IMG/VR virus record: IMGVR_UViG_3300044713_000004
Coordinates: 1 to 44,356 of that record
Direction: 5' to 3' (one strand)
Length of the DNA stretch: 44,356 bases
DNA from: a virus
In this document: positions 1 through 44,356 of the stretch, one piece after another
Position numbering within the stretch: position 1 is the stretch's first letter
Layout: every line of letters starts with the position of its first letter
The notes under the pieces: model-generated
Database searches by the model: none
The model's input: only the letters and a program-made list of their open reading frames with translations
Told to the model about the DNA's origin: nothing
Position numbers and translations under genes: made by a program

Positions 1-149
1 GACTCACATGCGTGCTCAGGACTGGACGCTGTACTCCCATGGCGACAAGAACCACCTGTCAGCCTGGGCTCAGGCAGTCACCAGGCAGCTGGCCAATGAC
101 CCCGCCGCAGTCCATGCCATGAACGGCAAGGCTCCGGACTGGATCGCCA
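1..149. repeat. Terminal redundancy of the circular assembly, left copy
   Basis: These 149 bases are repeated at 44208-44356, with C at 127 against A at 44334. Both copies lie in the same reading frame of the giant virion gene, and the difference is a silent Gly codon change (GGC against GGA). The simplest reading is the overlap left when a circular or circularly permuted phage genome is opened at an arbitrary point. A terminal repeat inside a structural gene would be unusual. Confidence 0.9.
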
Positions 150-2332
150 ATTGGATGCGCAAGACCCCCGAGGGTAAGCAGTACTACCGTTCGCTGGGTC
201 TCAGCAACATTACCCAGGAGGAACAGGCTGATCGTGTCTCCGCGATCACCGACCACCTACTTCCCAGTTACAACGCTGAGTATGCCAAGATCCGTGAGGC
301 TGCGGCTGCTGGAAAGAACATGGATGACGCTACTGTCATCAAGCAGATGAAGGCGGCGATCGCTACGGGCGTTCGCCCGCCTGACGTCTCAGGTGCTCAG
401 GTCGACTGGCACACGGGAGTGAATGGCTCGCTGGCTCTTGCCGACAAGGCCATGAGTGGTTACTACAAGATCATGAATGAACTGCCGGTCGAGACCCTGT
501 CTCGTAACCCGCTGTTCTCTCAGATCTACCACAACCACATCATGGGAATGACCAAGACCGCCGAGGATCAGGGCATCACCCACTTCAGTGGGACTGAACT
601 TCAGCGCATGGCCAAGTCCGCAAGGCAGATGGCCTTGCAGGATGTGAAGCGGTACACGTACAACATGGACTTCGAAACGAAGCTCACCCATGCTATGCGT
701 ACTGTCGCCCCGTTCTTCGGGCCGACCCAGGAGGCTTACCGCCGATGGGGTCGGATCATCGCTGACGATCCCAGCATTATTGCCCATGCTGCGACCATGT
801 ACACCGCTCCCTATCGGAGCGGTCATGCGGTCGATCAGAACGGCCAGCCGATCGTGGATGGTTACTCGACCGACCCGGCCACTGGCAAGAAGGTTCTCGT
901 TCCCATGCAGGAACAGTACCTTCAGTTCCAGGCTCCGAAGTCGATAGCCAATGCCTTGGGCATTGGACAGTTCGGCGCTCCGGAGATCCAGATGCCACTG
1001 ACTACGTTTCAGACCGTTCTTCGTGGCAACACCTGGTACGACCCTGGCTTCGGCCCTTGGGTTCAGGTGGCAGCGAACCACCTGGCCAAGACTGCTGATC
1101 CCCGAATCGGCGATGTCATGACCAGCCTGGGTATCCTGCCGTACGGAATCAGTCAGTCGGACATGTCCATCCTTCAGGGTGGACTGACCAAGTACATCAA
1201 CAACCAACAAGTCAACGACACGAGCCAGCAGCAGATGATGCTGAACCTGGTCCAGGACTACAACTATCAGGTGACCAATGGCCTGATCAAGCAGATGCCG
1301 AGCTGGGCAGCAATCCAGAAGCAGGCCCAATCCTGGGCCAACCTTCAGGGGTGGATGAAGGGCACGAACTTCATGCCCTACAGCTCGAACTTCAAGGATC
1401 CCTACCAGGCATTCCGTGACGCATACAAGATCATGGAAGCCCAGGATCCGATGAATGCCGACCAGAACTTCTACAACAAGTTCGGTGCATCTGCCTACGC
1501 GTTCACTCAGAACCTGGTGAAGAATAACCAGTCGGGTGTGCCAGCAACCGCTCAGGCGGTGCTGGCCGATCAGAAGTATTCCGACTTCACCAGTCAGTTC
1601 CCACAGCTGGCAGCCATTGTCGCCGGTACTTACTCAGGCACTCAGGGATTCTCTGAGACTGCGTACAAGCAGCAGGAGTTCTCTGGCCAGCGAACCCAGA
1701 TGACCGCGCAGGAAGCCTGGAATCAGGCTCAGGTCAACCTAGGATGGCAGCAGTACAGCGAGGTGATGAACGGATTGAAGGCTCAGCTGTTCCAGCGGGG
1801 TCTAACTTCGTTCACCCAGTCCGGGGCCAAGGATCTGAATGCCACGAAGAAGGCGTTCACTTCTCTGATGAGCAGTGTCTATCAGCCTGATGGAGTGACT
1901 GCCAACCCGTACTACAACCCGCAGTGGACGGCAGCCTACAACACCAACGATCCATCAAAGGATGACGCTCAGGCAGAGGCGCTTACGCGCCTCATCAATA
2001 CCCCTGGCCTGATCCCCACGAATTCGAAGAACCCGGCACCGGGTGAGACGAACCGTATGGATCTACAGGGACTGGCTCAGTATCTGGTTCTCAGGCAGGC
2101 GACCAAGCAGATGCTTGCGCAGTCGACCAGTCAGAACATCAGCGCCAAGGCGAATGTCGGGATCAAGAACTGGTTCACTCAGCAGCTCTTCGCGCTCATG
2201 GAGAGCAACACCCAGTTCGAGGATCTGCATGACAGGTACCTCAGCAAGGACATGTTCGATCACTACGAGTCGACGGCTGATCAGACGTTGGCTCAGACCC
2301 AGGCGGACGGAGGAACGGTAAGTGGCCAGTAG
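2..2332 (+). CDS. Giant internal virion protein, C-terminal part (continues the gene starting at 41404)
   Basis: This is the C-terminal 776 or so residues of a 1711-residue protein whose N-terminal part is at 41404-44207. The frame is continuous across the 149-base overlap, so the Met codon at position 8 is internal and not a start. The sequence is rich in Gln, Asn, Ala and aromatic residues, with no signal peptide and no enzyme motif I recognise. It is followed with an 11-base overlap by another virion protein and then by two peptidoglycan hydrolases. That position, together with podovirus-like gene content, suggests a structural protein held inside the capsid and ejected with the DNA, as the large internal proteins of T7-like phages are. 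This role is inferred from context only. A virion RNA polymerase as in N4 was considered, but I see no polymerase motif. Confidence 0.8.
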   Translation, partial: THMRAQDWTLYSHGDKNHLSAWAQAVTRQLANDPAAVHAMNGKAPDWIANWMRKTPEGKQYYRSLGLSNITQEEQADRVSAITDHLLPSYNAEYAKIREAAAAGKNMDDATVIKQMKAAIATGVRPPDVSGAQVDWHTGVNGSLALADKAMSGYYKIMNELPVETLSRNPLFSQIYHNHIMGMTKTAEDQGITHFSGTELQRMAKSARQMALQDVKRYTYNMDFETKLTHAMRTVAPFFGPTQEAYRRWGRIIADDPSIIAHAATMYTAPYRSGHAVDQNGQPIVDGYSTDPATGKKVLVPMQEQYLQFQAPKSIANALGIGQFGAPEIQMPLTTFQTVLRGNTWYDPGFGPWVQVAANHLAKTADPRIGDVMTSLGILPYGISQSDMSILQGGLTKYINNQQVNDTSQQQMMLNLVQDYNYQVTNGLIKQMPSWAAIQKQAQSWANLQGWMKGTNFMPYSSNFKDPYQAFRDAYKIMEAQDPMNADQNFYNKFGASAYAFTQNLVKNNQSGVPATAQAVLADQKYSDFTSQFPQLAAIVAGTYSGTQGFSETAYKQQEFSGQRTQMTAQEAWNQAQVNLGWQQYSEVMNGLKAQLFQRGLTSFTQSGAKDLNATKKAFTSLMSSVYQPDGVTANPYYNPQWTAAYNTNDPSKDDAQAEALTRLINTPGLIPTNSKNPAPGETNRMDLQGLAQYLVLRQATKQMLAQSTSQNISAKANVGIKNWFTQQLFALMESNTQFEDLHDRYLSKDMFDHYESTADQTLAQTQADGGTVSGQ

Positions 2333-3212
2333 CACCAACTCCGGAACCACGAACCTTCCCAACAGTTTCTTCAGTGGGGCTTCGTCTCCTGCGGGAAGTG
2401 ACGCATCGAACTCGTTCTACAGTCCGCTGTCACCCGCCACTGTCGGTGGCGGGTCTGACATCTATGCAGCGTCTCAAGCCCAGGCTGCTGCTGGCAGCAC
2501 TGGGCTGACTGCACCTTCCGACAGTTCGTTCGACACCCTTGCCGGAAGCAAGGTCATGATGCGGGCGTACAACGGAAGTCAGCTGTCCAGTCAGCTGATG
2601 GATGCCCAGCAGTACGCAAACCAGTGGTGGTCCTGGACCCAGGATGACGTCAACTCGTTTCGCTCCCAGCTGGGCCTAGTCAACAGTGCCTATCTGACTG
2701 CGGACAACCAGACGCTGTACAGCGCATGGCTCGGGTATGTCAGCTACGCCGCCAAGGCCACCGCCAATGGCAGCCCGACCAACCCCATGGATGTCATCCA
2801 GTCCGAGATCAGTCAGGGGCTAGGCCCCAAGGGGACGAAGGGTACGACCCAGACGAGGGACATCTCGTCGGTCACTCACACTTCAGCCCCGGATGCCAAC
2901 GCACTGTTCAACGCCGCTGCCCAGTCCCTACTGGGCAGGCAGGCGACTGACCAGGAACTGGCTTCCTTCAGGAACAACCTGTACGGCCTGGAGCAGGCCA
3001 ACCCGACCAACCAGACGATCCAGGAGACGATCTCTCCGTCTGGCTTCATCACGGACAAGAACGTTCTCAAGCAGTCTGGTGGCATCAGCTCCGCAGCTCA
3101 GCAGAACCTGGCACTCCAGCAGGCCAAGCAGAACCCCGAGTATGGGGCATACCAGGCAGCGACCACCTACATGGGGGCGCTGCAACAGCTCCTCTCGGGA
3201 GGTCAGGTCTAA
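2322..3212 (+). CDS. Predicted virion protein, function unknown
   Basis: The product has 296 residues. The GTG start overlaps the end of the giant gene by 11 bases and is preceded by GGAGG at good spacing. The N-terminal 70 residues are Ser/Gly/Ala-rich and probably disordered. The rest is predicted helical and rich in Gln and Asn (for example around residues 95-140 and 195-290), resembling the composition of the giant protein and of the helical parts of the two hydrolases downstream. Its stop overlaps the next start as TAATG, so the genes are translationally coupled. No enzymatic motif was found. I infer a second internal or ejection protein. Confidence 0.75.
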   Translation: MASSTNSGTTNLPNSFFSGASSPAGSDASNSFYSPLSPATVGGGSDIYAASQAQAAAGSTGLTAPSDSSFDTLAGSKVMMRAYNGSQLSSQLMDAQQYANQWWSWTQDDVNSFRSQLGLVNSAYLTADNQTLYSAWLGYVSYAAKATANGSPTNPMDVIQSEISQGLGPKGTKGTTQTRDISSVTHTSAPDANALFNAAAQSLLGRQATDQELASFRNNLYGLEQANPTNQTIQETISPSGFITDKNVLKQSGGISSAAQQNLALQQAKQNPEYGAYQAATTYMGALQQLLSGGQV

Positions 3213-4531
3213 TGGCTTCAATCAGCGCCTCTGATCTCATCGGCTTCGGTGAGCAGTACATCGGCACGCCGTACCAGTGGGGTGGCACCAGCCTCACCAG
3301 TGGCGTTGATTGTTCCGGCCTAGTTCAGCAGATCTACGCGAACTTCGGAATCAGTCTTCCGAGGACGACCTACCAGCAGATCGGCGTCGGGACTGCGGTC
3401 GACTTCAGTCACTTGCAGCCTGGTGACATCCTGTTCTTCTCCGCTGGACAGGGTGGCTCCAGTCCTGATCATGAGGCACTGTATATCGGTGGCGGTCAGA
3501 TGCTGGAAGCCCCGAAGCCTGGCGAGAATGTCAGGGTCACTTCGGTGACCCAGTCCTACTATGCCAGCAGGTTTGTCGGAGCCCGCCGTATAGCGGGCGT
3601 CGACCAGGGACAGGGTACTGGGAACTACAGCTTCACCAACGGTAACTCTGTGGCAGCCAACCTGGACCCCCAGACGCTAGCTGCCGAGTACGGATGGAAC
3701 TATGCGTTCTTGAAGTCGAACCCGGACCTGGACAACATCTTTACTCAGGCTGTGGCTCAAACGTGGTCCACCTCGAAGTTTGCCGCAGCCATTAAGGACA
3801 CGAACTGGTGGAAGGACAACAGCGCCACGGCTCGCCAGTTGCAGGTTCAGCAGTACACCGACCCTGCCACCTACAATGCCAGCGTTAATGCCACCACCAC
3901 CGAGGTTCTCCAGATGGCTGGCCAGATGGGAGCGCCGATCAATTCGGCGACTGCCACCAGTATCGCCAAGGCTGCTCTCGCTGGTGGATACCAGCAGAAC
4001 ACAGGCATGCTGGATTCCATCATCGGTAAGTATGTGGATTTCTACAATAAGGGAACCGATACCCTGGGTGGCACGGCTGGAGCCTTCGCCACCCAGTTGA
4101 AGCAGTACGCCACCCAGCAGGGCGTCACCCTGGATGACCAGACCACGAAGAACCAGGCAGCCCTGATCGCTCAGGGCATGCTGACCCAGGATGACGCACA
4201 GGAGCAGGTGCGTCAGGCTGCCATGTCGAAGTATCCAGCCTACGCCCAGCAGATCCAGGGTGGTGCGACGATGACTGATATAGCCCAGCCGTACGCCCAG
4301 ACCGCTTCCCAGCTGCTGGAGCAGCCGGTCAGCAACTTCACCTTGCAGAACCCACTGATCCACAATGCCCTCACCCAGCAGGATCAGAGTGGCGCGCCGA
4401 CTGGCCAGACCCTGACCGACTTCGAGGCTGGCATTAAGAAGTCTCCGCAGTGGCTTCAGACCAACAATGCCCAGCAGTCCTTGATGTCTGTCGGGCGTAG
4501 CGTCCTACAGAACATGGGGCTGAGCCAATGA
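3212..4531 (+). CDS. Virion-associated NlpC/P60 peptidoglycan endopeptidase
   Basis: The product has 439 residues. The N-terminal 130 residues form an NlpC/P60 domain: catalytic Cys34 in GVDCSG, the LQPGDILFF strand at about 68-76, and His87 in SPDHEALYIG. Enzymes of this family cut the peptide stems of peptidoglycan, usually D-Glu to diamino acid bonds. Residues from about 150 to the end form a helical domain that is clearly related to the C-terminal domain of the next gene product: shared DPQTLA-EYG, NTNWWK or DTNWWK, and a final block with WLQTNNA. The gene lies among internal virion proteins and far from the endolysin, so the enzyme most likely opens the wall locally during DNA injection. 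The start is TAATG-coupled to the previous stop, and the next gene begins as ATGA on this stop. Confidence 0.9.
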   Translation: MASISASDLIGFGEQYIGTPYQWGGTSLTSGVDCSGLVQQIYANFGISLPRTTYQQIGVGTAVDFSHLQPGDILFFSAGQGGSSPDHEALYIGGGQMLEAPKPGENVRVTSVTQSYYASRFVGARRIAGVDQGQGTGNYSFTNGNSVAANLDPQTLAAEYGWNYAFLKSNPDLDNIFTQAVAQTWSTSKFAAAIKDTNWWKDNSATARQLQVQQYTDPATYNASVNATTTEVLQMAGQMGAPINSATATSIAKAALAGGYQQNTGMLDSIIGKYVDFYNKGTDTLGGTAGAFATQLKQYATQQGVTLDDQTTKNQAALIAQGMLTQDDAQEQVRQAAMSKYPAYAQQIQGGATMTDIAQPYAQTASQLLEQPVSNFTLQNPLIHNALTQQDQSGAPTGQTLTDFEAGIKKSPQWLQTNNAQQSLMSVGRSVLQNMGLSQ

Positions 4532-5817
4532 CAACCCTTGCTCAGCTGATGGCCGGAATTAGGCAGGAAGAGTCTGGCGGCAACTACCAGGCCACCAACT
4601 CTATCGGTGCTCTCGGTGCCTATCAGGTGATGAGCTCCAACCTGGCCTCCTGGTCGATGCAGGTTCTCGGCTACTCGATCAGCGCCAGTACGTTCCTGTC
4701 CAGCCCGAGCCTTCAGGACCAGATCGTCACCGGGATTCTCGGCAAGTACTACAGCGAGTACGGCGCTGCTGGAGCAGCGGCCATGTGGTTCAGTGGCCAG
4801 CCGAATCCGAACAGCTCTGCCAGTGACGGCAGCACGACAGTCAGCAAGTATGTAGCCAATGTTCTCAACTATGCTGGCAACTCCTCTGGCACCGTAAGTG
4901 CCAGCGACGCCAGTGGAAATTCCAATGTCAGCGCCGCCGTTGATCCGCAGACGCTGGCCGAAGAGTACGGGTTCACCTCATCCTTTCTGAACGCCAACCC
5001 TGAACTGAAGAGCATCTTCAATCAGGCGGTGGGCGGACAATGGAGTGCGGACAAGTTCAAGGCCGCACTGATGAACACCAACTGGTGGAAATCCCACAGC
5101 TCCACCGAACGTGACTATCTCACACAGGCTGCTACTGACCCGGCCACGGCGAAGCAGACGTACAACCAGGCGATGACCCATGCAGCCCAGTTGATGGACG
5201 GCTTGGGTCTGACTCAGACCGCATACGGGAAGACGTACAACTCCACACTGTCGGCACTGGCCTACAACATCGCGGCCAAGGGGTGGACGGATGATCAGGC
5301 CAAGTACTACGCAGGTCAGTATCTGAAGCTGACCAACGGTCGCATGTATGGAGATGCTGAGACGCAGTACAGCAACGGTCTCCAGTATGCCTACAGCATG
5401 GGTGTGACCATGTCGAACGACTGGTACTCCCAGCAGGTCAGGAATATCGAGCGTGGGATCGGAACCTTCGCTGATCTCCAGCAGGGCATTCGCCAACAGG
5501 CGATTGCCCAGTTCCCCCAGTTCTCCCAGCAGATCAACGGGGGTCAAACTGTTCAGGATCTGGCCAGCCCGTACATCTCGGAGATGGGCAACATCCTCGA
5601 AGTCAACTCCCAGACCCTGTCCGCCTTCGACCCCACGATCAAGAAGGCGCTCACGTACAAGGATCCCACAACGGGAATCACGGGAGCCCAGCCCATCTGG
5701 CAGTTCGACAACTCTCTTCGTGAGAACGATCCCCGCTGGCTTCAGACTAACAACGCCCGTGACTCGATGATGACCGCAGCCCATGGGGTCTTGCAGTCGT
5801 TCGGCTTCAGTATATAA
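4528..5817 (+). CDS. Virion-associated lysozyme-like transglycosylase
   Basis: The product has 429 residues. Residues 1-95 look like a lysozyme or soluble-lytic-transglycosylase fold: the catalytic Glu region IRQEESGGNY (residues 11-20) followed by GALGAYQVM. Such enzymes cut the glycan strands of peptidoglycan. A Ser/Gly linker at about 100-135 joins it to a 290-residue helical domain paralogous to that of the preceding NlpC/P60 protein, with matching DPQTLAEEYG, NTNWWK and WLQTNNARDSM segments. The two adjacent genes therefore carry different wall hydrolases on the same kind of carrier domain. The start ATG overlaps the previous stop (ATGA). The likely role is wall penetration during infection rather than lysis. 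Confidence 0.85.
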   Translation: MTTLAQLMAGIRQEESGGNYQATNSIGALGAYQVMSSNLASWSMQVLGYSISASTFLSSPSLQDQIVTGILGKYYSEYGAAGAAAMWFSGQPNPNSSASDGSTTVSKYVANVLNYAGNSSGTVSASDASGNSNVSAAVDPQTLAEEYGFTSSFLNANPELKSIFNQAVGGQWSADKFKAALMNTNWWKSHSSTERDYLTQAATDPATAKQTYNQAMTHAAQLMDGLGLTQTAYGKTYNSTLSALAYNIAAKGWTDDQAKYYAGQYLKLTNGRMYGDAETQYSNGLQYAYSMGVTMSNDWYSQQVRNIERGIGTFADLQQGIRQQAIAQFPQFSQQINGGQTVQDLASPYISEMGNILEVNSQTLSAFDPTIKKALTYKDPTTGITGAQPIWQFDNSLRENDPRWLQTNNARDSMMTAAHGVLQSFGFSI

Positions 5818-5826
5818 GGAGGATCA

Positions 5827-6855
5827 ATGGCAGTCGCTAAGGGTACTCCTGTCTCGCCGACCCAGGGAACGACTCCGGCAGGTCCGCCAGCTCCAAGTCT
5901 GTACGGATCACCATCCACCACGCCTACTCAGGTTACGGGCACTCCGGCCATTGGGCCGGGTAGCCCGATCTCTGGTGCATCCGGAACGTCCAGCAATGGC
6001 GCACTTGCGGCGCTTACTGGAGATCAGCGCAATGCCTACTCGGCGCTGGTGGATGTCTTCAACTCGTACGGTCTCGGATCACTGGCACCGAATATCCTTC
6101 AGTACGTGCAGCAGGGATTCAACTCGGACACCATCACCTTGATGCTTCAGGGTACTGACGCATACAAGCAGAGGTTTGCCGGTAATCAGCAGCGTCTGGC
6201 AAACGGTATTGCTGTTCTCTCCCCGGCTGACTACATCAGTACGGAGAATGCCTACCGCGAGTCCATGAGGGCAGCTGGCCTTCCAGCCAGCTTCTACAAC
6301 TCCACCTCGGACTTCGCGAACTACATCGGCAATGACGTCAGTCCCACCGAACTGAACTCCAGGATCCAGCTGGCATCGCAGGCGACGCTTACGGCGTCGC
6401 CGCAGTACACGGCTGCACTCCAGCAGATGGGGCTGAGTCAGGGTGACATGACTGCGTACTTCCTGAATCCGACGAAGGCTCTGCCACTTCTCCAGCAGCA
6501 GTCGCTTACTGCCCAGATCGGCAGTGAGGCAATCGTCCGGGGTCTGAACTTCGACCAGGGGTACGCCAGTCAGCTTGCTCAGGCTGGCTTCACCCAGAGC
6601 CAGGCGGCTCAGGGCTACGGTCAGATCGCTGGCGAGGTCGGCGCGCTTCAGAACGCGGCCACCTCGGTTGGACAGAACTACACCTTCGGTCAGGAAGAGC
6701 GAGCCATCTTCCAGCCTGGGGCATCTACTGGCACGGGCGGTCCTGACGACCTGCTCCGTGCTCGCCTGCAGGGTATCCAGCAGGCGCAGACCAGTGGCAC
6801 CGTTGGTGGTGCCGCTGCTGGACTGGCCCGCCATGGAGGGGGACAGCTCAGCTAG
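5827..6855 (+). CDS. Predicted internal virion protein
   Basis: The product has 342 residues, starting at ATG with a strong AAGGAGG. The first 55 residues are low complexity (Pro, Gly, Thr, Ser). Residues 60-310 are helical. The segment around DAYKQRFAGNQQRLANG (about 115-131), followed by an LSPADYISTENAYR block, is a pattern I associate with phage tail or internal proteins of actinobacteriophages, although I cannot name a family. The C-terminus is Gly/Ala-rich. It closes the block of virion-entry genes just before a tRNA-like element and the scaffold gene. Membership of the ejected protein complex is inferred from position. Confidence 0.75.
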   Translation: MAVAKGTPVSPTQGTTPAGPPAPSLYGSPSTTPTQVTGTPAIGPGSPISGASGTSSNGALAALTGDQRNAYSALVDVFNSYGLGSLAPNILQYVQQGFNSDTITLMLQGTDAYKQRFAGNQQRLANGIAVLSPADYISTENAYRESMRAAGLPASFYNSTSDFANYIGNDVSPTELNSRIQLASQATLTASPQYTAALQQMGLSQGDMTAYFLNPTKALPLLQQQSLTAQIGSEAIVRGLNFDQGYASQLAQAGFTQSQAAQGYGQIAGEVGALQNAATSVGQNYTFGQEERAIFQPGASTGTGGPDDLLRARLQGIQQAQTSGTVGGAAAGLARHGGGQLS

Positions 6856-6861
6856 AACAAC

Positions 6862-6904
6862 TGCGGTGGCTCAAGGGCTACGGGGTTCGAATCCCCACAC
6901 CGCA
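6862..6904 (+). other. tRNA-like minihelix (acceptor stem plus T-arm only)
   Basis: Seven bases after the preceding stop, TGCGGTG (6862-6868) pairs perfectly with CACCGCA (6898-6904). Between them is a canonical T-arm, CGGGG-TTCGAAT-CCCCA (6881-6897), placed directly against the 3' acceptor strand as in a real tRNA. Only 12 bases replace the D-arm and anticodon arm, and no alternative full cloverleaf could be drawn with upstream sequence. It may be a deleted tRNA gene, the remains of an attachment site of the tRNA 3'-end type, or a tRNA mimic in an mRNA. Confidence 0.55.
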
Positions 6905-7028
6905 CTCTCCATCGGACTTACCGGCATCCGACCTGGAGTATACCGACCGGTAGATGTAGCGGTGAAGCCTCTCCCCTGGGGTGGATCTGGACATCGAAAA
7001 CAACCAATCCATACAGGGAGATTGCAAG

Positions 7029-7511
7029 ATGACTGACCAGTGGGGATTCCCCTCTGACGACGCTAACAGCTTCGACCAGGGCAACGCCTCTGACAACAAG
7101 GGCCTTCGGTCGTGGGCAGAGAACGTCAACAAGCAGAACAAGGAACTTCAGGGCCAGCTCGCTCAGATGCAGGCTGAGCTTCGCAAGCAGCAGGCAGTCA
7201 ACACGTTCGAAGATCTCGGACTGCCGCGCTCTGCCGCGTCGCTCTACACGGGCGAACTGAACAGTGAGGCCATCGGGACCTGGGCCAACCAGGTCCGTTC
7301 TGCTTTCGGGATGCAGCAGGGAAACGCTCCTGCTGATCAGTCCACTCCGGCCCCGCCTGCGCTTGATGCGCAGACGCAGGCCAATTTGCAGACCTTCACC
7401 CAGTCGGGTAATGGCGCTCCTCCGTCCACCAGCATGGACGACTGGATGCGCCAGCAGAACCAGGCTGGATCCATTCAGGACCTTATCGAGAATGCCAAGA
7501 ACTGGCGATAA
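7029..7511 (+). CDS. Scaffolding protein
   Basis: The product has 160 residues, starting at ATG 7029 after AGGGAG. It is acidic and Gln-rich, with a predicted coiled coil at about residues 25-55 (KQNKELQGQLAQMQAEL), a Pro/Ala/Gln-rich middle and a short C-terminal segment with basic residues. Size, coiled coil, charge and position immediately upstream of the major capsid gene are typical for scaffolding proteins, which direct capsid assembly and leave before DNA packaging. Sequence alone does not prove this. A leader of about 170 bases between this gene and the previous one contains the tRNA-like element. Confidence 0.75.
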   Translation: MTDQWGFPSDDANSFDQGNASDNKGLRSWAENVNKQNKELQGQLAQMQAELRKQQAVNTFEDLGLPRSAASLYTGELNSEAIGTWANQVRSAFGMQQGNAPADQSTPAPPALDAQTQANLQTFTQSGNGAPPSTSMDDWMRQQNQAGSIQDLIENAKNWR

Positions 7512-7538
7512 GGTCCAGTCTCCCTAGAAAGGGCTATC

Positions 7539-8492
7539 GTGGCTAACGCCTTTACCGGCACCGCTGCAATGGCGAACCTTGTTCAGACCACCTACGACCG
7601 GGCGCTTGAGTTCTCTCTGCGTGCCCAGCCGATGTTCCGCCAGGTGGCTGACAAGCGTCCCGTCCAGCAGGCTATGCCGGGTTCCTCGGTTGTCTTCGAG
7701 CTGTACCAGGACCTTACCCCGCAGACCGCTCCGCTGAACGAGCTGGTTGACCCGGACGCTGTCGCGGCCGGTAACCCGACCACCGTCTCTGTGACGCTCC
7801 AGGAGTACGGTAACGCGATCCTCGTCTCGAACAAGCTGGACCTGTTCAGCTTCTCGGACGTTACTGCTGGCCTGGTCAACCAGGTCGCGTGGAACCTGGT
7901 CGACTCGATCGACTCCATTGTCAAGGCTGTCCTTGACGCTGGCACCCAGACCATCCGCGTCAACTCTGGTGTTCCGACCTACAACACCGGCACCGTGAAC
8001 GGTGTCCTGTCCACGGACATCTACAGCTCCAGTGTTACCCGCATGGCTGTCGCCAAGCTGCGCTCTCAGTTCGTTCACCCGAACAAGGGCACCCTGTATA
8101 CCACGTACATCCACCCGGAGGTCTCTCTTGACCTGCGTGCGGAGTCGGGCAACAACGGCTGGCGTCTTCCGTTCACCTACAGCTCGGCTGACAACATCTG
8201 GGCTGGCGAGATCGGCGAGTACGAGGGGTCCTGCTTCATCGAGACCCCGCGTTGCACCAACGCTCTGAACACCGCCGGTACTCCGGTCCGCGTCTTCAAC
8301 ACCTACACCGTCGGCCAGCAGGCCCTCGCTGAGGCTGTTGCGGAGGAGTTCCACACGGTTCGTGGTCCGGTCGTTGACAAGCTGACCCGCTTCCAGCCGC
8401 TCGGCTGGTACGGCGTGGCCGGTTGGAGCCTGTACCGCACCCAGGCTCTGATCCTGTCCCAGACCACCAGCTCCATCCACAACCTGACCTGA
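7539..8492 (+). CDS. Major capsid protein, N4-gp56 family
   Basis: The product has 317 residues and forms the icosahedral shell. The GTG start follows AGAAAGGG. The sequence fits the N4-gp56 family of HK97-fold capsid proteins: an N-terminal helix with LVQTTYDRALEFSLRAQ, then GSSVVFELYQDL-type strands, an LNELVDPDAV segment, a VTLQEYGNAILVSNKLDL block at about residues 85-105, and a long helix around VDSIDSIVKAV. The C-terminal half carries IHPEVSLDLR and the P-domain-like end. Codon choice is more biased and the gene has its own downstream hairpin terminator, both usual for the most highly expressed phage gene. Confidence 0.92.
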   Translation: MANAFTGTAAMANLVQTTYDRALEFSLRAQPMFRQVADKRPVQQAMPGSSVVFELYQDLTPQTAPLNELVDPDAVAAGNPTTVSVTLQEYGNAILVSNKLDLFSFSDVTAGLVNQVAWNLVDSIDSIVKAVLDAGTQTIRVNSGVPTYNTGTVNGVLSTDIYSSSVTRMAVAKLRSQFVHPNKGTLYTTYIHPEVSLDLRAESGNNGWRLPFTYSSADNIWAGEIGEYEGSCFIETPRCTNALNTAGTPVRVFNTYTVGQQALAEAVAEEFHTVRGPVVDKLTRFQPLGWYGVAGWSLYRTQALILSQTTSSIHNLT

Positions 8493-8500
8493 TCCTAGTA

Positions 8501-8524
8501 GGGGGCGGCTTTGAGGCCGCCCCC
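8501..8524 (+). terminator. Hairpin terminator or attenuator after capsid gene
   Basis: GGGGGCGGC (8501-8509) and GCCGCCCCC (8516-8524) form a perfect 9-bp GC stem with a 6-base loop, 9 bases after the capsid stop. There is no T-run, so it may only reduce read-through into the downstream structural genes or protect the mRNA 3' end. Confidence 0.75.
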
Positions 8525-8544
8525 ACTTAGAAAGGATTTCCCGC

Positions 8545-8865
8545 ATGTCGGGTCTTGACAATACGTCGGAGACCGTCCGTACGGTCACGGCGAACACCAC
8601 CCTGACCAACAACGACTACATCCTGTTGGTTACTACCTCTGGCTCTACGGCCTACACTATCACCGTTCCCGCTGGCTCTACTGTCCAGCCGGGTCGGACC
8701 TACGTGGTTCGGCGTGATGCTACCAGTTCCGGAACCGTCTCTCTCACCCCGGCCTCCGGGACGATCAATGGCACGTCCAGCCTGGCCCTGACCGCTAGCA
8801 CAGCGTGTTCCGCTCAGATCGTCACCGATGGTACCAACTGGTTCTCGTACGGCGCATCGCTCTAA
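8545..8865 (+). CDS. Small beta-rich decoration or fibre-type protein
   Basis: The product has 106 residues, starting at ATG with AGAAAGGA. It consists of alternating Thr/Ser/Val strands. The pattern YILLVTTSGSTAYTITVPAG, then PGRTYVVRRD, SLTPASGTING and a final VTDGTNWFSYG is the common small beta module found at the ends of phage fibres and in capsid decoration proteins. Directly after the major capsid gene, a head decoration or head-fibre role is most likely. A tail-fibre accessory role is possible. No signal peptide or enzyme motif is present. Confidence 0.65.
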   Translation: MSGLDNTSETVRTVTANTTLTNNDYILLVTTSGSTAYTITVPAGSTVQPGRTYVVRRDATSSGTVSLTPASGTINGTSSLALTASTACSAQIVTDGTNWFSYGASL

Positions 8866-8883
8866 TCGGGAAAGGGGTCTTCG

Positions 8884-9273
8884 ATGGACGGATGCTTCAT
8901 CTTCAACAACACGCTGTCGGTGTCGGAGACCCCTTTCGCGTGGAACGCCCTGATGGAACGCTTCCGGATGAACCGGGCGCTGACCATTCAGGAGACTGCG
9001 CACAACGTCTGGGAGACGATCCGGTACGGATCCTATACGGACGAAGCACTCTATTTCGGAACCAATGCCGGAGCGCCCACGGTCTATGGACCGAATGGGC
9101 TGCGCTACTACCGTGGTGGCTACACCTACATGGTGTCCATCCAGGACAGGACCGACTTGATTAACAGCGGGCTGGTTGATGCCAGCTACTTTACCCCATG
9201 CCCTGGAAGCTTTGGCTATGGTCCGTTTGGATCCGGCCCCTACGGTGGCGGCACCTTCGGGGGTGAGATGTGA
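8884..9273 (+). CDS. Structural protein of unknown role, Gly-rich C-terminus
   Basis: The product has 129 residues, starting at ATG with AAAGGGG. The body has mixed polar and aromatic content (ERFRMNRALTIQETAHNVW). The last 30 residues are almost entirely Gly, Phe, Tyr, Pro and Ser in short repeats of GYGPFGSGPYGG type. The stop overlaps the start of the following fibre gene (ATGTGA), so the products are probably made in fixed ratio. I do not recognise the family. A fibre adaptor or head-tail joining protein fits the location. Confidence 0.7.
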   Translation: MDGCFIFNNTLSVSETPFAWNALMERFRMNRALTIQETAHNVWETIRYGSYTDEALYFGTNAGAPTVYGPNGLRYYRGGYTYMVSIQDRTDLINSGLVDASYFTPCPGSFGYGPFGSGPYGGGTFGGEM

Positions 9274-10994
9274 CTTTCACGGCCATCCCGGAGGGAACTG
9301 AGGAGTGGGATGTCCCGCTGAATGCGGGCATCCTTGACGTTCAGTCCCAGGCTCAGAATGCGGCAGCCATCGCCACTGCGGCTGAGAGCGCGGCCAATGC
9401 CGCGCAGACCACTGCGAATACCGCAGTCACCAATGCGGCCACCGCGCAGACGACCGCCAACACGGCTCTGACGAATGCGGCCACCGCACAGACGACTGCC
9501 AATAATGCCCAGACTACCGCCAATGCAGCCCTTCCGGCTGCTGGCGGCACCATCTCCGGCAACCTTACCGTAAGTGGCACCACCACTCTGACCGGTCTTG
9601 CCACCCTGAATGGTGGCGATATCATCAATGGCAACGAGACCATTAATGGTCAGCTGACCAATGTCAACACCAGTGCCGATCCCGGTGGCCAAGGTGCTGT
9701 TGGATTCTTCAAGTCGAACGCCACCACCACGCACGCACTGACCGCGTTTCAGAATGCTTCTGGTACCACGCAGGCCGCCATTAACGCAGTCTCAAACAAT
9801 GCAAACTTCTCCGCAGTCGAGATTACTGGCACTGAAACCGGCCATGGCACGCTAAAGATTGCCCACCAGGGCTACGCCAACGGCTCTGACGCCAACGCTG
9901 CCGCCGTCTCCCTGGACCTTCAGACCACCGTGGGCGGTTCTACGGGAACCGCCGCACAGGGTCTGTTCATTACGTCCACCACGGATGCGAACCCTGGCGG
10001 CAATGCCATCAACGTCCGATACAACTCTTCGGACTGGTTCGTCGTCAAGGGCAATCCGGGGACCGGAAAGGGAACTGTCGGCATTGGTGTGGCCACTGGC
10101 CACTTGCCGACTGGCATGCTGGAGATCGTCCAGAAGGACACTACTACTCCTGGCTTCTTCATGCAGGCTCTGGCCTCTGGCACTGACATGATGCAGTTCC
10201 AGGACTCTGGTGGTACGCAGCGACTGAAGCTGACCAATGCTGGCAACATCGTTACCAATGCGATCAGCTTCTATCAGTCGGCCCTTCAGCTTGGCGCGAC
10301 GTCTGCTGACGTCGGCGGCGCTGGCGGTGCTGTCATCTCCATGAAGAATGCCACCACTAACCCCACGTCGAACCCGACTGGTGGTGTGATCTTCTATTCC
10401 AGCACGGGCGGCGTTCCGAGCATCCGGGATGCGAACGGCAACACGTTCGACCTGACCACTCATACTGCCGCTGCATGCCCGTCCGACCAGAACCTGATTT
10501 CCTGGTCTGTCGATCCCGCTACTCCGGTCAGCTCCACCGTGGTTCCGACTGGCGCGCTTCAGCTGGTCAGGGTCCTTGTTCGCAAGGCGACTACTGTTAC
10601 GAACATCATCGTTGACGTCGCCACGGCTGGTGTAACGCTCACTGCTAGCGAGAACTTCGTGGGTCTGTACAACTCCAGTGGGACGCTGCTCTCTGGCAGC
10701 GCCGACCAGACGACCAACTTCGGAACCGCCGGGACCTACACCATTCCGCTCACAACGCCTCAGGCCGTTGTGGCGGGTACGTACTACGTCGGCATTCTCA
10801 CCAACGGTACGACCGGCCCGCAGATGGCGCGAGGCAATGGCCTGTCCGGTGGCGTCAGCTTTGCCAACGCTGGCCTGACCGCTAGCACCTACCGATATGC
10901 AACCAATGGCACTGGTCTCACCTCCCTTCCGGCCAGCGTCACCATGGGCAGCAATACTCAGGCCACTGTGCCGTTCGCTGTCTTGATCTCCTAG
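9270..10994 (+). CDS. Tail fibre protein
   Basis: The product has 574 residues, starting at GTG inside the previous stop. The first 20 residues could dock on the tail. Residues 28-92 contain a tandem Ala/Thr/Asn repeat (NAATAQTTANTALT type), typical of a trimeric stalk. Residues 95-420 carry fibre motifs such as GGTISGNLTVSGTTTLTGLATL. The C-terminal 170 residues, starting near SWSVDPATPV, are a beta domain containing VGLYNSSGTLLSGS and GTYYVGILTNG, probably the receptor-binding head. The role is host recognition. The DNA repeats at about 9400-9530 could let stalk length vary by recombination. Confidence 0.82.
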   Translation: MTFTAIPEGTEEWDVPLNAGILDVQSQAQNAAAIATAAESAANAAQTTANTAVTNAATAQTTANTALTNAATAQTTANNAQTTANAALPAAGGTISGNLTVSGTTTLTGLATLNGGDIINGNETINGQLTNVNTSADPGGQGAVGFFKSNATTTHALTAFQNASGTTQAAINAVSNNANFSAVEITGTETGHGTLKIAHQGYANGSDANAAAVSLDLQTTVGGSTGTAAQGLFITSTTDANPGGNAINVRYNSSDWFVVKGNPGTGKGTVGIGVATGHLPTGMLEIVQKDTTTPGFFMQALASGTDMMQFQDSGGTQRLKLTNAGNIVTNAISFYQSALQLGATSADVGGAGGAVISMKNATTNPTSNPTGGVIFYSSTGGVPSIRDANGNTFDLTTHTAAACPSDQNLISWSVDPATPVSSTVVPTGALQLVRVLVRKATTVTNIIVDVATAGVTLTASENFVGLYNSSGTLLSGSADQTTNFGTAGTYTIPLTTPQAVVAGTYYVGILTNGTTGPQMARGNGLSGGVSFANAGLTASTYRYATNGTGLTSLPASVTMGSNTQATVPFAVLIS

Positions 10995-11002
10995 GAGGAA
11001 AC

Positions 11003-11191
11003 GTGGCTGCCAAGCCGAACAGCAAGGCCCCACTCGGTCAGGGCGGGCGCTTCGCCGCAGTCGCCAAGGCTGCTGGTGGGGGCAAGAAGGGAGCGGCTAT
11101 CGCCGCTGCCGCAGGGCGTGCCAAGTATGGCAACGCGAAGATGGCCAAGCTTTCCGCCAAGGGCAAGAGCGACGCCAAGAAGGGTAAGTGA
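11003..11191 (+). CDS. Small highly basic Lys/Ala/Gly protein
   Basis: The product has 62 residues, starting at GTG with TAGGAGG. It contains about 15 Lys and Arg and many Ala and Gly residues, with no acidic patch. GQGGRF followed by AGRAKYG and AKMAKLSAKGK resembles a small basic family found beside structural genes in several tailed phages. It could bind DNA or the negatively charged capsid interior. The function is unknown. The stop is coupled to the next gene (TGATG). Confidence 0.7.
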   Translation: MAAKPNSKAPLGQGGRFAAVAKAAGGGKKGAAIAAAAGRAKYGNAKMAKLSAKGKSDAKKGK

Positions 11192-11523
11192 TGGCTACCG
11201 CTGACAAGCCGCTGCCTGGGCGTTCGCCCATGATGAACGCCCCGAACCAGATCAACAACGTCGCGCTTCAGCCGACCGACCCGCACTGTGGTTGCACTCC
11301 CGGCAACTGCTCCTGTGGCCCGGACTGCGGCTGCATGTGCTGCTATGGCAATGGACCTGGCGGCAAGGCCACCATCATCCAGTACAACGAGAAGGGCATC
11401 CTGGAGACCGGCCTCATGCACATCGTGGGGATGACCCAGACCGCCGACCTCGGCTCCGACCACGACTCCTACGCTCAGGGCATCTACAACCACGCCCCGA
11501 CTCCGAACGGATTGGACGACTGA
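11191..11523 (+). CDS. Small protein with metallothionein-like Cys cluster
   Basis: The product has 110 residues. The ATG overlaps the previous stop (TGATG). Residues 31-53 hold eight cysteines in CGC, CSC, CGC and CC spacing (the segment begins HCGCTPGNCSCGPDCG), which is the density of a metal-binding cluster. The remaining two thirds are ordinary and polar (ATIIQYNEKGILETGLMHI). The metal-binding call is inferred from cysteine spacing. The gene lies between a basic protein and neck or tail genes, so the product may be a virion component. The next gene is again coupled (TGATG). Confidence 0.75.
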   Translation: MATADKPLPGRSPMMNAPNQINNVALQPTDPHCGCTPGNCSCGPDCGCMCCYGNGPGGKATIIQYNEKGILETGLMHIVGMTQTADLGSDHDSYAQGIYNHAPTPNGLDD

Positions 11524-11783
11524 TGTGTCGGACTGGCTGCCCCACTGGGGATCACCCCACCTGGGGGGCGTGTGCAAGGGCTGCGCGGCTTCAGGTCGCG
11601 CCAATTGCCAATGTTGCGGGCGCGAAGGCGTGGGATGTCGAGTTGGATGCGTACAGAAGTGCACGCCGTCAGGGCGTGCAGCCCAGCGGGACCACGCTGA
11701 AGCAGAGCCAGGATGCGATGGAGATCAGCCAGCGCACCGGTAAGGCATTCGACGCAGGTGACCCAATGGGGAGCATCGTATGA
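11523..11783 (+). CDS. Conserved-type small phage protein
   Basis: The product has 86 residues, starting at ATG overlapping the previous stop. The C-terminal half (AWDVELDAYRSARRQGVQP, then a region ending ISQRTGKAFDAGD) is a pattern I recall from uncharacterised proteins of actinobacteriophage structural regions. An N-terminal CRTGCPTG could bind metal. The function is unknown. It is coupled to the next gene by a 4-base overlap (ATGA). Confidence 0.7.
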   Translation: MCRTGCPTGDHPTWGACARAARLQVAPIANVAGAKAWDVELDAYRSARRQGVQPSGTTLKQSQDAMEISQRTGKAFDAGDPMGSIV

Positions 11784-12244
11784 GCAACGGCGTGTACGGG
11801 GCGTGCCAGAACGTTGCCATTGCTGGGGCTACGGCCAATCAGGCCAATAGTCCCCTGATGGTTTCTGTTGCTGGCACGACGCCTGTTGTCTCTTCGCCCC
11901 TCAAGGCGCAGTCCATCGTGACCAATGCAGCTCCGGTCGCCAGCCCTACGGCTGGTACGACCGTAGCCCAGATCACCAGCGCGAACATTCCTGCTGGCTT
12001 CTACCGCTGTCAGGTTCTGGCAACCATTGCCGGTAATGCTTCCAGTGATAACGGCAATCTTCAGCTCATCGGCGGTGGCATGACTGCCCGCCTTGCCATT
12101 CCCACGAATGGCGGCAATGGTAACGCTGGTGACATCTACTACGACTTCACTGCTGGATCCACCAACGTGACCGCATCTGCAGTGGCTAACGCCACTGGCG
12201 GTACTACGTACGTGGCCTGCATCATCCTGACCCGACTGGCCTAG
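11780..12244 (+). CDS. Predicted beta-rich virion protein
   Basis: The product has 154 residues, nearly all small and beta-forming residues (Ala, Thr, Val, Gly, Asn). The middle contains IPAGFYRCQVLATIAGNASS and the end TTYVACIILTRLA, a layout like small decoration or fibre-tip domains. No enzyme motif or signal peptide is seen. The ATGA start lies on the previous stop. Assignment as a structural protein rests on composition and position. Confidence 0.7.
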   Translation: MSNGVYGACQNVAIAGATANQANSPLMVSVAGTTPVVSSPLKAQSIVTNAAPVASPTAGTTVAQITSANIPAGFYRCQVLATIAGNASSDNGNLQLIGGGMTARLAIPTNGGNGNAGDIYYDFTAGSTNVTASAVANATGGTTYVACIILTRLA

Positions 12245-12252
12245 GAGTTCCC

Positions 12253-13176
12253 TTGTCCCTCAGCTTTGCGACACTGGTAAGCCGAGTCCAGCAACAGCTG
12301 ACGGGCTTCACGAAGAACCAGGAACAGTTCACGTGGCTGTCGGCACCCTGCGGGGCGACCGACACCACGTTGTCGGTCGATCCCAGTACAGTTCAGAATA
12401 TCTCTCGTGGCCTGGTGCAGGTCGACGACGAGCTTATTTTGATCGCCAACTACAGTACATCTGCATCAACTGCCACCGTTGCGGCTGGAACCAATGGCCG
12501 GGGTCAGCAGGGGACCACTGCTGCTTCGCACAGTATCAATGCCATTGTCACCGCTGGTCCTGACTTCCCTCGCTGGCGCATTAAGGAGTCCATCAACCAG
12601 ACCATCATGGCTGTCTATCCAGCCCTGTGGGTCTTCGCCGAGTACGACTTCCCGAAGGTTGCAGCTCGCTACGAGTACGACATCCCTGCGGATGTCGAAC
12701 AGGTCTACCGCGTGACGGCTGACACCATCGGCCCATCAAGGGTCTGGTTCCCCGCTCAGGAGTGGCGGTTCAATCCGCAGCCGTCCACAACCAGCGACAG
12801 TCCGAACGACTCCACCACCGGCAAGACGCTGTACATCGGCGACCAGGTCGTTCCTGGTCGCGCCATTCACGTGGTCTATCAGAAGTCCCCGAATGTTCTG
12901 GTCAACGACACTGACGACTACGCCACTGTCACCGGATTGCTTGAGCGTTCGGCTGACGTAATCCAGTACGGCTCAGTCGCTCGTATGCTTCAGGCATACG
13001 AGGCGGCTCGCCTTCAGCAGAAGGTTGTCGAGTCCGTCCAGCGTGCACCGCTGGTGCCTGCTGGCTCTGCAACCAACGCTGCCAACTACTTTTGGAATCT
13101 GTATGAGCGTCGCCTTCAGGAAGAGCAGGACTACCTGAGGACGCTGTTCCCCGAATACTCACACTTTGGTGGATGA
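12253..13176 (+). CDS. Neck or head-tail connector-like protein
   Basis: The product has 307 residues with a TTG start after a GGAG. The N-terminal helix FATLVSRVQQQLTGF is followed by a beta region and WRIKESINQTIMAVYPALW, then AARYEYDIPADVEQVYRVTAD and a long C-terminal helical part (YGSVARMLQAYEAARLQQ, later NLYERRLQEEQDYLRTLFP). This order is typical of adaptor or neck proteins that sit below the portal in short-tailed phages. The 3' end overlaps the backwards HNH gene by 18 bases tail to tail. The family name is uncertain. Confidence 0.65.
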   Translation: MSLSFATLVSRVQQQLTGFTKNQEQFTWLSAPCGATDTTLSVDPSTVQNISRGLVQVDDELILIANYSTSASTATVAAGTNGRGQQGTTAASHSINAIVTAGPDFPRWRIKESINQTIMAVYPALWVFAEYDFPKVAARYEYDIPADVEQVYRVTADTIGPSRVWFPAQEWRFNPQPSTTSDSPNDSTTGKTLYIGDQVVPGRAIHVVYQKSPNVLVNDTDDYATVTGLLERSADVIQYGSVARMLQAYEAARLQQKVVESVQRAPLVPAGSATNAANYFWNLYERRLQEEQDYLRTLFPEYSHFGG

Positions 13177-13623
13177 TCCAACAGCCCAATGGTTTCCCAT
13201 TTTGATTCTGGAAACCGTAGTCTGGCCAATGCCATAGATGGATGCAATCTCTATCTGCGAAAAGCCATGGGCGATAAGATCGAGAACTTGCATAGCCAGA
13301 GCGGGATTGAGCTTCGAATTGGAATGGTCAGACCCCGAATGCCACTTGCCGCGCCCGGACTGATCTCGATCCCTGACATTGTCGGCCTGAGTTCCGTTCT
13401 TCAAATGCAGCGGATTGCAACAGATCCGATTGTTGCACATGTGGCGACAGACCTCAGGCCATTCATTTCGAGATGCGTAATAGGCGAGCCTGTGCGCTCG
13501 CCTAACATCTCCATTGCGGCGACATATCCCATATCCAGAAGAGTCGGTCATGCCGCCCCACTCCCAACAGCCGGTCGATTCGTTGAGTTCGCAGCGAGAT
13601 GCGATGTATTCGATGTCGTTCAT
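13159..13623 (-). CDS. HNH homing endonuclease with C-terminal helix-turn-helix
   Basis: The product has 154 residues. HNH elements: CWEWGG at 19-24, the first His in RRAHRLAYYA (41-50), CRHMCNNRICCNPLHL at 59-74 with metal-binding Cys pairs, the central Asn and the last His. Residues 113-145 form a helix-turn-helix (FSQIEIASIYGIGQTTVSRI). Such proteins cut DNA site-specifically and spread their own gene. It is the only minus-strand gene within the late operon and separates the neck gene from a fibre gene. Its ATG follows a TAGAAT box by 7 bases, so the message should be leaderless. It is probably a recent mobile insertion. Confidence 0.9.
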   Translation of the reverse strand: MNDIEYIASRCELNESTGCWEWGGMTDSSGYGICRRNGDVRRAHRLAYYASRNEWPEVCRHMCNNRICCNPLHLKNGTQADNVRDRDQSGRGKWHSGSDHSNSKLNPALAMQVLDLIAHGFSQIEIASIYGIGQTTVSRIKMGNHWAVGSSTKV

Positions 13624-13630
13624 GGCTCCG

Positions 13631-13659
13631 ATTCTATCAGTTAGAAGGAGTGATCCCAA
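13631..13659 (-). promoter_or_regulatory. Promoter of the HNH gene
   Basis: On the minus strand, TTGGGA (13659-13654), a 17-base spacer ending in TGA, and TAGAAT (13636-13631) form a sigma-70-type promoter with extended -10. The predicted transcript starts at or next to the ATG at 13623. It faces away from the following fibre gene. Confidence 0.65.
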
Positions 13660-14810
13660 TCTCTCAGGCACGGTACTTCTCGTCAACGGCCCAGCCTACG
13701 CAGCTGACCTCGAACATCTCCTCTTCGACTACTTCGATCCCGGTAGCTGCCATTACCGGCTTCCCGTCGAACTACCCGTACACCATTGCGATCGACTACG
13801 GTGACAGCCTTGAGGAGCTGTGCGACGTCACCTCTGCCGCTGGCCTGAACTTCAATGTGACCAGGGCTGTGGACGGCACGAGTGCGGCTTCGCACTCGGC
13901 TGGGGCTGTCATTCGCCATGTCAGTTCGGCTCGCGACTTCAACCTGTTCTATATCCACATGGGCTCCACGTCTGGCGTCCATGGTGTCACTGGCAATGTG
14001 GTCGGTGACACCGACGTCCAGACGCTGAGCAATAAGACGTTCATTACGCCGACCCTGGCATCTGGGACGATCAGTGGGACGTGGAACTCCACGTCCACCA
14101 TCTTCGATTCGACGTCCGCCAGCCTGGTTCCGTTTACCGTTCAGGGCTTCCCGGCCCAGAGTGCGAACATCTTCAACGTCTCACCGTCCAGTGGTAGCCC
14201 GCTGTTCTCTGTAGGCAGCGGTGCCACCAGCACCGCGACCGCAGTGGTTGATTCTCCGAGCGGCCAGACTGCTGACATCATCGACTTCCAGGTCAACGGA
14301 TCTACGGTTGCCAGTATCTCTGCCCTTGGTGCACTGACGGCTAGCGGCATCACGGTCAGCAGTGGCATCGGTCAGAAGTTCCATGCGGTCAAGACTGGTC
14401 CCACGTCCCGCCTGAGCGGGACGGCTACAGCCGACCCTGATCTCACATTCTCTCTTCCGGCCGCTGGCCTGTACGAGTTCGAGGCGTCCCTTGGTGTGGG
14501 CAGTACGGGTGCCAATGGCATGACTGGCCAGTTCATTTGTTCCACTACCACCTCCGGCAGCTATGCCGTGACGATCGTCAACTCTTCAGGGCAGGGTGGC
14601 ACTATCTTCCCTGGCGTCCTCACTGGCCTGGGCTCCCAGAACTTCACCACCTATGCCGCTTCTGGCACGATTCCGAACGGCTGCATGATCAAGGGTCAGC
14701 TGACCGTCTCCGGAGCTGGGACGTTCGCTCTCTACTGGTCCGGCACCAGCGGTTCTGTCACTACCACCTTGACGACTGGCACCTACATGTCCGTCACGCG
14801 CATAGCGTAG
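13650..14810 (+). CDS. Tail fibre or tail-associated protein
   Basis: The product has 386 residues from GTG 13650. The N-terminus (IPISQARYFSS, TTSIPVAAITGFPSNYPYT, VTRAVDGTSAASHSAGAVI) matches the head-proximal adaptor module seen in many actinophage fibres. Residues 120-385 are fibre-like beta repeats, with a C-terminal block (LPAAGLYEFEASLGVGS through MSVTRIA) resembling a C1q/TNF-like knob. The start is odd: AAGGAG directly abuts GTG, while an in-frame ATC lies at ideal spacing, so the 5' end may have been altered when the HNH gene entered just upstream. Upstream extension to 13599 is unlikely because it enters HNH coding sequence. Confidence 0.75.
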   Translation: MIPISQARYFSSTAQPTQLTSNISSSTTSIPVAAITGFPSNYPYTIAIDYGDSLEELCDVTSAAGLNFNVTRAVDGTSAASHSAGAVIRHVSSARDFNLFYIHMGSTSGVHGVTGNVVGDTDVQTLSNKTFITPTLASGTISGTWNSTSTIFDSTSASLVPFTVQGFPAQSANIFNVSPSSGSPLFSVGSGATSTATAVVDSPSGQTADIIDFQVNGSTVASISALGALTASGITVSSGIGQKFHAVKTGPTSRLSGTATADPDLTFSLPAAGLYEFEASLGVGSTGANGMTGQFICSTTTSGSYAVTIVNSSGQGGTIFPGVLTGLGSQNFTTYAASGTIPNGCMIKGQLTVSGAGTFALYWSGTSGSVTTTLTTGTYMSVTRIA

Positions 14811-14819
14811 GAGTTATAA

Positions 14820-16925
14820 ATGGGCTTCAATTCCATGATCAACCGCCTTCCGCAGAAGATCAGTGGAAGGGTTGCCAATGCCTACAGCGCGTACATTCCC
14901 CAGGACAACATCTATCAGTGGGCGCTCGGTGGGTACCCGCTGCTTTCGGCAGCGAGCACCGAGCGTCAAGATGTTGAACAGCCAGTCGAGCAGCGCAAGC
15001 AGCAGTTCGACAACTACAAGGATCCCGGCGAGTACTCACTGAGTATGTGGTGGCTGCGATCCCAGTCGGAGTTCAACGGTGGGGCTGGCATTGTCTACCA
15101 GGACCCTGACACGCAGAACACTTACCTGCTCGCCAAGAATACCAGGTTCGACACCAGCCTTGGCGTCGACCCGTTCACTGACTACAGCCACATCCAGCTC
15201 CTGCCCCAAATCGAACAGTCGACTGTTTATCCGCTGACCCTGGATGCTGGGTCTCACGCGTTCTACACCTACCTTCAGTCGTTTGTCAGCGTCACTGGTG
15301 CCGACGCCGCCTTTGCGGCGCGCGGCCACACGGTCTACAACCTGACCATTACTAGCTCTGATGTTACTGTCACGAACAGTACTGTTCTGACGAATGACGC
15401 CAGTCAGTATGGGATCACCGGCGGTGTCGGCTACACCGGATCCGGGGTTCAGGGTGGTAACACTGCCTACGTCTACCACGACCAGAGCACGTTCGGTGGT
15501 GCCAACTCCGGCATTTGGAAGGTGACCGAGACTGGCACTGCCACTCGGATCTATGTGGATGACGGTACGCACAACCAGAAGACCATAGCCGTCTGCAAGA
15601 CTGACCTGCTGCTCGGCAGTGGGAACCTGCTCTATCAGCTGAGCCCGGCAGCTGCCGCCAATACGGCGCTGCCTGCCTTCGCAGCAGCCATTCCGACCGG
15701 CCAGTACATCACCACGATGACCAGTGGTCCTGATGCTGTGTACGTGGGTGCCAACGATGGAGCCATGGGCTATATCTACAAGACGATCTACTCATCCACC
15801 GCACCCGGCACGATCATCGGACTGGAGCAGGTTGCCGTTCTGCCCGAAGGCGAGCAGGTCAACACCATCGCCTTCTATGTCGGCACCTACCTGATCCTCG
15901 CCACCGACCAGGGAGGTCGGGTGGCGACGGTTACTGATGCTGGCGTGCAGTACGGTCCCCTCATCTTCACCTTCCCGAAGGTTGTCGGTCAGACCAATGG
16001 ATGTCGTGGCATTGCCTTCTTCGGATCACTGGCCAAGATGGGCGTCTATTCCAGCCAGCCTCAGCACGATGGTGCCTGGGGCACCATGTGCATCGACCTT
16101 GGTACGCTCAACAGTGACTCGGTCACAGGCTTCAGCACCAATGCGTACTGCCGCTGGGTGTACGACGCGACCATGAACGCACCTATCAGTGACATGACGA
16201 CTACCCAGTCTGGTCGATTGGTGGTTGCGGCCATTCCGCAGAGCGTCAACAACAGCTCCATCTGGGTACAGCACGCTACGAACTTCACACCAACCGGCTA
16301 TCTCCAGACTGCCCGGTGTCGGTTCAATACCATCGAGCCGAAGCTGTTCAAGTTCTTCTCGATCCGCTGCACCTATCCACTGTCGGGTGATCTGGCTGTG
16401 TCTGTACTGGACACGGGTGGCGGTGAAACCAGCTACATCACGTACAACTCGGTGAATACCCCTGGCACTCAGGATATCGCCACGCCCACACCATCTGGGC
16501 CGCAGGACTGGATCAAGCTGAAGTTCTACTTCACTCGCGATACCAATCCCGCACTGACTCCCAACATGACTGGTTGGCAGATCAAGGCCATCCCTGGTAT
16601 CACCAGGCAGCGCACTATTTCGAAGTGGTTCAACTGCTTCAACAACCAGCAGGACATGGAAGGTGCGCGTGTCGGCAGTGACATGTACGCTCTGGAAACA
16701 CTTAACGCCGTGCGCCTCATGGCGCAACGGCAAGATGTGGTGATCCTTCAGGATCTGGTCAATCAAGTCAACGAGCTAGTCATTATCGACAACTACCAGT
16801 TCGTCATGACCACCTCCCCCGGACCTAACGCAGAGAACTACGGCGGATTCCTGCGAGTGGACATGCGCACAGTTGCGGATGTCGTGCCACCCTTGCCCCC
16901 GACTACCGGGATACCAGTCGACTAA
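14820..16925 (+). CDS. Tail nozzle-like protein, predicted beta-propeller
   Basis: The product has 701 residues, starting at ATG after TAGGAG. It begins with a short docking segment (INRLPQKISGRVANAYSAYIP). From about residue 60 to 560 come repeated beta blades with motifs such as GAGIVYQD, GANSGIWKVTETGTATRIYVDDG, GPDAVYVGANDGAMGYIYK and GTYLILATDQGGRVATV. This is characteristic of tail nozzle or tubular proteins of podoviruses and of propeller-bearing tail proteins. The C-terminal 130 residues are mixed alpha/beta (RTISKWFNCFNNQQDMEG). The probable role is to form the distal part of the short tail that carries the DNA. The assignment is inferred. Confidence 0.7.
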   Translation: MGFNSMINRLPQKISGRVANAYSAYIPQDNIYQWALGGYPLLSAASTERQDVEQPVEQRKQQFDNYKDPGEYSLSMWWLRSQSEFNGGAGIVYQDPDTQNTYLLAKNTRFDTSLGVDPFTDYSHIQLLPQIEQSTVYPLTLDAGSHAFYTYLQSFVSVTGADAAFAARGHTVYNLTITSSDVTVTNSTVLTNDASQYGITGGVGYTGSGVQGGNTAYVYHDQSTFGGANSGIWKVTETGTATRIYVDDGTHNQKTIAVCKTDLLLGSGNLLYQLSPAAAANTALPAFAAAIPTGQYITTMTSGPDAVYVGANDGAMGYIYKTIYSSTAPGTIIGLEQVAVLPEGEQVNTIAFYVGTYLILATDQGGRVATVTDAGVQYGPLIFTFPKVVGQTNGCRGIAFFGSLAKMGVYSSQPQHDGAWGTMCIDLGTLNSDSVTGFSTNAYCRWVYDATMNAPISDMTTTQSGRLVVAAIPQSVNNSSIWVQHATNFTPTGYLQTARCRFNTIEPKLFKFFSIRCTYPLSGDLAVSVLDTGGGETSYITYNSVNTPGTQDIATPTPSGPQDWIKLKFYFTRDTNPALTPNMTGWQIKAIPGITRQRTISKWFNCFNNQQDMEGARVGSDMYALETLNAVRLMAQRQDVVILQDLVNQVNELVIIDNYQFVMTTSPGPNAENYGGFLRVDMRTVADVVPPLPPTTGIPVD

Positions 16926-16935
16926 GGGGAGAGCA

Positions 16936-17253
16936 TTGGATCTGGGGAATCTCATCGCACTGATGATGTCCATAGCTGTGGGCATCGCCACTGTCATCGG
17001 CACCTTCTTGGGAGTTAGATCCAATAAGGTGCAGAACAGTGCGTCAGTCAATCAGCTACTGGAGAGCAGGAACCATATGCTTCAGCAGGACATCGCAGTC
17101 AAGGACGCCTTGATCGAGGAACTGAGGAAGCAGGTGGAGATGCTCACCAATCTGGTGACACAGAAGGCCGACGTGGAATCAGTGCGCAAGATCGTGGATG
17201 AGATCAAGACCCTCGTTGAGGGGATAGCGAGTGCCAACAGTGGGCAAGCCTGA
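16936..17253 (+). CDS. Membrane-anchored coiled-coil protein, lysis block
   Basis: The product has 105 residues from TTG 16936 (AGGGGAG upstream). Residues 3-28 form one transmembrane helix (LIALMMSIAVGIATVIGTFLG). Residues 40-100 form a long amphipathic coiled coil (LIEELRKQVEMLTNLV). One membrane anchor plus a coiled coil is compatible with a holin partner or an envelope-disrupting protein of the lysis block. It overlaps the following peptidoglycan-binding gene by 23 bases. Confidence 0.65.
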   Translation: MDLGNLIALMMSIAVGIATVIGTFLGVRSNKVQNSASVNQLLESRNHMLQQDIAVKDALIEELRKQVEMLTNLVTQKADVESVRKIVDEIKTLVEGIASANSGQA

Positions 17254-17494
17254 GTGGTTTGATCGTGATATCATTCAAGACCCGGTTCGCGAGGTAGACA
17301 TCGAGGCACTCAAGCGAGTGCAGCGAGTCTTGCACTGCGAACCGACGGGGACCATGGATGACATCACGAGGATGCACATTCGTGGAATGCAGAAGATGTT
17401 CCGACTGCGCGTTCATGGCGCAGTCGACCAAGCTACAGCCGAAGTGATCGACAAGCTTCGCCCTGGGGGCAGCTTTGGAGAGGATACCGAGTGA
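17231..17494 (+). CDS. Free-standing peptidoglycan-binding domain protein
   Basis: The product has 87 residues. Residues 22-76 match a PG_binding_1 domain: LKRVQRVLHCEPTGTMDD, then GMQKMFRLRVHGAVDQATAEV, with the usual TG-D and G-VD-T turn positions. This domain normally anchors a hydrolase to the wall, but here no catalytic domain is attached. The catalytic endolysin is encoded about 24 kb away by the circular map, between terminase and portal. It may be a wall-targeting subunit or an orphaned endolysin fragment. The ATG overlaps the preceding gene, and the next gene starts within its stop. Confidence 0.8.
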   Translation: MPTVGKPEWFDRDIIQDPVREVDIEALKRVQRVLHCEPTGTMDDITRMHIRGMQKMFRLRVHGAVDQATAEVIDKLRPGGSFGEDTE

Positions 17495-17700
17495 CCAAGA
17501 AGCAGCTGTTGCAGGTTGCCCATACCTGTGTCGCGACCCTGATCGGCCTGGCTCCGTTTGTTCCCGAACTCGTGGGCAAGCTGGGCGTATCTACGACTGC
17601 CGGTGTCGGCGCGGGAGCAATCGCGATTGCGGGGGCAATCACGAAGCTCGTTCAGGTTCCGACCGTTAGCGCATACCTCAAGAAGACCTTCAACGTCTAG
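17491..17700 (+). CDS. Holin-like small membrane protein
   Basis: The product has 69 residues, starting at GTG overlapping the previous stop (GTGA). There are two hydrophobic segments, at about 8-29 (AHTCVATLIGLAPFVPELVG) and 34-54 (Gly/Ala/Ile-rich), with a short basic C-terminus (YLKKTF). Length and two helices fit a class II holin, which would permeabilise the membrane so that endolysin can reach the wall. It is the last gene before the strong terminator. Confidence 0.7.
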   Translation: MTKKQLLQVAHTCVATLIGLAPFVPELVGKLGVSTTAGVGAGAIAIAGAITKLVQVPTVSAYLKKTFNV

Positions 17701-17710
17701 CCACAAAGAT

Positions 17711-17745
17711 GCCCCACCAGGACACTACTCCAGTCCTGGTGGGGC
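17711..17745. terminator. Strong bidirectional terminator
   Basis: GCCCCACCAGGAC (17711-17723) pairs perfectly with GTCCTGGTGGGGC (17733-17745) around a 9-base loop. The hairpin is followed by TTTCTT on the plus strand and by ATCTTT on the minus strand. It lies between the convergent late (+) and early (-) operons and should stop transcription from both. Confidence 0.92.
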
Positions 17746-17755
17746 TTTCTTGCGT

Positions 17756-17947
17756 TTACTGCTCGCCCGGAATGACCGGACTCATAGTCTCTTCCGGCTC
17801 ATCGAACTGGGAAGGCTGCCAACCGAACGTGTCCTGAAGCTCAGCCCAGGAGATGGTCATTCCAGGCTGCCACTGGACATCCTCAGTCTCGCTGAGGGGC
17901 TCGGTGGCAGGGCTGAAGATGGGAAGCTGTCCCTCGATCTCACTCAT
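17756..17947 (-). CDS. Small acidic protein of unknown function
   Basis: The product has 63 residues from ATG 17947 (the previous gene's TGA is embedded in the ATGAGTGA junction). It is acidic and Pro/Glu/Trp-rich (MTISWAELQDTFGWQPSQF). It is the last gene of the early minus operon, next to the bidirectional terminator. No motif is recognised. Confidence 0.65.
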   Translation of the reverse strand: MSEIEGQLPIFSPATEPLSETEDVQWQPGMTISWAELQDTFGWQPSQFDEPEETMSPVIPGEQ

Positions 17948-18134
17948 AGCCAAGCTTCTTCCTCTCCTTGATGGTCTTCAGGATGACGTCAACGATGATG
18001 TCGGCGTTCGGCTCATGGCAACGATCGCCACCAGGACTGAAGTCACGAAGCCACACCAGCAGCTTCGGATTGTCCGTAATCTTGATGACTGCCTCTGCGC
18101 CCATACGCGCAGTCATCCTGTCCTTCCACTTCAT
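17940..18134 (-). CDS. Small protein of unknown function
   Basis: The product has 64 residues from ATG 18134, which lies 1 base after the previous stop and after AAGGAG. It is basic at both ends (KWKDRMTARMG, KTIKERKKLGYE), with a predicted amphipathic C-terminal helix. I do not recognise it. The short upstream extension to 18185 would overlap the neighbour and lacks a better ribosome site. Confidence 0.65.
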   Translation of the reverse strand: MKWKDRMTARMGAEAVIKITDNPKLLVWLRDFSPGGDRCHEPNADIIVDVILKTIKERKKLGYE

Positions 18135-18135
18135 C

Positions 18136-18438
18136 TCACTCCTTGTCGAGCGTCTTGACCGTCCGGGTCTTGATCCAGATGACATCGTTCTTCGGGATCA
18201 AACGATACTCGGTCTTCAGCTCATCTGTGGGGACCATCACAAATTCTCCACCATGCCGCGACAGCAACTGCTGCGCGGCTACCTGGCGATACTCCAGGTA
18301 GCTCATGTCACCGACCTTGTCGGTTGGCACCTTGGACTCAAGCGGGAACCGCTCGGTGTAGACGTGCCTGCTCCAATTGGCACCACCATCAGCAACCTGG
18401 ATCTCATACTGGATCTCAAGCTCAACTTCCCAGGCCAT
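18136..18438 (-). CDS. Small protein of unknown function
   Basis: The product has 100 residues, starting at ATG with AGGAGAGAG. The N-terminus is beta-like (WEVELEIQYEIQVAD) and the middle helical (YLEYRQVAAQQLLSRHGG), ending in a strand IPKNDVIWIKTRTVKTL. It belongs to the early minus operon downstream of the primase gene. No catalytic motif is visible. Confidence 0.7.
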   Translation of the reverse strand: MAWEVELEIQYEIQVADGGANWSRHVYTERFPLESKVPTDKVGDMSYLEYRQVAAQQLLSRHGGEFVMVPTDELKTEYRLIPKNDVIWIKTRTVKTLDKE

Positions 18439-18446
18439 ACTCTCTC

Positions 18447-18677
18447 CTATTCGACTCGACGCGTGTCGAGGTAGTAGTAATCGTTCTCCAGGCCACGATT
18501 GCCAACGGAGAACTGTGCTCCGCTCTCGTGCATCCTGCCGCCAAGCTCCTTGCAGCGACGGTCAAGGAAGTCCCTGGCCTTGTCCTCATCGAAGGTGATG
18601 AACAGTAGTTCACTCAGCTCGAAGCCGGGCGATCCCATGGGGACGAAGTTGTTCCATACCAGGTGGACGTCTGTCAT
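18447..18677 (-). CDS. Small protein of unknown function
   Basis: The product has 76 residues from ATG 18677 overlapping the primase stop (ATGA). It contains FITFDEDKARDFLDRRCKEL, a helical segment like those of small regulatory or modifier proteins, and ends in a DYYYLDTRRVE tail. The function is unknown. Coupling to the primase gene suggests coordinated expression. Confidence 0.7.
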   Translation of the reverse strand: MTDVHLVWNNFVPMGSPGFELSELLFITFDEDKARDFLDRRCKELGGRMHESGAQFSVGNRGLENDYYYLDTRRVE

Positions 18678-19315
18678 TCCGGCCTGATCTTCTCCTTCAG
18701 GAAGTCCCCGCCGAACTTGACGAAGCACGAGTTCACGTCCTCGCCATTCGGCATTGGGATGTTAACCGCTCGATCATACTCCGTCATGACCTTCTTCGCA
18801 AACTCCTGACCTGGGTCGTCTCCGTCGGAGAAGACGTACACACGACTGAAGTCCTGGAGAATACTGGACCAGTGGGGCTGCCAGTTCTTGGCACCCGGCA
18901 CTCCAAGTGCCGGGATGTCCAGCTGCTGCAAGGTCAGGCAGTCCATCTCACCTTCGGTCAGGGCGATGAAATTGGTGGCGCTGTCGTAGGACAGCGCACC
19001 GAAGAGACGTGACTTGGTGCCACTGGGCTTCAGGTACTTCTGATGTCCGGTAATGCCCTTGCAGTCATGGTCCTTGATGCAGCGGAACGTCATGGCAACC
19101 ACGCCTACCGGCGTGAGGTAGGGAATGGCCAGCCTGCCAATGTAGGACTCATGTCCAGTCATCGGTTCGGCGACGACTCCCAGGCCGTTTTGCCTTGCGA
19201 ACTCCAGATCGATCCCCCGACCGGCGAGCCATGCGGCTGCTCGATCCACGTGCTCCGCGTAGGACAGCGTCGCCTGATCCAGAAATTTCCGCTGCTCTTT
19301 GGAGAGCATCACCAT
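18674..19315 (-). CDS. DNA primase, TOPRIM catalytic part
   Basis: The product has 213 residues. The TOPRIM fold is supported by TEGEMDCLTL (120-129, catalytic Glu121) and VYVFSDGDDPGQEF (159-172, the DxD metal-binding pair). Residues 22-60 (HVDRAAAWLAGRGIDLEFARQNGLG) match the linker that in DnaG-type primases follows the zinc-binding domain. The zinc domain itself is encoded immediately upstream in a different frame (+1 relationship), and this ATG lies inside that gene with an AAGGA 7 bases upstream. So either the primase is made as two overlapping polypeptides, or the parts are joined by frameshifting, or the assembly has an indel. It would synthesise primers for host polymerase. Confidence 0.85.
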   Translation of the reverse strand: MVMLSKEQRKFLDQATLSYAEHVDRAAAWLAGRGIDLEFARQNGLGVVAEPMTGHESYIGRLAIPYLTPVGVVAMTFRCIKDHDCKGITGHQKYLKPSGTKSRLFGALSYDSATNFIALTEGEMDCLTLQQLDIPALGVPGAKNWQPHWSSILQDFSRVYVFSDGDDPGQEFAKKVMTEYDRAVNIPMPNGEDVNSCFVKFGGDFLKEKIRPE

Positions 19316-19547
19316 AGGTCAGTCCTTCATGTTGCATGAGAACGTGCTCAGCACGCCCCTGGATCCCACAAGCGTGACACTTGTACAGCTCATCACGAGT
19401 GGAGACCGAAGCAGACGCAGAGCTGTCGGCATGGAACGGACACTTGCACGGCCGCCATCCATAGCCACTCGGTACCTCAACTCCATACTGAGCCAGAATT
19501 GGGGCGATGGGAAAGAGGGGCTCATCGGAGCCCCTATCCCTGTCAAT
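19149..19547 (-). CDS. DNA primase, CHC2 zinc-finger part (start and frame uncertain)
   Basis: The frame encodes a CHC2 zinc-binding domain: PIAPILAQYGVEVPSGYGW, then CPFH (Cys36, His39 counted from 19547) and CHAC (Cys57, Cys60), ending in LTYGDALQRAAEI, which is the normal end of this domain. After about 19300 the frame becomes Arg/Ser-rich and looks non-functional, while the TOPRIM half begins in another frame. There is no ATG, GTG or TTG at the expected start. An ATT lies in frame at 19547. The natural TTGA overlap start at 19546 and an ATG at 19525 lie in the other frame, the same one as TOPRIM. The arrangement needs two opposite shifts or unusual starts. Confidence 0.75.
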   Translation of the reverse strand: MDRDRGSDEPLFPIAPILAQYGVEVPSGYGWRPCKCPFHADSSASASVSTRDELYKCHACGIQGRAEHVLMQHEGLTYGDALQRAAEISGSGDAVLRGARGSSSRMARRSGDRSGVRKAKRPGSRRRTDDWT

Positions 19548-19728
19548 CGCCCACCTCGACGACGAAGGAGATACCGAAGTCAGTGCGCTCACGCGCACGG
19601 TCCATGATGAAGCCCTCAAACTTCTCCATGGTGTTGTCCTTCTGGCACTTCTTCAGCTTCTCTGCCTCATACGGAGTCAGGTCCATCTCGGTCGGGAGAG
19701 GGTCCTCCCAGAAGATTCGAATCCTCAC
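19543..19728 (-). CDS. Small charged protein of unknown function
   Basis: The product has 61 residues, starting at GTG overlapping the previous stop (GTGA). It is a mixed charged protein (TPYEAEKLKKCQKDNTMEKF) with a beta-like end (DFGISFVVEVGD). It sits between the SLOG-family gene and the primase. The function is not recognised. Confidence 0.7.
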   Translation of the reverse strand: MRIRIFWEDPLPTEMDLTPYEAEKLKKCQKDNTMEKFEGFIMDRARERTDFGISFVVEVGD

Positions 19729-20096
19729 TTGATCTCCCTCACGTAAAGTCCATGGCCCTCTGCCAGTTGCATCGTATTGCGAGTCCCCCTGGACTCGCCA
19801 AGCGGGAAGGCCAGAACAATATCCGCTCCAAGCTGGACCATCTCACGATTGCGGATGGGTCCAGCCGCCTTGCCGTGCTCATCCCACTCGGCCTCGTGGA
19901 TCTCACTGGTCACCTCGGGTGCGTGATATCCAGCCCACTGCTCCGCGAAGTCGTCCGCCCCGGTGGGGCAGCCGCCATGAACGACCGTCATGGTGTAAGC
20001 CTCGTAGTCCTGGTAGACATTCCAGAGGGCAGACCACACCTTGTCCTGATCCCACCAATCTCTGGAGCCAGTGACAAGCACACGAACATGGGTCAC
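19725..20096 (-). CDS. SLOG-family nucleotide-binding protein (YspA/DUF2493-like)
   Basis: The product has 123 residues, starting at GTG overlapping the previous stop. Family features: VLVTGSRDWWD at 7-17, VVHGGCPTGADDFAEQWA at 39-56, and GPIRNREMVQLGADIVLAF at about 78-96, then GTRNTM. These form the Rossmann-like nucleotide- or ligand-binding site of SLOG proteins (YspA, cpYpsA-related). Such proteins are common in phage early operons. Their roles are proposed to be nucleotide sensing or modification, but none is proven for this type. Confidence 0.85.
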   Translation of the reverse strand: MTHVRVLVTGSRDWWDQDKVWSALWNVYQDYEAYTMTVVHGGCPTGADDFAEQWAGYHAPEVTSEIHEAEWDEHGKAAGPIRNREMVQLGADIVLAFPLGESRGTRNTMQLAEGHGLYVREIK

Positions 20097-20476
20097 TTGG
20101 TCATCTCCTTCAGCGCCGCCTCAGCGGCGTCGGTGATTTCGTAGTAGGTCTCAGCCATCCTGAGCACGGCCACGAATGTGTCACCGTCCATGGTTACGTA
20201 CCACTGGCCAGGCGAACCCTTGCGAACTCGCTTGTGCCAGACGACGTTAAGCCAGCTCTTACGCTGCTTACCTTCCCGGTTGGCTTCGTCAACCCACTCG
20301 GCAAGCGTCATCCTCGCATGATTCTTCACCTCCACCGTTGCCCAGGGAAAGACGTCGATGTCACCTTCATCGTTCTTACCCATGAGCGGCAGACGCTTAC
20401 TGTTCGGCCACCACTTGCTTAGGAAGGTGACGATGGCGGTCTCTGCAGCAGTACCCTTCTGCTTTTCCTTGCTCAC
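20093..20476 (-). CDS. Holliday-junction-resolvase-like PD-(D/E)XK nuclease
   Basis: The product has 127 residues from GTG 20476, which overlaps the previous stop as GTGA. The alternative ATG lies two codons upstream. The core is KGTAAETAIVTFL (acidic residue of helix 1), then RLPLMGKNDEGDID and ATVEVKNH. This is the E...GDxD...EVK arrangement of archaeal Hjc and phage resolvase-like PD-(D/E)XK nucleases. The expected function is to cut branched DNA before packaging. Size and order fit the family. Neighbouring helicase, primase and exonuclease genes support a role in DNA metabolism. Confidence 0.8.
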   Translation of the reverse strand: MSKEKQKGTAAETAIVTFLSKWWPNSKRLPLMGKNDEGDIDVFPWATVEVKNHARMTLAEWVDEANREGKQRKSWLNVVWHKRVRKGSPGQWYVTMDGDTFVAVLRMAETYYEITDAAEAALKEMTK

Positions 20477-20652
20477 TTCCACCCCTTGTCGGCGGGGCAG
20501 TTGACACCGACCAGTTCATCGCCGACCGGGATCACTGCCGTGTCGCAGTCAAGACAGCGACGGTGAGGCCGTGCGCAGAAGCGGCACGGCTGCTCATCCG
20601 TCCACACGGACGTCTCGCGATGGTCACAGTTCTTCTTCGGTCCGGTCCACAT
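20473..20652 (-). CDS. Small Cys-rich zinc-ribbon-like protein
   Basis: The product has 59 residues. The ATG overlaps the previous stop (TGATG). There are six cysteines: one early, then CRFC and CLDC pairs (about residues 24-27 and 35-38) and one near the C-terminus, suggesting a zinc ribbon. It could bind nucleic acid or protein. No family is recognised. The next gene starts as GTGA on its stop. Confidence 0.7.
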   Translation of the reverse strand: MWTGPKKNCDHRETSVWTDEQPCRFCARPHRRCLDCDTAVIPVGDELVGVNCPADKGWK

Positions 20653-20822
20653 CACCACTCCACCTCCGTACCAGCCGTTAGGTCGTCGTAAGAGTAGATC
20701 GACATGTGGTACTGATCTCCGTCATCAGAGAGACCGACCTGCCAGCCATCAGCCATAGCCTTCTCGATCACCTGCTCGATCTCGTTGGCCCACACCGCCG
20801 CGCTCTTCTCATGCTTGCTCAT
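20652..20822 (-). CDS. Small protein of unknown function
   Basis: The product has 56 residues from ATG 20822 overlapping the previous stop (ATGA). It has a helical N-terminus (VWANEIEQVIEKAMADG) and a beta C-terminus (GDQYHMSIYSYDDL). It is translationally coupled on both sides. The function is unknown. Confidence 0.7.
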   Translation of the reverse strand: MSKHEKSAAVWANEIEQVIEKAMADGWQVGLSDDGDQYHMSIYSYDDLTAGTEVEW

Positions 20823-21199
20823 GCGATGATTCCAATCCGTCCGTCCGGCCACTTACCCTTGCTCGGTCCCTTGTGACTCACGCCATAGGTGGTCGTCTCA
20901 CACCTGCGGCAGAACCAGGCATTGTTCACCTTGCCACCGAACACTGACGGACCGCCGCGAAGACTCCAGTGGCGTTCAGTCTTGGGCTCGATGTTCGTTC
21001 CCTTGCAGTCGTCACACCGCATCGTACGGTTGTACTCGTCGTACATGATCCGGTTCTGCTCGGCATTGTTCCAGACGTTCGGATCAGTGCTGATGCTCCG
21101 GTTGTTCATGACGAAGCCGTCTTCGTTCACATAGTGCCACGTCTCCCACGCGGGGCCGTGGTCCTCGGGATCCTCGGACTTCTTCCACTCAAACGGCAT
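20819..21199 (-). CDS. Zinc-ribbon protein of unknown function
   Basis: The product has 126 residues from ATG 21199, which has TAGGAG at 6 bases. Two CxxC knuckles, CDDC (about 62-65) and CRRC (about 95-98), make a zinc ribbon. Between them lies ERHWSLRGGPSVFGGK. The N-terminus is Asp/Glu/Trp-rich. A nucleic-acid-binding accessory role is plausible for a protein encoded directly after the helicase. Confidence 0.7.
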   Translation of the reverse strand: MPFEWKKSEDPEDHGPAWETWHYVNEDGFVMNNRSISTDPNVWNNAEQNRIMYDEYNRTMRCDDCKGTNIEPKTERHWSLRGGPSVFGGKVNNAWFCRRCETTTYGVSHKGPSKGKWPDGRIGIIA

Positions 21200-21207
21200 C
21201 TCTACTC

Positions 21208-21450
21208 CTAGGGCGTTGCGATAGTCCAGCCAATGTACTCGCATGGCCTGTCCATGCCATCGCCCCACTTGGCAGCGATGGCCTCCTTGAACATCCAGAT
21301 CCGCTCAAACAGCTTGGTCGGTGCCTGAGCCAGGATGTTCGCTCCCTGAATCCTGCGGTACATGCTTTGCAAAAAGTCCACGTGCTCCATCGCCTGGGCT
21401 AGCGTCCACCCCTCCGGAAGGTAGTCCAGGTTCATTCGGTTGAGATGCAT
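21208..21450 (-). CDS. Small helical protein overlapping the helicase 3' end in another frame
   Basis: The product has 80 residues from ATG 21450, with GAGG at 6 bases; an ATG at 21456 is the alternative. The sequence (LDYLPEGWTLAQAMEHVDFL, then LAQAPTKLFERIWMFKEAI) looks like a genuine folded helical protein. Its first 146 bases overlap the C-terminal coding sequence of the helicase in the +1 frame. It may be an independent gene, or a C-terminal extension of the helicase reached by frameshifting. Confidence 0.7.
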   Translation of the reverse strand: MHLNRMNLDYLPEGWTLAQAMEHVDFLQSMYRRIQGANILAQAPTKLFERIWMFKEAIAAKWGDGMDRPCEYIGWTIATP

Positions 21451-22198
21451 CTTCATCCTCGATAACGCGAGAGCACCAGGGCTCAGCTTGCAAGGGGAAG
21501 GACGTCCGACCCGTAAGGTCGGACGGTCCGAAGCGGTTCTTGACGACAGCCACGTCAATGGCATCGGGTCGTCCGTTGAGTGTCAGGATCAGAACAGGCA
21601 GCTGGTTGGCCTTGCCCATGATGGCGTGCCGTGGTGGACACGGCTCGCCCTTGACTGCCTCACTGGTGTGGTGAACCACGGTCAGTGCGGTGTTCCACTT
21701 CCGGGACAGGTAGTGGAGTTCGTTCATCAAGCCCCAGTAGTTCTGCTCGCCGACTCCGTCGTAGTCCACGTTCATCATGATGTCGATGACCGTGTGCTCT
21801 GGGTAGTCACCCCGGATCTCGGCGAAGGCGTCCATCTCCCGCTCAATGTGCTCCATGGTGGGAGCGGGATGGAACGACCACTTGACATGGTCGAAGGACT
21901 GGAGCTGGGCAGTAGCGTACTCGACGTGAGTCTTGGTCCACTGCTCAGTCTCCGACATGGGGACGCCTGCCTTCATGGCCAGCACGCGCGTGGCCATGGT
22001 GTAGTCGTCGCTGTCGTTGCTGAAGTACAGGGTTGGAACCTGGATGCGGTCCACGATGTTGAGCGTCAGCATGGTCTTCATGGAACCAGGGGGCCCGGCA
22101 ATCATGGAGATTGCCGACTTCCTAAAGAACGCACGCCGCTCATCGAATGCACGGAAGGGAGCGGGAAGGGGCTCTCCAGAAGAGAGCCCCCGACCCAC
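21305..22198 (-). CDS. DnaB/RecA-like replicative helicase ATPase
   Basis: The product has 297 residues. Walker A is AGPPGSMKT (34-42), Walker B VIDIMMNVD (137-145), then ALTVVHHTSE (about 170) and MGKANQLPVLILTLNG (about 190-205), the layout of RecA-fold DnaB-like or RepA-like helicases. It is short because it lacks the DnaB N-terminal domain. It should unwind DNA and work with the split primase. The annotated GTG at 22198 lies directly after AGGAG. A perfect AAGGAG lies further upstream, spaced for an in-frame ATC at about 22219, so the true start is uncertain. The last 50 residues are low complexity and overlap the next gene. Confidence 0.85.
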   Translation of the reverse strand: MGRGLSSGEPLPAPFRAFDERRAFFRKSAISMIAGPPGSMKTMLTLNIVDRIQVPTLYFSNDSDDYTMATRVLAMKAGVPMSETEQWTKTHVEYATAQLQSFDHVKWSFHPAPTMEHIEREMDAFAEIRGDYPEHTVIDIMMNVDYDGVGEQNYWGLMNELHYLSRKWNTALTVVHHTSEAVKGEPCPPRHAIMGKANQLPVLILTLNGRPDAIDVAVVKNRFGPSDLTGRTSFPLQAEPWCSRVIEDEDASQPNEPGLPSGGVDASPGDGARGLFAKHVPQDSGSEHPGSGTDQAV

Positions 22199-22228
22199 GC
22201 TCCTGTGGAGTGTGCGGATGTTTACTCC

Positions 22229-22405
22229 TTAGACGACATAAGCCGACAGCTCATTGAACTCGCCATCGACAAACCAGAAGACCACGTCGTCATCCGCCAC
22301 GAAAAGAGACTCGGACCGATCGGAGGGATCGTGTCGATCGTCATGGTAGACGTAGCGAACGCCAATCTTGTCGAACGTCTGCTTGAGCAGCTCGATGTCA
22401 CTCAT
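22229..22405 (-). CDS. Small acidic protein of unknown function
   Basis: The product has 58 residues. The ATG overlaps the end of the previous gene, with GGAGG upstream. It begins SDIELLKQTFDKIGVRYVYH and continues with an acidic Asp-rich stretch (FVADDDVVFWFVDGEFN). Short and acidic, it could be an inhibitor or a structural mimic, but nothing specific is recognised. Its stop TAA is part of the AAGGAG that precedes the helicase. Confidence 0.7.
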   Translation of the reverse strand: MSDIELLKQTFDKIGVRYVYHDDRHDPSDRSESLFVADDDVVFWFVDGEFNELSAYVV

Positions 22406-22872
22406 TAGTCCTCCGTGGGCGGCTGGTACTTGAAGACGATCACCTTGCGCGGAACCGGACCCTTGCCCGGCTCCTCCTTCTCGAAGAGGGCCGCGAGAAC
22501 ACCACCCTGCTCGAAGCAGTTCTTGAACTGGTGGTTCGGGTTCTCCTTCACGGCTGCCTTGTAGGCATCCTGTGCCGCCTTCAGCTGGCGGTCGGACAGG
22601 AAGTGGCGATAGGCCACACCGTCGGCGTCAACACCCGTCACGACCGCTCCCATGAGCGGGCGAGCCAGCGCTTGAAGGTGGGTCGGGATGTCCTTGAGGG
22701 CCTGCGGACGACCGCCCTCGGGAGACCAGTACAGGTGATCACCCGGCTTGCCGTCAACGAAGTTCTTGACGTGATACTCGCCAGAGTCCTCGGTCAGGGT
22801 GACCTGGAAGACGTCGCCGACCGTCTTGAACTTGAAGTTCGGCAGCTTCTCCTGGGTTCCAAACAGTGCCAT
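22405..22872 (-). CDS. Possible ssDNA-binding protein
   Basis: The product has 155 residues from ATG 22872, with GAGAGG upstream. The N-terminal 60 residues look like an OB-fold: FKFKTVGDVFQVTLTEDSGE, HLYWSPEGGRPQALKDIPTH, followed by helical SDRQLKAAQDAYKAAVKENP. The C-terminus ends in an acidic PTED. Position between the nuclease and helicase genes and the acidic tip suggest a single-strand-binding or recombination mediator protein. This is an inference and no family match is claimed. Confidence 0.65.
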   Translation of the reverse strand: MALFGTQEKLPNFKFKTVGDVFQVTLTEDSGEYHVKNFVDGKPGDHLYWSPEGGRPQALKDIPTHLQALARPLMGAVVTGVDADGVAYRHFLSDRQLKAAQDAYKAAVKENPNHQFKNCFEQGGVLAALFEKEEPGKGPVPRKVIVFKYQPPTED

Positions 22873-22887
22873 TTTACGCAACCTCTC

Positions 22888-23259
22888 TCAGCCGAACAGA
22901 GACTTGGTGGTGGTCTTGGGAGTCGGAGGAACCGCAGGGGCGGGCGGCTTCGCCCGCTCCCAGGGCTTCTTTGTCGCGTCAGTCGGTGCTGACTCCTCAA
23001 TCACCTTACCACCGAGGTCGGCCTTGATGGCCTCCTCGGCGTTGAACATGGGTGGTGCGGTACTGACCACGATCTCAGGCTTGCGACCGTTGGCGGCCTC
23101 ATACATGTCCGCATGATCTCCGGCCAGCGTTTCAGCGTGCTGCTTCGCGAACATCGACAGCCCGACCAGCTCATCCTCAGAGTCAGCGTTGATCTTGATG
23201 TTGATGTAGGCGTACTGCTGCTTGGTCGGGATGCGGAACTCAACCTCGAACTTACTCAC
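22888..23259 (-). CDS. Early protein of unknown function with Pro-rich tail
   Basis: The product has 123 residues. GTG overlaps the previous stop (GTGA). The N-terminal 60 residues are alpha/beta (KFEVEFRIPTKQQYAYINI, then ELVGLSMFAKQHAETL). The last 35 are Pro/Ala/Lys/Thr-rich, ending in KSLFG. It is coupled with the putative ssDNA-binding gene (15-base gap), so the two may act together. Confidence 0.7.
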   Translation of the reverse strand: MSKFEVEFRIPTKQQYAYINIKINADSEDELVGLSMFAKQHAETLAGDHADMYEAANGRKPEIVVSTAPPMFNAEEAIKADLGGKVIEESAPTDATKKPWERAKPPAPAVPPTPKTTTKSLFG

Positions 23260-23435
23260 TTCGCCCCCACGTGGATGCCACAGTTCGGGAAGCAGGGCGG
23301 CAGGCCAGGACCAATCGGGTAGATCGACTGGACGTGGATCGGGTGGCCGTGGATGGCCGGACCGATCGGACGAACATGAGTGGGCGGGCTGTGGAAAATG
23401 CCAAGCCCGAACAGGATGGCAATTATGATCTTCAC
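23256..23435 (-). CDS. Small protein with one hydrophobic segment, His/Pro-rich
   Basis: The product has 59 residues from GTG 23435 overlapping the previous stop (GTGA), with GGAG upstream. Residues 1-15 (VKIIIAILFGLGIFH) could be a short membrane anchor or signal sequence. The rest is rich in His, Pro, Gly and Ile (HVRPIGPAIHGHPIHV) with two Cys near the end. The function is unknown, and metal binding is possible. Confidence 0.65.
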   Translation of the reverse strand: MKIIIAILFGLGIFHSPPTHVRPIGPAIHGHPIHVQSIYPIGPGLPPCFPNCGIHVGAK

Positions 23436-23608
23436 TTCTTCTCCTCTATCCATACAATATGCTTCACCATGACAATCGCTCCATCAAGGTCAATGAAGAC
23501 AAGGTTCCTGTCATCGAGAAGAGCTTTCTTGATCTTGCCGACTACCACCGAACCCAGAGGGCAGCTTATTTTTTCATCATTTGACATGTGAAAGATCGTA
23601 CTGGCCAT
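23432..23608 (-). CDS. Small protein of unknown function
   Basis: The product has 58 residues from ATG 23608, coupled to the nuclease stop (TGATG). It is mainly beta (CPLGSVVVGKIKKALLDDRN, then LVFIDLDGAIVMVKHIVWI) and could be a small barrel. No family is recognised. Confidence 0.7.
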   Translation of the reverse strand: MASTIFHMSNDEKISCPLGSVVVGKIKKALLDDRNLVFIDLDGAIVMVKHIVWIEEKK

Positions 23609-24429
23609 CAGAACACCGGCTTCTTCATTGAATAGTATGGGTCCCACTTCTTTGCATGTACCGTGTCGCCGGATCGTGCCAGACACGCATCCTGCATCGG
23701 GCACCACTTGCAGGTGAACTGCACATCGGCAGGGTACTCGTCCCGCTTCTCCGCGTCCACCATCTCCTTGTAGATCTTTCCGTACCGCTCCCCGACCTGT
23801 TCGTCGGTGAGCTGGGGGGTGTGCCAGTGGAACTTGCCGTCACGCGCCATGAAGTAGGCAACGTCCTTGACGTCAGTCCCTTCAGCACGCCGCCAGAGGG
23901 CGGCGTACGTCTCCAGCTGGAACCAGTCCTTAGGCTTGGTCTTGCCGGTCTTGATGTCGATGATCCGAACGTTCTGGAAGTTATCGTCATACTGAACCCG
24001 ATCGGCGAATGCCTTGATGGGGACTGGGCACCCTGGAAGATTTCCAGTTAGATCGTACTCAACCATTTCTCCTGCTGGCCTGACCGTGTCTCGCCAGTTC
24101 TTCACGCAGCGAGGACCGATCTCAAGCCAGTCGTCGCAGCTCTCCGGAGCTTGGGGTGAGCCACCGGAGAGCCACAACTTAGTGTCCCAGTAGATGCCTT
24201 CGTCTGCTTCCATCAGACGTGCAACTTCTGGATAGAAGTACGACTCAAAGGTGACGCCATTCTCGACCCTTCCAAGGTCGAGTTCCTCGGTCATCTTATG
24301 AACCGCACTTCCGCCCGCAAAGTATACAGCTGGCCTTGCGGGAGCCTTTGCAACCTTCTCCAACATCCACTTGTGCTTACAGCGTTCCCAAGTGGTGAGC
24401 GTCGAATACGACAAGTGCTCTGGGGTCAT
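23608..24429 (-). CDS. Cas4/RecB-like PD-(D/E)XK exonuclease with Fe-S-type cysteines
   Basis: The product has 273 residues. YSTLTTWERCKHKWML at the N-terminus supplies Cys17. FADRVQYDD and IIDIKTGKTK (about 140-165) provide the nuclease Asp and the D-x-K core, with FQLETYAALW following. The C-terminus has CKWCPMQDAC, a C-x2-C-x5-C set that with Cys17 makes the four-cysteine pattern of Cas4/AddB-like nucleases. The likely role is resection of DNA ends for recombination-dependent replication. It lies 17 bases downstream of the WhiB-like gene, in a junction that contains a TGTAGCAG motif. Confidence 0.87.
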   Translation of the reverse strand: MTPEHLSYSTLTTWERCKHKWMLEKVAKAPARPAVYFAGGSAVHKMTEELDLGRVENGVTFESYFYPEVARLMEADEGIYWDTKLWLSGGSPQAPESCDDWLEIGPRCVKNWRDTVRPAGEMVEYDLTGNLPGCPVPIKAFADRVQYDDNFQNVRIIDIKTGKTKPKDWFQLETYAALWRRAEGTDVKDVAYFMARDGKFHWHTPQLTDEQVGERYGKIYKEMVDAEKRDEYPADVQFTCKWCPMQDACLARSGDTVHAKKWDPYYSMKKPVF

Positions 24430-24437
24430 CCCTCAAT

Positions 24438-24454
24438 TGTAGCAGGTCACTGAC
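24438..24454. promoter_or_regulatory. Imperfect copy of the TGTAGCAG operator-like motif
   Basis: TGTAGCAGGTCACTGAC spans the end of the WhiB-like gene and the 17-base gap before the nuclease gene. It matches the palindrome at 25097-25117 over most of one arm and the centre, with one base missing. It could serve as a secondary binding site. Confidence 0.35.
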
Positions 24455-25073
24455 CCTTTTCGGAACGGCAGGCTGCGCATCGGCGCACCCTGTAGTCCTT
24501 ACCATTCCTCTTGATCGTCTGGTATCGGGTGTTCTCTTCGTTGTACTCATGACCACGAGGGCAATGGGTCTTCTCCCGATTGAAGCTGTAGCCCTCCTCT
24601 CTGACTTCATCGCTGCTCTCGCGGCGACGCCTGGTGACATTGTCGCACTCACGCTTGCGGTCAATCTGGCACCGGCGGCAGCTGTCACGCGGAGAGAGGG
24701 CCCCTGGGGCCGTAATGTCGTGCCCGTTGGAGCAGAACCCAGCCCGCTTCTGTTCGGCCGTTACGCGGTGCATTCCGCGCCCCTCGGGGGGTGCGGCACT
24801 AACCAGTGGACGAAAGGCTGTCGGCAGGCACCCACCACGAGTGGTCCACTTGCGGTCTTCGGCGTCAGAGGCGAGCAAGCAGGCGGTCTGAACTGGGCAA
24901 TAGCGGCAGATCTCCTGACCTGCTAGCAATAGGGCAGCATCATCTGAACTGTGGTATCCAGACCGATTCTTCTGGTCGGAAAGCTCCCACTGAACAGGGT
25001 TCTTTCCCCGGCAGGCTGCTTCATGCAGCCATTCATCTGAGTCAGTCCTGATCTCTGAAGCAAAGCCAACCAT
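24447..25073 (-). CDS. WhiB-family regulator fused to two zinc-ribbon modules
   Basis: The product has 208 residues, starting at ATG with AGAGGAG. Residues 15-90 are a WhiB domain: Cys21, then CRYC and Cys65 (C56-x2-C59-x5-C65), followed by a glycine turn TRGGCLPTAFR. WhiB proteins bind a 4Fe-4S cluster and act on the principal sigma factor in actinobacteria. Residues 111-140 and 168-205 each hold C-x3-H plus C-x2-C (Cys114/His118/Cys132/Cys135 and Cys171/His175/Cys199/Cys202), resembling the zinc ribbons that accompany HNH-type phage proteins. It is the first gene of the early minus operon and has a perfect palindrome upstream. It is probably a phage regulator of host or phage transcription. 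Confidence 0.88.
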   Translation of the reverse strand: MVGFASEIRTDSDEWLHEAACRGKNPVQWELSDQKNRSGYHSSDDAALLLAGQEICRYCPVQTACLLASDAEDRKWTTRGGCLPTAFRPLVSAAPPEGRGMHRVTAEQKRAGFCSNGHDITAPGALSPRDSCRRCQIDRKRECDNVTRRRRESSDEVREEGYSFNREKTHCPRGHEYNEENTRYQTIKRNGKDYRVRRCAACRSEKGQ

Positions 25074-25096
25074 GTCATCTCCTCTGACTACACAGT

Positions 25097-25117
25097 TGTA
25101 GCAGTGTCACTGCTACA
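25097..25117. promoter_or_regulatory. 21-bp perfect palindrome, candidate operator
   Basis: TGTAGCAGTG (25097-25106) and CACTGCTACA (25108-25117) flank a single central T. It lies 24-44 bases upstream of the WhiB-like start, between that gene and its presumed promoter. Strict symmetry of this length suggests binding of a dimeric regulator. Half-site matches TGTAGCAG(TG) occur in the noncoding region at 34223 and 34425. Confidence 0.6.
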
Positions 25118-25170
25118 CAAGGAGTAGTCCTATTGTCATCATGTATTGAACAAGTTAGTTACTGGTAATG

Positions 25171-25193
25171 AAGATCCCCTTCAGGGGGATCTT
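25171..25193. terminator. Hairpin, candidate terminator or attenuator
   Basis: AAGATCCCC and GGGGATCTT form a perfect 9-bp stem around TTCAG. It lies a few bases after the TTACTGGTAA box. No clear T-run follows on the plus strand. Confidence 0.5.
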
Positions 25194-25512
25194 CTAATCC
25201 GGGGAGAAGATGAACTACATCCGGAGGAATGGGTACCCATGGACAGGAGCCTTAGCGACTGACCAATGGGAACAGGTTCATCCATGGATCAGGCCACCCC
25301 TTAGGGTGGCCATCCGTGATCCGACAGGGTCAGACCTATCCTTAAGCAGTTGTTCACCCATCCCCTGCTCCGCTAGGGCTGCGCAGGGATCGTCCTGGTG
25401 GATCACTGTTTGGACCAGGTTGAACAACAACCTAAAAGAAGGATGCCCGCTTCAAACCTGCCTTAAACCTGTGATCTGCGTCACATCTCGCAGGCACACA
25501 GTTCCTCCTTAT

Positions 25513-25533
25513 CTGATATCAGTATGTTACAAT
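25513..25533 (+). promoter_or_regulatory. Leaderless extended -10 promoter with overlapping palindrome
   Basis: TGT-TACAAT (25525-25533) is an extended -10 element, and the expected start falls on the A of the ATG at 25540, giving a leaderless mRNA. The -35 region is weak. The perfect palindrome CTGATATCAG (25513-25522) lies just upstream within the spacer, where a bound protein would block or recruit polymerase. Confidence 0.6.
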
Positions 25534-25539
25534 CAAGCC

Positions 25540-26292
25540 ATGACTAAAAAGGTGATGATCGTTCCCGATCTTCAGGTCCCCTACCACTCAGTCAGCTTCG
25601 TAAAGAAGCTGATCCAGGTGGCCAAGGACTGGCAGCCTGACACCATCTGTTTCATCGGGGATGTCTTGGATTTTCCGGAGGTGAGCAGGTGGACCAAGAG
25701 TGGTCGTGGTGAGTTCGAGCCGACGCTTCAGGCGTCGCTCGACAAGGGCATCACCATCCTTGGACAGTTCCGATTGGCCGCCCCGAAGGCGGACATTCGG
25801 TACAAGATGGGAAACCATGACGAGCGACTGGAGAAGTACATCAATGACTACGCCCCCGCCCTGCGAAGCCTGCGGACATCCGATATCGGATACCAGCTCG
25901 GACTGGACCAGCTTGAGATCAAAATCGAGCGAGACCCGTTCCTTCTGACACCGGACGTGTTGGCTGTCCATGGACATGAGCGAGCGTACAGCTCAGTTCT
26001 GGGCCGCTATGAGGGGGAGCGCATCAAGCAGTATGGTCTCTCTGTCGTTTCCGGCCACACGCACACCCCAGTCCTGATCACCACCGCTACAGGCTTCGGC
26101 CTCAAGCAGAAACACCGCTTCGGGATGAACGTGGGCCACGGTATGGATCCCAAGAAGTGCGGATACACCAAGGACGGATACCTGAACTGGTGCCAGGGGT
26201 TCGGTGTGATTGAAGTGGTCAACGGTGTCTCGTATCCCACCCTTGTCACTGCCCCGGCCGGTCACTTCATGTTCATGGGAGAGAAGTACTGA
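25540..26292 (+). CDS. Calcineurin-like metallophosphoesterase
   Basis: The product has 250 residues from ATG 25540. Metal-binding motifs are in order: VPDLQVPY (Asp10; the family usually has D-x-H, here D-L-Q), GDVLDF (40-45), GNHDER (91-96), VHGHE (143-147) and GHTHTP (172-177). Enzymes of this fold hydrolyse phosphodiesters, including nucleic acids and nucleotides. No ribosome site precedes the ATG, but a -10 box ends 6 bases before it, so translation is probably leaderless. A longer frame starting at 25210 was rejected because the added part crosses hairpins and has no protein character. It is coupled to the sigma factor gene (TGATG). Confidence 0.87.
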   Translation: MTKKVMIVPDLQVPYHSVSFVKKLIQVAKDWQPDTICFIGDVLDFPEVSRWTKSGRGEFEPTLQASLDKGITILGQFRLAAPKADIRYKMGNHDERLEKYINDYAPALRSLRTSDIGYQLGLDQLEIKIERDPFLLTPDVLAVHGHERAYSSVLGRYEGERIKQYGLSVVSGHTHTPVLITTATGFGLKQKHRFGMNVGHGMDPKKCGYTKDGYLNWCQGFGVIEVVNGVSYPTLVTAPAGHFMFMGEKY

Positions 26293-26978
26293 TGACTGAC
26301 GACCTGTTCGCGTTCTACAACGAGCACATCACCAGTGCAGCCCGCGCCATTGGGCGCGGGTACTACAACTACACCTCGGTTCCTGACATTGAGCAGGAGC
26401 TCTGGATGGGGCTGTACAAGCAGCCCGCACTGTTCCGCAAGTACAAGGACCAGTGGCCCGAGTCTCGTGGCTTCCTGGTGTCATTGCTCAAGCGGAAGGC
26501 CTACACATACTGCAACCGAGAGCGTGACATCGCCCTCGGGATCACTCCAGAGAAGCGTGAGTCGTCCTACTCGGTGGCTGTGGTGCGTGAGCTGCTGCCT
26601 GACGTGTTCGACTACCAAGACTGGCAGTCGTTCGCTCAGAAGACGGACAGCCAGGCCAAGGCCAAGCGTCTTGAGGCCACGTCTGACCGCCTCGCCATGC
26701 TCATCGACGTCAAGACTGCCGTCGACAAGCTTGACTCTCGCAACTACAGCATCGTCATTGCGGTGTTCAAGCACCAGTACGACGATGCTCAGCTTGCCGA
26801 GATGCTGGAGATTTCGACTGGATCGGTGAAGACCACCATCAATCGGGCACTCAATGCTCTCGTCAAGATCCTGTCACCCGATGTGGCCGCAGCCGATCGG
26901 GAGTATGTGGGCACTCGCAAGGTGAAGTCCAACGCTGCCTCGCGGGCAGAGGTCTCCAACGCCTACGAAGGTGCATGA
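26292..26978 (+). CDS. Sigma-70-family-like RNA polymerase sigma factor
   Basis: The product has 228 residues. Residues 10-75 resemble sigma region 2 (HITSAARAIGRGYYNYTSV, DIEQELWMGLYKQP, FLVSLLKRKAYTYCNRER). Residues 150-195 resemble region 4 with a helix-turn-helix (IVIAVFKHQYDDAQLAEMLE, then ISTGSVKTTINRALNAL). It likely redirects host RNA polymerase to phage promoters, perhaps the late ones, since the phage has no RNA polymerase. The C-terminus (ADREYVGTRKVKSNAAS) is basic. It is in an operon with the phosphoesterase and followed by a coupled gene (ATGA). Confidence 0.82.
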   Translation: MTDDLFAFYNEHITSAARAIGRGYYNYTSVPDIEQELWMGLYKQPALFRKYKDQWPESRGFLVSLLKRKAYTYCNRERDIALGITPEKRESSYSVAVVRELLPDVFDYQDWQSFAQKTDSQAKAKRLEATSDRLAMLIDVKTAVDKLDSRNYSIVIAVFKHQYDDAQLAEMLEISTGSVKTTINRALNALVKILSPDVAAADREYVGTRKVKSNAASRAEVSNAYEGA

Positions 26979-27388
26979 TGGGGTTCTCCGAGCGGTTCAC
27001 CGAAGAGGAGCGCCAGGAGTTGGCCGCAGCCAACGCCGTACGCGCTCGCATCAAGGCTCAGCGCCGCAACAGGCAGGCTGTTGCCGATGAAGCCGCCAGG
27101 GTCCGTGAGGCGCAGCACAAGGCCCTTGAGGAGGCCAAGGCTGCCGCCAGGCGGGCCGCCAAGAAGGACTTCGATGACCGTCTGCGACGCGTCCTCTTGG
27201 GGCTCTCTCGGGATCTGTACGAAAATGATCTTGGACTCGTTGGAATGTTCCCCAAGGACTCCAGCCATCGCGTAGAAGTCTTCACGATTTCCGACCGCAA
27301 GGGAGCGGCCGGAGCTGAGTACAACCCATATCCCCAGCATGACACCCTGGTGTACTGGGTGCACGGCAAGGGCTTCGAGTGGGAGTAA
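26975..27388 (+). CDS. Coiled-coil protein of unknown function
   Basis: The product has 137 residues, starting at ATG overlapping the sigma factor stop. Residues 8-60 are a charged, Ala-rich helix (ERFTEEERQELAAANAVRAR, then EAQHKALEEAKAAARRAAKK), almost certainly a coiled coil. The C-terminal half is globular and ends YPQHDTLVYWVHGKGFEWE. It may be a partner or anti-factor for the sigma protein. That is inferred from the operon only. Confidence 0.75.
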   Translation: MMGFSERFTEEERQELAAANAVRARIKAQRRNRQAVADEAARVREAQHKALEEAKAAARRAAKKDFDDRLRRVLLGLSRDLYENDLGLVGMFPKDSSHRVEVFTISDRKGAAGAEYNPYPQHDTLVYWVHGKGFEWE

Positions 27389-27404
27389 GAGGAACTGGTG
27401 GATC

Positions 27405-27427
27405 GGCACAGCCTTCAAGGCTGTGCC
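27405..27427. terminator. Terminator between convergent operons
   Basis: GGCACAGCC-TTCAA-GGCTGTGCC makes a perfect 9-bp stem, 17 bases after the plus-strand stop and 7 bases before the end of the minus-strand gene at 27434. Its position between converging operons supports termination. Confidence 0.75.
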
Positions 27428-27431
27428 TCAC

Positions 27432-27445
27432 CATCAATCACTCTT
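27432..27445. repeat. 14-bp direct repeat, copy 1 (flanks gene 27434-27664)
   Basis: CATCAATCACTCTT here is identical to 27662-27675. On the minus strand it reads AAGAGTGATTGATG, containing the Lys-Ser-Asp codons and TGA stop of the gene at 27434. The other copy contains the same end of the upstream gene. Confidence 0.85.
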
Positions 27446-27664
27446 GCGAGGATTGCGACATTGAGCGCCGTAGATGTGTGAACGCTTTACGTGGTCGATC
27501 ACGCAGAAGCCATCCTCATCCAGGTTGCCATCCCAGACGCATGGCGACAGGTCTGTCTCATGGTTGGCACAACGAGCCATTCCGTAATCGAAATGACTAG
27601 CCTTTACCTCACACCAGTCGCGCCCATCTAGATGGGCGCACATCTCAACTATGGTCCCGTGCAT
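27434..27664 (-). CDS. Small Cys/His protein, possible gene cassette
   Basis: The product has 76 residues from ATG 27664 overlapping the previous stop (TGATG). Four Cys and several His are spread along it (TIVEMCAHLDGRDWCEVKAS, then RCANHETDLSPC, then YGAQC), suggesting one or two metal sites. The gene is flanked exactly by a 14-bp direct repeat covering the end of the upstream gene and its own end, as though it had been inserted at or duplicated from a stop/start junction. No family is recognised. Confidence 0.7.
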   Translation of the reverse strand: MHGTIVEMCAHLDGRDWCEVKASHFDYGMARCANHETDLSPCVWDGNLDEDGFCVIDHVKRSHIYGAQCRNPRKSD

Positions 27665-27675
27665 CAATCACTCTT
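27662..27675. repeat. 14-bp direct repeat, copy 2
   Basis: Identical to 27432-27445. It contains the last codons and stop of the small membrane protein gene at 27664-27828. Confidence 0.85.
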
Positions 27676-27828
27676 ATTGAGAGCCATGTAGATCATGAAG
27701 CAGCTGGCCTCAAGGATGAGACCATAGAGGAACATCAGGTTGTCGTGGCTGAGAATGCCGATGACCATCGTCAGGATATTGACGGCCATGCTCGCCAGCA
27801 TGAGCAGCTTGGCAGTGTGGTTACTCAC
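27664..27828 (-). CDS. Small membrane protein
   Basis: The product has 54 residues from GTG 27828 overlapping the previous stop (GTGA). Two hydrophobic helices are visible: LLMLASMAVNILTMVIGIL (about 8-26) and LMFLYGLILEASCFMIYMA (about 31-49), with a short polar end. It is probably an inner-membrane protein of the accessory region, for example for exclusion or membrane remodelling. The function is unknown. Confidence 0.7.
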   Translation of the reverse strand: MSNHTAKLLMLASMAVNILTMVIGILSHDNLMFLYGLILEASCFMIYMALNKSD

Positions 27829-28376
27829 TTGGCCTTCTTGTAGTTGCGAAAATTGCCATCCCGATAGGCGACCTCGTTCAACAGGGCAACAATGACGTCA
27901 CCATGACCGCGTGTCACATCTACCTGGGCGTACATCTTGCCATGACGACGGAACACGCAGGTGACCCTGTAGTGGTGCCCGCTGTAGTGGACCCACTCGT
28001 CGCCCTCCTCGAAGAAGGGCTCAGCCTTGGTGTACCTCAGAGAGGGTCCATCGGGGGTTTCCATGGCCTCACCGATGGTGTCATATGCGGCATTCCAGGA
28101 GATGAGGAAATTCTTCTCACCGACTGCCGTCACGGTGTATTCGATCTTTGTATCCTTGCCAACGTACTTGTCGCCAACCTTGGGCCCCTCAGGGGCCTGC
28201 ACTTCCTCCACCAGGTCGTAGTATGTGTCAATGACGCAATCATTGAGTTCAGCGGTGTCGCCATCACGGTATCGAGCCCTGAAGATGCCATTCGAGTTCG
28301 GATCGGCGAGAACTTCAAATCCCCAATCCGACCTCTCCCTGTCCTGGTACTTCTGGCCCTTCTTGATGCTAGTCAT
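27825..28376 (-). CDS. Accessory protein with two similar beta modules
   Basis: The product has 183 residues. Two parts look alike: KKGQKYQDRERSDWGFEVLA at the start, and PKVGDKYVGKDTKIEYTVTA at about 65-84. Each starts with a G-x-K-Y turn and runs into SH3-like strands, with a third turn near FFEEGDEWVHYSGHHYRVTC. This suggests two or three SH3-like barrels. The enzymatic role is unknown. The gene is in the small-gene array and is coupled on both sides. Confidence 0.7.
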   Translation of the reverse strand: MTSIKKGQKYQDRERSDWGFEVLADPNSNGIFRARYRDGDTAELNDCVIDTYYDLVEEVQAPEGPKVGDKYVGKDTKIEYTVTAVGEKNFLISWNAAYDTIGEAMETPDGPSLRYTKAEPFFEEGDEWVHYSGHHYRVTCVFRRHGKMYAQVDVTRGHGDVIVALLNEVAYRDGNFRNYKKAK

Positions 28377-28569
28377 TACCAGCCATCCTTCGGATCAGAA
28401 CTGAAGCCCTAAGGGATTCGTTCAAGATCGGCCCCCAGGTGTCCGTTATGAGCTTGCCAAATGGAGTCATCTTAGGCTGCTTAGCCAGGTTGACTCTGCC
28501 AGTGTTCTCATAATGGCCTTCGCAGTGCTCACAGTCGCACCAGGTCGTCTCGTAGACATAAAGGCCCAT
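28369..28569 (-). CDS. Small Cys-rich accessory protein
   Basis: The product has 66 residues from ATG at 28569, one base overlapping the previous stop (TAATG). It has a CDCEHCEGH cluster at residues 11-19, likely a small metal site, and an otherwise polar sequence with a basic end (LRASVLIRRMAGND). No family is recognised. Confidence 0.7.
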   Translation of the reverse strand: MGLYVYETTWCDCEHCEGHYENTGRVNLAKQPKMTPFGKLITDTWGPILNESLRASVLIRRMAGND

Positions 28570-29036
28570 TACCAGCCTCCCTTCTCTCTCCAGTGCTCAA
28601 CGTTCTCGTCGTAGTTCACCCAAGTCCACTGGTCAAGCTCATCCTTGAGCCAGCCGTGATGCAGTGAGCAGCACGGCGTAGTCGGTTCAGGCTTCACCTT
28701 GTTCCAGGCTACTCGGGCGGATCCAATGGCTGGAGGCAGGATGGGCACAGCTCGCCATCGTCCATTTCCCCGGTGAGTGAGTGGATCATTTGAAAAGCGC
28801 TCACCAATGCCAGCAGCCTGACGTTCAGTGTTGAATGGTCCACTGGCAAAGAGGTGATAGTCGGGGCAGTCTGGCCATTTGAGGTTGGCGACCACGACGA
28901 ATCGCTTTGCATTCTCTCTCACCTCGTTCAGCGCTTCAATGAGCGCGTCAGCAGCCTCATCCTCGGAGTAGTCATCCCACTCCGGAGACTGCATCACTTT
29001 GAGCAGAGCCTTACGCTCTGCTGCTGGGATCGCCAT
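28569..29036 (-). CDS. Accessory protein of unknown function
   Basis: The product has 155 residues from ATG 29036, preceded by AAGGAG. It has a helical N-terminus (PAAERKALLKVMQSPEWDDY, then EDEAADALIEALNEVRENAK), a beta part (FVVVANLKWPDCPDYHLFAS) and a C-terminal region with CCSLHHGWLKDE. The longer frame up to 29153 was rejected because it crosses the hairpin at 29127-29146. The N-terminus could regulate, but no motif identifies it. Confidence 0.7.
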   Translation of the reverse strand: MAIPAAERKALLKVMQSPEWDDYSEDEAADALIEALNEVRENAKRFVVVANLKWPDCPDYHLFASGPFNTERQAAGIGERFSNDPLTHRGNGRWRAVPILPPAIGSARVAWNKVKPEPTTPCCSLHHGWLKDELDQWTWVNYDENVEHWREKGGW

Positions 29037-29126
29037 AATTCTCCTTGACTGTCGATCCTTAGGCCAGTCCGGGAATCGGAGAGAGGGAGAGAGGCCCCTC
29101 CGACTCAACCGGACTGACTTAGGGAC

Positions 29127-29146
29127 CGACAGGCATAAGCCTGTCG
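29127..29146 (-). other. Intergenic hairpin (start-associated type)
   Basis: CGACAGGC-ATAA-GCCTGTCG is a perfect 8-bp stem between the stop at 29160 and the start at 29036. It is one of the series of hairpins placed between genes of this array. Confidence 0.7.
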
Positions 29147-29159
29147 ATTCCATTTCACC

Positions 29160-29537
29160 CTACAGTGAGTCTCCAAACCGCTCGATCAGGTCAGCGATCT
29201 GGTCGAAAGTGAGACCAGCATCGTCGTTCAGGTTGGTCAGATACGGAGCGTGATCAGTATCGCGCTCGTTGGGCATTCCGGGCAGCTCGCCGTACTGATC
29301 ACTGAGTTCAGCCCAGTTGAGAATGGGGTTCTGGGGCAGGTCGTAGTTGCCGTAGTAACCGACGCGGCCAGAGTCCTCGCTCAGGTGCTCACGCTCATAC
29401 TGGTGATCATCCATGTACAGCTCACAGAGCACGCCGAAGCAGCAGAACCGGTTCTCCCTGTTCAGACTGTACGCGCCCTGCTGGTACTGGCCGGAGCGCA
29501 GTGCCAGGACCCAACGGTCCTGGATGTCCTTGTTCAT
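29160..29537 (-). CDS. Conserved-type accessory protein with CCFGVLC motif
   Basis: The product has 125 residues. The ATG is preceded by the array module AAGGGAGAGAGAC. The N-terminus (DIQDRWVLALRSGQYQQGAY, then RENRFCCFGVLCELY) is a pattern I recall in many phage and bacterial hypothetical proteins; the double Cys and following Cys may bind metal. The rest is acidic (NLNDDAGLTFDQIADLIERF). The function is unknown. Confidence 0.8.
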   Translation of the reverse strand: MNKDIQDRWVLALRSGQYQQGAYSLNRENRFCCFGVLCELYMDDHQYEREHLSEDSGRVGYYGNYDLPQNPILNWAELSDQYGELPGMPNERDTDHAPYLTNLNDDAGLTFDQIADLIERFGDSL

Positions 29538-29579
29538 GTCTCTCTCCCTTGTTCAATCCCTGCTGATGCAAGGGCACGA

Positions 29580-29601
29580 TGCACCATCAAAGGATGGTGC
29601 A
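29580..29601 (-). other. Intergenic hairpin (start-associated type)
   Basis: TGCACCATC-AAAG-GATGGTGCA is a perfect 9-bp stem between the stop at 29615 and the AAGGGAGAGAGAC module of the gene starting at 29537. Confidence 0.75.
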
Positions 29602-29614
29602 CCATACTCAGGCG

Positions 29615-30313
29615 TCAGATTTCCCCCATGACTGAAACCCAAGGGCTAGTCAGGATGTCAAACTGCTCCGGGGCAACCAGGTCGCGGACGACCAGGGCCC
29701 CAGCGGCATTCCAAGCGGCATTCCAAGCGGCATTCCAAGCGGCATTCCAAGCGGCATCCCGAGTGGCATCCCAAGCGGCATCCCAAGCGGCATCCCAAGC
29801 GGCATCCCGAGCGGCATTCCAAGCGGCATTCCGAGCGGCATTCCGAGCGGCATTCCGAGCGGCATTCCGAGCGGCATTCCAAGCGGCATCCCGAGCGGCA
29901 TTCCGAGCGGCATACCCAGCGGCATACCCAGCGGCATTCCAAGCGGCATACAGTTGGTTGACCTCTTGCAAAGTGAGCATCTTGCACTTTTCGATCAGGC
30001 ACACGACCGCTTCCCCATTGGGACCAAGTGCTTCCCATGCGGGTAGCTCACGAACCACGGTCAGCGTGCAGAATCCACGCTTGTTGTTCTCTTCGGAGAC
30101 CGGCTCACCATCGACCTCAAATAGCCTGCACGGCCACGATCCGCCAATGAGCGTGTCCGCCTTACTAGTGGACGCGTGATAGACGTCAGGGGAGCAGCAG
30201 GGGCCGCCAGGCAGCTTGGGGAGCTGCTCACCAGTGCCGCAGATCGCGGCATAGTCAACAGTTCCCGAGTAGAAGTCTTTCCCATCGGGGCGCACTGCCT
30301 TGTAGAAGATCAT
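29615..30313 (-). CDS. Accessory protein with 20-fold tetrapeptide repeat
   Basis: The product has 232 residues. The ATG is preceded by GGGAGAGAGAT. Residues 1-120 are globular: [20 protein letters not shown], later [16 protein letters not shown] and [17 protein letters not shown], similar to phage proteins of the DUF7666-like type as I recall them. Residues 124-204 are a perfect tetrapeptide series Ala-Ala-X-Y with X mostly Trp or Arg and Y Asn or Asp, which would form a long amphipathic helix or solenoid. A 28-residue tail follows. The repeat probably changes length by slippage. The function is unknown. Confidence 0.8.
29703..29942. repeat. 20 tandem copies of a 12-bp unit
   Basis: Units of the type GCGGCATTCCAA, with C/T, A/G and occasional TACCC changes, follow one another without a break and keep the reading frame of the minus-strand gene 29615-30313. 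The unit encodes Ala-Ala-(Trp/Arg/Gly)-(Asn/Asp/Tyr) on the minus strand. It is not a CRISPR array: there are no spacers. Confidence 0.95.
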
Positions 30314-30367
30314 ATCTCTCTCCCAGTATTACCTGACGAGCTCGTCAGCACAGGTACTCACCTGTGG

Positions 30368-30387
30368 ACGCGCCTCAATGGGCGCGT
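30368..30387 (-). other. Intergenic hairpin (start-associated type)
   Basis: ACGCGCC-TCAATG-GGCGCGT, a perfect 7-bp stem, lies between the stop at 30398 and the GGGAGAGAGAT module of the gene starting at 30313. Confidence 0.7.
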
Positions 30388-30397
30388 TTCGCTCTGG

Positions 30398-30583
30398 TCA
30401 GTTGATCAGTGATTGGTGGGCTACGGCCATAATGGCTGCGATGTAAGTTGCGGCCTCATTGCCAGTCATCTTGTCGAAACGGCCAAGCTGGCGGCGTTCT
30501 ATCAGCCAATTCCTGATCTCGCCGAGTGCTTCGGTCCGTGCGGAACTCTCCAGCTGATCGAGAGCCTCGTCAATGTGGTCCAT
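30398..30583 (-). CDS. Small helical accessory protein
   Basis: The product has 61 residues, almost entirely helical (IDEALDQLESSARTEALGEI, then LIERRQLGRFDKMT, NEAATYIAAIMAVAHQ). The ATG shares one base with the previous stop. It could be a small dimeric regulator. Nothing is recognised. Confidence 0.7.
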   Translation of the reverse strand: MDHIDEALDQLESSARTEALGEIRNWLIERRQLGRFDKMTGNEAATYIAAIMAVAHQSLIN

Positions 30584-30801
30584 CAGAACTCCACCTCAAG
30601 AATGTCACCGGGCTGGAACGTGTACGTGGTGCCGTTGTCCAGAGTGATCCGGACATTGTGGAACATGGTGGTGCGGGTCTCGATGACCCGCAACCGTGTT
30701 CCCATCTCAAGGTCTTCCTTGCGGTGTCTGGCCTTGAAGTTCGGGTCAATGGCGATGATGTCGCCAGGACTGACCATAACGGCCTGCACTTCCTGAATCA
30801 T
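30583..30801 (-). CDS. Small beta-barrel-like accessory protein
   Basis: The product has 72 residues. The ATG is preceded by AGGGAGAGAGATC. It alternates beta strands with glycine turns (MVSPGDIIAIDPNF, then GTRLRVIETRT, DNGTTYTFQPGDILEVEF), the look of a small SH3- or KOW-like barrel. The function is unknown. Confidence 0.75.
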   Translation of the reverse strand: MIQEVQAVMVSPGDIIAIDPNFKARHRKEDLEMGTRLRVIETRTTMFHNVRITLDNGTTYTFQPGDILEVEF

Positions 30802-30843
30802 GATCTCTCTCCCTGTCTAGCATCGAATTGTGATGCCAGGAAA

Positions 30844-30866
30844 GTGCTCAGCTTGTGGCTGAGCAC
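30844..30866 (-). other. Intergenic hairpin (start-associated type)
   Basis: GTGCTCAGC-TTGTG-GCTGAGCAC, a perfect 9-bp stem, lies between the stop at 30876 and the AGGGAGAGAGATC module of the gene starting at 30801. Confidence 0.75.
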
Positions 30867-30875
30867 CAACCTTGG

Positions 30876-31070
30876 TCACACTTCATTGACCCGCTTAGGG
30901 TCGTAGTGCTTGTCGGCGTTCTCGTAGACGTCCAGGCGGTCGAACTTGCCCGCATGACGCAGACGAGCTTGAATGAACGCCGTCTTAGGGTCCTGAGCCT
31001 CTTCCAGGTACATGTACGTACGGCCGGTCTCTTCGCCCTTGAGTTCAACCATGTAGCGGTGGAAGCACAT
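30876..31070 (-). CDS. Small accessory protein
   Basis: The product has 64 residues. The ATG overlaps the previous stop (TAATG), with GGAGAGAAG upstream. The sequence HRYMVELKGEETGRTYMYLE, then AFIQARLRHAGKFDRLDVYE, is alpha/beta and charged. No family is recognised. A frame on the same strand 28 bases downstream was rejected as a shadow. Confidence 0.7.
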   Translation of the reverse strand: MCFHRYMVELKGEETGRTYMYLEEAQDPKTAFIQARLRHAGKFDRLDVYENADKHYDPKRVNEV

Positions 31071-31234
31071 TACTTCTCTCCTGCCTTGATCAGACGGATA
31101 AGTTCACGGATGCAGCCCTGCTGCGCCTCCATGAGATTGATGCGCTCCTCATGGGTCGTCTTGCCATGCTTGAGTGTGTACGTGATCTGTTCGATCTCGT
31201 ACACCAGCTCATCACGACGCGTCAGCTTGCTCAC
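31070..31234 (-). CDS. Small coiled-coil-like accessory protein
   Basis: The product has 54 residues from GTG 31234 overlapping the previous stop (GTGA). It is charged and helical (LTRRDELVYEIEQITYTLKH, then HEERINLMEAQQGCIREL). It could be a small dimeric adaptor. Nothing is recognised. Confidence 0.7.
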   Translation of the reverse strand: MSKLTRRDELVYEIEQITYTLKHGKTTHEERINLMEAQQGCIRELIRLIKAGEK

Positions 31235-31245
31235 TCGCAGTCCTC
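31228..31245. repeat. 18-bp direct repeat, copy 1 (flanks gene 31231-31470)
   Basis: TGCTCACTCGCAGTCCTC is identical to 31464-31481. On the minus strand it covers the Glu-Asp-Cys-Glu codons, the stop TGA and the overlapping GTGAGCA start junction. Confidence 0.9.
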
Positions 31246-31470
31246 ACTTTCCGTCAATCCGCCATGCTTACAGAACGTAGGTACCTTGCAGTGCCTGCAT
31301 TCCCCCCTCCCATTCAGGCCAAGGGAACGCAGGATATTAACGCGCATCCTACGCTCTGTATACTCGATCGTACTGACGCGACGCTTCGCAAGGAACAGCG
31401 TGAGCCTTTTCTGATCTTCCGACGGAAGGGAGAAGTAGAAATCGGTATACCACTCGTTAAGCCTGCTCAC
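31231..31470 (-). CDS. Small zinc-finger-like protein, possible gene cassette
   Basis: The product has 79 residues, starting at GTG overlapping the previous stop (GTGA). The C-terminus has CRHC and FCKHGG (about 58-70), a likely zinc site. The N-terminus is helical and basic (QKRLTLFLAKRRVSTIEYTE). The gene is bounded by perfect 18-bp direct repeats that copy the stop/start junction, so its last four residues equal those of the upstream protein. This suggests insertion or duplication by recombination at junction sequences. Confidence 0.72.
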   Translation of the reverse strand: MSRLNEWYTDFYFSLPSEDQKRLTLFLAKRRVSTIEYTERRMRVNILRSLGLNGRGECRHCKVPTFCKHGGLTESEDCE

Positions 31471-31481
31471 TCGCAGTCCTC
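31464..31481. repeat. 18-bp direct repeat, copy 2
   Basis: Identical to 31228-31245. It covers the end of the gene at 31467-31622 and the start of the gene ending at 31231. Confidence 0.9.
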
Positions 31482-31622
31482 CGCGTACGGGCTTTCTTCG
31501 AAAGCCAGACCCCTCGCCTGCTGTGCAGGCGTGGAGTCGTCATAGCCCTCATGGCAGAAGCAGTCCTCGGAGCACATGTACTCTTCGTCCGTCACGTAAT
31601 CGTGCTGGATCTCGTCAGACAT
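31467..31622 (-). CDS. Small acidic Cys-containing accessory protein
   Basis: The product has 51 residues from ATG 31622, overlapping the end of the upstream gene by 8 bases. It is very acidic, with CSEDCFCHEG at about 17-26 as a probable metal site, and ends EDCE. Small acidic phage proteins often block host enzymes, but there is no direct evidence for that here. Confidence 0.68.
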   Translation of the reverse strand: MSDEIQHDYVTDEEYMCSEDCFCHEGYDDSTPAQQARGLAFEESPYAEDCE

Positions 31623-31785
31623 TGCGTGCCTCCTGAATCATCGAGAGGACAGCTTCGTCTGCCTCTTCGATCAGGTCACAGTGCAAGCACAAACCCACGT
31701 CGTCGCAGTAGCAGTTACCCTCACATGCCGGACAGTTATAAAGCGTACCGGGGTTGTGAGGATAATCCACATGCTCCAATTCCAT
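31615..31785 (-). CDS. Small zinc-ribbon-like accessory protein
   Basis: The product has 56 residues from ATG 31785, preceded by AAGGGAGAGAGAT. Cysteines lie in NCPACEGNCYCDDVGLCLHC (about 16-35): CPAC, CYC and CLHC make a compact metal-binding knot. The C-terminus is an acidic helix. No family is recognised. A longer frame to 31869 was rejected because it runs through the hairpin module. Confidence 0.75.
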   Translation of the reverse strand: MELEHVDYPHNPGTLYNCPACEGNCYCDDVGLCLHCDLIEEADEAVLSMIQEARNV

Positions 31786-31808
31786 ATCTCTCTCCCTTGT
31801 TACTGGCA

Positions 31809-31854
31809 GATGCTTACTGCGTAAGCATCGTCCGTTGGTTTCGCAGAAACCAAC
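31809..31854. repeat. Two-hairpin module, copy A
   Basis: GATGCTTAC-TGC-GTAAGCATC is followed after GTCC by GTTGGTTTC-GCA-GAAACCAAC. Both stems are perfect 9-bp inverted repeats. Copy B at 31892-31937 is the same apart from loops and one compensated stem pair. The module lies between the stop at 31956 and the start at 31785. Confidence 0.85.
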
Positions 31855-31855
31855 T

Positions 31856-31964
31856 GGCTGAATAGCCAAGAGGCCGCACAGCCCGAAGGCAGACGCTTAC
31901 GCAGTAAGCGTCGTCCGTTGGTTTCCGTGAAACCAACAGGCTGTGCAACCGATGGTCATTCAGA
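31856..31964 (-). other. CTGAATAGCCA-family structured element, copy 1 (enlarged loop)
   Basis: The outer arms are CTGAATAGCCA and TGGTCATTCAG, and the inner stem is GCACAGCC (31876-31883) with GGCTGTGC (31939-31946). The loop is expanded to 55 bases and holds the second two-hairpin module. The element overlaps the TGA stop of the gene at 31956. Related elements lie at 33275 and 33606. Confidence 0.8.
31892..31937. repeat. Two-hairpin module, copy B
   Basis: GACGCTTAC-GCA-GTAAGCGTC, then GTTGGTTTC-CGT-GAAACCAAC. Relative to copy A, a T-A pair has become C-G with both strands changed (811/827 against 894/910), and the loops differ. Confidence 0.85.
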
Positions 31965-32501
31965 GTCTTCCTCGTCGTCGTACTCGCAGCAGTAGTCGCA
32001 GGTGCAGTACAGCTCAATCACGCCATTGAGCAGCGAGATGCTCTTGGGGTCTACACCTTCGGACAACTGGATCAGCGCTTCAAGCGCTGTCGTGTTGTTC
32101 TCGGCGTAGTGGAACAGCTTGCAGGCTTCTGTGTGGGACAAGCCAAGGAAGTCTGCCCCGATCTCTTCCCAATTAACTTCATTGGGACACTTGCTGCTCC
32201 CCCAAGGGGCTATCATCATGCTGCTGATCCAATTAAATTCACTGCCCTCGGTCATATTGCCAAGACGCTGCTTCCATCCCATGCGCATTGCCGCGAAACC
32301 GGCAAGGCACAAGGTGGTGCCACAGGTGGTGTTGGCGCTGTCGATATCTTCCAGACCGAACGTCAAAGAATCAACGCCCAGCTTGGAGAAAGCTTCCAGA
32401 GTGAGATCCCGGTCTCGAAAGACCCACACACTCATGTCGAACGCCTCACGGTGCCGCTGGACATCCTGCACCAGCAGTTTGGCATTCTCGATGTTGACCA
32501 T
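31956..32501 (-). CDS. Accessory protein of unknown function with acidic Cys-rich tail
   Basis: The product has 181 residues from ATG 32501, preceded by AAGGGAGAGAGAT. It has a helical N-terminus (VNIENAKLLVQDVQRHREAF), then TTCGTTLCLAGFAAMRMGWK and FLGLSHTEACKLFHYAENNT. The CGT-CLAG-A pattern is one I recall from phage hypothetical proteins. The C-terminus is CTCDYCCEYDDEED, four Cys in acidic context. The function is unknown. Its stop lies in the structured element at 31856-31964. Confidence 0.77.
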   Translation of the reverse strand: MVNIENAKLLVQDVQRHREAFDMSVWVFRDRDLTLEAFSKLGVDSLTFGLEDIDSANTTCGTTLCLAGFAAMRMGWKQRLGNMTEGSEFNWISSMMIAPWGSSKCPNEVNWEEIGADFLGLSHTEACKLFHYAENNTTALEALIQLSEGVDPKSISLLNGVIELYCTCDYCCEYDDEEDSE

Positions 32502-32529
32502 ATCTCTCTCCCTTGATGGACTCATCAGT

Positions 32530-32566
32530 GCGGGCATAACCCGCAGACGCACGCCTTAGCGTGCGT
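32530..32566 (-). other. Two adjacent intergenic hairpins
   Basis: GCGGG-CATAA-CCCGC (32530-32544) is followed by ACGCACGC-CTTA-GCGTGCGT (32547-32566). Both lie between the stop at 32574 and the AAGGGAGAGAGAT module before 32501. Confidence 0.75.
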
Positions 32567-32573
32567 TTCGTCC

Positions 32574-32711
32574 TCACACTTCCATTGTCCATGTAGCCGG
32601 AAAGCCGTTCTCTTCCAGCGACTGGACCAGTTCCTCAGCGTCATACCAGGTGTCCACCAGCAGAGAACCCGCCGGGGACTGGTCTGCATACCACCACAAG
32701 ACCTTGTACAT
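32574..32711 (-). CDS. Very small accessory protein
   Basis: The product has 45 residues from ATG 32711 overlapping the previous stop (TGATG), with GAAGGAAG upstream. It reads YKVLWWYADQSPAGSLLVDT, WYDAEELVQSLEENGFPATW, a compact alpha/beta microprotein. The function is unknown. Confidence 0.65.
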   Translation of the reverse strand: MYKVLWWYADQSPAGSLLVDTWYDAEELVQSLEENGFPATWTMEV

Positions 32712-32860
32712 CAGTCTTCCTTCTCGACCCTGAGGTCATCGGCATCCAGGGACATCATGTCCTCAAGTTCCTCCATGGAGTCCATGGCGTCCCTGAGGTC
32801 TGCGATACCACGGACGACGGTGAAGTCGCGTCCTGCACGGTGCAATACGATCCTGAACAT
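32711..32860 (-). CDS. Very small acidic accessory protein
   Basis: The product has 49 residues from ATG 32860 overlapping the previous stop (TGATG). The N-terminus is basic (FRIVLHRAGRDFTVVRG), and the C-terminus is strongly acidic and helical (SMEELEDMMSLDADDLRVEK). It is coupled with both neighbours. Nothing is recognised. Confidence 0.65.
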   Translation of the reverse strand: MFRIVLHRAGRDFTVVRGIADLRDAMDSMEELEDMMSLDADDLRVEKED

Positions 32861-33147
32861 CAGTAGTTCTCCCGCTCTGCATCAAGCCGGGCAGCGTGAA
32901 GCTCCACCATGTAGCGGACGACGGCAAGCCATACAGTCTGACTGCCGGTCTTGTAGTGCGAGTGGAGTTCTTTAGCTACGTCTCGCGCACGGGCTGACGC
33001 CTGGTCGGAGTAGAATGCACGCGACCTGTCTAGGTAGCTCTCATCGTGCGAACGGCTCAGAAACATGGCCGCAACTATGATCCTGTTGTGCGCAATCGGG
33101 CAGTCGCTCTCAAGCGGAATGCCATCGGTGAAGACGTTGGCAGACAT
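32860..33147 (-). CDS. Small helical accessory protein
   Basis: The product has 95 residues from ATG 33147. A GTG two codons earlier is possible. The sequence is helical (HNRIIVAAMFLSRSHDESYL, ASARARDVAKELHSHYKTG, then WLAVVRYMVELHAARLDAER). No motif is recognised. Confidence 0.7.
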   Translation of the reverse strand: MSANVFTDGIPLESDCPIAHNRIIVAAMFLSRSHDESYLDRSRAFYSDQASARARDVAKELHSHYKTGSQTVWLAVVRYMVELHAARLDAERENY

Positions 33148-33149
33148 GG

Positions 33150-33257
33150 TCACACCGCCTTGTTGTAGTGGCGGACCAGCTTGATCAAACCGTCCACGCC
33201 GAAGCGCAGCGCGGTAAGGAGCGCACTAAGCGCTCCCAACATGATCAGAATTCCCAT
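33150..33257 (-). CDS. Putative microprotein with one hydrophobic helix
   Basis: The product has 35 residues. The ATG is preceded by AAGGGAGAGAGATC, the same module as other genes of the array, which supports translation. The sequence GILIMLGALSALLTALRFGV, then DGLIKLVRHYNKAV, has one possible membrane helix and a basic end. This could be a membrane-active microprotein. Confidence 0.6.
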   Translation of the reverse strand: MGILIMLGALSALLTALRFGVDGLIKLVRHYNKAV

Positions 33258-33274
33258 GATCTCTCTCCCTTGTA

Positions 33275-33332
33275 GGCTGAATAGCCAAGAGGCCGCACGG
33301 CCTACGGGCCGTGCAACCGATGGTCATTCAGA
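33275..33332 (-). other. CTGAATAGCCA-family structured element, copy 2
   Basis: Outer arms CTGAATAGCCA and TGGTCATTCAG enclose the inner stem GCACGGCC-TACG-GGCCGTGC (33295-33314). It overlaps the stop of the gene at 33328 and precedes the AAGGGAGAGAGATC of the gene at 33257. Confidence 0.85.
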
Positions 33333-33588
33333 TGTCACTGCCAAGCGTGCTGAGACGCTTGAACTCACGTACACTCACGTTGACAGACACCCAAGCGGTG
33401 CCCTCGCACATCCGGGCACCGAAGTGGCGGTCCCCGTCACCCAAGTAGCGGTACAGCGGATCGTAACTCTCGCAACCCTCGTTAATGAACTTGGGCGCGT
33501 GAGAGCCATTGACTCCCATCACGATCCACCCGCGACGCGGGTTGTCGTTGACATCGTTGGTGCAGTTGACTCGCACGATGTGAAGCAT
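33328..33588 (-). CDS. Small accessory protein of unknown function
   Basis: The product has 86 residues. The ATG is preceded by AAGGGAGAGAGATC. It is alpha/beta (LHIVRVNCTNDVNDNPRRGW, IVMGVNGSHAPKFINEGCES, then GTAWVSVNVSVREFKRLSTL). Three Cys are present without a clear metal pattern. The function is not recognised. It is the first confident gene of the array. Confidence 0.72.
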   Translation of the reverse strand: MLHIVRVNCTNDVNDNPRRGWIVMGVNGSHAPKFINEGCESYDPLYRYLGDGDRHFGARMCEGTAWVSVNVSVREFKRLSTLGSDI

Positions 33589-33605
33589 GATCTCTCTCCC
33601 TTATA

Positions 33606-33660
33606 GGCTGAATAGCCAATGGAACGCACGCTCAAGGCGTGCGCTCGATGGTCATTCAGA
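33606..33660 (-). other. CTGAATAGCCA-family structured element, copy 3
   Basis: Outer arms CTGAATAGCCA (33608-33618) and TGGTCATTCAG (33649-33659) enclose the inner stem CGCACGC-TCAAG-GCGTGCG (33625-33643). It lies just upstream of the AAGGGAGAGAGATC of the gene at 33588. Confidence 0.85.
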
Positions 33661-33844
33661 ATTCTCTCCCATCGTCACCGCAGCGCCGTAAGCGCTGCGA
33701 TCCGGAATGAGAGCAGATGATGACCAGCCATCCGGGATCAACCGGGAGAGGCGCGTACCGAACAATCGTCGTCCGTGCTTCACGGGTCGCCAGCCATCTG
33801 CTGCCCTCAAACCTATTGCTTAGGGAAAGAGAGAGATACTCCAC
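33656..33844 (-). CDS. Doubtful small gene
   Basis: The frame has 62 codons from GTG 33844. The stop TGA lies in structured element 3, as for real genes of the array. But the frame has no ribosome site and includes a perfect CGCAGCGC-CGTAA-GCGCTGCG hairpin (33679-33699) near its end, and the start region reads the antisense of a GAGAGAGAT module. It may be a decayed gene or noncoding. Confidence 0.25.
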   Translation of the reverse strand: MEYLSLSLSNRFEGSRWLATREARTTIVRYAPLPVDPGWLVIICSHSGSQRLRRCGDDGREF

Positions 33845-34402
33845 GACCCACCAGACTCGCTGCCTACCCTGCCGTCAACGCCTGCTCAGGCGTTGTTGTG
33901 GCTGTCACCAGCGTGGTGATCGTGAAGCGCATATGTTGAGTTGTCAAGGTCCAGCTAAGCGTTCAAGCCGCCATCACACGCTGCTCTCCCGCCTGCCAGG
34001 ACTCTCACTCCTGGGCCCTGCCGTTCGTTTCCGTTCAGCCTGACAATGAGAACTCTCCTCGGATCCGGCAGATCCGTCAAGGATCGCCGGGTAAAGTGTT
34101 GGCAAAGGCAGTCTGACCTGCATCGATGCGGTGATCGATCGGGAATGAATCCGGGAAGTGTGACGGCGGTCACAGGGTTGGATCGTCTGTGCAGTCGCCT
34201 GTCCGCAGTGGTCGAGGAACGGTGTAGCAGTGGGGTGCTAGCAGGTGTGGTCATGGTGCAGTGCCTGTGTGTGGATGACTACTGAACACTCGTTCAATAG
34301 TCCGCCCTGCATAACCATTCATCTGCCTGCATATGTATGCGTTCTGCTGCACATGATCGCCATATGGTTGCACATGCGCGCATACCGTGGTGTATGTGAC
34401 AA

Positions 34403-34417
34403 TGTCAATAGTTGACA
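34403..34417. promoter_or_regulatory. Palindrome with back-to-back TTGACA boxes
   Basis: TGTCAA-TAG-TTGACA is symmetric and gives a -35-like TTGACA on each strand. No good -10 lies 17 bases away on either strand (TTGACT on plus, TATGCG-like on minus), so it may be an operator or weak divergent promoters that need the phage sigma factor. Confidence 0.4.
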
Positions 34418-34432
34418 CACCATATGTAGCAG

Positions 34433-34521
34433 ACTTGACTTGAACTTTGTCATGACTTGACTTGATCGTGACTACATCGTGACTGACTCGTGTCGTGCTA
34501 GCACTTGACTTCGATTGACTT
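34433..34521. repeat. Iteron-like TTGACTT direct repeats
   Basis: ACTTGACTTGA occurs at 34433-34443 and 34455-34465 (22 bases apart), and TTGACTT again at 34505 and 34515 (10 apart). ATCGTGACT occurs twice between them. Spacings near whole helical turns suit cooperative protein binding, as at origins or control regions. TTGACT at 34505 plus TAGCGA at 34528 (17 apart) could also be a promoter. Confidence 0.55.
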
Positions 34522-34837
34522 GGCCGCTAGCGACCGGGGCGTTTATTAATGGCGATCGAGTTCGAGTTCGTGTCTCTCACTAATTTTCTCAGGTAGAACC
34601 ATCTGGTCAGATCTCTACGGAGAGTGATGGTCCTGCTAGTCCTGGTATACACAGGGTGAAGAAAGGTAAGAGTTCTCTAAGAGACTTAGGTACTCACCAG
34701 TAACTTTGTGTCAAAAAAGGCAAAACACAGTGCTATTACCTAGTGGTACACGAGGTACGGTCCACAGGCTTACTGGTAACCAAGGGCTCACCTATGTGCA
34801 GCCCTAGAGTCCTTCCTTCATCCAATCGGAACTAGTA

Positions 34838-35050
34838 CCGGTAGCCGCCCCAGCGGCTTACCGGATCCCCGTTCATCCGGGTGGTGAACATACTGAGGGC
34901 AGCCCCCAAGGCTGCCTCTCACGAGTCCAACCAGTGCAGTCTGGATCCCTGGGGGGATCCATCCTGGAGAGTCCTTCTGAACCCCTGATCATCCCTCCCC
35001 TCACGGGAATCATCTCCCCGGATAAGTGACCAGCCGCCTCAAGCGGCTGG
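34838..35050 (+). other. Row of four perfect or near-perfect hairpins before terminase
   Basis: The hairpins are: CCGGTA-GCCGC...GCGGC-T-TACCGG (34838-34864, one bulge); GGCAGCC-CCCAA-GGCTGCC (34898-34916); GGATCCC-TGGG-GGGATCC (34943-34960); CCAGCCGC-CTCAA-GCGGCTGG (35030-35050). They follow a TTACTGGTAA box. A similar box-plus-hairpin layout is found at 25159-25311. Confidence 0.7.
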
Positions 35051-35115
35051 GAACGTTAAGAGACAACCAGGTGTAGCAAGGATTGATCCTGTTTAAGCAG
35101 GCGCTACGAACTGTG

Positions 35116-35144
35116 TTGAAACTATACCGGTCACATGTTATATA
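35116..35144 (+). promoter_or_regulatory. Sigma-70-type promoter of the late operon
   Basis: TTGAAA (35116-35121), a 17-base spacer and TATATA (35139-35144) give a good promoter. Transcription would start about 7 bases before the GTG start of terminase. Confidence 0.7.
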
Positions 35145-35157
35145 AGGGTGAGAGGAA

Positions 35158-37128
35158 GTGATCCAGTTGGCTAAGGTCTTGAACCTGCCTGATGAACCGA
35201 AGAAGAACGTCAAGCAGAACTTGGCTGTAGCAGCTGGACGAGCAGTTGGTAACAAGGGTTCCCGTTCTGAGTCTGCTCGTAAGAAGCAGTTGATCATCGA
35301 GTATGTGAAACGTGGCTACTCTATTCAGAGGGCCATCGATGATCATCCGGAGATCGGACGTAAGGGTTACGAGTACTACCGTCGAACCGACCCCGCCTTC
35401 AAGGCGGAGGTCGATCGGATTCGGTTGGTCAAGTCGAAGCCTAGCGAGAACCTTGAAGAGAACCGTGAGATTCCCTTCGATGACTTCTGCATGAAGTACA
35501 TGGATACCCAGCTGTTCAATCATCATCTCCAGTGGGTTGACCTTCTTGAGGATCGTGAACCCAGGAATCTCCACCCTGCTCAGACCTATCGTCAGGGTGA
35601 GCCTGAAGTCCTGATCATCAATACTCCACCTGAGCATGCCAAGTCCACCACCATCACGATCAACTACGTAACGTACCGGATCTGCCTTGACCCGAACGTT
35701 CGTATCATCATCGTGTCGAAGACTCAGGACATGGCCAAGCGATTCCTCCGAGCGGTCAAGGACCGTCTCGCTGGAACCAACCAGGCGTATAAGCAGCTCC
35801 AGATGGACTTCAGTCCTGAAGGTGGCTTCGATGCCAACTCGGCAGCCTGGACCGCTTCTGAGATCTATGTCAGCTCCGAGACCCGTGACTCCGGTGAGCC
35901 GTCCCCGACTGTTCGTGCGGTCGGTATCCGTGGACAGATCTATGGTGCCCGTGCCGACCTGATCATCATGGATGACTGCGTTGACATGGGTAACGCCCAT
36001 GAGTACGGCAAGCAGATTGACTGGATCCAGAACGAGATCATGTCCCGATTGGCGGTTCCTGGTGGCAAGCTGCTCTTGGTTGGAACTCGTCTACAACCGG
36101 TTGATCTCTACAGTGAGATCCAGAAGCCGGAATACTACGCGGATGACGAAGAGTCTCCCTGGACTTACCTGACCCAGCCAGCGGTCCTGGAGACCGCTGA
36201 CGACCCCACTGAGTGGGTTACCCTCTGGCCTAAGACCAACCGTCCACCTGTCTCCCTGGCAGCCAAGAAGCTTGTCCATGCGGATGAGAGTGGCCTGTAT
36301 CCCATGTGGGATGGCGCTGCGCTCTCGCGCAAGCGCTCCAAGATGAGCCCTCGCAACTGGGCGATGGTCTACCAACAGCAACAGGTGGTCGATGATGCGA
36401 TCTTCCCTGTGGAAAAAGTTGTTGGTTGTGTTGACGGTATGCGTCGCCCTGGCCCTCTTGTGGGTGGCGCTCCGGGCCACAGGCAGCATGGCATGGAGGG
36501 TACATATGTCATCGGTGGTTTCGACCCCGCGATGACTGGTAACTCCGCTGCTGTCGTGATGGCGGTGGATCGCCACACGCAGGTGCGCTGGGTGCTGGAC
36601 TCCTGGACCAAGGGTCACTGTAAGCCTGACGACATCTTCGACAAGATCAAGGAGTTCACGGTCAAGTACCGCATCCAGGAATGGCGTATCGAGAAGAACG
36701 CCATGAACCTGATGGTTACACAGAACCGTGACATCCGAACCTTCCTTGCCAACCGTGGATGTCTCCTCAAGGAACACTTCACTGGCAAGAACAAGTGGGA
36801 CGCCGACTTCGGCGTCGCCTCCATGAGCATGCTCTTTGATGGGCACGAGAGTGGCAAGAACCTCATTAGGCTGCCCTCGCGTTCCAACTCTGAATCGACC
36901 AAGGCCCTCATTGAGCAGTTGACAACCTGGTTCCCCGAGACCAAGTCCAAGACAGACCTTGTCATGGCATTGTGGTTCGCGGAGATCAGGGCACGAGAAA
37001 TTACCGACGAGATCGACAAGTCGTTCACTCGACCTAACCCATACCGCTCTGCTCGTGATAGCGAGCGAACGGTGACCTTCGATCTTGACTACGCCGCAGC
37101 AGCGCAGTACGGAGGAGGATTCGAGTGA
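35158..37128 (+). CDS. terL: Terminase large subunit
   Basis: The product has 656 residues from GTG 35158. The ATPase part has a Walker A variant TPPEHAKST (residues 156-164, Lys162) and Walker B LIIMDD at about 267. The RNase-H-like nuclease part starts with GGFDPAMTGN (Asp456) and has WRIEKNAMN and a late Asp in TDLVMALWFAEI. The protein powers DNA translocation into the prohead and cuts the genome. A basic N-terminal 80 residues may include the small-subunit-like DNA-binding helix-turn-helix (EYVKRGYSIQRAIDDHPEIG), and no separate small subunit was found. The gene lies right after the noncoding region, whose promoter gives a very short leader. Confidence 0.93.
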   Translation: MIQLAKVLNLPDEPKKNVKQNLAVAAGRAVGNKGSRSESARKKQLIIEYVKRGYSIQRAIDDHPEIGRKGYEYYRRTDPAFKAEVDRIRLVKSKPSENLEENREIPFDDFCMKYMDTQLFNHHLQWVDLLEDREPRNLHPAQTYRQGEPEVLIINTPPEHAKSTTITINYVTYRICLDPNVRIIIVSKTQDMAKRFLRAVKDRLAGTNQAYKQLQMDFSPEGGFDANSAAWTASEIYVSSETRDSGEPSPTVRAVGIRGQIYGARADLIIMDDCVDMGNAHEYGKQIDWIQNEIMSRLAVPGGKLLLVGTRLQPVDLYSEIQKPEYYADDEESPWTYLTQPAVLETADDPTEWVTLWPKTNRPPVSLAAKKLVHADESGLYPMWDGAALSRKRSKMSPRNWAMVYQQQQVVDDAIFPVEKVVGCVDGMRRPGPLVGGAPGHRQHGMEGTYVIGGFDPAMTGNSAAVVMAVDRHTQVRWVLDSWTKGHCKPDDIFDKIKEFTVKYRIQEWRIEKNAMNLMVTQNRDIRTFLANRGCLLKEHFTGKNKWDADFGVASMSMLFDGHESGKNLIRLPSRSNSESTKALIEQLTTWFPETKSKTDLVMALWFAEIRAREITDEIDKSFTRPNPYRSARDSERTVTFDLDYAAAAQYGGGFE

Positions 37129-37466
37129 AGTTCAGAGACCGCGCTTCGGGCGCGCTCTCCAATGGTATGGCAACCTGGAAGTTCCTGATCGGACTGGTGC
37201 TGTTCCTTGCGGCTTCGGTCGTCTGGAATATCATCGCCCCGGCTGCTGTCAGGTATGACCCATACCCGTTCATCCTGCTCAACCTGTTCATGAGTGCTCT
37301 GGCAGCTGTTACGGCTCCCATCCTCCTCATGGCGGCCAACCGACAGGCAGCCATTGACCGGCAGACCATTGAGTCTGCCGATGAGGCCAGTGAGCAGGAT
37401 CTAGCCCTTGACAGGCAAGCCCTCGATCTCATTCAGAAGATCGCTTCTAAGATGGAGATCGAATGA
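37125..37466 (+). CDS. DUF1003-family membrane protein, possible holin
   Basis: The product has 113 residues. GTG overlaps the terminase stop (GTGA). There are two transmembrane helices: FLIGLVLFLAASVVWNIIAP (about 20-39) and FILLNLFMSALAAVTAPILL (about 49-68). They are separated by YDPYP, and APILLMAANRQAAIDRQ follows, the signature of DUF1003. The C-terminus is a charged coiled coil. The adjacent endolysin gene (ATGA overlap) suggests a holin-like function, although a second holin-like gene exists at 17491. Confidence 0.8.
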   Translation: MKFRDRASGALSNGMATWKFLIGLVLFLAASVVWNIIAPAAVRYDPYPFILLNLFMSALAAVTAPILLMAANRQAAIDRQTIESADEASEQDLALDRQALDLIQKIASKMEIE

Positions 37467-38266
37467 GCCTGCTAGGTATTGACATCGCTTGGGCTACACC
37501 TGGTGTCCCTGATATCAAGAGCACTGGAGCCCAGTGGGTCGCCCGCTACTTCAGCCAGGATCCCACCAAGGATCTCACCGCTGGCGAGGTTCAGCAGTAC
37601 ACCGCCGCAGGGCTTGGCATTGTCACCGTCTTCGAGACCAGCGCAGGCCGTGCCCTTCAGGGGCACCAGGCCGGAGCGATCGACGCCAGTGACGCCATTG
37701 CTGAGCGGGCAGCCGTTGGGCTGCCCCAGGATGCGGTTATCTACTTCGCAGTGGACACTGACACCACTTGGGCATCTGTGCAGGACTACTTCGATGGAGT
37801 CTGCACGATTATCCCCAAGGCTCAGGTCGGCGTCTACGGTGGCTACCAGGTGGCTGAAGGCGGACACTCTTACGGCCTGAAATATATATGGCAGACCGTT
37901 GCCTGGTCTGGCGGCCAGTGGTCCACTTGGGCCACAATCAAGCAGACTGGCGGCACTGTCCTTTCTGGCGGTGCTGATATCGACTACGCCGAGGTTCCGG
38001 ACTTCGGTCAGTATCCCCGACCGGAGGACGACGTGACCCCGCAGGACAAGCAGGACATCATCAATGGCGTCAAGGCCCTGTTCCAGGACCCGACGCTTCG
38101 CGGACTCGCTGAGGCTGACAATCTCTGGTGGCTGTCTCACGCACTCCAGGGCACTGTCCCCAATGGGGCGACGCCCTCCCAGGCGTCGTCCATCATCGCC
38201 ATCCACAATGAGCTTCAGAACCTGGCCAACAAGCCTGTTGCCCCGGCTGTCCCTCCGACTGCATGA
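37463..38266 (+). CDS. Endolysin with DUF1906 / Rv2525c-like glycoside-hydrolase domain
   Basis: The product has 267 residues. Residues 3-195 are a DUF1906 TIM-barrel-like domain: LLGIDIAWATPG, AQWVARYFSQDPTKDL, LGIVTVFET, AVIYFAVDTDT, VGVYGGYQV, ADIDYAEVPDFGQY. These proteins act on cell-wall polymers of actinobacteria. The C-terminal 70 residues are helical and hold no known binding domain; a free peptidoglycan-binding domain is encoded at 17231. The location between terminase and portal genes is unusual for a lysis enzyme. The gene is coupled to the DUF1003 gene by ATGA. Confidence 0.85.
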   Translation: MSLLGIDIAWATPGVPDIKSTGAQWVARYFSQDPTKDLTAGEVQQYTAAGLGIVTVFETSAGRALQGHQAGAIDASDAIAERAAVGLPQDAVIYFAVDTDTTWASVQDYFDGVCTIIPKAQVGVYGGYQVAEGGHSYGLKYIWQTVAWSGGQWSTWATIKQTGGTVLSGGADIDYAEVPDFGQYPRPEDDVTPQDKQDIINGVKALFQDPTLRGLAEADNLWWLSHALQGTVPNGATPSQASSIIAIHNELQNLANKPVAPAVPPTA

Positions 38267-38274
38267 GGTGACTA

Positions 38275-40104
38275 ATGCTCTCGACTTCTGAAGTCGCATC
38301 CAAGGTCTCGAAACTCCGACTCGCAGCCCGCGCGCGAGACCAGCGACAGAAGGATGTCCGAGACATCAGGTCGAACGATGTGGACACTATCGTTCCGAGT
38401 CTGATGCCGGACTCGTTCCCTAAGCCCATCGTCGCCAATATGATCAACTCGATGGCAAAGGACTACGCCGAGCAGATCGGCGTGATGCCTAGCATCAACT
38501 GCACATCCGGGATCATCACCTCTGCCGCTTCGAAGAAGTTCAGTTCCAAGCGGACGAAGATCGCCCACTACTGGGTGATTGACTCTCATCTTCCGGCAGG
38601 CAAGCAGGTTGAGTTCGCCGACAGTTTCATCACATACGGGCTGGGTGTCTACATCGTAGAGCCTGACTTTGAGAAGAAGCAGCCTGTCATTCGGGTTGAA
38701 AACCCGATCGGCACCTATCCCGAGTTCGACGTCTTCTGCAACCTTCGATCCTTCACTAAGGTGTGGCACGAAGAGGCCATTCACTTGGTCTCGAAGTTCC
38801 CATTCATCAAGCGTCTGCTTCAGGGAAACAATGCCACCAGCGCCGATAGCGGCTGGGCATCCCGTGATGTCGAGATCGTTAAGTATCTCGACCGTGACCA
38901 GATGCTCATGTACATGCCCGAGTTCAGTGACCAGCCTCTGATCCAGATGCCGAACCCATTGGGCAAGGTCATGGTCAGCCCGGCTGTCATGCCGGGCTAT
39001 GACAAAGAGATGCGCGGCATGTTCGATGACGCGATCTGGCCGCAGTTGGCCAAGGGCCGTATGGCCCTGCTCGGTCTCGAAGGTGTGGAGAAGTCGGTAC
39101 GCGCTGCACTTGCGGTGCCGCGCGATGTTCAGAAGATCACCTTTGGTGACGACGCTGTCATCCGTACTGACAACCCGGACAAGATCCGGTACATCGCACC
39201 TGATATGCCGCAGTATGCCATGCAAGAGGGACAGCTCCTTGAGCAGGAGGTCATGAAGTCCACGCGCTACAACGAAGCGCGTAGTGGGCAGATTGACGCT
39301 TCCATCATTACGGGCAAGGGCGTCCAGGCCCTCATGGGCAACTTCTCCTCAGTGGTCACCACCGCACAACAGGTTGTCTCTGAAGCCTTGCGCGTGGCCA
39401 TTGAGATGGCGTTCGAGATGGATGAGAAACTCTGGCCTGACGAGCAGAAGACGATTCGGGGGATGGTCAATGGCACCCCGTTCGAAGAGTCGTATATCCC
39501 ACGCAAGGATATCAAGGGCGTCTACACCGTCGATGTCACTTACGGCTTTGCGGCTGGCCAAGATCCGGCACGTGCAATCGTTGCCCTCTTGCAGCTGCGA
39601 GGAGACCAGTTGGTGTCGCGTGACTTCGTCCAGCGCCAGCTCCCGATGGATATCGACATTGTGCAGTTGCAGACCCAGATCGACAACGAGCAGCTGACCG
39701 ACGCACTCAAGCAGGGCGTGATGGCTTACGTCCAGCAGCTTGGGGCAATCGCCGCTCAGGGCGGCGATGTGGAGAACATCCTCACTGAGGTAGCGGACAT
39801 CATCAAGAAGCGTGAGAAAGGCGCGCCACTTCACGAAGCGGTTCTTGAAGCGTTCACACCTAAGACTCCACCGGGCCAGCAGGGTATGCCTGCCGGGCCA
39901 GGAGGCGGTGGAGGTGGACCGGGTGGTCCTCCTGGACCTGGTGGCCCACTCGGAGCGGTAATGGGTACTCCTCAGGGCGTAGCCCCTGGCCAGCAGGGCA
40001 TGGCTCCTGGTGGTCGTCCTAGTCTGATGGAACTCCTTGCAGGCATGTCCGGTAACAAGGCGAACATGGGGGCGACCATTCAGAGGCGCCTTCCGATGGG
40101 ATAA
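38275..40104 (+). CDS. Portal protein
   Basis: The product has 609 residues, starting at ATG with GAGGTGA. The N-terminal and central part (VASKVSKLRLAARARDQRQK, NMINSMAKDYAEQIGVMP, ENPIGTYPEFDVF, RDVEIVKYLDRDQMLMYMP, then MQEGQLLEQEVMKSTRYNEA and GKGVQALMGNFSSVVTTAQQ) has the stem, clip and wing layout of the SPP1-gp6-like portal group. The last 75 residues are Pro/Gly/Gln-rich and disordered. Portals form the dodecameric DNA channel at one capsid vertex. Size and position after terminase agree. The family subgroup is my best guess. Confidence 0.85.
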   Translation: MLSTSEVASKVSKLRLAARARDQRQKDVRDIRSNDVDTIVPSLMPDSFPKPIVANMINSMAKDYAEQIGVMPSINCTSGIITSAASKKFSSKRTKIAHYWVIDSHLPAGKQVEFADSFITYGLGVYIVEPDFEKKQPVIRVENPIGTYPEFDVFCNLRSFTKVWHEEAIHLVSKFPFIKRLLQGNNATSADSGWASRDVEIVKYLDRDQMLMYMPEFSDQPLIQMPNPLGKVMVSPAVMPGYDKEMRGMFDDAIWPQLAKGRMALLGLEGVEKSVRAALAVPRDVQKITFGDDAVIRTDNPDKIRYIAPDMPQYAMQEGQLLEQEVMKSTRYNEARSGQIDASIITGKGVQALMGNFSSVVTTAQQVVSEALRVAIEMAFEMDEKLWPDEQKTIRGMVNGTPFEESYIPRKDIKGVYTVDVTYGFAAGQDPARAIVALLQLRGDQLVSRDFVQRQLPMDIDIVQLQTQIDNEQLTDALKQGVMAYVQQLGAIAAQGGDVENILTEVADIIKKREKGAPLHEAVLEAFTPKTPPGQQGMPAGPGGGGGGPGGPPGPGGPLGAVMGTPQGVAPGQQGMAPGGRPSLMELLAGMSGNKANMGATIQRRLPMG

Positions 40105-40107
40105 GAC

Positions 40108-40284
40108 ATGAGTGTCGACTACACCGCCAAGAAGGCCGCTGGGCATTGCCTCAAGTGTCTCGTTGGCGAGCTTCACCAGTTCCAGGAGGACGCAGAAGGC
40201 GTCCTTCGCTGCGGTCGCTGCGGCGAACTGCATGAGCCTGCCGCCAAGAAGACGGCAGCCACCACAAGGAAGGTTGCCGAGTAA
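40108..40284 (+). CDS. Small zinc-ribbon protein
   Basis: The product has 58 residues from ATG 40108, 3 bases after the portal stop. It has CLKC (14-17) and CGRC (35-38) zinc knuckles and a basic Lys/Ala/Thr tail. Small zinc-ribbon proteins of this kind are common between portal and capsid genes of actinophages. The role is unknown. Its stop is coupled to the next start (TAATG). Confidence 0.75.
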   Translation: MSVDYTAKKAAGHCLKCLVGELHQFQEDAEGVLRCGRCGELHEPAAKKTAATTRKVAE

Positions 40285-40580
40285 TGGCATTCGAAAAGAG
40301 TTCCGCTGGCAGCGCCGCTTCTGGTGGCGCTGTTGGCGCAGATGGTCAGTACAGTGAGCCGGGCCTGACCGACGGCTGGTTCCCCGAGCACCCGAAGACG
40401 GGTGACTGGGAGACCCTGAAGGGTCGCATGCTTGAGCCTCCGGAGTTTGATGCGATCTACTCCGACAGTGCCCACGCTGGCGTTGCTCGCGGCAACGCCG
40501 AGAACACCGGCACTGCCCCGAACGAGACCATCGAGGTCAATACCCCGCTCACCATGGGTGGCGGAACCTTCGCTCGCTAA
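40284..40580 (+). CDS. Small structural-region protein
   Basis: The product has 98 residues. The ATG overlaps the previous stop. It has a Gly/Ala/Ser-rich N-terminus, a central WFPEHPKTGDWETLKGRMLE, and an end with ETIEVNTPLTMGGGTFAR. It is probably a virion component. The family is not recognised. Confidence 0.7.
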   Translation: MAFEKSSAGSAASGGAVGADGQYSEPGLTDGWFPEHPKTGDWETLKGRMLEPPEFDAIYSDSAHAGVARGNAENTGTAPNETIEVNTPLTMGGGTFAR

Positions 40581-40588
40581 GGAGTGAC

Positions 40589-40795
40589 ATGGAAGACGAA
40601 GTTGAGTTCCAGGTGATCCAGCTCAAGCCTCACCGCTACAACAAGTGGCACGTTCTTGGCCTTGGGCTCAACTTCGTCTCCGACACCCTTGAGGGGTTGT
40701 CGGGCTGGGCGGGGACGATGTCCATCTTCGTGGCTCAGCACGCCATGCAGAAGGAAGAGGACAGGAAGTTCCTGGAGGTTATCAGTGGCAGCTAA
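40589..40795 (+). CDS. Small protein, possible membrane-associated
   Basis: The product has 68 residues, starting at ATG after AAGGAG. The segment WHVLGLGLNFVSDTLEGLSG, followed by WAGTMSIFVAQHAMQ, is moderately hydrophobic, and the C-terminus is charged. No family is recognised. Its end overlaps the next gene by 11 bases. Confidence 0.7.
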   Translation: MEDEVEFQVIQLKPHRYNKWHVLGLGLNFVSDTLEGLSGWAGTMSIFVAQHAMQKEEDRKFLEVISGS

Positions 40796-41231
40796 CCAGG
40801 TTTCTGGACCTGGCCCTCAGTCGAAGAGGACTGATATCGGTGACGTTCAGAAAACTCGTGATCTTCCTAATGCGGACTATGGGGAGCAGCAGGCTTACCA
40901 GGCTCAACAATCGGGTGCTCCACTGGCAGCCGACCAGGGTGGTCAGGCGAACCTTCAGGCGTTGATGCATCAGCAGAACGTGCAGAACGTCGTTCCGCTG
41001 AATGCTCCAACCCAGCGACCTGGAGAGCCAGTAACTTCCGGCGCGGCCACAGGGCCGGGGCCGGGAATGGAAGCACTCAACCTCCCCAACCAGCAGCAGC
41101 AGGATGTTCAGGGACTCCAGGCACATCTACCCGTATACGAGTTCCTGGCCAACCAGCCGAATGCCAGTTGGGCCGCACGCAACCTTGTCCGAACGATTAA
41201 GGCGGCAGGCAGTGGACCAACCTCAGCCTGA
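40785..41231 (+). CDS. Gln/Pro-rich predicted virion protein
   Basis: The product has 148 residues from GTG 40785, with CTGGAGG upstream. It is disordered and rich in Gln, Asn, Pro and Gly (QAYQAQQSGAPLAADQGGQA), with a short C-terminal helical part (VYEFLANQPNASWAARNLVR). The composition is like that of the giant virion protein and the other entry proteins. I infer an internal virion component. A frame extending upstream to 40656 was rejected because it overlaps the previous gene completely. Confidence 0.7.
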   Translation: MAANQVSGPGPQSKRTDIGDVQKTRDLPNADYGEQQAYQAQQSGAPLAADQGGQANLQALMHQQNVQNVVPLNAPTQRPGEPVTSGAATGPGPGMEALNLPNQQQQDVQGLQAHLPVYEFLANQPNASWAARNLVRTIKAAGSGPTSA

Positions 41232-41400
41232 GTACATCTATCCTGGCCAGTGGATGGACGAATTGGGATCAGCTTCGCTGGTCGCCTCGCAGGCTCCCCG
41301 CGTGGCCACTGACATGTACTACGGCATCCCCAACAGGGATGCCTTCAACTCGATTGCGGGAAACCTCTTCGGGAGCCAGACCAATCCTTATCAGGGGTGA
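41212..41400 (+). CDS. Small predicted virion protein
   Basis: The product has 62 residues from GTG 41212, overlapping the previous gene by 20 bases. It reads DQPQPEYIYPGQWMDELGSA, then VATDMYYGIPNRDAFNSIAG, a polar protein rich in Tyr and Asn. It lies directly before the giant gene (3-base gap). The function is unknown. Confidence 0.65.
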   Translation: MDQPQPEYIYPGQWMDELGSASLVASQAPRVATDMYYGIPNRDAFNSIAGNLFGSQTNPYQG

Positions 41401-41403
41401 TCA

Positions 41404-44356
41404 ATGACTACGCCGGGTTTGCCGCAGCCGGGTCAGCCGAGCCTTGAGCAGCAGCAGTACGTAGCTGGCCAGAACATGCAGCAAGCCCAGCTGGCTCAGC
41501 AGCAGGCGCAGATTCAGTCCCAGATCGACCCCTCGAATCCTCAGAACGCACAGCGGCAGCTTGCCGCAGCCGCCAAGTTCGTTCAGACCCAGGCTGCCTA
41601 CAACACTTCGCAGAGTGCTGGCAACTCCGGCATCTCCTCCCTGATCCCTGACTGGATCAAGACTCCCGCTGAGTGGGTGGGGGCTAAGGCTTACTGGGTC
41701 TACTCAAACGTCATCAGTCGTCCCATCACGACTGCCATGCTCACCGCTGATGTTGCCTCCTCTAAGAACGAGGGGCTCATTTCCAACGGTGGTCTGTTCG
41801 ACTCCGGCGTCTGGAGTCAGGCATACCGTGACGCTGGCCATGTCTCCCCCGGTCAGGTTCTCTACCAGGACTTCCTGGCCCCGTCTGGTACTGGTGGTCA
41901 GCTCACTCCGGTAGTGCAGGGACAGAAGGGCAAGACTGTCGACTCCCTGCTCTGGGATCACCCGGATCAGGTGCACCAGGAGTTCAGTCATGGTGCGGCA
42001 CAGTGGATCTCTGGCACGACTGACGCTGCCGTCTCCTGGTATGCAGACCCGATGGCAATCGGTGGCAAGGCCATCAAGGATCTGAAGGTTGCCAGCTACA
42101 TCCGCCCGGCTGAAACCATTGAGAAGCCGACGGCTATCACTGCCGCTCGCAATGCCTTCTCCAATGTTCTGGACAACAAGGGCTTCGGTCGTACCGCAGA
42201 CTTCATCAAGTCTGGTGATACGGTCAAGAGCAATGTAGCCAACCTGGTTTCCAGTGGTGCATTCACCAAGTTCGGTGACTACATCTGGGAACAGAAGAAT
42301 CTCCTCAGTGGTACTGCCGACAATGCCGAAGAGGCTGAGGCCGCCACTGCGGCCAATGCCGCCAAGGGCCCTGAGTATGTTGAACCCCCGGCCAAGCCTG
42401 CCGCTCAGGCGGCAGCTGCCAATGGTGAGATTCCCAGTGCCGCTGCTGGCCAGACTGCTGAAGGTGTCGACACCACACTGAAGGGAAATACCTTCGGTGC
42501 CTGGGTGGCTCGTCAGCCGTGGACCCAGAAGGGTGCGGGTGCTGATGCGCTGGCACGCCTGCTTGGGCAGGCGACCACGCGCGATGATGTGGATCAGATC
42601 CTTCGTGTCGGTGTTGGTGACCAGGCCGCCACTCGCTCTCTGGACATCAAGAACGCCGCACTGCGAGCGCAGGCGAACGACATCATTGCCAAGCAGGATC
42701 AGCTGTACACCAGCATGCCGAACCCTGGCAACTTCAATCCTGTTCGTGCGATCTCCGCAAAGAACCAGCTTCAGCGCCTGGCAGCTCAGTTGGACGACAT
42801 CAACAACCAGAGCCAGAAGATCAATGACACCCTAGAGGTGGCTGGTCATCTGCGCAATGGGATCTACTTCAACCCGTACACCACTCCACTGTTGAACCGC
42901 CTGGGTGAAGCTGCTCGTACGGTTCAGAATCGCAAGGTGTTCGGTCAGGGTCTTGGGGCCCTGGGCATGGCTGGCACGGTAGCGCACAACCTGTTCTACT
43001 CGACTCCGGTCAGGATCTTCGGTGGGGATGCCCTCACCGCTGTCCGTCCGAATGGTTACATCCAGTTGCACGATCCCAACTCCTTTAGGGAGTTGGATGC
43101 TGAGATGGCAGCCTCAAAGGTGTTCACTCAGCAGGAGCGTGACCAGTATGTCACTCGGTATCTGAACACTCCGACTGAACTGAAGTCCGGGGTATTGAAG
43201 GGTATCGAGTCGGACATGCTTGGTCGTCAGGCTGCCAACTACGGCATGAATCCTGACCAGGCCAAGGCCCTGTATTCGTCCTTCGACAACCTTCGTGGTG
43301 CGATCAAGGACGGCCAGAGCTATGGCTCTGGCGTCTCTTTCACTGGCCCCAATGGTGAGCAGATCCCGATCGACCGCTACGAGGGGCATGAGGCAGTCGG
43401 AGCACATCCGGTCCTCCTGTCCCAGCTGGCCAACACGCACATCTTCATGGACAGCGGCAAGATGAACCAGATCCTGAAGTACAACAGCCGGGCCTTTAAG
43501 GCCCTGCTGGGTGATGGTCATGATCTTGGTGAAGCTGCTGATCTCGCTACCACGATCCGCAACACGACCGACACAAGCAAGACTGGTGTCAACATCGGGT
43601 ATGCAATCAACCGTACGATCAATGGATATGAGGCCGTCCGCAACGTCATGAACACGTTGTGGAAGTTCAACACTCTGTTGAGGTTCGGGTACGGTCCTCG
43701 TGCTATCTCGGATGACCTGCTCTCGCAGGTTGCCAAGTTCGGTGCCTGGAGTGTTACGTCTCGGGCCGCCACTGGTCTTGCTGGTCAGGCGCTGCGCCGT
43801 AGCGCAGCACTGCCGTGGTATGACGACAGCCTATACCAGGCAACCAAGATTAGCTCCGAAGGTGCCATTGCTGGCAAGCAAATGGAGATCGAGCAGCACC
43901 AGGCCGATCTTCAGAACATTCAGCGCAGCATTGCCAAGACCCCGGCCGATGTGAAGACTCGGGCATTCAATGCCCAGCTGAAGCAGTCGCAGATCGAGTA
44001 CGCGCAAGAGCAGATGGACGCGTTGAAGAACGCCCATGCCCGCCTGCTGTCCAACCGTGCGAAGATCGGCGACAGGCCGATCATGCTGTCGAACGGTCAG
44101 GTTGTCGATGCTCCCTTCGAGGGCACCGAAGGCCAGATGTTCAAGGACTTGAACGCTGGTCGGAAGACCTACGACAATGCTATGGGCGTCACGGCCAACG
44201 GTCTACTGACTCACATGCGTGCTCAGGACTGGACGCTGTACTCCCATGGCGACAAGAACCACCTGTCAGCCTGGGCTCAGGCAGTCACCAGGCAGCTGGC
44301 CAATGACCCCGCCGCAGTCCATGCCATGAACGGAAAGGCTCCGGACTGGATCGCCA
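41404..44356 (+). CDS. Giant internal virion protein, N-terminal part (continues at position 2)
   Basis: From ATG 41404 the frame stays open past the window end. Joined at the overlap (44207 to 1) it gives 1711 residues ending at 2332. Residues 1-75 are Gln/Ala/Pro-rich and disordered. Residues 80-330 are mixed helical (IPDWIKTPAEWVGAKAYWVY, AAQWISGTTDAAVSWYADPM). A low-complexity Ala/Glu/Pro segment lies at about 300-350. NTLWKFNTLLRFGYGPRAIS (about 754-773) and a long coiled coil (about 820-880, IEQHQADLQNIQRSIAKTPA) follow. Size, position between portal and capsid genes and the neighbouring hydrolases suggest the main ejected protein of a short-tailed phage. No polymerase or protease motif is visible. 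Confidence 0.8.
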   Translation, partial: MTTPGLPQPGQPSLEQQQYVAGQNMQQAQLAQQQAQIQSQIDPSNPQNAQRQLAAAAKFVQTQAAYNTSQSAGNSGISSLIPDWIKTPAEWVGAKAYWVYSNVISRPITTAMLTADVASSKNEGLISNGGLFDSGVWSQAYRDAGHVSPGQVLYQDFLAPSGTGGQLTPVVQGQKGKTVDSLLWDHPDQVHQEFSHGAAQWISGTTDAAVSWYADPMAIGGKAIKDLKVASYIRPAETIEKPTAITAARNAFSNVLDNKGFGRTADFIKSGDTVKSNVANLVSSGAFTKFGDYIWEQKNLLSGTADNAEEAEAATAANAAKGPEYVEPPAKPAAQAAAANGEIPSAAAGQTAEGVDTTLKGNTFGAWVARQPWTQKGAGADALARLLGQATTRDDVDQILRVGVGDQAATRSLDIKNAALRAQANDIIAKQDQLYTSMPNPGNFNPVRAISAKNQLQRLAAQLDDINNQSQKINDTLEVAGHLRNGIYFNPYTTPLLNRLGEAARTVQNRKVFGQGLGALGMAGTVAHNLFYSTPVRIFGGDALTAVRPNGYIQLHDPNSFRELDAEMAASKVFTQQERDQYVTRYLNTPTELKSGVLKGIESDMLGRQAANYGMNPDQAKALYSSFDNLRGAIKDGQSYGSGVSFTGPNGEQIPIDRYEGHEAVGAHPVLLSQLANTHIFMDSGKMNQILKYNSRAFKALLGDGHDLGEAADLATTIRNTTDTSKTGVNIGYAINRTINGYEAVRNVMNTLWKFNTLLRFGYGPRAISDDLLSQVAKFGAWSVTSRAATGLAGQALRRSAALPWYDDSLYQATKISSEGAIAGKQMEIEQHQADLQNIQRSIAKTPADVKTRAFNAQLKQSQIEYAQEQMDALKNAHARLLSNRAKIGDRPIMLSNGQVVDAPFEGTEGQMFKDLNAGRKTYDNAMGVTANGLLTHMRAQDWTLYSHGDKNHLSAWAQAVTRQLANDPAAVHAMNGKAPDWIA
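44208..44356. repeat. Terminal redundancy of the circular assembly, right copy
   Basis: Repeats 1-149 except for A at 44334 where the left copy has C at 127. The unique circle length is therefore 44,207 bp. Confidence 0.9.

Follow-up and report, generated by a model that had tools for sequence, protein, structure and literature searches.

Why should a run of small genes on one strand of a phage genome share more bases before the start codon than a ribosome needs, and why should folded stretches lie in front of them? The leftward genes of the window analyzed here (the whole 44,356-nucleotide stretch, positions 1 to 44,356 of IMG/VR record IMGVR_UViG_3300044713_000004) raise this question, and the original prediction likened them to the start-associated sequences (SAS) and upstream inverted repeats (ESAS) of cluster K mycobacteriophages. 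For comparison we used relatives from the Beephvirinae, actinobacteriophage cluster BF, together with metagenomic phages. Nearly every early-gene unit in the window phage, which is of Streptomyces type, and in these relatives has the same ten-base start sequence behind a folded RNA. In the window, AAGGGAGAGA plus 1-4 bases and then ATG precedes seven leftward genes, and each of the seven minus-strand starts proposed originally was recovered at its position:

33593..33602, minus strand: start module, core AAGGGAGAGA and tail GATC, before gene 33588-33328 (86 aa)
33262..33271, minus strand: start module before gene 33257-33150 (35 aa, small hydrophobic protein)
32505..32514, minus strand: start module before gene 32501-31959 (181 aa, phrog_889 family)
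31789..31798, minus strand: start module before gene 31785-31615 (56 aa)
30806..30815, minus strand: start module CAGGGAGAGA before gene 30801-30583 (72 aa)
30317..30326, minus strand: start module CTGGGAGAGA before gene 30313-29615 (232 aa, phrog_8332 family)
29541..29550, minus strand: start module before gene 29537-29160 (125 aa, phrog_18067 family)
33663..33672, minus strand: orphan start module ATGGGAGAGA, leading into no gene; it directly adjoins the next structured gap
33820..33840, minus strand: leader element TATCTCTCTCTTTCCC, which complements the start module; the orphan module follows ~160 nt later

The orphan copy, at 33672-33663, had been overlooked in the original prediction. 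A homologue search with the 181-aa protein gave a near-identical contig as its sole match. Over the whole window, the pattern GGGAGAGAGA-N0-4-ATG has seven matches on the minus strand, none on the other strand, and none when read backwards. Because the purine run alone, allowing up to 2 mismatches, is just mildly enriched in the window (28 matches vs 18 expected), it is placement before the start that counts.

Among the relatives, the module core occurs at 213 leftward and 9 rightward sites (non-redundant), and ATG is the start codon at 202 of 222 module sites. The word GGGAGAGA stands just before a start in 314/349 cases on the leftward strand and in 15/56 on the other strand, while its reversed-word control does so in 0/12 and 1/15; the module is thus strongly tied to leftward starts rather than being equally frequent elsewhere. 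Nor do the bases past GGGAG vary freely in related phages, as AGA follows it at 224/303 leftward starts against 8/99 rightward ones. Early leftward genes hold nearly all module sites in the four annotated isolates, where matches of 9-10/10 to the module are found at 8-9 of the 14-17 annotated early genes per phage and are rare elsewhere. Of the motif, only AAGGGAGAGA is general, whereas the GAT or GATC that follows is particular to the window's lineage. This tail is phage-specific and alike inside one contig (similarity 0.497 vs 0.321 shuffled, maximum 0.362). Up to 7 bp of pairing is possible between the 16S tail and AAGGGAG, and some factor other than this tail may recognize the module's extra bases.

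The module is SAS-like: its conservation exceeds what Shine-Dalgarno pairing requires, it keeps to early genes that have a gap in front, and it is present subfamily-wide. Like the SAS of clusters K and EF (PMC3203893, PMC7302621), it is an over-conserved repeat that sits where the ribosome binds, keeps to one orientation and marks non-structural genes; in each case the gaps in front of the genes are relatively large, and the bases upstream are structured or conserved. The module AAGGGAGAGA is nevertheless unrelated in sequence to SAS GGGATAGGAGCCC or GGGAAAGGACCCC. With up to 2 mismatches, the cluster K 13-bp consensus GGGATAGGAGCCC has 2 chance-level matches in the window, 0 of them at module starts, and the cluster EF consensus GGGAAAGGACCCC has one chance-level window match, off module starts.

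The gaps have a median folding z of -3.9, compared with -0.55 within genes; their sequence differs from gap to gap, and compensating changes keep the pairing. The upstream hairpins are therefore real and far beyond chance, but those listed in the original prediction are fragments of larger folds: 30368-30387 and 32530-32566 fall inside hammerheads, and the other listed hairpins fall inside pseudoknots. Across the family, the slots hold a type II hammerhead, a pseudoknot or, in some relatives, a tRNA-like acceptor/T-arm fold. The slots in the window are as follows (L009 is a contig from a close relative):

32518..32573, minus strand: type II hammerhead ribozyme, intergenic (RF02276, E=0.0053, 30.7 bits)
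30338..30394, minus strand: type II hammerhead ribozyme with CUGACGA core (RF02276, E=0.0015, 32.8 bits)
33606..33659, minus strand: stop-anchored pseudoknot, P1 CTGAATG with loop TATTCA, P4 GGC/GCC, inner GC-rich hairpin
33275..33331, minus strand: stop-anchored pseudoknot, fold as in 33606..33659 with another inner hairpin; identical sequence at L009 3730
31854..31963, minus strand: pseudoknot slot CTGAATGACCA ... TTGGCTATTCAGCC, double-hairpin insert in the inner hairpin
30817..30881, minus strand: pseudoknot-type slot GTGTGACCA ... GGCATCACA, 3' hairpin longer
29558..29618, minus strand: weaker pseudoknot-type slot, CTGACGC against loop GCATCAG, P4 CCCT/AGGG; 6/7 paired, by eye

Intact hammerhead cores thus occupy 2 of the 7 window slots. 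Predicted cleavage falls after the C at 32546 in the first (34 nt before the module) and after the C at 30367 in the second (43 nt before the module). Both copies match, with zero mismatches, a type II descriptor comprising CUGANGA, GAAA, A15.1-U16.1, H17, and three stems with stem II open; they score under the Rfam gathering cut-off (30.7 and 32.8 vs 37 bits), and their open stem II pairs deviate from the Rfam model. The contigs examined contain 19 unique hammerhead-II cores, compared with 0 in 7.65 Mb of shuffled sequence, and contig L041 has seven consecutive hammerheads, five of which have a module 40-43 nt downstream. The class-typical contact between loop I and the tail, counted at at least 4 pairs, gives a weak signal (7/19 vs 4.0 with permuted tails, P=0.064). 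Judging from their sequence, the hammerhead slots would cut themselves. The original prediction had not recognized these two slots as hammerheads. No early-region hammerhead was found among the cluster BF isolates read, and therefore most members must depend on the pseudoknot.

Most of the other slots fold as a covarying pseudoknot, in which a 5' strand overlapping the upstream stop codon pairs with the loop of the hairpin just before the SAS; the one at 33275..33331 begins where gene 33588-33328 has its stop codon. The double-hairpin insert of slot 31854..31963 has a second copy at 31805-31860 (repeats D3 and D4). A strict descriptor demanding at least 6 pairs matched 99/203 slots, compared with 24 (maximum 31) when 5' strands were swapped between contigs, and missed 84/203; a permissive descriptor was dropped as too loose (154/203 vs 121 in the swapped control). 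P1 is paired in 99.3% of cells, with double changes at all 5 pairs; double-change cells number 26 vs 6.5 shuffled, and slid structures fail. The pseudoknot matches no Rfam 15 family in the six sources scanned at a permissive E-value, and, unlike in known ribozymes, no strongly conserved unpaired core common to its subclasses was found. The pseudoknot may participate in cleavage. We entertain only tentatively the bolder idea that it is a new self-cleaving ribozyme class, with several unrelated RNA-cutting devices interchangeable before a standard start module in one operon.

The tRNA-like folds of relatives, which stack an acceptor stem onto a T arm whose loop reads TTCRANN, number 7, and 4 of them lie just before a module (L039, L042, L043, and L127); the descriptor gave 1 match in 1.59 Mb of shuffled control. 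ARAGORN called no tRNA in ten sources scanned, L039, L042, and L127 among them. The slot classes substitute for each other before homologous genes. Between the same flanking genes, in contigs 97.4% identical over 7.25 kb, the slot is a hammerhead in L005 and a pseudoknot in L039. The slot before homologues of the 125-aa gene is a pseudoknot in the window and a hammerhead in L127, and that before homologues of the 181-aa gene is a hammerhead in the window, a pseudoknot in L039 and L042, and a tRNA-like fold in L127.

We think it fairly probable that processing at each gap turns the polycistronic early transcript into mRNAs that are translated separately, and that the combination of a processing element with an SAS makes genes exchangeable. 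The leftward early region would be a single long operon made of cassettes, each consisting of one small gene, or of a few that overlap, with a folded RNA slot at or after the end, followed by the next start module. During infection, the slot RNA would cut the transcript between genes or enable host cutting, with hammerheads cutting themselves, tRNA-like folds serving as RNase P substrates, and pseudoknots playing an equivalent between-gene processing role. Each product would be a short mRNA, folded at its 3' end, whose brief leader contains AAGGGAGAGA, which would act as a standard ribosome-loading site independent of any upstream gene.

An unlikely alternative is that the slots act in translation: a terminating ribosome on P1 would open the pseudoknot and so set use of the downstream module, or the fold would block read-through or reinitiation. 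The geometry suits this explanation, as the P1 strand overlaps the gene-ending stop in 66/99 cases vs 4/99 for a control window 25 nt upstream, and the module lies a few bases past the 3' hairpin, unpaired in predicted folds. However, hammerheads and tRNA-like folds without such geometry occupy equivalent slots before homologous genes.

It is quite improbable that, as in cluster K, the module and the structure before it work at the DNA level, as promoters or operators on which a regulator of phage or host acts, together with a strong ribosome-binding site. Cluster K ESAS carry putative SigA promoters (PMC11373665), and since a sigma-like factor is encoded in the family (window 26292-26978), a promoter of a type other than sigma-70 can be envisaged; however, a sigma-70-type promoter (TTGAC-N-TAnnnT) was found in 0/213 gaps, and terminator and sigma-70 scans of the window region gave nothing clearly exceeding shuffles. 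The inverted repeats that make up cluster K ESAS are 17 bp long, have one common sequence, and change in ways that lend RNA pairing no support (PMC3203893), whereas the gaps of the window family have pairing rather than sequence in common, with many double changes, and two of the seven in the window are hammerheads. The view of the upstream hairpins as ESAS of cluster K design is accordingly not supported.

Under processing at each gap, genes would be lost, gained, and swapped at cassette borders because slot and module free expression from neighbors. Homology between close relatives frequently ends at the SAS: in a test based on 12 breakpoints, upstream block ends fell within 25 nt of a module in 10/24 cases vs 1.1 expected (maximum 4 of 300). 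The window and L009 differ by an exact exchange, with two L009 genes where the window has the orphan module. Both observations agree with the gene shuffling suggested originally, and the cassette units look exchangeable. These same coincidences, and the fact that short shared sequences are natural crossover points, could also mean that the borders serve mainly recombination, with module and folds promoting gene exchange and influencing expression secondarily if at all. We give this still less credence, since shared sequence would be required, yet the folds vary by slot with pairing alone kept, and RNA-specific elements such as hammerheads would be senseless as DNA sites. We find it hardest to credit the ordinary pattern of hairpins as terminators and the module as merely a good Shine-Dalgarno sequence, for although the 7-bp 16S pairing would suit it and U-tracts are often missing from Streptomyces terminators, T5 runs follow the folds in 0/213 gaps (T4 in 4), an operon with ten consecutive terminators and no intervening promoters would be silent, AGA is fixed outside the pairing region, and hammerheads are not terminators.

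Processing of the early transcript has parallels elsewhere. The RNase III sites between T7 genes are structured intercistronic elements, and the family's elements would likewise convert a phage polycistron to shorter mRNAs, although part of them are predicted from sequence to be self-cleaving or tRNA-like, and they are not known to depend on RNase III. In pistol ribozymes the hairpin loop is wholly engaged in a pseudoknot, as it is in the family's pseudoknot, which shares the hammerheads' genomic slots; however, the element order differs and no conserved catalytic core was found in the latter. Prophage hammerheads flanking single genes cut in vitro, and their authors proposed mRNA processing (PMC3088659). 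With those type II hammerheads (PMC3088659; RF02276) the family's copies share a CUGANGA / GAAA / GUC core, an open stem II, an intergenic position, runs of several consecutive copies, and proposed cutting of polycistronic phage RNA. They differ in that a standard start module follows each of them at a fixed short distance, mostly 34-45 nt, and in that equivalent slots hold a pseudoknot or tRNA-like fold in relatives. Descriptions of the cluster BF phages Abafar and FlowerPower mention neither SAS nor ribozymes, and in a literature text search, mostly outside subscription journals, no paper among the ten listed dealt with hammerheads together with Streptomyces phages or actinobacteriophages.

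To our knowledge, SAS/ESAS have had no function assigned since 2011, and none has been proven for phage hammerhead arrays. Streptomyces phages that can be cultured here unite the start module and predicted RNA-cutting elements in a single architecture, which makes the roles of SAS/ESAS and of hammerhead arrays testable in laboratory strains. If the pseudoknot cuts itself, it would represent a new ribozyme class. If cleavage is true, it would show a compact phage's route to plug-and-play genes, and such genes would account for the rapid turnover of small early genes.

The window, a virus record spanning 44,356 bases, encodes a terminase that shares 65% identity with the terminase of Streptomyces phages Dennebes, Manuel, Immanuel3, Stella, and FlowerPower, which are Beephvirinae of actinobacteriophage cluster BF (PMC9753666). 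In this group, leftward small genes, including ArdA and the terminase small subunit, occupy the right end, immediately upstream of terminase on the circular map, and the module region of the window has the same position. The comparison set comprised 80 related contigs. The whole window record contains no tRNA genes; cluster BF isolates have 15 to 20.

All seven starts originally described as carrying the module were confirmed in the window sequence. The module core, AAGGGAGAGA, precedes 8 to 9 of the 14 to 17 early genes in four annotated isolates with 9 or 10 of its 10 bases matching, and other genes mostly show 5 to 7 matches. The recurring exception, outside the early region, is a single module that each of the four isolates has ahead of one shared late gene close to the holin:

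Dennebes 26816, module before the late gene
Immanuel3 27403, module before the late gene
Manuel 27047, module before the late gene
Stella 27529, module before the late gene

Early genes lacking the module had been described as overlapping followers; this holds for most, which overlap or touch the preceding gene, and fails for ArdA, which has a changed version of the module. Among words 4 to 11 nt before an ATG, AGA follows GGGAG in 224 of 303 cases on the early strand versus 8 of 99 on the other, and GGGAGAGA is start associated in 314 of 349 occurrences versus 15 of 56 on the opposite strand; because module sites were gathered by GGGAGAGA, changed modules are undercounted. AAGGGAG can pair with the 16S tail, whereas the fixed AGA cannot, and the pairing energy is −13.6 kcal/mol for the module versus −22.9 kcal/mol for a purer Shine-Dalgarno sequence. 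The bases between core and ATG vary among phages and are similar within one (0.497 versus 0.321 shuffled), which argues for something particular to each phage or for the spread of a single copy inside the genome.

The leader before the first module contains CTCTYTCCY, complementary to the module, in the window (33820-33840, minus strand) and in 21 of 44 relatives' leaders (reordered control patterns, 0 to 1 leaders); it could be a pairing partner for modules or a piece of the early promoter region. Several relatives also carry, on the early (minus) strand upstream of the first early gene, a fragment resembling the bacterial 16S rRNA 5' domain (about positions 106 to 347), with helices 11 and 12 best preserved and 71 to 85 bits in the four best:

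L046 (related contig), 8361-8503, 16S-like fragment, followed directly by a TTGACA promoter
L054 (related contig), 8780-8888, 16S-like fragment, followed directly by a TTGACA promoter
L047 (related contig), 232-364, 16S-like fragment
L115 (phage Stella), 45525-45633, 16S-like fragment
L106, L034, L068, and L093 (related contigs), weaker 16S-like fragments

No fragment of this kind was found in the window; in the relatives it may act as a decoy or a mimic RNA. The window gene 30313-29615 contains a GGAATGCCGCTC-like 12-base repeat in about 19 copies (29687-29960, minus strand), which translates into a short amino-acid repeat, and a comparable stretch occurs in Propionibacterium phage E6.

Neither the cluster K nor the cluster EF consensus was found at module starts. 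Cluster K ESAS contain putative promoters (PMC11373665), and their discoverers found RNA pairing unsupported (PMC3203893); here, in contrast, none of 213 gaps has a sigma-70-type promoter, and no T5 run occurs in the last 80 nt of the gaps. Folding energy of the 213 nonredundant gaps lies a median of 3.9 standard deviations below dinucleotide shuffles, versus 0.55 for the genes behind them. Two window gaps contain type II hammerheads with complete cores:

32573-32518, minus strand, type II hammerhead
30394-30338, minus strand, type II hammerhead

Across the contigs examined, a strict descriptor recovered 19 unique copies, whereas 7.65 Mb of shuffled sequence yielded none; the related contig L041 has seven hammerheads one after another. 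Rfam scores are 27 to 35 bits, slightly below the cutoff of 37, and the predicted cut falls 30 to 49 nt before the module in most slots. When all of IMG/VR was scanned for the pattern of a hammerhead end with a module behind it, seven contigs were returned, several of them from the window's phage family.

Most other gaps have a common pseudoknot fold: a 5' strand (P1) of 5 to 8 bases, a junction, a short helix P2, a GC-rich hairpin P3, and a P4 hairpin of 3 to 6 bp whose loop pairs back with P1, followed after a few bases by the module. At least 6 P1 pairs form in 99 of 203 gaps, versus a mean of 24 (maximum, 31) when 5' strands were swapped between contigs. For 28 sequences selected on junction sequence and without regard to P1 pairing, 99.3% of cells have P1 paired, every one of the five pairs shows changes on both sides, doubly changed cells number 26 versus 6.5 for shuffles, and slid structures collapse. 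Because the descriptor was fixed after examples had been inspected, weight rests on the controls with swapped strands and slid structures. The P1 strand overlaps the upstream gene's stop codon in 66 of the 99 (4 for a control interval 25 nt upstream). Permissive Rfam scans covering this region of the window plus five related loci returned no family for the pseudoknot. A 56-base double hairpin is duplicated in the window (31805-31860 and 31888-31943), with one copy lying in a pseudoknot slot's inner hairpin and the other following it.

A third class, represented by seven folds in relatives only, four of them directly before a module, is tRNA-like, with an acceptor stem stacked on a T arm, a TTCGANN or TTCAANN loop, and no anticodon arm. 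The classes replace one another in front of homologous genes. Related contigs L005 and L039, 97.4% identical across 7.25 kb, share a gene and the stop codon ahead of it; the slot between is a hammerhead in one contig and a pseudoknot in the other. Ahead of the 125-aa gene, the window has a pseudoknot and contig L127 a hammerhead (35% identity). For the 181-aa gene, hammerheads occur in the window, L005, and L041, pseudoknots in L039 and contig L042, and a tRNA-like fold before the L127 homolog (34% identity). RNA cut at the site is the common trait of hammerheads and tRNA-like folds; since the pseudoknot swaps places with both, a role in RNA cutting, by its own or another activity, is likely for it, short of proof. 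Pistol, hatchet, and twister-sister were found by the same logic, as new RNAs sharing places with hammerheads (PMC10085705).

Modules also seem to mark cassette borders. The module at 33600 is the exact point where homology between the window and the near-identical contig L009 ends; it restarts at 33801, and the interval holds two genes in L009 and, in the window, an orphan module (33672-33663) with the next folded gap directly behind it. Across 12 breaks between close relatives, a small set, 10 of 24 upstream break ends are no more than 25 nt upstream of a module versus 1.1 expected, a count in which common module sequence could extend alignments by a few bases. Exactly one gene, at 32860-33146 in the window, is absent from L009, apparently through loss between two ATGT words at neighboring starts.

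Transcript processing of the kind outlined below was proposed for prophage hammerheads by Perreault and colleagues, who demonstrated cutting both in E. coli and in vitro (PMC3088659). For the window's phage family we infer all cutting; relative to the open-licence literature, the new features are coupling with a start module, the pseudoknots as a class, exchange among classes, and the cassette borders. On the most likely reading, a single long early transcript would be cut in every gap. Each resulting piece would comprise one gene, or a few that overlap, with a short leader bearing a standard loading site in front and a folded 3' end behind; judging from the geometry of the type II hammerhead, its cutting would give each new end a hairpin.
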